From assembly GCA_015233395.1 (NCBI GenBank), contig JADFXV010000002.1:72425-113368 (forward strand): DNA of 40,944 nt. The letters run 5' to 3'. Source of the stretch: Desulfovibrionaceae bacterium (GTDB lineage: Bacteria; Desulfobacterota; Desulfovibrionia; Desulfovibrionales; Desulfovibrionaceae). Numbering within the stretch: the first letter of the stretch is position 1; each line of letters begins with the position of its first letter. The notes under the pieces are model-generated. The model did no database searches. It was not told the origin of the DNA and was given only the letters and a program-made list of their open reading frames with translations. The translations under genes were made by a program, and so were the position numbers. This document shows positions 1 to 40,944 of this stretch, piece after piece.

Positions 1-123
1 CACGCTTTCAAATCCACTTTGGATTGGTAACGATTTCCTTTGGATACTTGCCTTGGGAATGTTGCCAGTCATCGTTTCTTGCTGTAAATGGTCCGGAAAG
101 CCCATGGTCAAGGAGTCCCCCAT
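1..123. other. Leader region before the first gene
   Basis: No complete gene is visible here. The only clear signal is the ribosome binding site AGGAG at 111-115, eight bases before the ATG at 124. I could not choose a convincing sigma-70 promoter; a small inverted repeat (AATCC/GGATT, about 10-25) is too weak to call. Confidence 0.4.
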
Positions 124-597
124 ATGCCCAAACGCGGACCGGCAATTCTCGTTTCCATGGTTTGCGCGCTTACGGCCTTGCTTGTCTTGACCTCGCTTGC
201 GGCGGCCGAAAACAAATACATCGGCTCCAAGGCTTGCGGCGACTGCCACCCCGATGAATTCGCCACCTACTCGAAATACGCCAAAAAGGCGCATTCGAGC
301 AACAGCATCAAAATCATGGCGGGCGGCCTCACCGAGGACGAACTCAAGACTTGCTACGGCTGCCACACCACCGGCTACGGCAAGCCCGGCGGATTCGTGA
401 GTTTCGAGAAAACGCCCGAACTCGCCAACGCGGGCTGCGAAGTCTGCCACGGCCCGGGCTCCGCGCACGCCGACTCCGGCGGCGACGTCAAAAGCATTGT
501 TTTGAAAATGAAAATTTCCGACTGCGAGGCCTGCCACAGCGCCGACCGGGTCAAGTCCTTCAATTTCAAGCCGATGCTCTTTGGCGGCGCCCACTAA
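124..597 (+). CDS. Periplasmic tetraheme c-type cytochrome
   Basis: This encodes a 157-residue secreted multiheme cytochrome c. A basic N-terminus and hydrophobic stretch (about residues 7-28, ending SLAAA) form a Sec signal peptide. Four CxxCH heme motifs follow, with Cys38 (CGDCH), Cys77 (CYGCH), Cys105 (CEVCH) and Cys134 (CEACH). The spacing and the G-C-E-V-C-H-G-P-G-S-A-H stretch resemble the cytochrome c554-like family (inference). The start at 124 is preferred over an in-frame ATG at 88 because it has AGGAG eight bases upstream and begins directly with the signal peptide. The chemoreceptor gene begins 18 bp downstream and also carries a CxxCH motif, so the two are probably co-transcribed and may work together in redox sensing or electron transfer. 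The exact electron partner cannot be read from sequence. Confidence 0.9.
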   Translation: MPKRGPAILVSMVCALTALLVLTSLAAAENKYIGSKACGDCHPDEFATYSKYAKKAHSSNSIKIMAGGLTEDELKTCYGCHTTGYGKPGGFVSFEKTPELANAGCEVCHGPGSAHADSGGDVKSIVLKMKISDCEACHSADRVKSFNFKPMLFGGAH

Positions 598-614
598 TCT
601 TTCTGGAGGCCGGA

Positions 615-2636
615 ATGTTTTTTTTGCACCGTTCCCTGAGGGCGAAAGTCCTGGTGCTGGTGTCGCTGCTGACGATGGTGGCCTTCACCGGCCTTTTTCT
701 GGCCAATTCCTATTGGCAGCGGGAAAGCACCGTGGCCCAGATCAAGAGCGCCTCGGAACGCACCTCCGACCTTTTGCAGCTGGCCATCGAAGAACCCATG
801 TCCCTCGGGAAAAACACCGAGACCGCGGCGCAATTCGCCAAGGTGGCCGGGCACTATCCCGATATCCAGGTCTATCTGGTCAACGCCAGGACCAACATCA
901 CCTATTCGACCCTGCCGGGCACAATCCGCAAAGATCTCTGCAAGGTCGTGCCGGATCTTGAAAATCCCATCTGCCAGGCCAAGGTCATCGATTTCGAGCA
1001 CAGCTCCGGTTCGATCGAAAGCATCGGCGGCGTGCGCTATTTCGTCCAGGCCAAGACCATAAAGAACGAACCGGCCTGCTACCACTGCCACGGCCAGTCC
1101 AAGCCCTATCTGGGCGCCATGATCGTGCTCAAGGACGTGACCGCCGACTTCAACCAGTTGCGCGGCGACCAGATCAAGGGCGCGGCCATCTCCCTGTTTG
1201 GCCTGGCCGCCCTGCTCACCTGCCTGGTCTTTTTCATGAACCGTTCGCTGGTGAACCGCATCAAAACCATCGCCCAGGTCGCCAACCAGGTGTCCAAAGG
1301 CGATCTCAACCTGCGTTTCGCCGTCGCCGGTCAGGACGAACTCGCCAGATTGGCCAACGATCTCGGCAACATGGTCGGAACAATCAAAGACCAACTGGAA
1401 TACAACAAAAGCGTGCTCGCCGGCATCATCATCCCGCTGTTCGTGGTCGACAGGGAAGAAAAGATCGGCTTCATCAACCCGCCGCTGCAAGAAATCTTGA
1501 GCAAAACCGGCAAGGATTTGACCGGGCTCGACATTTCCACCGCCTTCCAGGTGACCCGGCTGACCACCGATGTCGTGACCACCGGCCAATCCAAAACCGA
1601 CATGCTCCATTTCAACCGGTCCGACGGCGTGGTTTTTCCCCTGCGCTACGATATTTCCCCGCTGTGCAACGCCAGCGGCGAAATCGTCGGAGCCATCGGC
1701 GTGATGCTCGACCTGACCCGCGAGGAACGCGACAAGGAACATATCCAGGCCCATCGCGAAAGCCTGCTGCAAGTGGCCCAGGAAGTGACCGACGTGGCCA
1801 CCCTGCTCGACAAGGCCGCCGAAGACCTCGCCGGCCAGATGGTCGAAGTCACGCAAGGCGTGGACAAAACCGTGGACCAGACCACGCAGGTGGCCACGGC
1901 CATGGAAGAAATGAACGCCACGGTCCTTGAAGTGGCCAAAACCGCCGCCAATACAGCCTCCCTGTCCGAAAAGGCCAACCAGGTCGCAAAATCCGGCGGC
2001 GAGGAAGTCCAAAAAACCGTCACCGAAACCAGGCAAGTCGCCGACCGCACCAATACCTTGGCCGTGTCCCTCAATGAACTGTCCGCCAAAGCCGTCAACA
2101 TCGGACAAGTCATGTCCGTGATCAGCGATATCGCCGACCAGACCAACCTTCTGGCGCTCAACGCCGCCATCGAAGCGGCCCGCGCGGGCGAAGCCGGACG
2201 AGGCTTCGCCGTGGTCGCCGACGAGGTGCGCAAACTGGCCGAAAAGACCATGCACGCCACCGCGGAAGTGCACCAGGCCATCAACGAAATCCAGAAAAGC
2301 ACCGAAACCGCCGTCAACGAAATGAACTCGACCCGCTCCCGGGTCATCAATACCGCCGATATGGCCGAACAATCCGGCAACGTGCTGCTGCATATCGTGG
2401 AACAGTCCAACACCATGGCCGACATGGTCCGCAACATCGCCACCGCCGCCGAAGAACAATCCTCCACCAGCGAGGAAATCAACCGCAGCGTCAGCCTGAT
2501 CAACGAACTCTCGCAAGATATCGCCCAGCGCATCGCCCGGGCCAACGATAAAATACAACAACTCCGCGATATGGCCCACAACCTGTCCTCCCTGGTCGAC
2601 CAGTTCAAAGACGAAGAAACGCGGGCCATCGAATGA
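615..2636 (+). CDS. Methyl-accepting chemotaxis protein with periplasmic heme c motif
   Basis: This 673-residue protein is a transmembrane chemoreceptor. The order is TM1 (about 10-30), a periplasmic sensor (31-189), TM2 (about 190-209), HAMP (208-261), a cytoplasmic PAS-like domain (about 265-385) and the MCP signalling domain (about 390-660). The sensor carries one CxxCH heme motif, Cys155-Tyr-His-Cys158-His159, in a context typical of the DUF3365/Tll0287-like heme sensor family. The hairpin tip region, with DQTNLLALNAAIEAARAGE at about 508-526, is the highly conserved contact site for CheA/CheW. Heme-binding MCPs such as DcrA of Desulfovibrio sense oxygen or redox potential, so this is probably a redox or oxygen receptor (inference). 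The start ATG at 615 has GGAGG at 605-609. It follows the tetraheme cytochrome by 18 bp. There is no obvious C-terminal CheR-binding pentapeptide. Confidence 0.93.
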   Translation: MFFLHRSLRAKVLVLVSLLTMVAFTGLFLANSYWQRESTVAQIKSASERTSDLLQLAIEEPMSLGKNTETAAQFAKVAGHYPDIQVYLVNARTNITYSTLPGTIRKDLCKVVPDLENPICQAKVIDFEHSSGSIESIGGVRYFVQAKTIKNEPACYHCHGQSKPYLGAMIVLKDVTADFNQLRGDQIKGAAISLFGLAALLTCLVFFMNRSLVNRIKTIAQVANQVSKGDLNLRFAVAGQDELARLANDLGNMVGTIKDQLEYNKSVLAGIIIPLFVVDREEKIGFINPPLQEILSKTGKDLTGLDISTAFQVTRLTTDVVTTGQSKTDMLHFNRSDGVVFPLRYDISPLCNASGEIVGAIGVMLDLTREERDKEHIQAHRESLLQVAQEVTDVATLLDKAAEDLAGQMVEVTQGVDKTVDQTTQVATAMEEMNATVLEVAKTAANTASLSEKANQVAKSGGEEVQKTVTETRQVADRTNTLAVSLNELSAKAVNIGQVMSVISDIADQTNLLALNAAIEAARAGEAGRGFAVVADEVRKLAEKTMHATAEVHQAINEIQKSTETAVNEMNSTRSRVINTADMAEQSGNVLLHIVEQSNTMADMVRNIATAAEEQSSTSEEINRSVSLINELSQDIAQRIARANDKIQQLRDMAHNLSSLVDQFKDEETRAIE

Positions 2637-2650
2637 GGTAAGAAAAGACC

Positions 2651-2709
2651 GGGGGCAAACCCTTTTTGAAAAAAGGGTTTGCCCCCGGACCCCCATTCCT
2701 GAAAACTTT
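2651..2709 (+). terminator. Long hairpin plus conserved tail after the chemoreceptor gene
   Basis: A perfect 16-bp inverted repeat (2651-2666 with 2671-2686, loop TGAA) starts 14 bases after the MCP stop codon. The T-run lies inside the stem next to the loop, not after the stem as in a classical intrinsic terminator. It is followed by the tail CCCCCATTCCTGAAAACTTT (2690-2709). The same architecture recurs at 18585, 21705 and 27982, always just past a stop codon. Transcription termination or 3'-end protection is the likely role (inference). Confidence 0.65.
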
Positions 2710-2712
2710 GAC

Positions 2713-2784
2713 CCGGCCAAGCGCTTCGCGCTTGGCCGGAAACGTTTTGGGGATGAGGTTTCGGGGAAATTCATTTCCCCGAAA
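2713..2784. repeat. Two further perfect hairpins in the same gap
   Basis: Two palindromes stand in series: 2713-2724 with 2728-2739 (12-bp arms beginning CCGGCCAAGCGC, loop TTC), and 2759-2770 with 2773-2784 (12-bp arms beginning TTTCGGGGAAAT, loop TC). Neither is within a gene. They sit between the terminator-like hairpin and the GC palindrome array upstream of the radical SAM gene. Confidence 0.7.
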
Positions 2785-2824
2785 AACGCCCGGAAACGAT
2801 TTTATATGAATAAGCCCCCACCTT

Positions 2825-2906
2825 GCCGAGGGGGTCCGGGGGGGATCATCCCCCCCGGCGGGGGAGTCCAGAGGGGGCGGCGCCCCCTCTGGCGGAGCCC
2901 CTTTGG
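2825..2906. repeat. GC-rich palindrome array, copy 1
   Basis: Two near-perfect palindromes lie here: 2836-2846 with 2848-2858 (11-bp arms, CCGGGGGGGAT) and 2868-2878 with 2882-2892 (11-bp arms, CCAGAGGGGGC, loop GGC), with GGAGCCCCTTTGG just after. The same order of modules appears in reverse orientation at 21535-21635, with different but still complementary arm sequences. The array ends directly before the ribosome binding site of the radical SAM gene at 2919, so it would be in that gene's 5' leader if transcribed. Confidence 0.7.
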
Positions 2907-2918
2907 TTGGAGCATGCC

Positions 2919-4193
2919 ATGGCGGGCGACATTGTCAGGCCCAAGTTGGTTTACGCCGATGCATCGGGCGACATCTACGACGATCCCGATTTGGAGATGC
3001 TCGTGCGCAACGGCCGCGAGCTTATGCCGCCCCGGCCGGGCGACTGGATCCCTTTGCCGCCGGAGAGCGAATTTTTTCTGCTTCCGGGCCGGCGGGCGGT
3101 GGGACTGGACCCGGAAACCGGCGAGCTTGAAGCCGTGGACGGCCTGGCCGTGGCCGCGTTCGTCTGTCCGGGCTACACGTTGACCGGCCTGGCCGCCTTT
3201 GTCCGAGAACCAAACGCCCCGGTATTGCCGCTGTTCGCATACGGGGCGCTCGGATTTTTGAGAGACAGGTTTTACGTCTGCGCCAAACGGATCGACACGG
3301 ACGCCCGACAGGTCTTTCGCGGCATACCGGACCGCAAGGTCCAGGAAGGCGCTACGGCGCTCTTGAAGCGGTTTCCGGACAACCGGCTGATCCGCCACCT
3401 GTCGTCGTGCGCCCTCACGTATTGTTGTCCGGCGGCGCGCAATCTCGCGCTCGGCCGTTTCGAGGCGCCGCTGCCGACCGCAACCGCCTGCAACGCCGCC
3501 TGCGTCGGCTGCATCTCCCTGCAAGAGCCCGGAAGCGGCTTTCCTTCGACCCAGAATAGGATCGCGTTTACGCCGAGCCCGGCTGAAGTCGTCGCCGTCA
3601 TGCGGGCGCACGCCGAGCGCGAAAGGAGGCCGGTTTTTTCCTTTGGCCAGGGTTGCGAAGGCGAACCGCTCACACAAAGCGCCGTGATCGCCGAAGCGAT
3701 CGCCGCCTACCGCGCCGGCGGCGGCAAGGGCACGATCAACATGAACACCAACGCCAGCATGCCTCTACGCCTGCCCGCCCTGGCCGGCGCGGGGCTCGAC
3801 AGCGTGCGCGTGAGCTTAAACAGCGCCCGGGCAAGCGTGTACGAGGCCTATTACCGGCCCAAGGGATACACTTTCGGGGATGTCGCCGCCTTCGCCAAGG
3901 CGGCCAAGGATGCCGGGCTGTACGTCTCGCTGAACTATCTCTACCACCCGGGCGTAAGCGACACCGAGGACGAAATCGCCGCCCTCATCAAGCTGGTGAC
4001 GGACTGCGAAGCCGACCTGATCCAGATGCGCAACTTGAACATCGATCCGGATCTGTACCAGGACGTGCTGGAAAAAGCGGGCGCGCCGGCTCAAGCGGCC
4101 ATGGGATTCGCCAATTTCACCAAACGGCTGCGAAAAAATTGCCCCTGGACGAGCTTTGGCTACTTCAACCCCTACCTGGCACCGCTTTCCTAA
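2919..4193 (+). CDS. Radical SAM protein
   Basis: A 424-residue radical SAM enzyme. The [4Fe-4S]/SAM motif is Cys191-x3-Cys195-x2-Cys198 (CNAACVGC), placed unusually far from the N-terminus after a domain of about 180 residues that I do not recognise. Downstream features of the partial TIM barrel include FSFGQGCEGEPL (SAM-contact region), a GGKGTINMNTNAS strand and VRVSLNS. Additional cysteines precede the cluster motif (SSCALTYCCP), possibly ligating a second cluster (inference). The start at 2919 has TTGGAG at 2907-2912; an open frame to 2823 exists but runs through a palindrome array and is rejected. The 3' end overlaps purM on the other strand by four bases. The substrate is unknown, and neighbouring genes do not suggest one. 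Confidence 0.85.
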   Translation: MAGDIVRPKLVYADASGDIYDDPDLEMLVRNGRELMPPRPGDWIPLPPESEFFLLPGRRAVGLDPETGELEAVDGLAVAAFVCPGYTLTGLAAFVREPNAPVLPLFAYGALGFLRDRFYVCAKRIDTDARQVFRGIPDRKVQEGATALLKRFPDNRLIRHLSSCALTYCCPAARNLALGRFEAPLPTATACNAACVGCISLQEPGSGFPSTQNRIAFTPSPAEVVAVMRAHAERERRPVFSFGQGCEGEPLTQSAVIAEAIAAYRAGGGKGTINMNTNASMPLRLPALAGAGLDSVRVSLNSARASVYEAYYRPKGYTFGDVAAFAKAAKDAGLYVSLNYLYHPGVSDTEDEIAALIKLVTDCEADLIQMRNLNIDPDLYQDVLEKAGAPAQAAMGFANFTKRLRKNCPWTSFGYFNPYLAPLS

Positions 4194-5275
4194 ATCCCCT
4201 CGATGACCACCCGGGACGGGTTGGAGGCGGGCATTTTGGCGACGGAGCCGATGATCCAGGCTTCCTCGTGCAGGCCGCCGTTGAGGCGGCCGAGGACTTC
4301 CTCGGCCGCTTCGGCGTCGACGACGAGCATGTAGCCGATGCCGCAGTTGAAGATGGAGAACATCTCTTCCCAGGTGAGGTTGCCCGCTTGTTTGAGCCAG
4401 GCAAAAAGCGGCGGCACGGTCCAGGAGCCGAACCGGAAGGTGGCCGCGACGCCGCGCGGCAGGATGCGGGGCACGTTGTCGTAGAAACCGCCGCCGGTGA
4501 CGTGCACCATGCCCTTGATGGTGAAGTCGCGCAGCAGGTTGAGCACCGTCTTGACGTAGATCCGGGTCGGCGCGAGCAGGACGTCGGCCGCGCGGCGGCT
4601 GTCGCCCGGAAACGGGTCGTCCGGACCGAGGCCTTGTTCGGCCACCAGTTTGCGGATGAGGGAATAGCCGTTGGCGTGGGCGCCGGTCGATTTCAGGCCG
4701 ATGATCGCGTCGCTGACTCCGATGCTCGATCCGTCCACGATTTTGGCGTTGTCCACCAGACCCACGCAGAAGCCGGCCAGGTCGTATTCGCCCCGGTGAT
4801 AAAAGTCCGGCATTTCGGCGGTTTCCCCGCCGATCAGGGAACAACCGGCATCGAGGCAACCGGCCGCGATGCCCTTGATGACCCGTTCGGTCATGTCCAG
4901 GTCGAGTTTGCCCGTGGCGAAGTAATCCAGGAAAAATAACGGCTTGGCTCCCTGGACCAGAATGTCGTTGACGCTCATGGCCACCAGGTCGACGCCGATG
5001 CCGTCGTGGCCGTCGTAGGCGAAGGCCAGCTTGAGCTTGGTGCCCACGCCGTCGGTCGAGGACACGAGCACCGGGTCTTCCATGCTGGTGGTGTCGAGTT
5101 TGAACAGGCCGCCGAAGCCGCCGATGTCGGTAATAACGCTTTTGGTGAAGGTCGCCGCCGCCAGGGGCCGGATGCGCGAGACTAAGGAATTGCCCGCTTC
5201 GATGTCCACCCCGGCCTGCTTGTATGCTTGCGACCTCGCGCCCGCCGTCTTTTTATCGCTGCTCATGATCGCCAT
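4190..5275 (-). CDS. purM: Phosphoribosylformylglycinamidine cyclo-ligase (AIR synthetase)
   Basis: PurM makes 5-aminoimidazole ribonucleotide from FGAM with ATP, the fifth step of purine biosynthesis, in the cytoplasm. The protein has 361 residues, slightly longer than the E. coli enzyme. Diagnostic segments include YKQAGVDIEAGNSLV near the N-terminus, VSSTDGVGTKLKLAF, the IGGETAEMPDFY motif and the STGAHANGYSLIRKL stretch, followed by HVTGGGFYDNVPRILP. Two starts are close: ATG at 5275 (MAIMSS), with GAGGGG only two bases away, and ATG at 5266, with the same GAGGGG eleven bases upstream; the choice is open. It is transcribed towards the radical SAM gene and overlaps its end. No other purine gene is next to it here; purB lies 20 kb away. 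Confidence 0.96.
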   Translation of the reverse strand: MAIMSSDKKTAGARSQAYKQAGVDIEAGNSLVSRIRPLAAATFTKSVITDIGGFGGLFKLDTTSMEDPVLVSSTDGVGTKLKLAFAYDGHDGIGVDLVAMSVNDILVQGAKPLFFLDYFATGKLDLDMTERVIKGIAAGCLDAGCSLIGGETAEMPDFYHRGEYDLAGFCVGLVDNAKIVDGSSIGVSDAIIGLKSTGAHANGYSLIRKLVAEQGLGPDDPFPGDSRRAADVLLAPTRIYVKTVLNLLRDFTIKGMVHVTGGGFYDNVPRILPRGVAATFRFGSWTVPPLFAWLKQAGNLTWEEMFSIFNCGIGYMLVVDAEAAEEVLGRLNGGLHEEAWIIGSVAKMPASNPSRVVIEGI

Positions 5276-5447
5276 CGCCCCTCGGCCGCCGGTTGCGCCG
5301 CACGGCCGTCAAAGATAAGTCTGGAAATTTCCGCCGAACCGTATAGTCTCGCGCCAGGTCCGTCGGGAGTCCATGGGCGGGCTTTTGGCCGCGCTCCAAC
5401 TTTTATTCTTTTAGGCCTTTTGGGTCGAAAACTCAAGGGAGTTTCAC

Positions 5448-5780
5448 ATGACCTTGCGATCAAAACGATTTTGGCGGCTCGGGGCCGGCGGGCGCCTCGC
5501 GGCGGCGGTTATGTCGCTGGCGGTCCTGGCCTGCGCCCCGCCTTGCGCCCTGGCGCAAGAGGCCGCACCCGGAATGGACCGGCCACCGGCGCGAGGCCAA
5601 GACGCGCAACCCCGCCGCGATTACCAGATGGGCTCCACCCAAGGCAATATTGTCATCGAACGCGACCAGAACGGCGACTCGGTCATCGAGGTCACGCCCA
5701 AGCCCCAGAATCAGAATCAACAGCAGCAGCAACAAATGAACATGGGGCCGATCATCGTGATGCCGCAGGTCAAAAAATAG
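5448..5780 (+). CDS. Small secreted Gln-rich protein of unknown function
   Basis: A 110-residue protein whose family I do not recognise. Residues 1-36 look like a signal peptide with a basic start (RSKRFWR), a hydrophobic core (AAAVMSLAVLACAPPCALA) and a likely cleavage after ALA. The mature part is hydrophilic, with a central stretch STQGNIVIERDQNGDSVIEV that could form a short beta hairpin, then an Asn/Gln-rich run (QNQNQQQQQQ) and a short hydrophobic end (GPIIVMPQVKK). The start is supported by AAGGGAG at 5435-5441, six bases upstream. A candidate terminator follows at 5817-5840. It stands alone between purM (divergent) and tRNA-Pro. Confidence 0.75.
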   Translation: MTLRSKRFWRLGAGGRLAAAVMSLAVLACAPPCALAQEAAPGMDRPPARGQDAQPRRDYQMGSTQGNIVIERDQNGDSVIEVTPKPQNQNQQQQQQMNMGPIIVMPQVKK

Positions 5781-5816
5781 CCCAACGAGGCATACCGGCC
5801 GGCGAGACGGCCGGCG

Positions 5817-5840
5817 CGCCTTGCCAGGAAGGCGGTTTTT
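5817..5840 (+). terminator. Candidate intrinsic terminator
   Basis: A 6-bp stem (CGCCTT at 5817-5822 with AAGGCG at 5829-5834) is followed by GTTTTT. It lies 37 bases after the stop of the small secreted protein and before tRNA-Pro. A further palindrome, CCGGCC/GGCCGG, sits just upstream at about 5795-5814. Confidence 0.5.
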
Positions 5841-5864
5841 CTGTAGCGACCTGGAGCTTGACGT

Positions 5865-5941
<77 letters not shown>

Positions 5942-5984
5942 GACTCCAAAACCGCGTTTAACATCGAAATGACACCGTATCGAT

Positions 5985-7205
5985 ATGCTGCCGCCTCATC
6001 TCACCTTCCCCATGTTTCTCGGCAAGACCGTGCATTTGGGCGTTTGCGGCAGCATCGCGGCCTACAAGGCGGCCGGACTGGTGCGCGACTTTCTCGACAA
6101 TTCCCTGCGCGTCACGGTGACGCCGACCGAAGCCGCAAGCCGCTTTATCACCCCGCTGACCTTCGCTTCGCTCGGCGCGGCCCGGGTTTACGGGCCGATG
6201 TTCGGCTCCGGGGGCGAGGCGTTCGACCATCTTGAGCCCGGCGCCGCGGCCGGCGCCATGCTCATCGCCCCGGCCAGCGCCAATATGCTGGGCAAGATCG
6301 CCTGCGGCCTGGCCGACGACATGCTCTCCTGCCAGGCCATGGCTTTTGACGGTCCCCTGCTTGTCGCCCCGGCCATGAACCCGCGCATGTGGGCCAGCGC
6401 CGCGGTCAGGGAGAACTGGGCCAGACTCCTGGCCCGGGGCGTGGCCGGCATCGAGCCGGAAACCGGCCCCATGGCCTGCGGCGATACCGGGCAGGGCCGT
6501 CTGGCTTCGGCCGAGCTCATCAGCGCCTCGACCCTGCGCTCGCTTGCGCAAAAGGATCTTTCGGGCCGCAAGATTCTGGTCACCCTCGGCCCGACCAGGG
6601 AATTCTGGGACGCGGCCAGGTTCTGGTCCAACCCCTCGACCGGGCTGATGGGCGCGGCCATGGCCATGGCCGCCTGGCTGCGCGGCGCGGAAGTGCAGGT
6701 CGTGTCCGGCCCTGTTTCCTGGTGGTTTCCGCCGGATGTCCAGGTGACCCGGGTGGTCGGCGCGGCGCAGATGTTCGACGCCTGCATGGATCTTTGGCCC
6801 GGCTGCGACGCCTGCGCGGCCACCGCCGCCGTGAGCGATTTTTCGCCGGCTCCGTATGGCTCGCAAAAATTCAAAAAGGACCCGGATGGCTGCGGCGTCC
6901 CGCGCATCGAACTGTCGGCGACCCGCGACATCCTGCTGGCCATGGGCCAGTCCAAGCGCGACGATCAACTCTTGATCGGCTTTGCCGCCGAGACGGGCGA
7001 CGTCGCCGTCGCGGCCAAGGAAAAACTGATCCGCAAGCGGTGCGATATCGTGGCCGGCAATCCGATCAATCAGGACCAAGCCGGTTTCGCCGCCCAGACC
7101 AACCGGCTGGTCGTGGTCGACGCCAAGGGCGGGGAGCAGTCCTGGCCGCTGCTTCCCAAAACGGAACACGCGTGGAAATTATGGGACCTGGCGCTCTCCC
7201 TGTGA
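5985..7205 (+). CDS. coaBC: Bifunctional phosphopantothenoylcysteine decarboxylase / phosphopantothenate-cysteine ligase
   Basis: CoaBC couples 4'-phosphopantothenate to cysteine and decarboxylates the product to 4'-phosphopantetheine, on the way to coenzyme A. The 406-residue protein has an N-terminal flavin-binding CoaC domain (about 10-185: GVCGSIAAYKAAGLVR, the PASANMLGKIACGLADD stretch, PAMNPRMW, and the ACGDTGQGRLAS substrate clamp) and a C-terminal CoaB domain (about 195-400: ILVTLGPTREFWD, NPSTGLMG, and AAVSDFSPAPYGSQKFKKD, which holds a conserved catalytic lysine). The reading frame opens at ATG 5985; ATG 6012 (MFLGKTVHLGV) fits the family N-terminus equally well, and neither has a strong Shine-Dalgarno. 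The next gene begins at the stop codon (TGATG overlap), so the two are probably translationally coupled. Confidence 0.95.
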   Translation: MLPPHLTFPMFLGKTVHLGVCGSIAAYKAAGLVRDFLDNSLRVTVTPTEAASRFITPLTFASLGAARVYGPMFGSGGEAFDHLEPGAAAGAMLIAPASANMLGKIACGLADDMLSCQAMAFDGPLLVAPAMNPRMWASAAVRENWARLLARGVAGIEPETGPMACGDTGQGRLASAELISASTLRSLAQKDLSGRKILVTLGPTREFWDAARFWSNPSTGLMGAAMAMAAWLRGAEVQVVSGPVSWWFPPDVQVTRVVGAAQMFDACMDLWPGCDACAATAAVSDFSPAPYGSQKFKKDPDGCGVPRIELSATRDILLAMGQSKRDDQLLIGFAAETGDVAVAAKEKLIRKRCDIVAGNPINQDQAGFAAQTNRLVVVDAKGGEQSWPLLPKTEHAWKLWDLALSL

Positions 7206-7735
7206 TGGACTACGCCGTCATGCGCGCCTGGCGCGAGGGCGGGCTGCGGCATATTCTCGCCGCCGGGGCCTTGGCGCCGCGCGACGACGACGCCCCGGCG
7301 CTGCTCCCGCCGTTTTCCGACTGCCTGGCCCGGGCCAAGGCCCGGCCAACGTTCGCCCTGACCTACCTGGAACTGGGCTACGACCTGTGCGGCCGCTCCG
7401 ATCCGGCCCGGCGCGAACTGTGGACCGGTCTGATCGCCCACTGCGGGAACATGGCGGGCAAGACGGTTTTCGCGCCCTGCACCGCGCCGCGGGACAACGG
7501 GTTGCGGTTTGACGCCGGCTCGTTCTGGGAGTGCATCGGCCGTCTTGGTCCGCGCTACCTGCTGCTCTTCGGCGAAGACGCGGCCGAGGCGCTTTTTCCT
7601 TTCGCGCGCGGCCTCGGCGACTTGTGGTATTCCCATAATCTGACGGTCCTGCTTTTTCCCGGGACCGCGGCCTTGCTGCCCTTTCCGAACGAGCTTTCGC
7701 GGCAGGCCGGCGAACGGATCAAGGCCCTGCAATGA
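7205..7735 (+). CDS. Unknown protein coupled to coaBC
   Basis: A 176-residue protein read in the frame that begins at the ATG overlapping the coaBC stop (TGATG at 7203-7207). An earlier in-frame ATG at 7181 is possible. I do not recognise a named family. Visible features are CGNMAGKTVFAPCT (residues 80-93), RYLLLFGEDAAEALFP (117-132) and VLLFPGTAALLPFPNELSRQ near the C-terminus. The last two segments resemble the C-terminal half of uracil-DNA-glycosylase-like folds, but no catalytic motif can be matched, so this is only a weak hint. It lacks a signal peptide or membrane segment and is probably cytoplasmic. The epimerase gene follows after 58 bp. Confidence 0.75.
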   Translation: MDYAVMRAWREGGLRHILAAGALAPRDDDAPALLPPFSDCLARAKARPTFALTYLELGYDLCGRSDPARRELWTGLIAHCGNMAGKTVFAPCTAPRDNGLRFDAGSFWECIGRLGPRYLLLFGEDAAEALFPFARGLGDLWYSHNLTVLLFPGTAALLPFPNELSRQAGERIKALQ

Positions 7736-7793
7736 CCCGGACGCGACGCCATGCGAAACAACCAGACCCTTCAACCTGGGAAGTGAGTCCTTC

Positions 7794-8801
7794 ATGAAAT
7801 TTCTCGTCACCGGCGCCGCCGGCTTCATCGGGTTTCATCTGAGCCGGCGGCTGCTCGCCATGGGCCATCCCGTGACCGGGCTGGACAATCTCAACGCCTA
7901 TTACTCCGTGGAACTCAAAAAGGACCGGCTGGCGATCCTGCGCAAGGAACCGGGATTTTCCTTCGCCCAATTGGACTTGGCCGACAAACCCGCCATCGAT
8001 GCGCTGTTCGCCGCCCAGGGATTCACGCACGTGGTCAACCTGGCCGCCCAGGCCGGGGTGCGCCACAGCATCACCCATCCCATGGATTACGTGTCCTCGA
8101 ACATCGTCGGGTTCACGCACGTCCTGGAGGCCTGCCGCCACAACCAGGTTGCGCACCTGGTCTTCGCCTCCTCCAGCTCGGTGTACGGTCTCAACCAGAC
8201 CATGCCCTTTTCCGTGCACGACAACGTGGACCATCCCATCAGCCTGTACGCCGCCTCGAAAAAGTCCAACGAACTGACCGCCCACGCGTACAGCTACCTG
8301 TACGGCCTGCCCTGCACGGGGCTGCGGTTTTTCACGGTGTACGGCCCCTGGGGACGTCCGGACATGGCGCTGTTTCTTTTCACCAAGGCCATTTTGGAGG
8401 ACAAGCCGATCACGGTCTTCAACAACGGCAAGATGCAGCGCGACTTCACCTACATCGACGACATCGTGGAGGGCATTGTCCGCGTCGCCCTGCGCACTCC
8501 CGTCGCCAACCCGGACTGGGACGGCCGCAACCCCGATCCCTCGTCGAGCAAAGGCCCTTACCGCCTCTACAACATCGGCAACAACAGCATCGTCGAACTA
8601 CAGCACTACATTGAAGTCATTGAAAAAAACCTTGGCAAAGAGGCCCAGAAGATTTATCTGCCCTTGCAACCGGGCGATGTCCCGGCCACGGTCGCCAACG
8701 TCGACGACTTGGCGCGCGATGTCGGCTTCAGGCCGGCCACCTCGATTGAAACCGGCATCGAGCGATTCATTCAATGGTATCGCGAGTATTATCGCGCGTA
8801 A
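7794..8801 (+). CDS. NAD-dependent nucleotide-sugar epimerase (UDP-glucuronate 4-epimerase type)
   Basis: A 335-residue extended short-chain dehydrogenase/reductase. The NAD site is GAAGFIG at residues 7-13. The catalytic set is Ser127-129 (SSSSVYG) with Tyr152 and Lys156 (YAASK). The segments HLAAQAGVRHS-like (here NLAAQAGVRHSITHPMDYV), LRFFTVYGPWGRPDMALFLF and RDFTYIDDIVEGIVR are characteristic of UDP-glucuronate/UDP-galacturonate 4-epimerases such as CapI/LspL, rather than GalE. It probably supplies a uronic acid for capsule or lipopolysaccharide (inference). The start at 7794 is preceded by a GGGAAGTGAG stretch. It is not embedded in a polysaccharide cluster here, although the heptose kinase gene is 2.8 kb downstream. 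Confidence 0.93.
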   Translation: MKFLVTGAAGFIGFHLSRRLLAMGHPVTGLDNLNAYYSVELKKDRLAILRKEPGFSFAQLDLADKPAIDALFAAQGFTHVVNLAAQAGVRHSITHPMDYVSSNIVGFTHVLEACRHNQVAHLVFASSSSVYGLNQTMPFSVHDNVDHPISLYAASKKSNELTAHAYSYLYGLPCTGLRFFTVYGPWGRPDMALFLFTKAILEDKPITVFNNGKMQRDFTYIDDIVEGIVRVALRTPVANPDWDGRNPDPSSSKGPYRLYNIGNNSIVELQHYIEVIEKNLGKEAQKIYLPLQPGDVPATVANVDDLARDVGFRPATSIETGIERFIQWYREYYRA

Positions 8802-8840
8802 CCCCAAACGGGTACGGCAAGAAACATTGAGGATGCATCA

Positions 8841-9131
8841 ATGAACTTTGTCGACTTGAAGCACAGCCTGGAAAAAGTTTTCCAATCCATCAAAGCCACC
8901 ACGGACGAAGGGTCGCTGCCGAGCCTTGAGGACGCGACCCAGTTCGCCAAGCTCGCCCAGATGCTCCTGCTCCAGGCCAAGGAGCAGTGGGCCGGGGAAG
9001 CCGAAGATTTCGCCCACCTTGCCGCCCAACTCCTTTCCACGGTCAAAAAGGGCCACGCGGAAGACGCCGTCTTGCTCGTGGAATCCCTGGACGACGCCAA
9101 GGATTACTGCCACCGCTCTGTCCAAGAATAA
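8841..9131 (+). CDS. Small helical protein, possibly XXXCH-type
   Basis: A 96-residue soluble protein, mostly predicted helix, acidic in places. The C-terminus is DDAKDYCHRSVQE. A Cys-His pair near the C-terminus is the hallmark of the XXXCH domain family seen in Desulfovibrio and relatives; I offer that match with low confidence. The start ATG at 8841 is preceded by GAGGA. The first parS site begins three bases after the stop codon, so transcription of this gene runs into the partition locus. It could be co-transcribed with the epimerase (39-bp gap). The function is unknown. Confidence 0.75.
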   Translation: MNFVDLKHSLEKVFQSIKATTDEGSLPSLEDATQFAKLAQMLLLQAKEQWAGEAEDFAHLAAQLLSTVKKGHAEDAVLLVESLDDAKDYCHRSVQE

Positions 9132-9134
9132 GCC

Positions 9135-9150
9135 TGTTTCACGTGAAACA
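9135..9150. promoter_or_regulatory. parS: parS centromere site 1
   Basis: TGTTTCACGTGAAACA is a perfect match to the universal 16-bp bacterial parS palindrome bound by ParB. It lies 116 bp before parA. Confidence 0.95.
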
Positions 9151-9160
9151 ATGACCTCCT

Positions 9161-9176
9161 TGTTTCACGTGAAACG
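9161..9176. promoter_or_regulatory. parS: parS centromere site 2
   Basis: TGTTTCACGTGAAACG matches parS at 15 of 16 positions (last base G for A). Its centre is 26 bp from that of site 1, about two and a half helical turns, with a 10-bp spacer. Confidence 0.93.
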
Positions 9177-9197
9177 CAAACTTCCCTGACTCGCGTA

Positions 9198-9226
9198 TTG
9201 ACGAAGTCCGCTTCATTTTCTAGACA
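9198..9226 (+). promoter_or_regulatory. Candidate parA promoter
   Basis: TTGACG (9198-9203) and TAGACA (9221-9226) are separated by 17 bp. The -35 matches the consensus at five of six positions; the -10 is weak. It lies just downstream of the two parS sites, so ParB spreading could influence it (inference). Confidence 0.4.
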
Positions 9227-9265
9227 TGCCCAGTGTCTTGAAAATCTGTCGCAGCGGGGGAGCTC

Positions 9266-10051
9266 ATGGCGCGTGTCATCGTCATCGCCAATCAAAAAGG
9301 CGGCGTGGGCAAAACCACGACCGCCGTCAACCTGGCCGCCTCGCTGGCGGTCATGGAAAAAAAGACCCTGCTGATCGACTGCGACCCCCAGGCCAATGCG
9401 TCCAGCGGTTTGGCCGTCTATCCGGACCAGGTCAAAGAAAGCGTGTACACCGTGTTGTTCGATCCGGACAGGACCGCCCGGGCCGTCAAGGAGACCGGGT
9501 TGCCCTTCCTTGGGCTTTTGCCGGCCAGCTCCGACTTGGTCGCGGCCGACATCGAACTGGTGGACAAGGACAACCGGGAGTTTTATCTCTCCAAGGTCGT
9601 CGAGGCCGTGGCCCGGGACTACGAATTCATCCTGATCGACTGCCCTCCCTCGCTCGGGCTTTTGACTCTCAACGCCATGTGCGCCGCCACCGAACTGCTC
9701 GCGCCCCTGCAATGCGAATACTACGCCCTGGAAGGCGTGGCCCAGCTCCTGCACACCTTCGAGCTGGTCCGCAAGCGGCTCAACGCCAAACTGGCTCTGC
9801 TCGGCGTGGTGCTCACCATGTACGATTCACGCAACAAGCTGAATAGGCACGTAAAACGCGAAATCTGGAAGTGTTTCCCGGACCATTCCTTCAGCACGCT
9901 CATCCCGCGCAATATCCGGCTCTCCGAAGCGCCGAGCTTCGGCAAGCCGGTCATCGCCCACGATGCGCGCTCCAAAGGCGCGGAAGCCTATCTGGCCCTG
10001 GCTCAGGAAGTCGTCAGGCGATCGCCCGCACCCTTGAACCTGCACCATTAG
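9266..10051 (+). CDS. parA: Chromosome-partitioning ATPase ParA (Soj)
   Basis: A 261-residue deviant-Walker ATPase of the ParA/MinD group that forms ATP-dependent dimers on DNA and moves ParB-parS complexes. The Walker A loop is KGGVGKTT at residues 11-18. LLIDCDPQANASSGL is the A' region, and FILIDCPPSLGLLT is Walker B. The short form lacks an N-terminal DNA-binding domain, as in chromosomal ParA proteins. AQLLHTFELVRKRLN and IPRNIRLSEAPSFGKP are typical of Soj. The start ATG at 9266 follows a GGGGGAG stretch. parS sites lie upstream. parB is not directly downstream: a gene on the opposite strand lies between, starting six bases after the parA stop. Confidence 0.97.
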   Translation: MARVIVIANQKGGVGKTTTAVNLAASLAVMEKKTLLIDCDPQANASSGLAVYPDQVKESVYTVLFDPDRTARAVKETGLPFLGLLPASSDLVAADIELVDKDNREFYLSKVVEAVARDYEFILIDCPPSLGLLTLNAMCAATELLAPLQCEYYALEGVAQLLHTFELVRKRLNAKLALLGVVLTMYDSRNKLNRHVKREIWKCFPDHSFSTLIPRNIRLSEAPSFGKPVIAHDARSKGAEAYLALAQEVVRRSPAPLNLHH

Positions 10052-10057
10052 CCGGGG

Positions 10058-10516
10058 CTATTTCTTGGGGAGCATGGGAATCTTGACGATGGTGGGCGGC
10101 AGTTCCCCCGCATGGCACTCCACCACCAGATGGTCCTTGAAATGCTTTTTCACCGTCTTGGCGCCGCACCCCTGGCAGACGAACGCCGCCAGTCCGGCGA
10201 TGTTGGCCCCGACCAGCCGGAAAAGGCGCGGCTCGCCGGCCTGCCAATCAGCGCTGCGCGCGCCGCAGGCCTGGCAGGAGACGTCCACGGGCAGGGAATA
10301 TTTGAAGTCCCAGGAGGCGAGCAGATTGTTCCAGTCCTTGAGCGGTTCGGGTTTGACCTTGGGGACGGCCCCCGTGTCCAGGGTGTCCATGGCCTTTTCC
10401 AGGACCGGAACAATGTCGCGTTGGACCAGATTCCAGATCTCCGGGCTTACAAAGACGCCCACGAAATGTTTCTCGTGGTCGTACAGCAAACTGACGTGTG
10501 ACGCGGCTTTGATCAT
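10058..10516 (-). CDS. Double-CxxC zinc-ribbon-like protein between parA and parB
   Basis: A 152-residue protein of unrecognised family. The N-terminal half (IKAASHVSLLYDHEKHFVGV, then a helix-rich part to about 70) is followed by Cys81-x2-Cys84 (CQACG) and Cys114-x2-Cys117 (CQGCG), with His125, His129, Cys134 and His135 further on. This suits one or two zinc sites or, less likely, an iron-sulfur site (inference). The start ATG at 10516 has GGAG at 10522-10525, seven bases upstream. It converges on parA (6-bp gap) and diverges from parB (103-bp gap), so it breaks the usual parAB operon. Codon use does not look foreign by eye. There is no signal peptide. Confidence 0.85.
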   Translation of the reverse strand: MIKAASHVSLLYDHEKHFVGVFVSPEIWNLVQRDIVPVLEKAMDTLDTGAVPKVKPEPLKDWNNLLASWDFKYSLPVDVSCQACGARSADWQAGEPRLFRLVGANIAGLAAFVCQGCGAKTVKKHFKDHLVVECHAGELPPTIVKIPMLPKK

Positions 10517-10619
10517 GATTTCTCCAAAGATGGACTTTCTCCGGCCGGTTTGCCGGATTTTCGCCTGATAGAGTAAGACCCAATACAGCCGAGTCAAGAA
10601 ACAACCACAGGGAGACGCC

Positions 10620-11561
10620 ATGGCAGGCCCAAGAGGACTGGGACGGGGTTTGGACGCACTCATCCGCCAAACGAACGTGGAAGAACGCGCCTCCGAGGCG
10701 CGCCTGATCCCGCTTGCCAGGATACGGGTCAATCCCTACCAGCCGCGGACCGTCTTTTCGGATGATTCCCTGGCCGAACTCGCGGACTCGATCAAGGCCC
10801 AGGGCGTCTTGCAGCCCATCCTGGCCCGGGAAATCTCCACGGACCCGAACGCCGACTACGAGCTCGTGGCCGGAGAACGCCGCCTGCGCGCGGCCAGGCT
10901 GGCCGGCCTGACGCAGATACCGGCCGTGATCCGGGAACTCACGGACGAGCAATCCCTGGTCATCGCCCTGATCGAGAACCTCCAGCGCGAAAACCTCAAT
11001 CCGGTGGACGAAGCCACCGGGCTTTCCCGGCTGCGCGACATGCTCTCGCTCAGCCAGGAGGACATCGCCCGGCGCGTCGGGAAAAGCCGCGCCGCTGTCG
11101 CCAACGCCTTGCGCCTGCTCCAACTGCCGCCGGACGTCCTGGCCGACGTCGCCTCGGGAGCGCTCAGCGCCGGCCACGCCCGGGCCTTGCTCGCCGTTTC
11201 CGAGGAGACGCCCCGGAGCGCGCTGCACCGCGTCATCCTGGAAAAGGGGCTCAGCGTGCGCGAGGCCGAAACCATGGCCGTCTGTTTCAAGCTCAACGGG
11301 AAATTTCCCGAAGGCCTGGAGAGCGCGCTGCAGGAACTCGCGCCAATTGAGCCAGGCGCGCCGGCCGTTCAAACCCGGGCGGCAAAGATCGAAAAGCCCG
11401 TGGACGAGCGCTTGGCGGCCTTTCAGGACAAGCTGCGCGACCATCTGGGCCACGCGGTCGAAATCAAGGGCCTCCTGGAGCGAGGCCGGATCGTCATCAA
11501 ATATGCGGGAAAGCAGGCGCTGGGCGAGATCCTGGAAAGGATCACCGGAGAGACGTCGTGA
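10620..11561 (+). CDS. parB: Chromosome-partitioning protein ParB (Spo0J)
   Basis: A 313-residue ParB CTPase clamp that loads at parS. It begins with the usual GLGRGLDALI segment (residues 6-15). The CTP-binding box is GERRLRAAR at 85-93 and the second motif is ENLQREN at 119-125. A helix-turn-helix for parS recognition follows (about 146-168, QEDIARRVGKSRAAVANALR), and a C-terminal dimerisation region ends the protein. The start at 10620 has AGGGAG at 10609-10614. Its own promoter must lie in the gap with the divergent zinc-ribbon gene, since parA cannot read through directly in an ordinary two-gene operon. The stop codon overlaps the GTG start of rfaE1. Confidence 0.97.
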   Translation: MAGPRGLGRGLDALIRQTNVEERASEARLIPLARIRVNPYQPRTVFSDDSLAELADSIKAQGVLQPILAREISTDPNADYELVAGERRLRAARLAGLTQIPAVIRELTDEQSLVIALIENLQRENLNPVDEATGLSRLRDMLSLSQEDIARRVGKSRAAVANALRLLQLPPDVLADVASGALSAGHARALLAVSEETPRSALHRVILEKGLSVREAETMAVCFKLNGKFPEGLESALQELAPIEPGAPAVQTRAAKIEKPVDERLAAFQDKLRDHLGHAVEIKGLLERGRIVIKYAGKQALGEILERITGETS

Positions 11562-12598
11562 CCGGCGGCGCGGGTAGCGCGGGCGGCGCGCCGGGCGCCG
11601 CGAAACTTGAGTCCCTGCGCGACGCCCGCATCCTGATCGTCGGCGACGTGATGCTCGACCATTATCTCTTCGGCGAGGTCGAGCGCATTTCTCCGGAAGC
11701 CCCGGTGCCGGTGGTTCGCGTGCAGCGCGAACGCCACCTGCTCGGCGGCGCGGGCAACGTGGCCAAAAACGTCGCCTCGCTGGGAGGCCGGCCCGTCCTG
11801 CTCGGGGTCTGCGGGGACGACGACGCCGGGCGCGCGGTCGGCGCTCTCCTGGAAAACGAGGGCATCGAGGCCGGGCTCGTCGCCGACAAGGCCCGCGCGA
11901 CCACGATCAAGACCCGGATCATCGCCCGGGGCCAGCAGGTCGTCCGGGTGGACCGGGAAATCAAGGAGCCCCTCGACCGCGAACGCCGGGAACTGCTCAT
12001 CCGGGCCATCGGCAGCCACCTGAGCGGCGTGGGCGCGGTGATCGTCTCGGACTACGGCAAGGGCGTCGTCTCCGCACCCGTCATGGACGCCATCCGGGAG
12101 CTGGCCGCCGCCGCCGCCAACCCGCCGCTGGTGATCGTCGACCCCAAGACCTACCAGTACGACCTGTACCACGGGGCCGGGCTTCTCACCCCCAATCTCA
12201 AGGAAGCCGCCGAATGCTCCGGCTTGCAGGTGTCCGGCAAGACGCAGATCATCAAGGCCGGCCACGCCATTTTCAAGAAACTGCGCCCCAAACACCTGCT
12301 CATCACGCTCGGGGCCGAGGGCATCGCCCTGTTTGAGTCCCCGGGCAAGATCACGCGCATCCCCACCGTGGCCAGAAATGTGTTCGACGTGACCGGCGCG
12401 GGCGATACGGTCATCGCCACACTGGCCCTGGGCCTGGCCGGCGGACTGACCCTGTTGGAAGCCTGCATCGCCGCCAACGCCGCCGCCGGGATCGTGGTCG
12501 GCCGGGTCGGCGCGGCCAGCGTTTCCCTGGAAGAGCTCCGGGCCGCGATCGCGCATGGCCCGACGCCCGAACTCGAAACCTGGCTCGACGAGAATTAG
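11558..12598 (+). CDS. rfaE1: D-glycero-beta-D-manno-heptose-7-phosphate kinase
   Basis: A PfkB-family sugar kinase of 346 residues that phosphorylates heptose 7-phosphate at C1, an early step in ADP-heptose synthesis for the lipopolysaccharide inner core. DHYLFGEVERISPEAPVPVV and GGAGNVAKNVASLGG are family hallmarks near the N-terminus. The C-terminal DVTGAGD motif carries the catalytic Asp283. Only the kinase half of E. coli HldE is present; the nucleotidyltransferase (rfaE2) must be elsewhere. The start is GTG at 11558, overlapping the parB stop as GTGA, with GGAG at 11547-11550. The coupling to parB is physical and translational; no functional link is implied. Confidence 0.94.
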   Translation: MTGGAGSAGGAPGAAKLESLRDARILIVGDVMLDHYLFGEVERISPEAPVPVVRVQRERHLLGGAGNVAKNVASLGGRPVLLGVCGDDDAGRAVGALLENEGIEAGLVADKARATTIKTRIIARGQQVVRVDREIKEPLDRERRELLIRAIGSHLSGVGAVIVSDYGKGVVSAPVMDAIRELAAAAANPPLVIVDPKTYQYDLYHGAGLLTPNLKEAAECSGLQVSGKTQIIKAGHAIFKKLRPKHLLITLGAEGIALFESPGKITRIPTVARNVFDVTGAGDTVIATLALGLAGGLTLLEACIAANAAAGIVVGRVGAASVSLEELRAAIAHGPTPELETWLDEN

Positions 12599-12609
12599 CG
12601 GGCCGGACC

Positions 12610-13419
12610 TTGCTGCGCGAAGCCGTAAGCTACCTGCTCACCCCCTGTTCGCCGGCGGCCCGGTCCCTGGGCTATCTGTACGAGGCCCTAGCCCTCCAGG
12701 CCCGGGCCGCCCGGTGCGCGGCCCATTGGTCCGGACACATCGCAAACTGCCATGAGGCCATACGTGAGGCCATGGCGGCCTGCCCCGGCAGAACATCCGC
12801 CCTGGTGTGCGGCTCGGGGCTCTTGCTCGAAGCGCCCATGCAGGCGCTTCTGGCCGGATTTTCCCGGGTCGATTGCCTGGACATCGTTCATTTGCGCGGG
12901 GTGAAAAAACGCTATCCGCAACGAACCGTTTTTATCGAGGCCGACCTGACCGGCGTGGCCGGTCCCATCGCCGCCGCGCGCGGCAAAACGCCGTTTGATC
13001 CCGGTTCGCCGCCGCCCGTCCCCGCGCTTGGGGACGAGTACGACCTGGTCGTCTCCTGCAACCTGGCCTCCCAACTGGCGGTTTTGCCGGTGCGGGCGCT
13101 TTGCAAGCGCGGCCTGTACAGCCAGGAACAGCTCGACGGTTTCGCCCGCGCCCTGGTTTTGACCCATCTGCGCTGGCTGGCCGCCCTGCCGGGCGTGGTC
13201 TGCCTGATCACCGACACCGTAAGGCAACGTCAAAGCCCCGGCGGCGAGACCGAAACCGAAGACGCCCTGTGGGGAGTCGGCCTGAAAAACACGACCCGGC
13301 AGTGGTGGTGGGATATCGCCCCGGCGCCGGAACTGGGAAGAAACCTTTCGCAACGCAACCGGATGTGCGCCGTGGCGGTCTTCACGCAAGAAAATATGTC
13401 TGACGGCGCAGGGACATAG
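12610..13419 (+). CDS. Rossmann-like (methyltransferase-fold) protein of unknown function
   Basis: A 269-residue protein starting at TTG 12610, eleven bases after rfaE1; no better in-frame start lies near. The segment SALVCGSGLLLEAPMQALLAGFSRVDCLDIVHL (described, residues about 61-95) has the strand-loop-helix-strand of a class I SAM-binding fold, with a degenerate glycine loop and an acidic residue ending strand 2. YDLVVSCNLASQLAVLPV fits motif IV. A WWWDIAPAP stretch follows. A methyltransferase is possible but unproved. The position after the heptose kinase suggests a role in envelope sugar metabolism (weak inference). A 38-bp repeat lies directly after the stop. Confidence 0.75.
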   Translation: MLREAVSYLLTPCSPAARSLGYLYEALALQARAARCAAHWSGHIANCHEAIREAMAACPGRTSALVCGSGLLLEAPMQALLAGFSRVDCLDIVHLRGVKKRYPQRTVFIEADLTGVAGPIAAARGKTPFDPGSPPPVPALGDEYDLVVSCNLASQLAVLPVRALCKRGLYSQEQLDGFARALVLTHLRWLAALPGVVCLITDTVRQRQSPGGETETEDALWGVGLKNTTRQWWWDIAPAPELGRNLSQRNRMCAVAVFTQENMSDGAGT

Positions 13420-13430
13420 CGGTTTGTAAC

Positions 13431-13468
13431 GCCTCCGGCGGCCAAAGGGCCGGGCCCTTTGGAATCCC
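13431..13468. repeat. 38-bp dispersed repeat, copy 1
   Basis: It contains the palindrome CCAAAGGGCCGGGCCCTTTGG. The reverse complement of the whole 38-bp unit recurs at 28235-28272 with one mismatch. It begins 12 bp after the stop of the Rossmann-like gene. The rest of the gap up to 13684 holds no gene I can support. Confidence 0.75.
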
Positions 13469-13684
13469 TCATCATTTTCCTCGGCCAGGCCGCAAGCCCG
13501 CAGGGCGGCAAATGGATATTGCACGAGGCTCGTGGCCAAGCGGCGTCTGCCGCTGGGCTCCCAAGAATATTTGACTTTGCCGGCAAAGTACGCGAACAAA
13601 ACACGCGGTTTCCAAGCCGCCCCCGGCCCCGGAAAACTCCGGCCAGCCGGGAACACTGAAGACTCGCAGCGCCGGGCCACGCCT

Positions 13685-14203
13685 ATGAACATCGCCGACT
13701 TGCTCATCCTCATCGCCTGGTGCTTTTTCGCCACCCGTGGCTACAGCCGGGGGCTCATCATGGAAGCCGCCTCGCTGTGCGGCATCTTCGCGGCCATTTA
13801 TTTCGCCAACCTCTATCACGCCAAGCTCGCGCCGCATCTGATCAATTTCATGTCCTCCCAGGAGTACACCGGGCTTGCCGCCTACATCCTCATCGTGGTC
13901 GCCGTGATCCTGGCCGTGCGCATCCTGGTCCTGGGCCTGACCGGCCTGATCAAACTGGCCATGGTCCAGTGGGCCAATAATCTCTTCGGCCTGGCCTTCG
14001 GCCTGGGCAAGGGAATCATCCTGACCGCTCTTGTCCTGATGATCGTGACCGCCTACGGCCCCAAACCGGATTTCGCCCAGCACTCCAAACTTCTGCCCTT
14101 TGTCTCCGAGGTCAGCAAGATGCTGACCGACTTCACCCCCCCGGACGTGAAACAGAAAATCCAGCAGACCCTGTCGTCTGTTCCGCTCAAAAAATCGCCA
14201 TGA
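13685..14203 (+). CDS. CvpA family membrane protein
   Basis: A 172-residue inner-membrane protein of the CvpA family, named for colicin V production in E. coli. Four hydrophobic segments are visible: about 3-18, 22-44, 58-82 and 96-122. The N-terminal NIADLLILIAWCFFATRGYSRGLIMEA shows the family's conserved first helix followed by a G-x-x-x-G(L/I) pattern. The cytoplasmic tail is short. The ATG at 13685 is chosen because the frame upstream (to 13532) encodes no membrane-protein-like sequence; the ribosome site is weak. Its last four bases overlap the mazG start (ATGA), opening a run of overlapping genes to 18572. In other bacteria CvpA is linked to envelope stress tolerance; here it precedes the Mla genes, which fits an envelope role (inference). 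Confidence 0.88.
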   Translation: MNIADLLILIAWCFFATRGYSRGLIMEAASLCGIFAAIYFANLYHAKLAPHLINFMSSQEYTGLAAYILIVVAVILAVRILVLGLTGLIKLAMVQWANNLFGLAFGLGKGIILTALVLMIVTAYGPKPDFAQHSKLLPFVSEVSKMLTDFTPPDVKQKIQQTLSSVPLKKSP

Positions 14204-14985
14204 AACGCGAAAACCGTCACGACCTGGAAGCGATCATGGACGTCTTAAACGCCCTGATCGGGCCCGAAGGCTGCCCCTGGGACAAGGAACAGACCCCGGC
14301 CAGCCTGTGCGATTACGTTGTCGAGGAAACGTTCGAATTGACCGAGGCCATCCGCGAGGGCGACGTCCCCGGAGTGCGCGAGGAGCTCGGCGACGTCCTT
14401 TTCCTGCTGTGCTTCCTGATCCGGCTGTATGAAGGCGACGGTTCGATCGAATACCGCGAAATTGTCGGCGAATTGGCGGAAAAAATGATCCGTCGCCACC
14501 CTCATGTCTTTGAAAACGCGGCGAATCCGGATCGGGCCGCGATCTGGAGCAACTGGGAAAAAATCAAGAAAAGAGAAAAAAAATCGTACAGCGTCCTCGG
14601 CGGCATCCCCAAGGGACTGCCTCCCCTGCTCAAGGCCTACCGCATTCACGCCAAGGCCGCCCGGGCCGGTTTCGCCGGACAGGAAGCGCCCGAGGCGCTT
14701 GACCGCCTGCGCGGACGCTTTGAGCAATTCGAACGGGCCGCTACGTCCGGCGCATTGGGCGACGGCGCCGGGCAAAAAGAACTGTTCGGAGAGTATCTGT
14801 TCGCCTTGGTGGGCTTGGGCCGCAGTCTGGGGATCAAATGCGAAGAAGCGCTGGAAACGGCCAACGCCGCATTTATCCGCCGCTTCGCCGCGCTTGAGAA
14901 AAAGCTCGGCCAGGACGGCCGCGAACTGCACGCAGTCCCCGCAAGCGAGCAAGACGCCTTGTGGAAGGAATGCAAAAAAGAGTGA
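14200..14985 (+). CDS. mazG: Nucleoside triphosphate pyrophosphohydrolase MazG
   Basis: A 261-residue all-alpha NTP pyrophosphatase that removes noncanonical or excess NTPs. The N-terminal domain has GCPWDKEQTPASL (24-36), the metal-binding pattern EETFEL with Glu42, Glu43 and Glu46, and EELGD with Glu61, Glu62 and Asp65. The second MazG-like domain (about 130-250) is present, so this is the full tandem form of E. coli length. SYSVLGGIPKGLPPLLKAYRI joins the two, as in E. coli MazG. It starts at ATG 14200 inside the cvpA stop codon and has no Shine-Dalgarno, so it depends on coupling. Its end overlaps the next gene. Confidence 0.95.
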   Translation: MKRENRHDLEAIMDVLNALIGPEGCPWDKEQTPASLCDYVVEETFELTEAIREGDVPGVREELGDVLFLLCFLIRLYEGDGSIEYREIVGELAEKMIRRHPHVFENAANPDRAAIWSNWEKIKKREKKSYSVLGGIPKGLPPLLKAYRIHAKAARAGFAGQEAPEALDRLRGRFEQFERAATSGALGDGAGQKELFGEYLFALVGLGRSLGIKCEEALETANAAFIRRFAALEKKLGQDGRELHAVPASEQDALWKECKKE

Positions 14986-16151
14986 TCAAGAGCTTCTGGA
15001 AAAAAGCGGTGAAGACCGGCCCGCCCGACACCGCCTTCCTGACCGTGACCGAGATCGCGCCGGGCAAAACCCTGCGCCTGGTCTTACGCGGCAGGCTCGA
15101 CGACGACGGCGCCGCCCAGGTCTGGGAAAAAATCGAAAAAATTGTGGCCGGGGTGTCGGGTGCCACGGTCGACCTGGACGTGTCCGCGGTTACGTACTGC
15201 GACGGCGCGGGCCTCGCCTTGCTGCTTGACTTGCGTTGCCTGGCCGAGAACGCCAAAACCGTTCTGACCGTCACCGGGCTGCGCGAGGAGTTCGGACAGC
15301 TTCTGTCCATGTTCGATGTCAAAGACATCCAAGGGCCGGCCCAGACCCTGCGCGGACACCGGGACCTGCCAAGCGAGATCGGCCACGCCGCCTCCCGGGT
15401 CTGGGCGGACATCTTCGGCCTGATCGAATTCGTCGGCGAATTCTGGTCCTCGCTCATCTACGTCGCGACCCGCCCCAAGGCGTTTCGCTGGAAAGACGCC
15501 CTGCATTTCGCCGAAAACACCGGCGCCGACAGCCTGCCCATCATCATCCTGATCGGTTTTCTCATGGGCCTGATCACCGCTTTCCAGTCGGCCATGCCGC
15601 TGCGCCAGTTCGGGGCGGAAATCTTCGTCGCCAACCTGCTCGGACTGTCCATGCTGCGCGAACTCGGCCCTCTGGTCTCGGGCATCATCATGGCCGGCCG
15701 ATCGGGTTCGGCCTTCGCCGCCGAACTCGGCACCATGCGGGTCAACGAGGAGATCAACGCCCTGGTGACCATGGGACTGGACCCGGTGCGCTTTCTGGTG
15801 ATCCCGCGCGTGCTCGCGGCCATGGCGGTGATGCCGCTGATCGTCATGTTCTTTAATTTCTTCGCCCTGATCGGCGGCGGCGTGGTCATGGTGTCGCTGG
15901 GCTATCCGATCATCACCTACTCCAAACAGGTGGTGGCCTCGGTGTCGCTGACGGATATGCTCGGCGGCCTGTTCAAATCCGTGGTCTTCAGCCACCTGGT
16001 CTGCGGCATCGGCTGCCTGCGCGGCCTGCAGGCCTCGGGCGGCCCGAGCGCGGTCGGCGATTCGGCCACCAGCGCGGTGGTCAGCGGCATCATCCTGATC
16101 GCGGTGTTCGACGGCATTTTCGCCGTGCTCTTTTTCGCCCTGAAGATATGA
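14970..16151 (+). CDS. mlaE: Mla-type phospholipid ABC transporter permease with fused STAS domain
   Basis: This joins a STAS domain (about residues 15-110, the MlaB-like part; DVSAVTYCDGAGLALLLDL is the conserved loop and helix) to an MlaE permease (about 130-390). The permease has five or so hydrophobic helices, with LIGFLMGLITAFQSAMPLRQFG and RELGPLVSGIIMAGRSGSAF followed by AAELGTMRVNEEINAL, the family signature for the coupling helix. The transporter moves phospholipids between inner membrane and periplasmic MCE protein. MlaB and MlaE are separate in E. coli. The start is uncertain: ATG 14970, where GGAAGG is too close, or GTG 14982, which overlaps the mazG stop (GTGA) with GGAAGGA twelve bases upstream. 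The end overlaps mlaF by four bases. Confidence 0.93.
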   Translation: MQKRVIKSFWKKAVKTGPPDTAFLTVTEIAPGKTLRLVLRGRLDDDGAAQVWEKIEKIVAGVSGATVDLDVSAVTYCDGAGLALLLDLRCLAENAKTVLTVTGLREEFGQLLSMFDVKDIQGPAQTLRGHRDLPSEIGHAASRVWADIFGLIEFVGEFWSSLIYVATRPKAFRWKDALHFAENTGADSLPIIILIGFLMGLITAFQSAMPLRQFGAEIFVANLLGLSMLRELGPLVSGIIMAGRSGSAFAAELGTMRVNEEINALVTMGLDPVRFLVIPRVLAAMAVMPLIVMFFNFFALIGGGVVMVSLGYPIITYSKQVVASVSLTDMLGGLFKSVVFSHLVCGIGCLRGLQASGGPSAVGDSATSAVVSGIILIAVFDGIFAVLFFALKI

Positions 16152-16933
16152 ACCCCGCATCCGCCAAACCCATCATCGAGGTGGCCGGCCTCACCGCGGG
16201 CTACGGCGCGGACATCATCTTGCGGGACATCTCCTTTACGGTGTATCAAGGCGAGGTGTTTTGCATCCTGGGCGGATCGGGCAGCGGCAAAAGCACGATG
16301 ATGAAGCAGATGATCGGCCTGGACCACCCTCGGGCCGGCAAGATCCTCATCGACGGCGAGGACATTGTCGCCGCCGAGGGGCGAAAGCGCAACGCGATCC
16401 TGCGCAAGTTCGGCGTGACGTATCAATCGGGAGCCCTGTTCGGCTCCATGACGCTCAAGGAAAACATCACGCTCCCCCTGGAGGAGTTCACCCGGCTACC
16501 CCGCGACGCCATGGACCTGATCGCCAGCATGAAACTCAAGCTGGTCGGACTTTCCGGCTTCGGCGACCACCTGCCGGCCGAACTCTCCGGCGGCATGCAG
16601 AAACGCGCCGCCATAGCCCGGGCCATGGCCCTGGACCCGCGCATTCTCTTTTTGGACGAACCCTCGGCCGGGCTGGACCCTATCACCTCGGCCGGACTGG
16701 ACGCGCTCATCTTGTCGCTCGCAAAAAACATGGGCATCACTTTCGTCGTGGTCACCCACGAGCTGCCGAGCATCAACGCCATCGCCGACCGCGTCATCAT
16801 GCTCGACAAAGGGCGCATCGCCGCCCAGGGAGCGCCGGCCGAGCTGCGCGAGCACAGCGACAACCCCTGGGTGCGCGACTTCTTCAACAGAGTTTCGCCC
16901 CGCGATCAACTCCAACAAACCGGAACGCCATGA
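16148..16933 (+). CDS. mlaF: Mla-type phospholipid ABC transporter ATPase
   Basis: A 261-residue ABC ATPase that powers the MlaE permease. Walker A is GGSGSGKST at 42-50, the Q-loop is VTYQSGALFGSMT, the signature is LSGGMQKRAAIARA from residue 146, and Walker B is ILFLDEPSAGLDP, with the H-loop in VVVTHEL. The sequence SGALFGSMTLKENI is a typical MlaF/TTG2A trait. It starts within the permease stop (ATGA at 16148-16151) and its own stop overlaps mlaD in the same way, giving strict stoichiometric coupling. Confidence 0.96.
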   Translation: MNPASAKPIIEVAGLTAGYGADIILRDISFTVYQGEVFCILGGSGSGKSTMMKQMIGLDHPRAGKILIDGEDIVAAEGRKRNAILRKFGVTYQSGALFGSMTLKENITLPLEEFTRLPRDAMDLIASMKLKLVGLSGFGDHLPAELSGGMQKRAAIARAMALDPRILFLDEPSAGLDPITSAGLDALILSLAKNMGITFVVVTHELPSINAIADRVIMLDKGRIAAQGAPAELREHSDNPWVRDFFNRVSPRDQLQQTGTP

Positions 16934-17925
16934 GCGCCCAAACGCGGTATTTCAAACTCGGGCTCTTCATCCTAATCGGATTTTTTTTCCTGACCGGGGC
17001 CGTCATCATATTGAGCATGGATTTCTTTTCCGAAAACAACGTCATGATGGAAACCTACCTCAACGAATCCGTCCAGGGGCTCGACATCGGCTCGCCGGTC
17101 AAGTTCATGGGCGTCAAGGTCGGCAACATCAAGAAGATCGACTTTTCCTACAACAAGTACCACAACGACGGCGGCATGCGCCACCGTTACGTGATCATCG
17201 AAATGTCCATCGACCCCAAGCTGGCCTTGGGCAAGACGGACCGCAAACTCATCGGGCCGCTGCTGCTTGAGGAAATCAGCCACGGCCTGCGCATCAAAAT
17301 CGCCCCGCAGGGCATAACCGGAACGGCTTTCCTGGAAATGGACTATATCGATCCCAGACGCGTGGCGGACCTGCCCATCGACTGGGAACCGCAATACTAC
17401 TACATCCCCTCAACGCGCGGCACCTTCGCCCGGCTCGAAGAAATCATGGATACCGCGTCCAAAACCCTCAACAAACTGTCCCTGGTCGACTACGAGGCCG
17501 TATTCAAGGAACTCGAACACCTGCTCGTTTCCATGAACAAGGCCGTGGCCGACGCCAACGTCGCCGGACTCTCCAAATCGCTGCTCACCCTGATCTCGAA
17601 ACTGCAGGAGACCAACCAGCGGATCGGGCAATTCATGGACAGCAAGAATTTCAAGGAGATCCTAAGCGATCTCCACGACGTCATGACCAAATTGAGCGAG
17701 GGCGCCCAAGACCTGCCGGCGACCATGCACCAGACCCAGCGGCTGATCCACGAACTCAACACCCTGGTCGCCAGGCAACGCGACCAGGTCCAGTCCATCA
17801 TGCAAAACGGCAAACAGATGATGGAAAATCTGAACGAAATGACCAACGACGCCAAACATAATCCGTCGTCGCTCATCTTCGGCGGCCCGCCCAAGCCCAA
17901 AACGCCGCTCAAGGACGCCAAATGA
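16930..17925 (+). CDS. mlaD: MCE-domain phospholipid-binding protein MlaD
   Basis: A 331-residue membrane-anchored periplasmic protein. One transmembrane helix lies at about 9-30 (FKLGLFILIGFFFLTGAVI), followed by an MCE domain (about 38-150; the segment SVQGLDIGSPVKFMGVKVGN is the family core). The C-terminal half (about 165-310) is a long helical, coiled-coil-like region rich in Asn, Gln and Met, longer than in E. coli MlaD (183 residues). The MCE ring receives lipids from MlaFE. It overlaps mlaF at the start and the lipoprotein gene at the end (both ATGA). The long tail could bridge towards the outer membrane, as in PqiB-type proteins (inference). Confidence 0.93.
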   Translation: MSAQTRYFKLGLFILIGFFFLTGAVIILSMDFFSENNVMMETYLNESVQGLDIGSPVKFMGVKVGNIKKIDFSYNKYHNDGGMRHRYVIIEMSIDPKLALGKTDRKLIGPLLLEEISHGLRIKIAPQGITGTAFLEMDYIDPRRVADLPIDWEPQYYYIPSTRGTFARLEEIMDTASKTLNKLSLVDYEAVFKELEHLLVSMNKAVADANVAGLSKSLLTLISKLQETNQRIGQFMDSKNFKEILSDLHDVMTKLSEGAQDLPATMHQTQRLIHELNTLVARQRDQVQSIMQNGKQMMENLNEMTNDAKHNPSSLIFGGPPKPKTPLKDAK

Positions 17926-18572
17926 AAAAGATCTCTTCACGGCAGGCCTCGCTCGCGGCCGCCTTTGCGGCCCTGATCCTGCTCGGCGCTTTCGCGCCGG
18001 GCTGCTCCCTGCCGGGCCTGGGATCCCGGCAACACGGCGAACGGCGGTACTACATGCTCGATCCGGCTCGCGAGGCCCATTCGGTCCAGATAAACGCGAA
18101 AACCGTCCTCAAGGTGCGGCCGTTCACCGTCTCGCCCGGCTTCGACACGCGCGAATTCATCTACAAAGTCGGCGGGCAGCGGGTTGAGACCGATTACTAC
18201 AACCTGCTCTTCATGCAGCCGGGACAAGCCGTGGCCCAGGCGACCCGCAAATGGCTGGACGCCTCGGGACTGTTCGGACACGTGGTCGATTCCACCAGCC
18301 AGATCGAGGAAACACACGCCCTGGAAGGCAACCTGGTGGCCCTCTACGGCGACTACTCCGACCCCGGGGCGCCCAAGGCGGTCCTGGAAATCCAGTACTT
18401 CCTGCTCAAGCAGACCAAAGACGACTTCACCGTCGTCTTCCAGAAAAATTACCGCCGGGAAACGCCTTTTGACGGCAGCGCGGCCCAAAATATGGCCGAA
18501 GGCCTGCAAAAGTCCCTCGGCGAGGTCCTGACCGCCCTGGAAGCCGATCTGAAGGGCGTGGCGATAAAGTAG
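17922..18572 (+). CDS. ABC-type transport auxiliary lipoprotein (PqiC-like)
   Basis: A 216-residue periplasmic lipoprotein of the ABC-transport auxiliary component family related to PqiC. The signal peptide ends FAPGC with a lipidated Cys28, an acceptable though not textbook lipobox. RRYYMLDPAR, KVRPFTVSPGFDTREFIYK and the following FMQPGQAVAQATRKWL are the conserved stretch of this family. It is the last gene of the mla run, overlapping mlaD by four bases, and probably docks the MCE protein to the outer membrane. A strong hairpin follows at 18585. Confidence 0.9.
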   Translation: MKKISSRQASLAAAFAALILLGAFAPGCSLPGLGSRQHGERRYYMLDPAREAHSVQINAKTVLKVRPFTVSPGFDTREFIYKVGGQRVETDYYNLLFMQPGQAVAQATRKWLDASGLFGHVVDSTSQIEETHALEGNLVALYGDYSDPGAPKAVLEIQYFLLKQTKDDFTVVFQKNYRRETPFDGSAAQNMAEGLQKSLGEVLTALEADLKGVAIK

Positions 18573-18584
18573 AGGGAGAGAAGA

Positions 18585-18660
18585 CTGGGTGAAACTTTTT
18601 TCAAAAAAGTTTCACCCAGAAGGGCGCCTTGCCCCCAGCCCCCCCTTCCAAAAATTTTGC
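18585..18660. terminator. Long hairpin plus tail between convergent genes
   Basis: A perfect 17-bp inverted repeat (18585-18601 with 18603-18619, arms starting CTGGGTGAAAC and T-rich towards the loop) begins 13 bases after the lipoprotein stop. It is followed by a C-rich stretch and CCCCCCTTCCAAAAATTTTG (18640-18659). It may serve both the mla operon and, from the other side, the FAD gene ending at 18707. It is the second of four such elements; a partial match to the 38-bp repeat (CGCCGGAGGCGTTA) follows at 18666. Confidence 0.65.
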
Positions 18661-18706
18661 CTGATCGCCGGAGGCGTTAAAAAAATCACTCCATGGACGC
18701 GCGCGC

Positions 18707-20329
18707 CTAGTCCCGGCTCTCCAGCACATCCCTGAACGCGCCCTTGCCTCCCAGCATCGCGCCCGTGAAGCCGCCGCCCGGATTCCCCCAGGCGCCGGCC
18801 AGGTACAGCCCCTTCACTCCGGTCTTGTTCGGCAGGCGGCTCATGAAGGAATTGTCCACGGTCTGGTTGTACCCGTAAATCGCGCCGCCGGGATTGAGGG
18901 TGAAGCGGAGGTTGGTGAGCGGCGTTGCGCTGTCGCGCATGACGATCATTTTCGAGAGCCCGGGAAGCGCCCGCTTTTCGGCCATGTCGATCATCATGCG
19001 GGTAAGACGCTCTTTTTCTTGGTAATAGGCGTCTTTGCGCCCTGAAAGGTAGTCCGCCTCAAAAGGCCGCCAGCGCTCGTATCCTGAGAGCGACATCAGG
19101 CTCAGGCTCGAGCAGCCCTTGGGCGAGAACCCGTCGACCAGATTGTCGTACAACATCAACGCGAAGCCCGAATGCTCGAAATCGCAGTCCATGGCGGCCC
19201 GGTAGTTGGCCTCCATGTCGGTCTGGGCGTAGAACGAGGCGTCGGGCAGGGGAAAGCGGTCCCTGACGTCCTGATTGAGCCCAAGCCAGACGATGAAACT
19301 GCCGGGGCTGGCCTCATAGGAGTCGAGCTTGCTCATCCGCGCCGGCCCCAGCGCGCCAGCGGGCAGCAGGTCGTGAAAAAGTTTCGGGGCAGCCGAGTTG
19401 CACACCACGGCCCGCGCCCGGAACTCGTTGCCGCCGGCCGCGCGCACGCCAGCCGCCCGGCCGTTCTCCAGGATGATCGCCTCGACCTGGGTGTCAAACA
19501 GGATTTCCCCGCCGGCCCGGGTGATCGACGCGGCCAGGGCGTCGGAGAGGGCTTGGGAAGTCCCTTTCAGGTAATTCCCGCCGCTTTCGAGGTATTCCCC
19601 GGTGGGAGCGAGATAATAAAAGGCCGACAAACGCGAGGGCGGCAGCCCGTAGTAGCCGCAACTCTGGGTGAGCACGGCCTTGAGCCTGGGATCGCCGACA
19701 TGGCTGTCGACAAGCTGGCCCACGCTCTTGTCGCGGATGGCCCAGAGCGTGGGAAAAACGGCGGGAAACGCGGCTTTCCCGATCCCGGACAAACCTTTGT
19801 CCAGTTGCGCAAGCTCCGCCATCGTCTTGCGCCAGATGTCGAAATACCCTTGAAGCCCGCGCGCCTCTTGCGGGAACAGGCCCGCGAGCTGGCGCTCGAA
19901 GCCGCCCAGGCCGCACTTGGCGGGGACTTCGATCGAGAAATCCGGAAAGCGCGAAACCCAGGCATGGGGATGCTCGACCAGCGAGAGTTTGTCCCAGACC
20001 CCGGTGTCTTCGAGCATTTTGCGCGCTGACGGCGAAGACAATACCGAGGAATGCAGCGAGACCTCGCAGGTGAATTCGCGCGGGCCGGCAATCCGGGCAA
20101 AGGATGTGGCGTAGCCGCCGGGCACGCCGTATTGCTCCAGAACGAGCGGCCTGAGGCCGTTTCTGGCCATATAGGCGGCGCAGGTCAGACCGCCGAGTCC
20201 GGCCCCGACGACGATCGCGTCGTAGCCGCCCGCCTCGTCCTTGGGCTTGCGCGCCGCCGAGCAGCTCCATCCGGCCAGACTCGCCGCCGCCGCCATTGCC
20301 GAAAGCTGCAAAAAAAATCTCCGGTCCAT
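18707..20329 (-). CDS. Exported FAD-dependent oxidoreductase of the phytoene desaturase (CrtI) type
   Basis: A 540-residue flavoprotein. The leader MDRRFFLQLSAMAAAASLAG has a Tat-like twin Arg (RR at 3-4, then FFL) and a Cys at 23 that might be lipidated; export is inferred. FAD binding is shown by VVGAGLGGLTCAAY (about 41-53) with the acidic Glu65 at the end of the second strand, and the C-terminal FAD signature is GLYLAGAWGNPGGGFTGAML. The overall form matches CrtI/CrtISO-like or retinol-saturase-like amine oxidases. The start ATG at 20329 has a near-ideal AGGAGGTG; an upstream GTG (20338) lies in that ribosome site and is rejected. It lies 116 bp downstream of the VOC dioxygenase gene on the same strand; a shared substrate is possible but unproved. 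Confidence 0.88.
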   Translation of the reverse strand: MDRRFFLQLSAMAAAASLAGWSCSAARKPKDEAGGYDAIVVGAGLGGLTCAAYMARNGLRPLVLEQYGVPGGYATSFARIAGPREFTCEVSLHSSVLSSPSARKMLEDTGVWDKLSLVEHPHAWVSRFPDFSIEVPAKCGLGGFERQLAGLFPQEARGLQGYFDIWRKTMAELAQLDKGLSGIGKAAFPAVFPTLWAIRDKSVGQLVDSHVGDPRLKAVLTQSCGYYGLPPSRLSAFYYLAPTGEYLESGGNYLKGTSQALSDALAASITRAGGEILFDTQVEAIILENGRAAGVRAAGGNEFRARAVVCNSAAPKLFHDLLPAGALGPARMSKLDSYEASPGSFIVWLGLNQDVRDRFPLPDASFYAQTDMEANYRAAMDCDFEHSGFALMLYDNLVDGFSPKGCSSLSLMSLSGYERWRPFEADYLSGRKDAYYQEKERLTRMMIDMAEKRALPGLSKMIVMRDSATPLTNLRFTLNPGGAIYGYNQTVDNSFMSRLPNKTGVKGLYLAGAWGNPGGGFTGAMLGGKGAFRDVLESRD

Positions 20330-20445
20330 GGTCGCCACCTCCTAGGGGATGACCACGCATACCGGAATACCCGGCAACCCGGCAACCGGCGAATGGCGAA
20401 TGGCGCCTATCGAGAGTCCGGGGATTCGTCGCCCCCGGAACATTC

Positions 20446-21519
20446 CTATTGTTTCTCGGTGGACTTGGTGAGCAGGGTCACGTTGCCTTTGGTGAAGAAC
20501 CCGTCGAAGCCGTCGTAGCGGGTGATGTATTCGTTGACCAAGAACGTCGTGGGCGACATTGTGGAGAAAATCTGCTTGAGGCCTTCTTCGCGCGACCCGA
20601 TCAGATCCGAAAGAAAGTCCAGGCCGTCCCGGGCGAGGCCGGCGACCGCGTCTTCGATGCCGCGCGTCTCAAAGGCCAGGTGGTGGGCGCGGGTGTTGTA
20701 GTTGTAAATGAATTTCTCGGTCGGACCGGATTCTTCCAGATTCCGAAACGGCGCGATCCCGGAAGTGAAGACCTGGGCGTAGTCGCCGGGCGAGAGCCTG
20801 GCCACGCTGGTGATGGAATTGAGGCTTTCGACGTAGACCGCGAAGGCGAAATCGTAATTGGTCAGGCCCATGAATTCCAGGATGGCCGCGTCGCGCTCCT
20901 CGGCGCGCACCCGGGTGGCCACATGGTCGAGCCGGCCGATGCCCGCGAGATACGCCTTGTTCGGCTTGACCAAGTCAAGCGGCGTATCCTTGGCCCCGGA
21001 CGTGGCGTAGCTGCGCCGCGCGCCGGATTTCCACTGCACGTAGCCGATGGAATTGCCGGTGAACGCCGACGGCGCGGTCTGGATGAAGCGGCAGCCCGGG
21101 CGGTCAAGCACCCTGTTCGACAGAAAAGCCACGCCCCGGCCGCGCTGCAGCAGGGCGAGCCGGGGCGCGTCCGGACTTGCAAAGACAAAAGTCTCCAGAC
21201 GCGCGTTCGGCATGGCCGCGGTCTTGGGCCCGGCGTTGGCCGCCGCGAAAGGGTTTACCCCGCCCTTGCGGGCCGTCACCAGAATGTCCGCCGAGCCCGG
21301 CAGCGACAGCACGCAAACCCGCCGCTCCCCGTCCTCGAAAGCCTCGGCGACGCCGTAGCCGGTAAAAGCCAGCATCTCGCCGACAGTAGCCTCGAAATTG
21401 ACCGGCTCGGTATTGATCACGACATGATCGAGCCCGCCGACCAGCCCGCAAAGCCCGGCCGCCTCGCGCTCCTCAAGCACCCGCGCCGCACCGCGCCGCA
21501 GCGCCCCGTCGTCGTTCAT
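20446..21519 (-). CDS. HPPD-like VOC-family metal-dependent dioxygenase
   Basis: A 357-residue protein with two vicinal-oxygen-chelate domains. The C-terminal half matches the layout of 4-hydroxyphenylpyruvate dioxygenase (HPPD). I can place all three metal ligands: His199 (RLDHVATR), His280 (AHHLAFET) and Glu355 (in KSTEKQ, aligning with the HPPD ligand in the terminal helix). The N-terminal domain (about 29-140) starts GLDHVVINT. HPPD uses O2 and a 2-oxoacid to make homogentisate. The core motif EGLKQIFSTMSPTTFLVNEY departs from typical HPPD, so the substrate may differ. The start ATG 21519 has AGGGAGG six bases upstream. No homogentisate pathway gene is nearby. Confidence 0.8.
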   Translation of the reverse strand: MNDDGALRRGAARVLEEREAAGLCGLVGGLDHVVINTEPVNFEATVGEMLAFTGYGVAEAFEDGERRVCVLSLPGSADILVTARKGGVNPFAAANAGPKTAAMPNARLETFVFASPDAPRLALLQRGRGVAFLSNRVLDRPGCRFIQTAPSAFTGNSIGYVQWKSGARRSYATSGAKDTPLDLVKPNKAYLAGIGRLDHVATRVRAEERDAAILEFMGLTNYDFAFAVYVESLNSITSVARLSPGDYAQVFTSGIAPFRNLEESGPTEKFIYNYNTRAHHLAFETRGIEDAVAGLARDGLDFLSDLIGSREEGLKQIFSTMSPTTFLVNEYITRYDGFDGFFTKGNVTLLTKSTEKQ

Positions 21520-21534
21520 AACCGGCCTCCCTTT

Positions 21535-21635
21535 GGCCAGGGGGCGCTGCCCCCTGGAGCCCCGCCAAAGGGGCTCCGCCCCTTTGGATTCCCCGCCGGG
21601 GGCCATGATGGCCCCCGGACCCCCTCGACAGGGGG
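21535..21635. repeat. GC-rich palindrome array, copy 2
   Basis: Three perfect palindromes in series: 21537-21557 (9-bp arms CCAGGGGGC, loop GCT), 21565-21587 (10-bp arms CCAAAGGGGC) and 21596-21618 (11-bp arms CCGGGGGCCAT, one-base loop), plus CCCCCT/AGGGGG at 21620-21635. The reverse complement follows the same module order as 2825-2906. The arms differ in sequence but remain self-complementary. It abuts the ribosome site of the VOC gene on the minus strand. Confidence 0.7.
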
Positions 21636-21680
21636 CTTTGGGGTTTGAGTCAATTTTTCAGTATCCCGGCTACACCGTGA

Positions 21681-21748
21681 AAGTTTTTTTGGGAAAAGGG
21701 GGTTCGGGGGAAAAACCCTTTTTGTTCACAAAAAGGGTTTTTCCCCCG
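21681..21748 (-). terminator. Long hairpin plus conserved tail after the flavin oxidase gene
   Basis: A perfect 21-bp inverted repeat (21705-21725 with 21728-21748, 2-nt loop) lies 32 bp past the stop of the GlcD-type gene in its direction. Its core CCTTTTTGTTCACAAAAAGG also occurs in the 27982 element. On the minus strand it is followed by CCCCCTTTTCCCAAAAAAAC (21683-21702 on +). Confidence 0.65.
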
Positions 21749-21779
21749 ATTCCTCTTCCTCTCCCCTCTCTCCCCATGC

Positions 21780-23168
21780 TCAGTATCCCTTTCCGGGGTT
21801 GAGGATGCCGGCCGGGTCGAAGCAGCGTTTGAGGGCGCGCATGAGTTCGATTTCGCGGCGGCCGTATTGTTTTTCCAGCCAGAAGACCTTGGCCAGTCCG
21901 ACGCCGTGTTCGCCGGTGATGGAGCCGGACAGTTCGAGGGTGGCGGCCAGGGTGGCGTCGCGGGCGAGGGCGGCGTTTGCGGCCTGGGCTGGGTCGGCGG
22001 CGTCGAACATGTAATTGACGTGGATATTGCCGTCGCCCAGGTGTCCGAAGAGCAGCACCCGAAGATGCAGGTCCGAGGCGATGCGGCGAAAGCGGGCCAT
22101 GGCCTCGGCGACTTTGCCCCGGGGCAGGGTGACGTCGTCGCTTATCTTGTCCGGGCCCAGGGCGAAGGAGGCCTGATTGACCAGCCGGCGCGGCGCCCAG
22201 AGTTTGTCTTCGTCGGCGGGAGTGAGCGCGGCCAGGATGGAGGCCGGGCGGAAGGGCTCGATGGCCTGCTGGGCGGCCGCCGCTTCGGCTGCGGCGGTCG
22301 CCTTAAGCCCGTCGAACTGGAGCAGCAGCGCCGCTTTCGGCGCTCCGGACCAGGGCGCGGGCGCAACCGCGGCCAGGGCGGCGAGGACTTCCTCGGCCAT
22401 GATTTCCATGGCCGCCGGCAGGAGGCCGCGCCCAAGCACGGCGTAAGCGGCCTTGATCGCCGTATCCAGGCTGTCGAAGCAGACCAGCAGCGACGCCGTG
22501 GCCTCGGGCAGGGGCAAGAGCTTGAGGATGATTTCCGTAAAAAAGGCCAGGGTGCCTTCGCTGCCGACGAGCAGCGAGGTCAGGTCGAGGCCGGCGGCGT
22601 TTTTATGCGTTCTGGCGCCGGTGACGATGTGCGAGCCGTCCGGCAGGACGCAGGAGAAGCCGAGGACGTAGTTTCTGGTGACGCCGTATTTGACGGCGCG
22701 CAGGCCGCCGGCGTTGGTGGCGGCGTTGCCGCCGATGCTGGAGAAGGCGGCGCTGGCCGCGTCCGGGGGATAGAACAGGCGGCGGGCGGCCACGGCCGCT
22801 TGCAGATCGCCCGTGACCACGCCGGGCTGGCAGACGGCCAGGGAGTCGGCCTCGGAAATTTCCAGGATCGTATCGAGCCTACTGGTGGCCACGACGACGC
22901 CGCCCCGGTCGGGTACGCAGCAGCCGGCCACGTTGGTGGCCCGGGAGCGTATGGTCAGGGGGATTTTTTCCGCGCTGGCGAAGGCGAAGAGCTCCTTCAC
23001 CTGGTCCGCGGTTTCGGGGCGCGCCACGGCGTCGGCCCGGCCGCGCCTGCGGCTCGCGTCGGTGGCGAAGATCAGGGTCTCTTCCGGGGTCGTGAGCAGG
23101 GCGTCGCCAGGAAAGAGATTTTCGAGGAAGGAAAGTTGTCTGGCGGTGAGAGAAACCGGACCTTGCAT
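21780..23168 (-). CDS. FAD-linked oxidase, GlcD/D-lactate dehydrogenase type
   Basis: A 462-residue flavoprotein of the vanillyl-alcohol-oxidase-like group (FAD-binding type 4 then FAD-linked oxidase C-terminal domain), the fold of glycolate oxidase GlcD and D-lactate dehydrogenase. The FAD site includes RSRATNVAGCCVPDRGGVVV and SSIGGNAATNAGGLRAVKYG. The C-terminal domain has HLGDGNIHVNY, with metal-binding His residues, and GSITGEHGVGLAK. The GlcD-type Fe-S partner gene is not in the window, so it may work with a separate subunit or alone. Likely reaction: oxidation of a 2-hydroxy acid such as lactate or glycolate (inference). The start at 23168 has an AAAAGG stretch upstream. It is 120 bp from the gene before it on this strand. 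Confidence 0.92.
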   Translation of the reverse strand: MQGPVSLTARQLSFLENLFPGDALLTTPEETLIFATDASRRRGRADAVARPETADQVKELFAFASAEKIPLTIRSRATNVAGCCVPDRGGVVVATSRLDTILEISEADSLAVCQPGVVTGDLQAAVAARRLFYPPDAASAAFSSIGGNAATNAGGLRAVKYGVTRNYVLGFSCVLPDGSHIVTGARTHKNAAGLDLTSLLVGSEGTLAFFTEIILKLLPLPEATASLLVCFDSLDTAIKAAYAVLGRGLLPAAMEIMAEEVLAALAAVAPAPWSGAPKAALLLQFDGLKATAAAEAAAAQQAIEPFRPASILAALTPADEDKLWAPRRLVNQASFALGPDKISDDVTLPRGKVAEAMARFRRIASDLHLRVLLFGHLGDGNIHVNYMFDAADPAQAANAALARDATLAATLELSGSITGEHGVGLAKVFWLEKQYGRREIELMRALKRCFDPAGILNPGKGY

Positions 23169-23288
23169 GCGGCGGCCTTTTGCGGCGGGTCGCGGCCTGG
23201 GCGGCCGTCTTTTCGGACTTACGCCCGCCGCCGGGGGAGGCCGGTCCCGCCAAACGGGCCGGACGGGCCGAACGGGAGCGCGGCGGAA

Positions 23289-24071
23289 CTAATTCTGGGA
23301 CACGGGATACACATCGCTGAAAATCGTCTTTCCAGAGGAACTGATCGTCAGCTTCAGTCCGGCCACGTCCGCCTTGGACAACGAGGGCGGAAGTGCGATG
23401 TTGGCGGTCATCTGCTTGAAGAGCTGGATCTTAAATCCGAGCTCTTCCTTGGCCGAGACGTCGACCAGCTGCCCGGACGCGGTGATGAGGGCCAAGCCGA
23501 CATTGCCGGAAATCGTGGACTTGGGATCGACGTTCTTGAGTCCGAAGCCGAGGACCAGACCCTTGGCGTCAAAGCGCATGGAGATGTTTTCCACGCCGAC
23601 CACGTTCAGGTCCACCTTGGGGATGCCCTCGAACGGGCCTTTGGCCGTTTGGGTCTTGTCGGGCTCGGCCGGGGCCGGGGGCGGGGGCGCGGTCGCAGCG
23701 GCGGCGGCGTCCTTGGCCGCAGCCTTGTCGGCGTTCTTGTCGGCGTTCTTGGGCTGGGTTTCCGGGGCGATGGTCGCAAGCAGGGTTTTGAGTTCGCTCG
23801 GATCGTTGCTGACCAGGATGCGCTCGATGTTCTGCAACCGTTCGAGCTTGATGTTGACTCCGGCGAGACGCTGTTCCAGAGCCTTTTTCTCCTCGACCAC
23901 AACGGCGTTGGCGCGCCACAGGCGGTAGGCGCCGAAGACGCCGCCGGCCGCGGCCAACACGAGCGCGCTCACCAGGTAGCCGGCAAAGCGCAGCAGGGCA
24001 GGGCCGGCCTTGAACCGCTTCACGTCGGCGTCGTCGCGCATGATGATGACGGTGTATTTGCTCTTGGCCAT
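23289..24071 (-). CDS. Membrane-anchored protein with coiled coil and periplasmic domain
   Basis: A 260-residue protein of unrecognised family. After a basic N-terminus (KSKYTVIIMRDDADVKRF) comes one transmembrane helix (about 25-48), a coiled coil (about 57-88), an Ala/Pro/Lys-rich linker (about 105-140) and a C-terminal beta-like domain (about 145-258; VDLNVVGVENISMRFD and TANIALPPSLSKADVAGLK). It directly abuts the L,D-transpeptidase gene (its ATG is immediately next to that gene's stop), so the two are translated together and likely act together in the periplasm on the cell wall or its attachments (inference). The start at 24071 follows from this. Confidence 0.8.
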   Translation of the reverse strand: MAKSKYTVIIMRDDADVKRFKAGPALLRFAGYLVSALVLAAAGGVFGAYRLWRANAVVVEEKKALEQRLAGVNIKLERLQNIERILVSNDPSELKTLLATIAPETQPKNADKNADKAAAKDAAAAATAPPPPAPAEPDKTQTAKGPFEGIPKVDLNVVGVENISMRFDAKGLVLGFGLKNVDPKSTISGNVGLALITASGQLVDVSAKEELGFKIQLFKQMTANIALPPSLSKADVAGLKLTISSSGKTIFSDVYPVSQN

Positions 24072-25361
24072 TTACAATTTGCTCCATTCCTCGCCGGTAA
24101 TGGCCCAGCCGTCGCCCTGCGGAGAAAACGTCATGAGCTTGCGGCCCCTGTCGCTGGTCCCGTCCTTGGAGGCGTATTCCTGTTCGAATTGGGCCTCGAC
24201 GCCGTCCCCGTGCAGACGCACCCGGATGTCCTTGATGACCACCTTCTTCGGCGCCTTGGCGGCCCACAGGGCCTGCTTCTGCTCCTTGATGGACGCCCGG
24301 CCCCGGCGGTCGCCCTGGACGGCCTTGTCGGCGTAATAGGAAGCGTATTCGTTCAGGTTGCCCTTTTCCCAGGCCGCGCGCCAGGATTCGAGCAGCGCGG
24401 CGATCTCCTGGGAGGCGCGGTTTACGTATTTGGCTTCCAGCCCGAGGTTGCACTCGTCCATTTCCATGCCCACGATGCGCCATTTCCCGGCTTTGTCGCG
24501 CTGCCAGTACAGACGCTTGATGCCTTCGCTCGTGAGCGCGGGCGAACGGTAATACTGGCCGAAATAGGTCACCCAGTAGTCCGGGCCGGCGACGGCCTGG
24601 ACGTTGTCCAGAACCACTTGCAGCCAGGGCAGGCTGGAGAAGAGCTGCTTTTTGTGATCGACGAATTCCTTGAACGGGGCGCCGGAGGACAGGGCGAATT
24701 TTTCCGGGTCGTGGAAGGCGAAAAATTCGTCCGAGCGGCGTTGCCAGGCTTTGGCCCAAGCTGCGGTCAAACCGGCGAGTTCGGCGGCTTCGGCGCTTTG
24801 CGCCGTGGCGTCGGTGGCGTAGGCCACCCGGCTGGCGATGACCACGGGCATGCCCCGGGTGAAGGTGCCGTCGAGCTTGTGCAGGTCGGGGGTGTTGATG
24901 GCCACGCAGCCGTGGGTTTCGTTGGGCGAGAGTTCCTTGCCTCGGCCGTGGATCCAGATGCCGCCGCCGGATTTGCCGTTGATCACGTCCACCGGATTGG
25001 GAAAATTCAGGGTAAAGGCGAGGTCGCCGTAGAGATTGTAGTCCAGGCCCGAGGACATGCGGTTCTGGATGAAGTAGACGCCCTCGGGCGTGCGCAGATC
25101 GCCCTGCTTGAGCTTGTCGCCCAGGGCCTGGCCGGTGGCGCAGGTGTACTGCCCGGCCACTTTCAGCGGACTTTTCTGCTCAAACACGTAGAAGGTCTGC
25201 GAGGACTTGTCCACGGCCAAAAAAGTGCGCGGCCCGCGCGGGTCGGGCTTGATGGACACCTCCCAGCCTTGGGCCAGGGCCGAGCCGGCGCCGGCCGCCA
25301 TGCACGAAAGCGCGGCCAGGACCGTCCAAAGGAGGTGATTGCGGGTTCGTCTTGTCTTCAC
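24072..25361 (-). CDS. L,D-transpeptidase (YkuD fold) with C-terminal extension
   Basis: A 429-residue periplasmic peptidoglycan crosslinker or anchor enzyme. Residues 1-30 form a signal peptide (cleavage after ALA). The YkuD domain (about 33-165) carries IWIHGRG with His138 and THGCVAINTPD with His150 and catalytic Cys152. The C-terminal part, about 170-429, has NTF2/SnoaL-like traits: two repeats of a helical region followed by a segment such as YWVTYFGQYYRSP, and FEQEYASKDGTSDRGRKLMTF near the end. The start is GTG 25361, with GGAGG at proper spacing. It lies 62 bp after pyrE on the same strand and abuts the membrane protein gene. Confidence 0.93.
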   Translation of the reverse strand: MKTRRTRNHLLWTVLAALSCMAAGAGSALAQGWEVSIKPDPRGPRTFLAVDKSSQTFYVFEQKSPLKVAGQYTCATGQALGDKLKQGDLRTPEGVYFIQNRMSSGLDYNLYGDLAFTLNFPNPVDVINGKSGGGIWIHGRGKELSPNETHGCVAINTPDLHKLDGTFTRGMPVVIASRVAYATDATAQSAEAAELAGLTAAWAKAWQRRSDEFFAFHDPEKFALSSGAPFKEFVDHKKQLFSSLPWLQVVLDNVQAVAGPDYWVTYFGQYYRSPALTSEGIKRLYWQRDKAGKWRIVGMEMDECNLGLEAKYVNRASQEIAALLESWRAAWEKGNLNEYASYYADKAVQGDRRGRASIKEQKQALWAAKAPKKVVIKDIRVRLHGDGVEAQFEQEYASKDGTSDRGRKLMTFSPQGDGWAITGEEWSKL

Positions 25362-25423
25362 GCGTCGCCTCCGTGCGAAGCGGGCTCGACCGGCGCCAGA
25401 CCGGGGCGCGATAGCCTCGGCGG

Positions 25424-25984
25424 TCAGCCTTGGGCCGCCTCCAGCAACGCCTTGCGCGTAAAAATGGATTTCAAATCAAAACCGCCGGCGGCCAGATTCG
25501 CGGCGCCGCCCTCTTCGCGGTCAAGGACGCAATACACGCCGCTGATCGTCAGCCCGGCGTCGGCCACCCGCGCGCAGGCGGTGAGCAGGGTGCCGCCGGT
25601 GGTCACCACGTCTTCGAGCAGGGCCACCCGGCCGCCGGCGCTGAAATTGGCCAGCCCTTCCAGATACTGGTTGGTGCCGTGGCCTTTGCTCGTCTTGCGC
25701 ACGATAAAGCCGGGATAGGGCTTGTCGCGCGTATACGAGACCAGACTCACGGCGGTGACCAGCGGGTCGGCGCCGAGCGTCATGCCGCCCACGCCCGCGA
25801 TATCCTCGTCCCGGAGCATCTCGAAAAAAAGGCTGCCGATCAAATACGCGCCCTCCGGATGCAGGGCGGTCTGCTTGCAGTCGAAATAATAGTCGCTCTT
25901 TTTCCCCGAGGTCAAAACGACCTCGCCCTCGATATAGGACTTCGCCAGCAACAGTTTCGCCAGTCGCGCCCGCAGCTGCCTCAT
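25424..25984 (-). CDS. pyrE: Orotate phosphoribosyltransferase
   Basis: A 186-residue enzyme that joins orotate to PRPP, giving OMP in pyrimidine synthesis. The PRPP-binding motif is VALLEDVVTTGGTLL. SGKKSDYYFDCKQTALHPEG near the N-terminus and the catalytic-loop region KTSKGHGTNQYLEG are family typical. The ATG at 25984 overlaps the purB stop (ATGA), so the two nucleotide genes are coupled. The overlap decides the start. Confidence 0.95.
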   Translation of the reverse strand: MRQLRARLAKLLLAKSYIEGEVVLTSGKKSDYYFDCKQTALHPEGAYLIGSLFFEMLRDEDIAGVGGMTLGADPLVTAVSLVSYTRDKPYPGFIVRKTSKGHGTNQYLEGLANFSAGGRVALLEDVVTTGGTLLTACARVADAGLTISGVYCVLDREEGGAANLAAGGFDLKSIFTRKALLEAAQG

Positions 25985-27288
25985 GTGTCTTGTCCGCCTC
26001 CGAACACCCTGTCCATGATCAGACCCTCGTGACGCAGATAATAGCCTGGATCGAAAAGGTCGTCCAACATGTCCGGCGCCAATCGTTCGCCTATCAGGCT
26101 ATCATTTCGCACCGCGTCGGGAAAGTATTTTTTTTCGTCCCAACAGCGCATGGCCAGGCCCTGGACCAATTCGTAGGCCCGCTGCCGCTCCAGGCCGGAA
26201 TCGACGAGCGCCAGCAGAACCCGCTGGGAGTAAAACAGCCCGTGCGAGGCGGCCAGATTGCGGTCCATGTTCTCGCCGACCACCCGCAGGCCCCGCAACA
26301 GCCCGGTCATCCGGGCCAGCATGTAATCGGCCAGGATGGTGGAATCGGGCATGATCACCCGCTCGACCGAGGAATGCGAGATGTCGCGTTCGTGCCACAG
26401 GGCCATGTTCTCCATGGCCGCCAGGGCGTTGCCGCGCAGCAGCCGGGACAGGCCGGCCAAATTTTCGGCCGAAATCGGGTTCTTTTTGTGGGGCATGGCC
26501 GAGGAGCCCTTCTGGCCGCAGGAGAAGCCCTCCTCGACCTCCTGAACTTCAGTGCGCTGGAGGTGGCGCAGCTCCACGGCCAGGCGCTCGACGCCGCCGC
26601 CGAGCAGGGCCAGGGCGGTGAAATAGGCGCCATAGCGGTCGCGCTGGACGATCTGGGTGGAAATCGGATCGACCTCAAGACCCAGAAGCCCGCAGGCGAT
26701 CTCCTCGACCCGGGGGTCGAGATGGGCGTAGCCGCCGACCGCTCCGGAAATCTTGCCCACCCGCACGCCCTCGACCGCGAGCCGCACGCGCTGCTCGTGA
26801 CGGGAAAATTCGGCGTAAAAGCCTGTCAATTTGAGCCCGAAGCTGATCGGCTCGGCGTGGATGCCGTGGGTGCGGCCCATCATCAGCCGGCCCTTATGCA
26901 GAAGGGCCATGGTTTTGAGCTGGTCGAGCAAGCCGGCGAGACCGGCCAGGATCAGCTCCCCGGCCCGGACCAGAAGCAGGGCGTTGGCGGTGTCGACGAT
27001 GTCCGAGGAGGTGCAGCCCAGGTGCACGAAACGCGCGGCCGGCCCGGCTTTTTCCTCGACCGCCGTCAGAAAGGCGATGACGTCGTGCTTGGTGCGCTCT
27101 TCGATTTCCAGGATGCGGGCAAGGTCGAAATCGGCCTTCTCGCGCAGCGCGGCCATGTCCGCTTCCGGGATGCGGCCAAGGCGGGTCCAGGCCTCGCACA
27201 CGGCGAGCTCCACTTCCAGCCAGGCGCGAAACCGGTTCTCAAGGCTCCACAGCCGGCCCATTTCGGGCCTGGTGTAACGGTCGATCAT
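25981..27288 (-). CDS. purB: Adenylosuccinate lyase
   Basis: A 435-residue homotetrameric lyase that cleaves SAICAR and adenylosuccinate in purine synthesis. The signature is [16 protein letters not shown] (about 258-273), containing the flexible catalytic loop. [16 protein letters not shown] and [15 protein letters not shown] supply further active-site His residues. The start at 27288 ([10 protein letters not shown]) matches the family N-terminus; an in-frame ATG at 27360 would add 24 residues without similarity. A GGAG lies about 11 bases upstream. It is followed by pyrE with a 4-bp overlap, then the transpeptidase. Confidence 0.96.
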
Positions 27289-27404
27289 GCCGGGGCGGTC
27301 TCCGGTTTGGACGGTTCTATCGCCGGCTTGGCGGGAAAAAAGCGCTCGCGGCGCGGACAACGTTGCGGACAGGCCCGCGAATCAGCCCGCGCGGCTGCGC
27401 GCGG

Positions 27405-27767
27405 TCAGCTCGCGGCGGCGCAGGTTTTGTCGCAGGAAGCGCACTGGGCCTTTGCGGGCTTGGCCGCCTCGGCGCCTTTGCCGGCCGGTTCCGAAGACGG
27501 GCAGGCGGCCGGTTTCTCGGCCCCGGCCGATGCGGCGGAATCGGCGGCCCCGGAGGGATTGGCGGCTCCGGCGGCGCTGGCCGCGCCCTGCTTGGAATAA
27601 TCGGTCACGTACCAGCCCCCGCCCTTGAGCACGAAGGTGGTGTTCGACATGATGCGCTCGGACTCGCCCTTGCACACCGGACAGGCCTTTTCCCGGGTCT
27701 TGAAGTCGCGCTGCCATTCCTCGAAAACTTGACCGCATTCGTTACAGCGGTATTCGTAGATGGGCAT
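27405..27767 (-). CDS. FmdB-family zinc-ribbon protein with Cys-rich tail
   Basis: A 120-residue protein. Residues 1-50 match the small FmdB regulatory/zinc-ribbon family: MPIYEYRCNECGQVFEEWQR with Cys8 and Cys11, then Cys29 and Cys32 (CPVC). The remaining 60 residues are Ala/Pro/Lys-rich low complexity ending in CASCDKTC (Cys109, 112, 116). The role is not known; regulation of formamidase gave the name. It lies 116 bp upstream of purB on the same strand. Confidence 0.9.
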   Translation of the reverse strand: MPIYEYRCNECGQVFEEWQRDFKTREKACPVCKGESERIMSNTTFVLKGGGWYVTDYSKQGAASAAGAANPSGAADSAASAGAEKPAACPSSEPAGKGAEAAKPAKAQCASCDKTCAAAS

Positions 27768-28050
27768 GAATCCCCCTCAAAAAAACATCGGAATTTCGGC
27801 CAAAAGGCGAAATCCCGTCGCAACCAGAAAAATAATCAGCGCGAGGCGGCTTGTCAACAAACCCCGGGCGCAAACGCCCGCGTAGCGAAACCCAATAAGG
27901 TTATCGCCCTCATGATATTCCACACCGCAAACCGCGAGGAATCGACCCTCGCCGATGAAAGTCTTTTGGGAAGGGAGGAGTTCGGGGAGGGAAACCTTTT
28001 TGTTCACAAAAAGGTTTCCCTCCCCGATCTCTCCCCTCTTCTCTCCCCGC
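27768..28050. other. Gap of 283 bp with one hairpin
   Basis: No gene is supported here. The part nearest FmdB is unremarkable AT-richer sequence that may carry its promoter, though I can pick no clear -10/-35 pair. The rest is taken up by the hairpin element described separately. Confidence 0.5.
27957..28027 (-). terminator. Long hairpin plus conserved tail after the 36-residue gene
   Basis: A perfect 22-bp inverted repeat (27982-28003 with 28006-28027, 2-nt loop) lies 24 bp past the stop of the small basic protein, in its direction. It shares the core CCTTTTTGTTCACAAAAAGG with the 21705 element. The tail on the minus strand is CTCCTCCCTTCCCAAAAGAC (27961-27980 on +). Confidence 0.65.
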
Positions 28051-28161
28051 TTATTTCGCGGCGGCTTTGGCCTGTTTGATGCGTTCCTTGAGGCGCTCTT
28101 CGCGGCGTTTGCGGCGGCGGTCGAGTTCCTTGTGGCGTTCGATTTTTTTGTGCTTGGCCAT
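28051..28161 (-). CDS. 36-residue Lys/Arg-rich protein
   Basis: A very short gene, missed by ordinary length cut-offs. It starts MAKHKKIERHKELDRRRKRR and ends QAKAAAK. About half of the residues are Lys or Arg, with Glu spaced to allow a single amphipathic helix. A strong ribosome site, AAGGAG, lies seven bases before the ATG, and the stop is followed by a 22-bp hairpin. These marks support translation. The composition suggests RNA or ribosome binding, as for very small basic ribosome-associated proteins, but I recognise no named family. It is flanked upstream by a copy of the 38-bp repeat. Confidence 0.75.
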   Translation of the reverse strand: MAKHKKIERHKELDRRRKRREERLKERIKQAKAAAK

Positions 28162-28234
28162 TGTATTTCTCCTTTTGCTTTCCGTACTGAAACTATTTCT
28201 CATGCAACCGTTGAGCAACCCGTTACAATGATCC

Positions 28235-28272
28235 GGGATTCCAAAGGGCCCAGCCCTTTGGCCGCCGGAGGC
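28235..28272. repeat. 38-bp dispersed repeat, copy 2 (inverted)
   Basis: Reverse complement of 13431-13468 with a single mismatch. The inner palindrome is CCAAAGGGCCCAGCCCTTTGG. It lies between the 36-residue gene and the DUF39 gene. Confidence 0.75.
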
Positions 28273-28312
28273 TTCAAAAAACCACGATCTCCCCGGGCGA
28301 CGGCGGCCGGGA

Positions 28313-29482
28313 TCATTGCGACTCGATCGCTTCCTGGGGCTCGGTCAGGGTGAACGAGCCGTTTTGTATCCACTGCTTGAGGGTGTCGGCGACCTCAAGG
28401 GACAGGGTGTAGCTGGTCAGGGGGACGGTGGCGCTGCGCACGCCCTCGACTTCGATTTCCCCGCTGACGAGTTCTTCAAAGCTCACTTTTTTGAGCACCC
28501 TTCCGACGCCGTTCGGGTAGTCGTGGCCGTAGTCCTTGACCGGCACGGCGATGTCCGCGTCGCTCACTCCGGCGTACCAGGCCACGTCCTCGTTTAAGAC
28601 CGGAATCGGGACGCCAAGTCCCAAGGCCAAAGAGCAGCCGTAGCCCAGGATGCTCACCCCGCGCACGAACCTCGGGTTCATGGCCTTGAGGTCGCCTCTG
28701 ACCATGAGCGTGCCGGCGGCGCATTCGGGCACGCCGCGCTCGTTGCGCGGCGGTTTGGGATTATGCTGGGTGCCGGGACCAAGCACGTAGCCCGTGCCCC
28801 CGCCGAGAAAGATTTTCGTGCCCAGGCCGATGGTGCGCAGATACGGGTCGTTGAGCAGGGGGCTTAGGTGCCCGGCCGTGGCGTAATTGGCGTTTTTGGC
28901 CTTGGGCTTGAGCGGCCCCATATAGGTGTAGACGATCTTCTTGCCCAGGTTCACGGCGCAGTTGTAATTCTGGTAGGCGTTGCGCGGATTGAGCAGCATC
29001 GCGGTGGGCAGATCGGCCAGGCGGACGTCTTTTTCTATGTTTTTTCGGGGATAGCAATCGGTGCCGTAGGCTTCAACCCGCAGATGGACCGATTTGCCGC
29101 GCAGCAGGTCCTCGATGACGTGGCCGCCGCCGTAGCTGAAGCGGCCGGGGTAAACCTTGTTGAGAGGATCGCCCTTGACCGGCTCGGTGCAGCCCATATA
29201 GGCGTCCACCGCCGCCAGGCCGGCGTGGGCCGGGACGCCGTTCAGCCAGACCTTGGCGCCCTTGATCACCGGCGGCTCCTGGCCAAAATTGAACAGCAGG
29301 CCAGAAGAGCACATGGGCGAAAACGTGCCCGTGGTCACCACGTCCACTTCCCCGGCCGCGGCCACCTTGCCCAGGTCGCGCACGATGTCGATCATGTCCC
29401 GGGCGTTGACCACCACGGCCAGCCCCTTGCGGATGCGCTCGTTGATCTCTTTGATGGTTTTGTTGACTTTGTGGCTCGCCAT
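28313..29482 (-). CDS. DUF39 homocysteine biosynthesis protein (L-aspartate semialdehyde sulfurtransferase)
   Basis: A 389-residue protein of the DUF39 family. Homologues in methanogens (MA1821) and Desulfovibrio (Dde_3007) convert aspartate semialdehyde to homocysteine using sulfide, in place of the acyl-homoserine route. Cys58 (SPMCSSG) and Cys143 (GTDCYPRK) fit the two conserved cysteines reported for that family (inference by position). Segments LNPRNAYQNYNCAVN and LGGGTGYVLGPGTQHN are also conserved. No CBS domain is present. The usual partner, a NIL-domain ferredoxin, is not next to it. The start at 29482 has GGAG seven bases upstream; the longer frame to 29638 crosses the presumed dnaA regulatory region. 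Confidence 0.9.
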   Translation of the reverse strand: MASHKVNKTIKEINERIRKGLAVVVNARDMIDIVRDLGKVAAAGEVDVVTTGTFSPMCSSGLLFNFGQEPPVIKGAKVWLNGVPAHAGLAAVDAYMGCTEPVKGDPLNKVYPGRFSYGGGHVIEDLLRGKSVHLRVEAYGTDCYPRKNIEKDVRLADLPTAMLLNPRNAYQNYNCAVNLGKKIVYTYMGPLKPKAKNANYATAGHLSPLLNDPYLRTIGLGTKIFLGGGTGYVLGPGTQHNPKPPRNERGVPECAAGTLMVRGDLKAMNPRFVRGVSILGYGCSLALGLGVPIPVLNEDVAWYAGVSDADIAVPVKDYGHDYPNGVGRVLKKVSFEELVSGEIEVEGVRSATVPLTSYTLSLEVADTLKQWIQNGSFTLTEPQEAIESQ

Positions 29483-29897
29483 GACTCGCTCCAGGCCGAA
29501 AAGACGGTTTCGCGCCTCAAAAAGAAAGGGAGTGTGGAGAAAATTCAAAGAAAAATCAACTCGCTGATCGCCCGTACGCCGCGCATCCGGATCGATCCAC
29601 GGGCAAAACACGGCCGCAAGCCGCCGTGGGCCTCGCATAATTTATTTTTCCCTAAATCTTTCCAAGAGTTCGACGGGCAGCCGCCGGGGCGGATTTTTTG
29701 CGCTTGCGCGCCCTTACCGGGTTTTCCCCAGGCGAGGCCTGGCGGCCAGGCCTTGGCTTACGGCCGGTTTTCGGCTATACATCATTTTGCCAGCAAAATT
29801 CGACCCTTCTGTCCAGGCGCCGCGGCGCGCTGTTTATTTTCACGGAGAACGGACGGGTCGGCCAGCGCCACTATTCCCTTTATTTACCGGAGCTTCG
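29483..29897. promoter_or_regulatory. Divergent control region between the DUF39 gene and dnaA
   Basis: No gene is supported in this 415-bp gap. A DnaA-box-like TTCTCCACA is present on the minus strand (29533-29541, one mismatch to TTATCCACA), and a poorer TTTTCCCCA at 29722-29730. An AT-rich patch lies at about 29637-29660. It may form part of the origin or of dnaA autoregulation. Confidence 0.4.
29753..29781 (+). promoter_or_regulatory. Candidate dnaA promoter
   Basis: TTGGCT (29753-29758) and TATACA (29776-29781) with a 17-bp spacer, each four of six consensus bases. This would give a leader of about 110 bases before the GTG start of dnaA. Confidence 0.45.
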
Positions 29898-31208
29898 GTG
29901 ATCAAGACCGCTTTGCGCCAACACCTGTTGAAAACCGCTCCCGAAGAGGAACTCAAGCGGTGGTTCGACCCGTTGCGCCTGGAAGCGGACGCCGCCTCCA
30001 AGGAAGTCTCGGTCCATTTTCCCCACGCCTATTTCGCCGCCTGGTTTCTCGCCGGCCAAAAGGACGTCTTCGAGGAGCATCTCTCGGCCGTGCTCGGCCA
30101 AGGCTGCGTCGTGGCCTACCACTATCCGGCCTCCGGACCCGCCCCGCGCGCCGCGATGCATCTGCTCAAAAACGAATCCTCGCTCAACTATCCCTTTGGC
30201 CACGAATACACCTTTGAAAAATTCCTGACCAACAAGCGCAACCAGTTTCCCCTGGCCACGGCCCGGGAAGCGGCCAAGTCCGGGGAAGCGCGGTTTTCGC
30301 CGCTGCTCATCCGGGGCAAGAACGGCTCGGGAAAGACGCATCTGCTGCGGGCCATCGGCAACGAGCTGGCCAAACGCCACGACCGGTCGACGATATTTCT
30401 CGGTTCGGTGGACGACCTCAACAGCCACTACCTGCTCGCCCATCACCGCGATTTCATGGCCGCCCGCGAGGTCCTGCGCAAATACGACTTTCTGCTCATC
30501 GACGATTTGAACGCGCTCGCCCGCCATGACTACCTTGCAGATGAAATATTATATCTTTTCAATACCTTCCAGGAATCAAAAAAACAAATGGTCTTTTGCG
30601 TCACCGACGACGATTCCTTTTTATCCGGCCTGGGACCCACCCTGCGTTCGCGTCTGGACTTCGGCCTGGCCGTGACCGTCAAACACCCGGATCTCGATAT
30701 CCGGGTCAAATACATCCAGGCCAAGTGCAAGCAATACAAGATTTCCCTGACCAGAGAGCAAATGCTCACCCTGGCCCAGCGCTATAAGGAATTCCCCAAT
30801 CTCCAGGGCATGCTGCTTAAATTCCAGGCGTTTATCTCGCTGGTGCAAAAACATGTGGCCGAAGGCGATTTCAGCCGCATCTTGAACCACGAACAGGGCG
30901 CCTCGGACCCGGGCCCTACTCCGGAACGGGTCATCGAAGTGGTCGGCGGCCATTTCGGCGTCGCCGTCAAGGAACTGACCGGACCCAGCCGGCAAAAAAC
31001 CGTGGCCTTCGCCAGGCAACTCGCCCTGGCTTTGTGCCGCGATCTCACCGGCTTGTCCTATCCCGCCCTGGGCCGGATCTTCGGCGGCAAGGACCACAGC
31101 ACGGTGCTCTACGCCGTCAATAAAATTAATAAATTACAGCTTAGTAACAAGGATACGAAAAAGTTGTTCCTGATCCTGAAGGAAAAATGCCGCTTTCGGG
31201 GCGTCTGA
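29898..31208 (+). CDS. dnaA: Chromosomal replication initiator DnaA
   Basis: A 436-residue AAA+ initiator that binds DnaA boxes and opens oriC. Domain I (about 1-70) has the FPHAYFAAWF pattern. Domain II is short. Walker A is GKNGSGKT at 140-147 and Walker B is LLIDDL at 199-204. The arginine region is TLRSRLDFGL. Domain IV ends with the DNA-binding signature LGRIFGGKDHSTVLYAVNKI. Differences from E. coli are clear: Walker B continues as DLNALARHDYLADEIL instead of DIQFL, and the sensor 1 area is VTDDDS. The start is GTG 29898 with GGAG at 29889-29892; a frame from ATG 29787 exists but carries no conserved residues. dnaN follows after a 205-bp gap. Confidence 0.96.
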   Translation: MIKTALRQHLLKTAPEEELKRWFDPLRLEADAASKEVSVHFPHAYFAAWFLAGQKDVFEEHLSAVLGQGCVVAYHYPASGPAPRAAMHLLKNESSLNYPFGHEYTFEKFLTNKRNQFPLATAREAAKSGEARFSPLLIRGKNGSGKTHLLRAIGNELAKRHDRSTIFLGSVDDLNSHYLLAHHRDFMAAREVLRKYDFLLIDDLNALARHDYLADEILYLFNTFQESKKQMVFCVTDDDSFLSGLGPTLRSRLDFGLAVTVKHPDLDIRVKYIQAKCKQYKISLTREQMLTLAQRYKEFPNLQGMLLKFQAFISLVQKHVAEGDFSRILNHEQGASDPGPTPERVIEVVGGHFGVAVKELTGPSRQKTVAFARQLALALCRDLTGLSYPALGRIFGGKDHSTVLYAVNKINKLQLSNKDTKKLFLILKEKCRFRGV

Positions 31209-31413
31209 AATCCGCCTGTTCGCAACCGGGCGCGAGAAGCGCAAAAAGTTCCCGCCCGGTTCCGGAATAATCTCGAATTGACGGGCAATTACCGAAGTTA
31301 TCGACAATTGGACCACGGCTAATAAAGAAGATAATAAGAAAAGAGTTTCTTATTTCATTAAAGAAAAAGAGCAAGACGGGACGGCTCGTCCACGACCGCC
31401 AAAGGAGATCGCC
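31209..31413. other. oriC: dnaA-dnaN gap: candidate origin unwinding region
   Basis: A stretch at 31319-31373 is strongly AT-rich in an otherwise GC-rich sequence, as for a DNA unwinding element. It holds a perfect 9-bp inverted repeat, AATAAGAAA with TTTCTTATT (31333-31341 with 31346-31354). TTATCGACA at 31298-31306 is one base from the DnaA box TTATCCACA. A possible dnaN promoter, TTGGAC (31308-31313) with GATAAT (31330-31335), is also here. Box number is low, so origin status is unproved. Confidence 0.45.
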
Positions 31414-34973
<3,560 letters not shown>

Positions 34974-34984
34974 ATTTTGGGGTT

Positions 34985-35006
34985 CCAGGGGGCGCAGCCC
35001 CCCTGG
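34985..35006. repeat. Short GC palindrome between gyrB and gyrA
   Basis: CCAGGGGGC, then GCA, then GCCCCCCTGG, starting 12 bases after the gyrB stop and ending 21 bases before the gyrA start. It matches one module of the large palindrome arrays (2868 and 21537). Confidence 0.6.
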
Positions 35007-35027
35007 TCTTATCACCAGGAGACACGA

Positions 35028-37451
35028 GTGATCGGGAACATCAGCATCGAGCAGGAGCTTAAGACTTCGTATCTGGAGTATTCGTTGTCGGTGATCATCG
35101 GCCGGGCGATTCCGGACGCCCGCGACGGGCTCAAGCCCGTGCACCGGCGCATCCTCTACGCCATGCACGAGCTCGGCAACTACCACAACCGCGCCTACAA
35201 GAAGAGCGCCCGCGTGGTCGGCGACGTGATCGGTAAATACCACCCGCACGGCGACACCGCGGTCTACGACGCCATCGTGCGCATGGCCCAGGAATTCTCC
35301 ATGCGCGACGTGGTCGTGGACGGCCAGGGCAACTTCGGCTCCATCGACGGCGACGCCGCGGCGGCCATGCGCTACACCGAAGTGCGCATGAGCAGGCTTG
35401 CCGGCGAATTTCTGGCGGACATCGAGAAGCAGACCGTCGATTTCCGGCCCAACTACGACAACAGCCTGGAAGAACCGGCGGTGTTGCCGACCAGGGTGCC
35501 GAACCTGCTGGTCAACGGCACTTCGGGCATCGCCGTGGGCATGGCCACCAACATTCCGCCGCACAACCTGGGCGAGATCTGCGCCGGCCTGCTCCTTTTG
35601 CTCGACAAATCCGAGGCCACGCTCGACGAACTCATCCGCCTGATTCCGGCGCCCGATTTTCCCACCGGCGCGGCCATTTACGGCGGCCGGGGACTGCGCG
35701 ACGCCTACGCCACCGGCCGGGGTTCGATCCGCATCCGGGGCAAGGTCGAGGTCGAGGAGCGCAAGAAGGGCCACGAGGCCATCGTCATCCGCGAGATTCC
35801 TTACGCGCTCAACAAATCCTCGCTGGTCGAGAAGATCGCGAGCCTGATCAACGAGCACAAGATCGAGGGCGTCTCCGACCTGCGCGACGAATCCGACCGC
35901 AAGGGCATCCGGGTGGTGCTCGATCTCAAGAAAGGCGCGATCCCGGAGATCGTGATCAATTCGCTCTACAAGTTCACCCAGCTTGAGACCTCGTTCGGCA
36001 TCAACATGCTGGCCGTGGTCGGCAACCGGCCGGTGTTGCTCAACCTCAAGCGGTACCTGGAGATCTTTCTCGACCACCGCAAGGAGATCATCCTGCGGCG
36101 CACCCGCTACGACCTGCGCAAGTCCGAGGAGCGCGCCCACATCCTGGAAGGACTGACCATCGCGCTCGACAACATCGACCGGGTGGTGGCGCTCATCCGC
36201 TCCTCGGCGACCCCGGCCGAGGCCAAGGAGAAACTGTCGGAGGCTTTCGGGCTCTCCGACCGGCAGTGCCAGGCCATCCTCGACATGCGCTTGCAGCGCC
36301 TGACCAACCTCGAGCGCGAAAAGCTCATGCAGGAATACCGCGATCTGCTTGCGCTCATCGAATACCTGCGCAGCATCCTGTCCGACGAGACCGTGCTGCG
36401 CTCGGTCGTGCGCGACGAGATCACCGAGCTCAAAACCACCTTCCAGACCCCGCGCAAGACCGAGATCCTCGAAGACCTCGAAGGCATCGACATCGAAGAC
36501 CTGATCGCCGACGAGGAAGTGGTCATCACCCTGTCCCGGCGCGGCTACATCAAGCGCACCCCGATCGACAACTACACCTCGCAAAAGCGCGGCGGCAAGG
36601 GCATCGCCGGAGTCCACACCGGCGGCGACGACTTTGTCCAGAACTTCTGCTCCTCCACCAACCACCAGTTCCTGCTGCTTTTCACCAACCTCGGGCGCAT
36701 GCATCAGCTCAAGGTGCACCAGGTGCCCGAAGGCAGCCGCACGGCCAAGGGCATGCACATCGCCAACCTCTTGCCCTTGGAAAAAGACGAGTTCGTGGCC
36801 ACGGCCCTGACCACCCGCGAATTCGACCTGGACCGCTACTTCCTGTTCGTGACCCGCAAGGGCATGGTCAAGCGCTCCTCGATGGAGCTTTACCGCAACT
36901 GCCGCAGCACCGGCGTGCGGGCGGTCAACCTGGTGCCCGGCGACGAACTGCTCACGGTGCGCGAGATCGGCAGCGAGGCCGAAGTCATCCTCTCCACCCA
37001 GGAAGGCCTGGCGATCCGCTTCAAATGCTCCGACATCCGGCCCATGGGCCGGGTGGCCTCGGGCGTGCGCGGCATCGCCCTGCGCGGCCCGGACCGGGTG
37101 GCCTCGGGCCTGGTCTACGAACCGGGCGCGCGCAACCAGGTGCTCACCGTCTCCGCCCACGGCTACGGAAAACGCACGGAGATCGAGCATTACCGCCTGC
37201 AAACGCGCGGCGGCAAGGGCGTGATCAACATGAAGGTCACCTCCAAGACCGGCCTGGTCATCGGCGCGGTCATGGCCGGCGCCGAGGACGAGATCCTGCT
37301 TCTGACCTCGGGCAACAAGATCATCCGCACCCCGGTGGCCGACATCAGCAGCGTGGGCCGGGCCACCCAGGGAGTCATGCTCGTGCGCCTGGAGGAAAAC
37401 GGCCAGGTGGTCGGCTTCGATCTGACGGAAAGCGTGCAGGAACAGGAATGA
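35028..37451 (+). CDS. gyrA: DNA gyrase subunit A
   Basis: The 807-residue DNA-cutting subunit. The active-site Tyr is Tyr116 ([10 protein letters not shown]). The quinolone region reads [11 protein letters not shown], giving Thr77 at the E. coli Ser83 place and Asp81 at Asp87. The C-terminal DNA-wrapping pinwheel contains the GyrA box QKRGGKG and a second degenerate QTRGGKG. It lacks the acidic tail of E. coli GyrA (875 residues). The start is GTG 35028, with AGGAG at 35017-35021; the open frame from 34977 reads through the palindrome. The stop overlaps the next gene (ATGA). Confidence 0.97.
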
Positions 37452-38311
37452 ACCTGCCCGGTCCGGGAAGTGAAAAAGGCGCCGCCCGGCGCCTTTTCGC
37501 GCTTGCGGCGCTGCTTCTCGCGCTGTGTTGCGGCTGTTCGCGGGAAAACGGCGGCCCGGCGGCCTCGACTTTCAACCAGGCGCGCGAAGCCTATCTGGCC
37601 GGCGATTTCGCCCGCGGCCGGCAGCTTTACGGGGCCTATCTCAAATCCGGGCAGGCCAGTTCCGCCAGTTCCGCCGGTTCGGCCGGTTCCGCCGGTTCAA
37701 CCGAAAGGACCGCGGCCAACCGGGAAGAAGCCTTCCGGCGCCTGGCCCTGATCTCCGGCCTGTCCGGCGGCGGCCAGGCCGGAACCGTCGAAGTCCTGGA
37801 GGCGGCCATCGGCGATTTCGCCGAGGATCGGGAAAAATTGGCGGTCTTCATGCCGGAATTGGCCAGGGTGCTCGAAAGCGAACGCAAGTTCGCCCAGGCC
37901 GCCGAAATCCTGGCCCGCTACGCCGAACTGGACGGCCTGCCCCCGGCCGATCGAGCCGGCGGCCTGCTCGGGCTCGCCAAAGACTACCGCCGGCTCAAAA
38001 AATTGCCCCAGGCCAAGCAAACCCTCGCCCGCTGCCTGGCGATCACGCCCCCAACCGGCCGGGAGAATGCCTGCAACGCAGAACTGGCCCTGATCGCGGG
38101 CATGGAGAACAACTGGGCCGAAGCGGCCAAGGTGCTGGAAAAACTCGTGGCCGCCGACCAGCGCCAAGTCGCCGAAAATCTGTTCGACCTGGCCGAAGCC
38201 TACGAAAATATCGACCGCAAAAACGACGCCCAACGCATCTACAAAGAACTTCTGCCAAGCTACCCCAACCGCATCGCCCTCGCCGTCCGACTGGACCAGC
38301 CGGGACGGTAG
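37448..38311 (+). CDS. TPR-like lipoprotein
   Basis: A 287-residue probable outer-membrane or periplasmic lipoprotein. The N-terminal hydrophobic segment ([15 protein letters not shown]) ends at Cys30, a likely lipidation site. The rest is helical with TPR-like pairs, for example [40 protein letters not shown] and [20 protein letters not shown], ending in [18 protein letters not shown] Ser/Ala/Gly linker (about 70-85) is encoded by five 9-bp tandem repeats at 37655-37699. The start overlaps the gyrA stop by four bases, with AGGA upstream. The function is unknown; coupling to gyrA is positional. Confidence 0.85.
37655..37699 (+). repeat. Five in-frame 9-bp tandem repeats
   Basis: Units GCCAGTTCC, GCCAGTTCC, GCCGGTTCG, GCCGGTTCC and GCCGGTTCA encode Ala-Ser-Ser or Ala-Gly-Ser steps in the TPR-like lipoprotein. 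Copy number could vary by slippage without breaking the frame. Confidence 0.8.
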
Positions 38312-38393
38312 GCGCACAGAGCCGGGACCGCGCCTCGGACCCCCTCGTCAGGGGCGGGCCGCCATGCCGGAAATGTTCTCCCCGGATCTTCTC
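38312..38393. other. Gap between convergent genes with a repeat remnant
   Basis: CGGACCCCCTCGTCAGGGGC (38337-38356) matches the end of the palindrome array at 21617-21635 (CGGACCCCCTCGACAGGGGG) with few changes. It may act as a weak two-way terminator. Nothing else is seen. Confidence 0.45.
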
Positions 38394-39590
38394 TTACTCC
38401 CCGCTGACGGCCTTGGGGTTATTGAGGGTCAGGGCGTAGATGTAGCGTTCGACGCATTCGAGGATGACCACGTCCGGCTTTTCGCGTTCGATGAGTTGCG
38501 CGTCGAAGTCGAAGTTCCAGACGTAGACGATGCGTGAGAAGTGTTCGGCGAGCATGGGCATGAGGGCCACGCAGAACGAGTCCTGGAAGACCACGGCGCG
38601 GGGCAGGTCCGGGCGTCCAGTTTCCATGATGATGACGCCGCCGAGCATCAGCCGGCCTTGCGGGTCGCTGCCGCCGGTGCGTTTGGCCAGGCGTGGCGCG
38701 TTGGGGGCGATGGAGGGCAATTCTTCCGGAAATTCGAGCGAGAGCAGTCCGGCCAGGTCGCCGCCCTGGGTGTGTTTGACGGTCAGGGTGGAATCTTCCA
38801 GCCGGTCGGGCTGCACCGCCGGTATGTCCTGGTGGATGCGCCCGAGCAAAAGGTTCGCGGCGGCGAAGGCGCCCCAATCGTTCCAGTGGGTGTCGGTCAT
38901 GTGGTAGGCGCGGCGTTGCGCCTTGGCCGCCAGCACCGCTTGGCGCGGGTCGACGAGGTTGAAATCCGGGCGCAGGGCCAGGCGTTGCTCGACCTGGTCC
39001 AGGCGCGAGACCGGCGACAACTTGTGGTACCGGTCGGGCAGGTTTTCCGGGTTGATGGTCTGGGAGTTCGGGGCGACCATGACGTAATACCGGATGCCCC
39101 GGCCGGCCAGCCAGCGGGCGCGTTGCGCCTGGACCTTTTCGATTTTGTCCAGGTCCTCGTCCGAGAACGGGGCCAGGTTTTCGTAATCCTCCATGACCCA
39201 TTCGCTGTTATAGTAGAGCCAGCCATTTTTGCCCAGGACCACGCTCTTGACCGGCGATTCGCCAAACACCGCGATCCGGGCGGCGTTGTTGAGCTTGACC
39301 AGGCCGGTGCGCAGGGGGAAATCGGAGTTGAAGCCGGATTGGGCGTTGTGCGGCAATGCGAGCAGCGCGGCGAAGGCGTCCGCCACGGCCGATTTCGCGG
39401 GCGGGCTCTGGACCGGGCTTTGGTCTGCCTGGCCCGACTGGGCGACCGGCGCGGCCGGTGCGGCCGGTGCGGGCGCGTCTTGGCTTGGGGCGGCGGGTTT
39501 GTAAGTGTAGATCCCCCAGGCCGCGGGCGCAAGCAGGGCGGCCAGGAAGGCGATCAGGAAGGTCAGGCGGATGGGGCGCGGGTCGCTCAC
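38394..39590 (-). CDS. AlgJ/AlgX-like SGNH-type O-acetylation protein
   Basis: A 398-residue protein with an N-terminal membrane anchor (about 9-28), a Pro/Ala/Gln-rich linker (31-66) and an SGNH-like domain. The catalytic features are DTHWNDWG with Asp233 and His235, and VVFQDSFC with Ser338. GKNGWLYYNSE and VMVAPNSQTINPENLP are typical of AlgX/AlgJ. Such proteins transfer acetyl groups, passed by an AlgI-like acyltransferase, onto polysaccharide in the periplasm. The start is GTG 39590, with AGGGAA inside the algI stop region; the 10-bp gap to the algI-like gene supports an operon. Confidence 0.88.
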   Translation of the reverse strand: MSDPRPIRLTFLIAFLAALLAPAAWGIYTYKPAAPSQDAPAPAAPAAPVAQSGQADQSPVQSPPAKSAVADAFAALLALPHNAQSGFNSDFPLRTGLVKLNNAARIAVFGESPVKSVVLGKNGWLYYNSEWVMEDYENLAPFSDEDLDKIEKVQAQRARWLAGRGIRYYVMVAPNSQTINPENLPDRYHKLSPVSRLDQVEQRLALRPDFNLVDPRQAVLAAKAQRRAYHMTDTHWNDWGAFAAANLLLGRIHQDIPAVQPDRLEDSTLTVKHTQGGDLAGLLSLEFPEELPSIAPNAPRLAKRTGGSDPQGRLMLGGVIIMETGRPDLPRAVVFQDSFCVALMPMLAEHFSRIVYVWNFDFDAQLIEREKPDVVILECVERYIYALTLNNPKAVSGE

Positions 39591-39600
39591 GTCTTGTTCC

Positions 39601-40944
39601 CTAAAATTTGGCGTAGATAAAGGGCGTGGCCACGCCGACGGCGATCTGCATGACCGATGCGGCCAGCAGGCACAAAATCAGGCCGTAGCGCAACGCTTCG
39701 GCCGGCAGGGGGCCGAGGAGCCGGGCGGCCAGGGCGCGCAACCGGGGCGCGAGCGGCGCGCAGAACAGCGCCGCCAGGGCAAAGGATGCAAGAGCCTGGC
39801 GGGTGAGAAAAGTCATCTGGTAATAGTCGAAGCCGGAAACCGTGAAGCCGAACATGGAATGCAGGTAGTTAAAAGCGTCGCGCAAGCCGGCCGCCCGGAA
39901 GAACACCCAGCCGAACATGACCGCGCTTACGGCGTAGACCCGGCCGGCGATCTTCGGGCATTTGTCCAGGAATTGCGAAAGCCCGGCCCGTTCGACGGCC
40001 AGAAACACCCCGTGCCACAGGCCCCAGGCCACGAAGGTCCAGGCCGCGCCGTGCCACAGCCCGCAGACGACGAATACGGCGACCAGATTGCAATATGTCC
40101 GGGCTTTCGAACAGCGGCTGCCGCCCAGCGGAATATACAGATAGTCGCGCAGCCAGCTGGACAAGGAGATGTGCCAGCGCCGCCAGAAATCCTGCACCGA
40201 GACCGAGGCGTAGGGATAATTGAAGTTTTCCGGCAGGCGCACGCCGAACATGCTTCCCAGGCCGACGGCCATGTCGGTGTAGCCGGAAAAGTCGAAATAG
40301 ATCTGCAGGCCGTAGGCGATAAGCCCGACCCAGGCCGTGGGCGCGTCCAGCGAATCGTGCCTGGCGGCCTGGCTAAAGGCCTCGTTGGCCAACGGCGCGA
40401 GCGGGCCGGCGATGAGCACCTTCTTGGCCAAGCCCATCACGAAGCGGGCGGCGCCTTCGCTCAGGCCGTCGATGCTCGGCTTCAGGGCGGCGAGGTCGCC
40501 GGCGATGGCCGCGTGGCGTGCGATCGGGCCGGCCGTGATCTTCGGGAAAAAGGAGATCGACAGCGCCAGGCGGGTGAAACTCGTCTCGGCCCGGTCCGGC
40601 TGCCGGTAAATATCGACCAGATACGCCACGGCCTGGAAGGTGAAAAAGGATATGCCCAGCGGCAAGGGCGTCTCGGCCGCCAGCTCCTTCATGCCCAGAC
40701 CGGAAAGCCAGGGCAGGTTGTCGATGGCGAAATTCAGATATTTGAAGTAGACCAGGGCCAGAAGATTGGCGGCCACGCCCAGGGCCAACAGCCTCTTGCG
40801 GCCGGACTGGCCGGACTGGCCGGCCGCATTGGCCGGCCGCTTGCCAAGGGCGCGGCCCAGGAAGTAATTGAACACGATCGAAACGCACAACACCGGCAAG
40901 ACGCCCGGCCCGCTCCAGGCGTAGAAGAAAAGGCTTGCGGTCAA
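39601..40944 (-). CDS. AlgI-like MBOAT O-acyltransferase (5' part outside the window)
   Basis: The visible 447 residues are a multi-pass membrane O-acyltransferase. Conserved parts are LPLGISFFTFQAVAYLVD, IYFDFSGYTDMA, the DFWRRWHISLSSWLRDYLYI segment with the first catalytic-region His, and CGLWHGAAWTFVAWG with the invariant His. It passes acetyl groups across the inner membrane to the AlgJ-like partner. The gene runs off the right edge, so about 30-40 N-terminal residues are missing; the TTG at 40944 is not taken as a start. The insert NAAGQSGQSGRK is encoded by a GC-rich repeat (about 40800-40848). Confidence 0.93.
   Translation of the reverse strand: MTASLFFYAWSGPGVLPVLCVSIVFNYFLGRALGKRPANAAGQSGQSGRKRLLALGVAANLLALVYFKYLNFAIDNLPWLSGLGMKELAAETPLPLGISFFTFQAVAYLVDIYRQPDRAETSFTRLALSISFFPKITAGPIARHAAIAGDLAALKPSIDGLSEGAARFVMGLAKKVLIAGPLAPLANEAFSQAARHDSLDAPTAWVGLIAYGLQIYFDFSGYTDMAVGLGSMFGVRLPENFNYPYASVSVQDFWRRWHISLSSWLRDYLYIPLGGSRCSKARTYCNLVAVFVVCGLWHGAAWTFVAWGLWHGVFLAVERAGLSQFLDKCPKIAGRVYAVSAVMFGWVFFRAAGLRDAFNYLHSMFGFTVSGFDYYQMTFLTRQALASFALAALFCAPLAPRLRALAARLLGPLPAEALRYGLILCLLAASVMQIAVGVATPFIYAKF

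Follow-up and report, generated by a model that had tools for sequence, protein, structure and literature searches.

Intrastrand triplex repeats are a known kind of element, best studied as boxC/PIT of E. coli, and Maher's group is said to have done earlier work on the E. coli repeats called boxC, PIT or TM-ECO. The family reported here differs from them in class, variability and arrangement. In the main text of PMC4666352, from which the triplex classes and the purine-motif code used below are taken, boxC/TM-ECO has the class II order with the pattern CCCTCNCCC-N3-6-GGGNGAGGG-N3-GGGNGAGGG; these repeats of E. coli and other proteobacteria are the closest known kind to ours. A single strand of the E. 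coli motif folds into a triplex in vitro, as seen by CD and NMR; footprinting in cells showed no triplex, and double-stranded DNA did not fold in this way (PMC4666352). That main text contains neither 'covari' nor 'compensat'. Like boxC/PIT, the present repeats are dispersed, intergenic and G/C-rich, with purine-motif intrastrand triplexes predicted from sequence, they form close inverted pairs combining two different types, and their copy number differs sharply between close relatives (PMC4666352). In contrast to the class II order and the one highly conserved sequence of boxC/PIT, they show the class I order of linker, purine arm and pyrimidine arm and many co-varying arm types, and several modules are joined into arrays (PMC4666352). 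Their module end faces gene ends, whereas the same text reports no distance trend for the E. coli motif, and their hosts are a family with Desulfovibrio-like members plus a Magnetococcales MAG (PMC4666352). Judged by block order and class counts, they do not belong to boxC/TM-ECO.

REP, BIME and CGTC-tagged REPs, as presented in the accessible text of PMC3733652, share with our repeats palindromes of 20-40 bp, mosaic arrays, inverted heterodimers and a location mostly near gene ends, and the CGTC group resembles them in that no dedicated transposase was found. H-DNA mirror repeats share the purine mirror repeat and the purine-motif triads, but need no inverted repeat, whereas here a hairpin follows the mirror repeat. 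In the open-access literature we found nothing on this repeat family or on triplex covariation, and the accessible text of PMC4060949 contains no 'desulfo' and no sign of the family.

The window, that is, the whole stretch of DNA that was analysed (40,944 nt), belongs to a 3.37 Mb draft genome in 158 contigs, the source genome. It contains array 1 at 2821-2906 on the plus strand and array 2 at 21537-21635 on the minus strand, which have a common order of left C-run/G-run mini-hairpin, hairpin A and hairpin B. Hairpin A has the pattern CCGGGGG NN ATCAT NN CCCCCGG in both arrays. The features, with the evidence in brackets, are as follows.

2815-2834, plus strand: C-run/G-run mini-hairpin at the left end of array 1 (sequence; paired in the DNA fold)
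2830-2834, plus strand: G-run of array 1, part of the mini-hairpin and also linker (candidate third strand) of hairpin A
2836-2858, plus strand: hairpin A of array 1, CCGGGGGGGATCATCCCCCCCGG (sequence, DNA fold, family pattern)
2859-2867, plus strand: linker of array 1, CGGGGGAG+T, which mirrors the 5′ arm that follows, GAGGGGGC (sequence and mirror tests)
2868-2892, plus strand: hairpin B of array 1, CCAGAGGGGGCGGCGCCCCCTCTGG (sequence)
2893-2906, plus strand: 14-nt remnant of a third module of array 1 (sequence)
2919-4193, plus strand: radical SAM family gene adjoining array 1, called start ATG 2919
21617-21635, minus strand: left end of array 2, CCCCC-TGTCGA-GGGGG-TCC (sequence, DNA fold)
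21620-21624, minus strand: G-run of array 2, linker of hairpin A
21596-21618, minus strand: hairpin A of array 2, CCGGGGGCCATCATGGCCCCCGG (sequence, DNA fold)
21588-21595, minus strand: linker of array 2, CGGGGAAT, whose GGGGAA mirrors AAGGGG of the next arm
21565-21587, minus strand: hairpin B of array 2, CCAAAGGGGCGGAGCCCCTTTGG (sequence, DNA fold)
21558-21564, minus strand: linker CGGGGCT of array 2 (sequence)
21537-21557, minus strand: hairpin C of array 2, CCAGGGGGCAGCGCCCCCTGG, the third intact hairpin (sequence, DNA fold)
21526-21532, minus strand: AGGGAGG, likely ribosome site of the gene with ATG 21519 (sequence)
20446-21519, minus strand: gene adjoining array 2, without Pfam match, with homologues in 16 other genomes
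34979-35006, plus strand: single module GGGGTTCCAGGGGGCGCAGCCCCCCTGG in the gyrB-gyrA gap, with an imperfect stem (six C versus five G)
38336-38355, minus strand: fragment consisting of a left end and the first bases of an A unit (GCCCCTGACGAGGGGGTCCG)

When the arrays were folded as single-stranded DNA and compared with shuffled sequences, array 2 stood out (z -5.6, 0/200 shuffles as good), array 1 did so modestly (z -2.75, 4/200) and the single module at 34978-35020 was unremarkable (z -1.3, 23/200). In an Rfam scan of the window the sole match at the gathering score was a tRNA, and the arrays matched no curated RNA family. The original prediction had described two arrays with a common module order, arms that differ between copies and stay complementary, single modules at 34985 and 38337, and array ends directly at a ribosome site. 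The order is right, with array 1 truncated so that its third hairpin is only the 14-nt remnant, and the quoted arms are correct and complementary within each copy. The module at 34985 is real though imperfect, whereas 38337 holds the left-end fragment and no full module. Both large arrays stop a few bases short of a plausible Shine-Dalgarno sequence with its start codon, ATG 2919 for array 1 and, on the minus strand, ATG 21519 for array 2; the scripted start of the gene at 20446-21519 was 21606, inside array 2, but the ribosome site favours 21519. What had been missed is that the linker is a third covarying segment, that units pair in inverted orientation and that hairpin cores are swapped in place.

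Collecting copies genome-wide, as had been proposed, gave 135 exact matches of the hairpin-A pattern in the source genome (64 forward, 71 reverse) and 0 of the reversed-pattern control; a similarity search with array 1 gave 78 aligned matches, some of which are a second match to one copy. Nine module patterns were then applied to 796 kb on 12 contigs, with genes called by a simple script, and yielded 164 matches, 155 intergenic and 9 coding. These fall into 75 clusters, 39 of which hold 2-5 modules, mostly of unlike types. Many A units are inverted pairs about 60 bp apart, the halves often having different arms, and several palindrome types in alternating orientation make up a BIME-like mosaic. 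In the same 796 kb, a separate palindrome, CCAAAGGGCGCAGCCCTTTGG, occurs with its variants in 16 copies, each the sole one in its cluster.

Of 288 genomes from the taxonomic family of the source genome, 55, in 15/44 genera, carry the A pattern, with copy numbers uneven inside genera; in a phylum sample outside that family, 0/114 genomes had a match. Among the matches listed, arm preferences are lineage-specific (AA/TT, GA/TC, AG/CT or GC). With a longer A pattern, the matches listed include MAGs labelled Desulfovibrio, Mailhella, Solidesulfovibrio, Proteobacteria and Deltaproteobacteria and also, unexpectedly, two Magnetococcales MAGs. The window probably stems from a Desulfovibrio-like host. 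Loci of the Magnetococcales C5_bin.1 have a median identity of 35% to source-genome proteins (21 hits on 35 loci), compared with 50% for the Desulfovibrio MAG Ct408_bin78 (23 hits on 22 loci), which makes it unlikely that C5_bin.1 is a mislabelled Desulfovibrio bin; horizontal spread is one explanation for the Magnetococcales copies. The C5_bin.1 loci (among L200-L278) and L206 of nWRX3bin6 carry the same A unit and module grammar outside Desulfovibrio relatives, and the former often have a common left flank like AAACAAAGTTTGGCAAAAATTATTGC. The A pattern is also present in four viral contigs (L424-L427).

The two arms of the hairpins co-vary. When A copies were chosen by the left arm alone, both variable stem pairs were complementary in 78/83, in six pair combinations, against a shuffled expectation of 27.2 on average (sd 3.9, maximum 41). 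A search with fixed GGGGGTCC and GGCCGCCGGAGGC and a free interior found copies in 11/59 relatives (reversed control 0), and among the matches listed most interiors are hairpins differing widely in sequence and length. The 113 fixed-flank elements have 58 distinct interiors, 32 of which reach 80% or more end-to-end pairing, compared with 0.4% of shuffles; on our reading of the list, many of the other 26 are two tandem hairpins, which the end-to-end score misses. Of the hairpins with no more than a single mismatch (463), 418 pair perfectly. The compensatory change of the original prediction is real, recurrent and beyond shuffles, and structure is the most economical reason for it.

On its 5′ side each hairpin has a purine linker, which tends to mirror the hairpin's 5′ arm, as in GGAGGGGG-T-CCA-GGGGGAGG and GGGGAGG-T-CCA-GGAGGGG, whose hairpins have A in the purine arm. 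This was scored on 64 rows that have a stem of 8 or more, a purine arm 6 or longer in which an inner A occurs, and two or more purines followed by a spacer with T; they represent 16 arm types, each counted once. In the mirror register 21/26 arm A positions lie opposite A or T in the linker, compared with 0.281 when linkers were permuted (0/5000), the 16 types sharing descent and so not being independent, and one five-way tie being resolved by order; for two of the 16, none of the A positions matches. The direct register gave no signal (0.269 versus 0.256 permuted). In a test on distinct rows, the mirror value was 0.624 versus 0.318 permuted (0/2000) and held separately in the source genome (12/2000), in genus g25 (5/2000) and in the rest (0/2000), whereas the direct value, 0.330 versus 0.296, was reached by 427/2000 permutations. 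With equal offset freedom, arms unlike their own mirror scored 5.76 of 7 in the mirror register (permuted 5.05, maximum 5.34 in 1000) and 5.00 in the direct register (permuted 4.89, maximum 5.26). Mirror was favoured in 11 of 14 asymmetric arm types, direct in none, and three were equal, the T-containing spacer that fixes the linker side in this test and in that of the 16 types having been picked after viewing the hairpin list. The loosest scan, with a free spacer and no chosen side, retained the mirror excess (4.55 versus 4.09 when dealt anew, maximum 4.22) and had a weaker direct excess (4.26 versus 4.05, maximum 4.20); the likeness between linker and arm is therefore in part not specific to the mirror register.

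The length of the linker G-run also tracks that of the arm G-run (rho 0.70, n=235), and the letters between the linker G-run and CC track the number of A in the arm: T in 67/99 hairpins with no A and in 52/61 with one, AT or TT in 22/40 with two, and ATT or TTT in 30/35 with three. The 51/235 hairpins without an A/T letter at this place are tentatively taken as the other side of the hairpin. T opposite an arm A is weakly enriched over T opposite G (4/52 versus 4/214, p 0.05), but C opposite an arm A is similarly raised (p 0.08), and the use of T.A-T is therefore not proven. In the Magnetococcales C5_bin.1, 29/30 second-module linkers match the arm and 27/30 3′ arms are its complement; we rejected these loci as a replicate of the mirror signal, since GGGG and GGAGG are their own mirror image and thus reveal that linker and arm co-vary but not in which direction.

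In sequence terms, a class I purine-motif intrastrand triplex is marked by a mirror repeat that leads into an inverted repeat, and the modules consist of three consecutive blocks, joined by short loops, whose letters follow the purine-motif code. We searched for class I motifs with a second loop of up to 9, where the published finder has up to 6 (PMC4666352). With stem 6, 796 kb of the source genome contained 81 class I motifs versus 3 in one shuffle, alongside 12 of class II, 27 of class III and 5 of class IV; with stem 8 there were 9 versus 0. At stem 6 the search gave 30 versus 0 in 500 kb of the element-rich genome G024, and 0 versus 0 in 100 kb of its congener G296, which has a single A match. 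Hairpin A itself offers only about five candidate triads.

Linker and arms co-vary, and therefore it is the foldable shape, not the sequence, that persists. We consider the arrays to be, with a probability of roughly 0.68, a dispersed mosaic DNA repeat in which a foldable class I purine-motif intrastrand triplex shape is kept rather than a sequence. The joint change of the linker and both arms by the purine-motif code in several genera suggests in addition, at even odds, that a DNA intrastrand triplex, not the hairpin only, is selected in living bacteria. A module would run purine linker-T-CC(A)-5′ purine arm-loop-3′ pyrimidine arm, as in GGAGGGGGT-CCA-GGGGGAGGC with its 3′ arm. Once the strand is exposed, the arms would pair and the purine linker would fold back antiparallel into the major groove, the predicted triads being G.G-C, A.A-T and possibly T.A-T. 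Such a triplex might form in replication or transcription and stall or mark the strand; repair copied from another family member could then replace the hairpin core, conversion would homogenise variants within a genome, and selection would remove copies unable to fold. The repeat may also be selfish, or neutral, and simply exist at sites where it is tolerated.

The repeat is a shape-conserved, sequence-variable and positionally stable DNA element. Its evolution in place was followed in two species, G024 and G290, whose contigs share about 94% identity in their first 100 kb. The orthologous set excludes a coding chance match (site 140775), an unresolved interval (site 211185), 47 clusters without orthologous flanks and one that was not contiguous. 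At all 13 resolved sites the element is present in both species; the strict pattern had missed the partner at 3/13, where alignment reveals it with a substitution. At five of the 13 a perfect hairpin is replaced by another perfect hairpin: three are swaps of cores (GATCATC/CCTCAGG, CCTAAGG/GATGATC and CGTGCCG/CCTGAGG), and the other two concern a whole B module with its linker and the repeat units of a tandem array. One further site has a perfect versus an imperfect core, and the remaining sites have single uncompensated changes or none. Over 12 sites, leaving out the tandem array at 191255, substitutions numbered 1/132 in the tail tag, 4/94 in the linker and 18/230 in the hairpin, and in the flanks 25/180 (-15 to 0, left), 98/1020 (-100 to -15) and 39/588 (+11 to +60), the linker rate being not clearly lower than that of the right flank. 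Positions are thus inherited and the tail tag conserved, whereas the cores turn over in a compensated fashion. The core swaps are most simply explained by gene conversion between copies, and the mirror linkers by selection for foldability; gene conversion without selection could also account for the in-place swapping. At G024 site 191255 a 22-bp hairpin module (CGGGTCACGGGCAGCGCCCGTG) is repeated in tandem; this array is longer than its G290 counterpart and includes an arm variant.

Of the two ends of a unit, the module-bearing one lies closer to a gene boundary in 23/28 single units of the source genome (p 9e-4), a called gene overlapping the tail in two of the 23 and one of the five misses (tail 1369, left -1193) being a gene-call fault. 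The same holds in 74/96 units of other genomes (p 9e-8), the 96 loci including two double counts (G082, G083). In the source genome (n=50) the module side faces a stop codon in 29 cases and a start codon in 21. Stops and starts are faced alike, so the position of the window arrays at ribosome sites is one of two usual placements, and a specific link with such sites is not supported. Clusters with a called gene on both sides (n=73) occupy 43 tandem, 20 convergent and 10 divergent gaps, while the 796 kb have 471, 87 and 84 such junctions, respectively; convergent gaps are enriched over tandem ones (20/87 versus 43/471, p 6e-4).

Modules close to gene ends, the 21/50 tails that face a start codon and the enrichment of convergent gaps could also be expected of RNA hairpins in 5′ or 3′ UTRs, working as leader regulators, stabilisers or terminators. 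Selection on RNA structure should favour G.U. However, on the presumed transcript strand of intergenic hairpins with at most one mismatch, whose tail lies no more than 250 bp from a called gene end, we counted 13 G.U, 13 A.C and 19 other mismatches, the 26 informative ones (G.U plus A.C) giving limited power. The element strand flips relative to transcription between start-facing and stop-facing copies, no T-run follows the hairpins of either window array, and divergent gaps are not avoided (10/84). At the inspected homologous genes of other genera, the upstream 300 bp held no array, either for the gene-2919 homologue (29 other-genome loci) or for the 20446-21519 homologue (17 loci in 16 genomes); many of these genomes are without the family, which makes this a weak argument, but five genomes of the gene-2919 set (G008, G015, G024, G028, G031) have A units elsewhere. 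UTR hairpins are quite an unlikely explanation on these grounds. The original prediction had allowed RNA or cruciform DNA, and maintenance at the DNA level is favoured over leader RNA, because there is no G.U excess and the purine-motif triplex is stated in the main text of PMC4666352 not to form in RNA.

Hairpin-only repeats of the REP/BIME type, possibly REPINs spread by a RAYT transposase with the linker as an unpaired tag, would account for the high copy number, the intergenic location, the inverted pairs about 60 bp apart with unlike arms per half and the patchy copy number within genera, and both REP dimers and transposase-less CGTC REPs are described in PMC3733652. This reading is nevertheless improbable, since a constant unpaired tag should not co-vary with the arms as the linker does, mirror-wise. 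The GTAG tag of REPs is absent: A units are preceded by GGGGGT, as set by the pattern, and among the copies listed mostly come after GA or GC, with CGG or TGG mostly next. Stems of CGTC REPs start with AT (PMC3733652), whereas the commonest stems here start with CC or CT, and GACGC/GCGTC occurs only in the spacer between paired units. RAYT mobilisation is not supported: of two Y1 proteins in the source genome one scores 27 bits against the RAYT model, whose cut-off is 80, and the other does not match it, and Y1 transposases were found in 9/22 genomes searched but not in G288 (117 A matches) or G082 (40). The element also keeps its place at 13/13 resolved orthologous sites. A by-product of GC-rich slippage and gene conversion, arising without selection on folding, would explain that many modules are plain G-runs, that cores are exchanged between copies, that variants are lineage-specific among the matches listed and that the loosest scan finds direct-repeat likeness too. 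We regard it as highly unlikely, because the repeats that copying produces are direct or inverted rather than mirrored, fixing the linker side leaves no signal in the direct register, and conversion, which spreads existing combinations, leaves the mirrored linkers in most arm types unexplained. The linker and 5′ arm do make up the purine-rich mirror repeat that H-DNA requires (PMC4666352), and the inverted repeat might then be secondary to folding in supercoiled double-stranded DNA; yet H-DNA does not need the strictly complementary 3′ arm, and this reading is very improbable indeed.

For the class I triplex reading, a family in which three segments change together would be rare evolutionary evidence that a triplex hairpin may matter in living cells. 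The relevance of the triplex in the cell is open for the E. coli repeat, whereas the present family varies, and largely along the triplex code. With such covariation, the question can be put to the test through comparative genomics and through compensatory mutants, single, double or triple, in a laboratory strain.

Other elements were seen in the source genome and the window. At a contig end (L061, G000:C156) lies an IS200/IS605-type transposase with a long reading frame downstream, which we take to be TnpB-like, and a 117-aa reading frame (L062, G000:C115) matches an IS200-type transposase over the second part of the model only. A second family of long hairpins, with A/T and G/C blocks mixed (GGGGGAAAAACCCTTTTTGT..ACAAAAAGGGTTTTTCCCCC), occurs in the window at 21696-21757, 27972-28037, 2649-2688 and 18585-18619; two copies are preceded by AAAGT and a T-run, and several source-genome copies likewise have mirror-image linkers. 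A polarity of the repeats along the replichores was rejected, as the fuller copy listing has mixed strands. At 9136-9175 the window holds two copies of GTTTCACGTGAAAC, which presumably resembles the parS site of ParB, and with gyrB and gyrA in the same window, it may lie near the replication origin.
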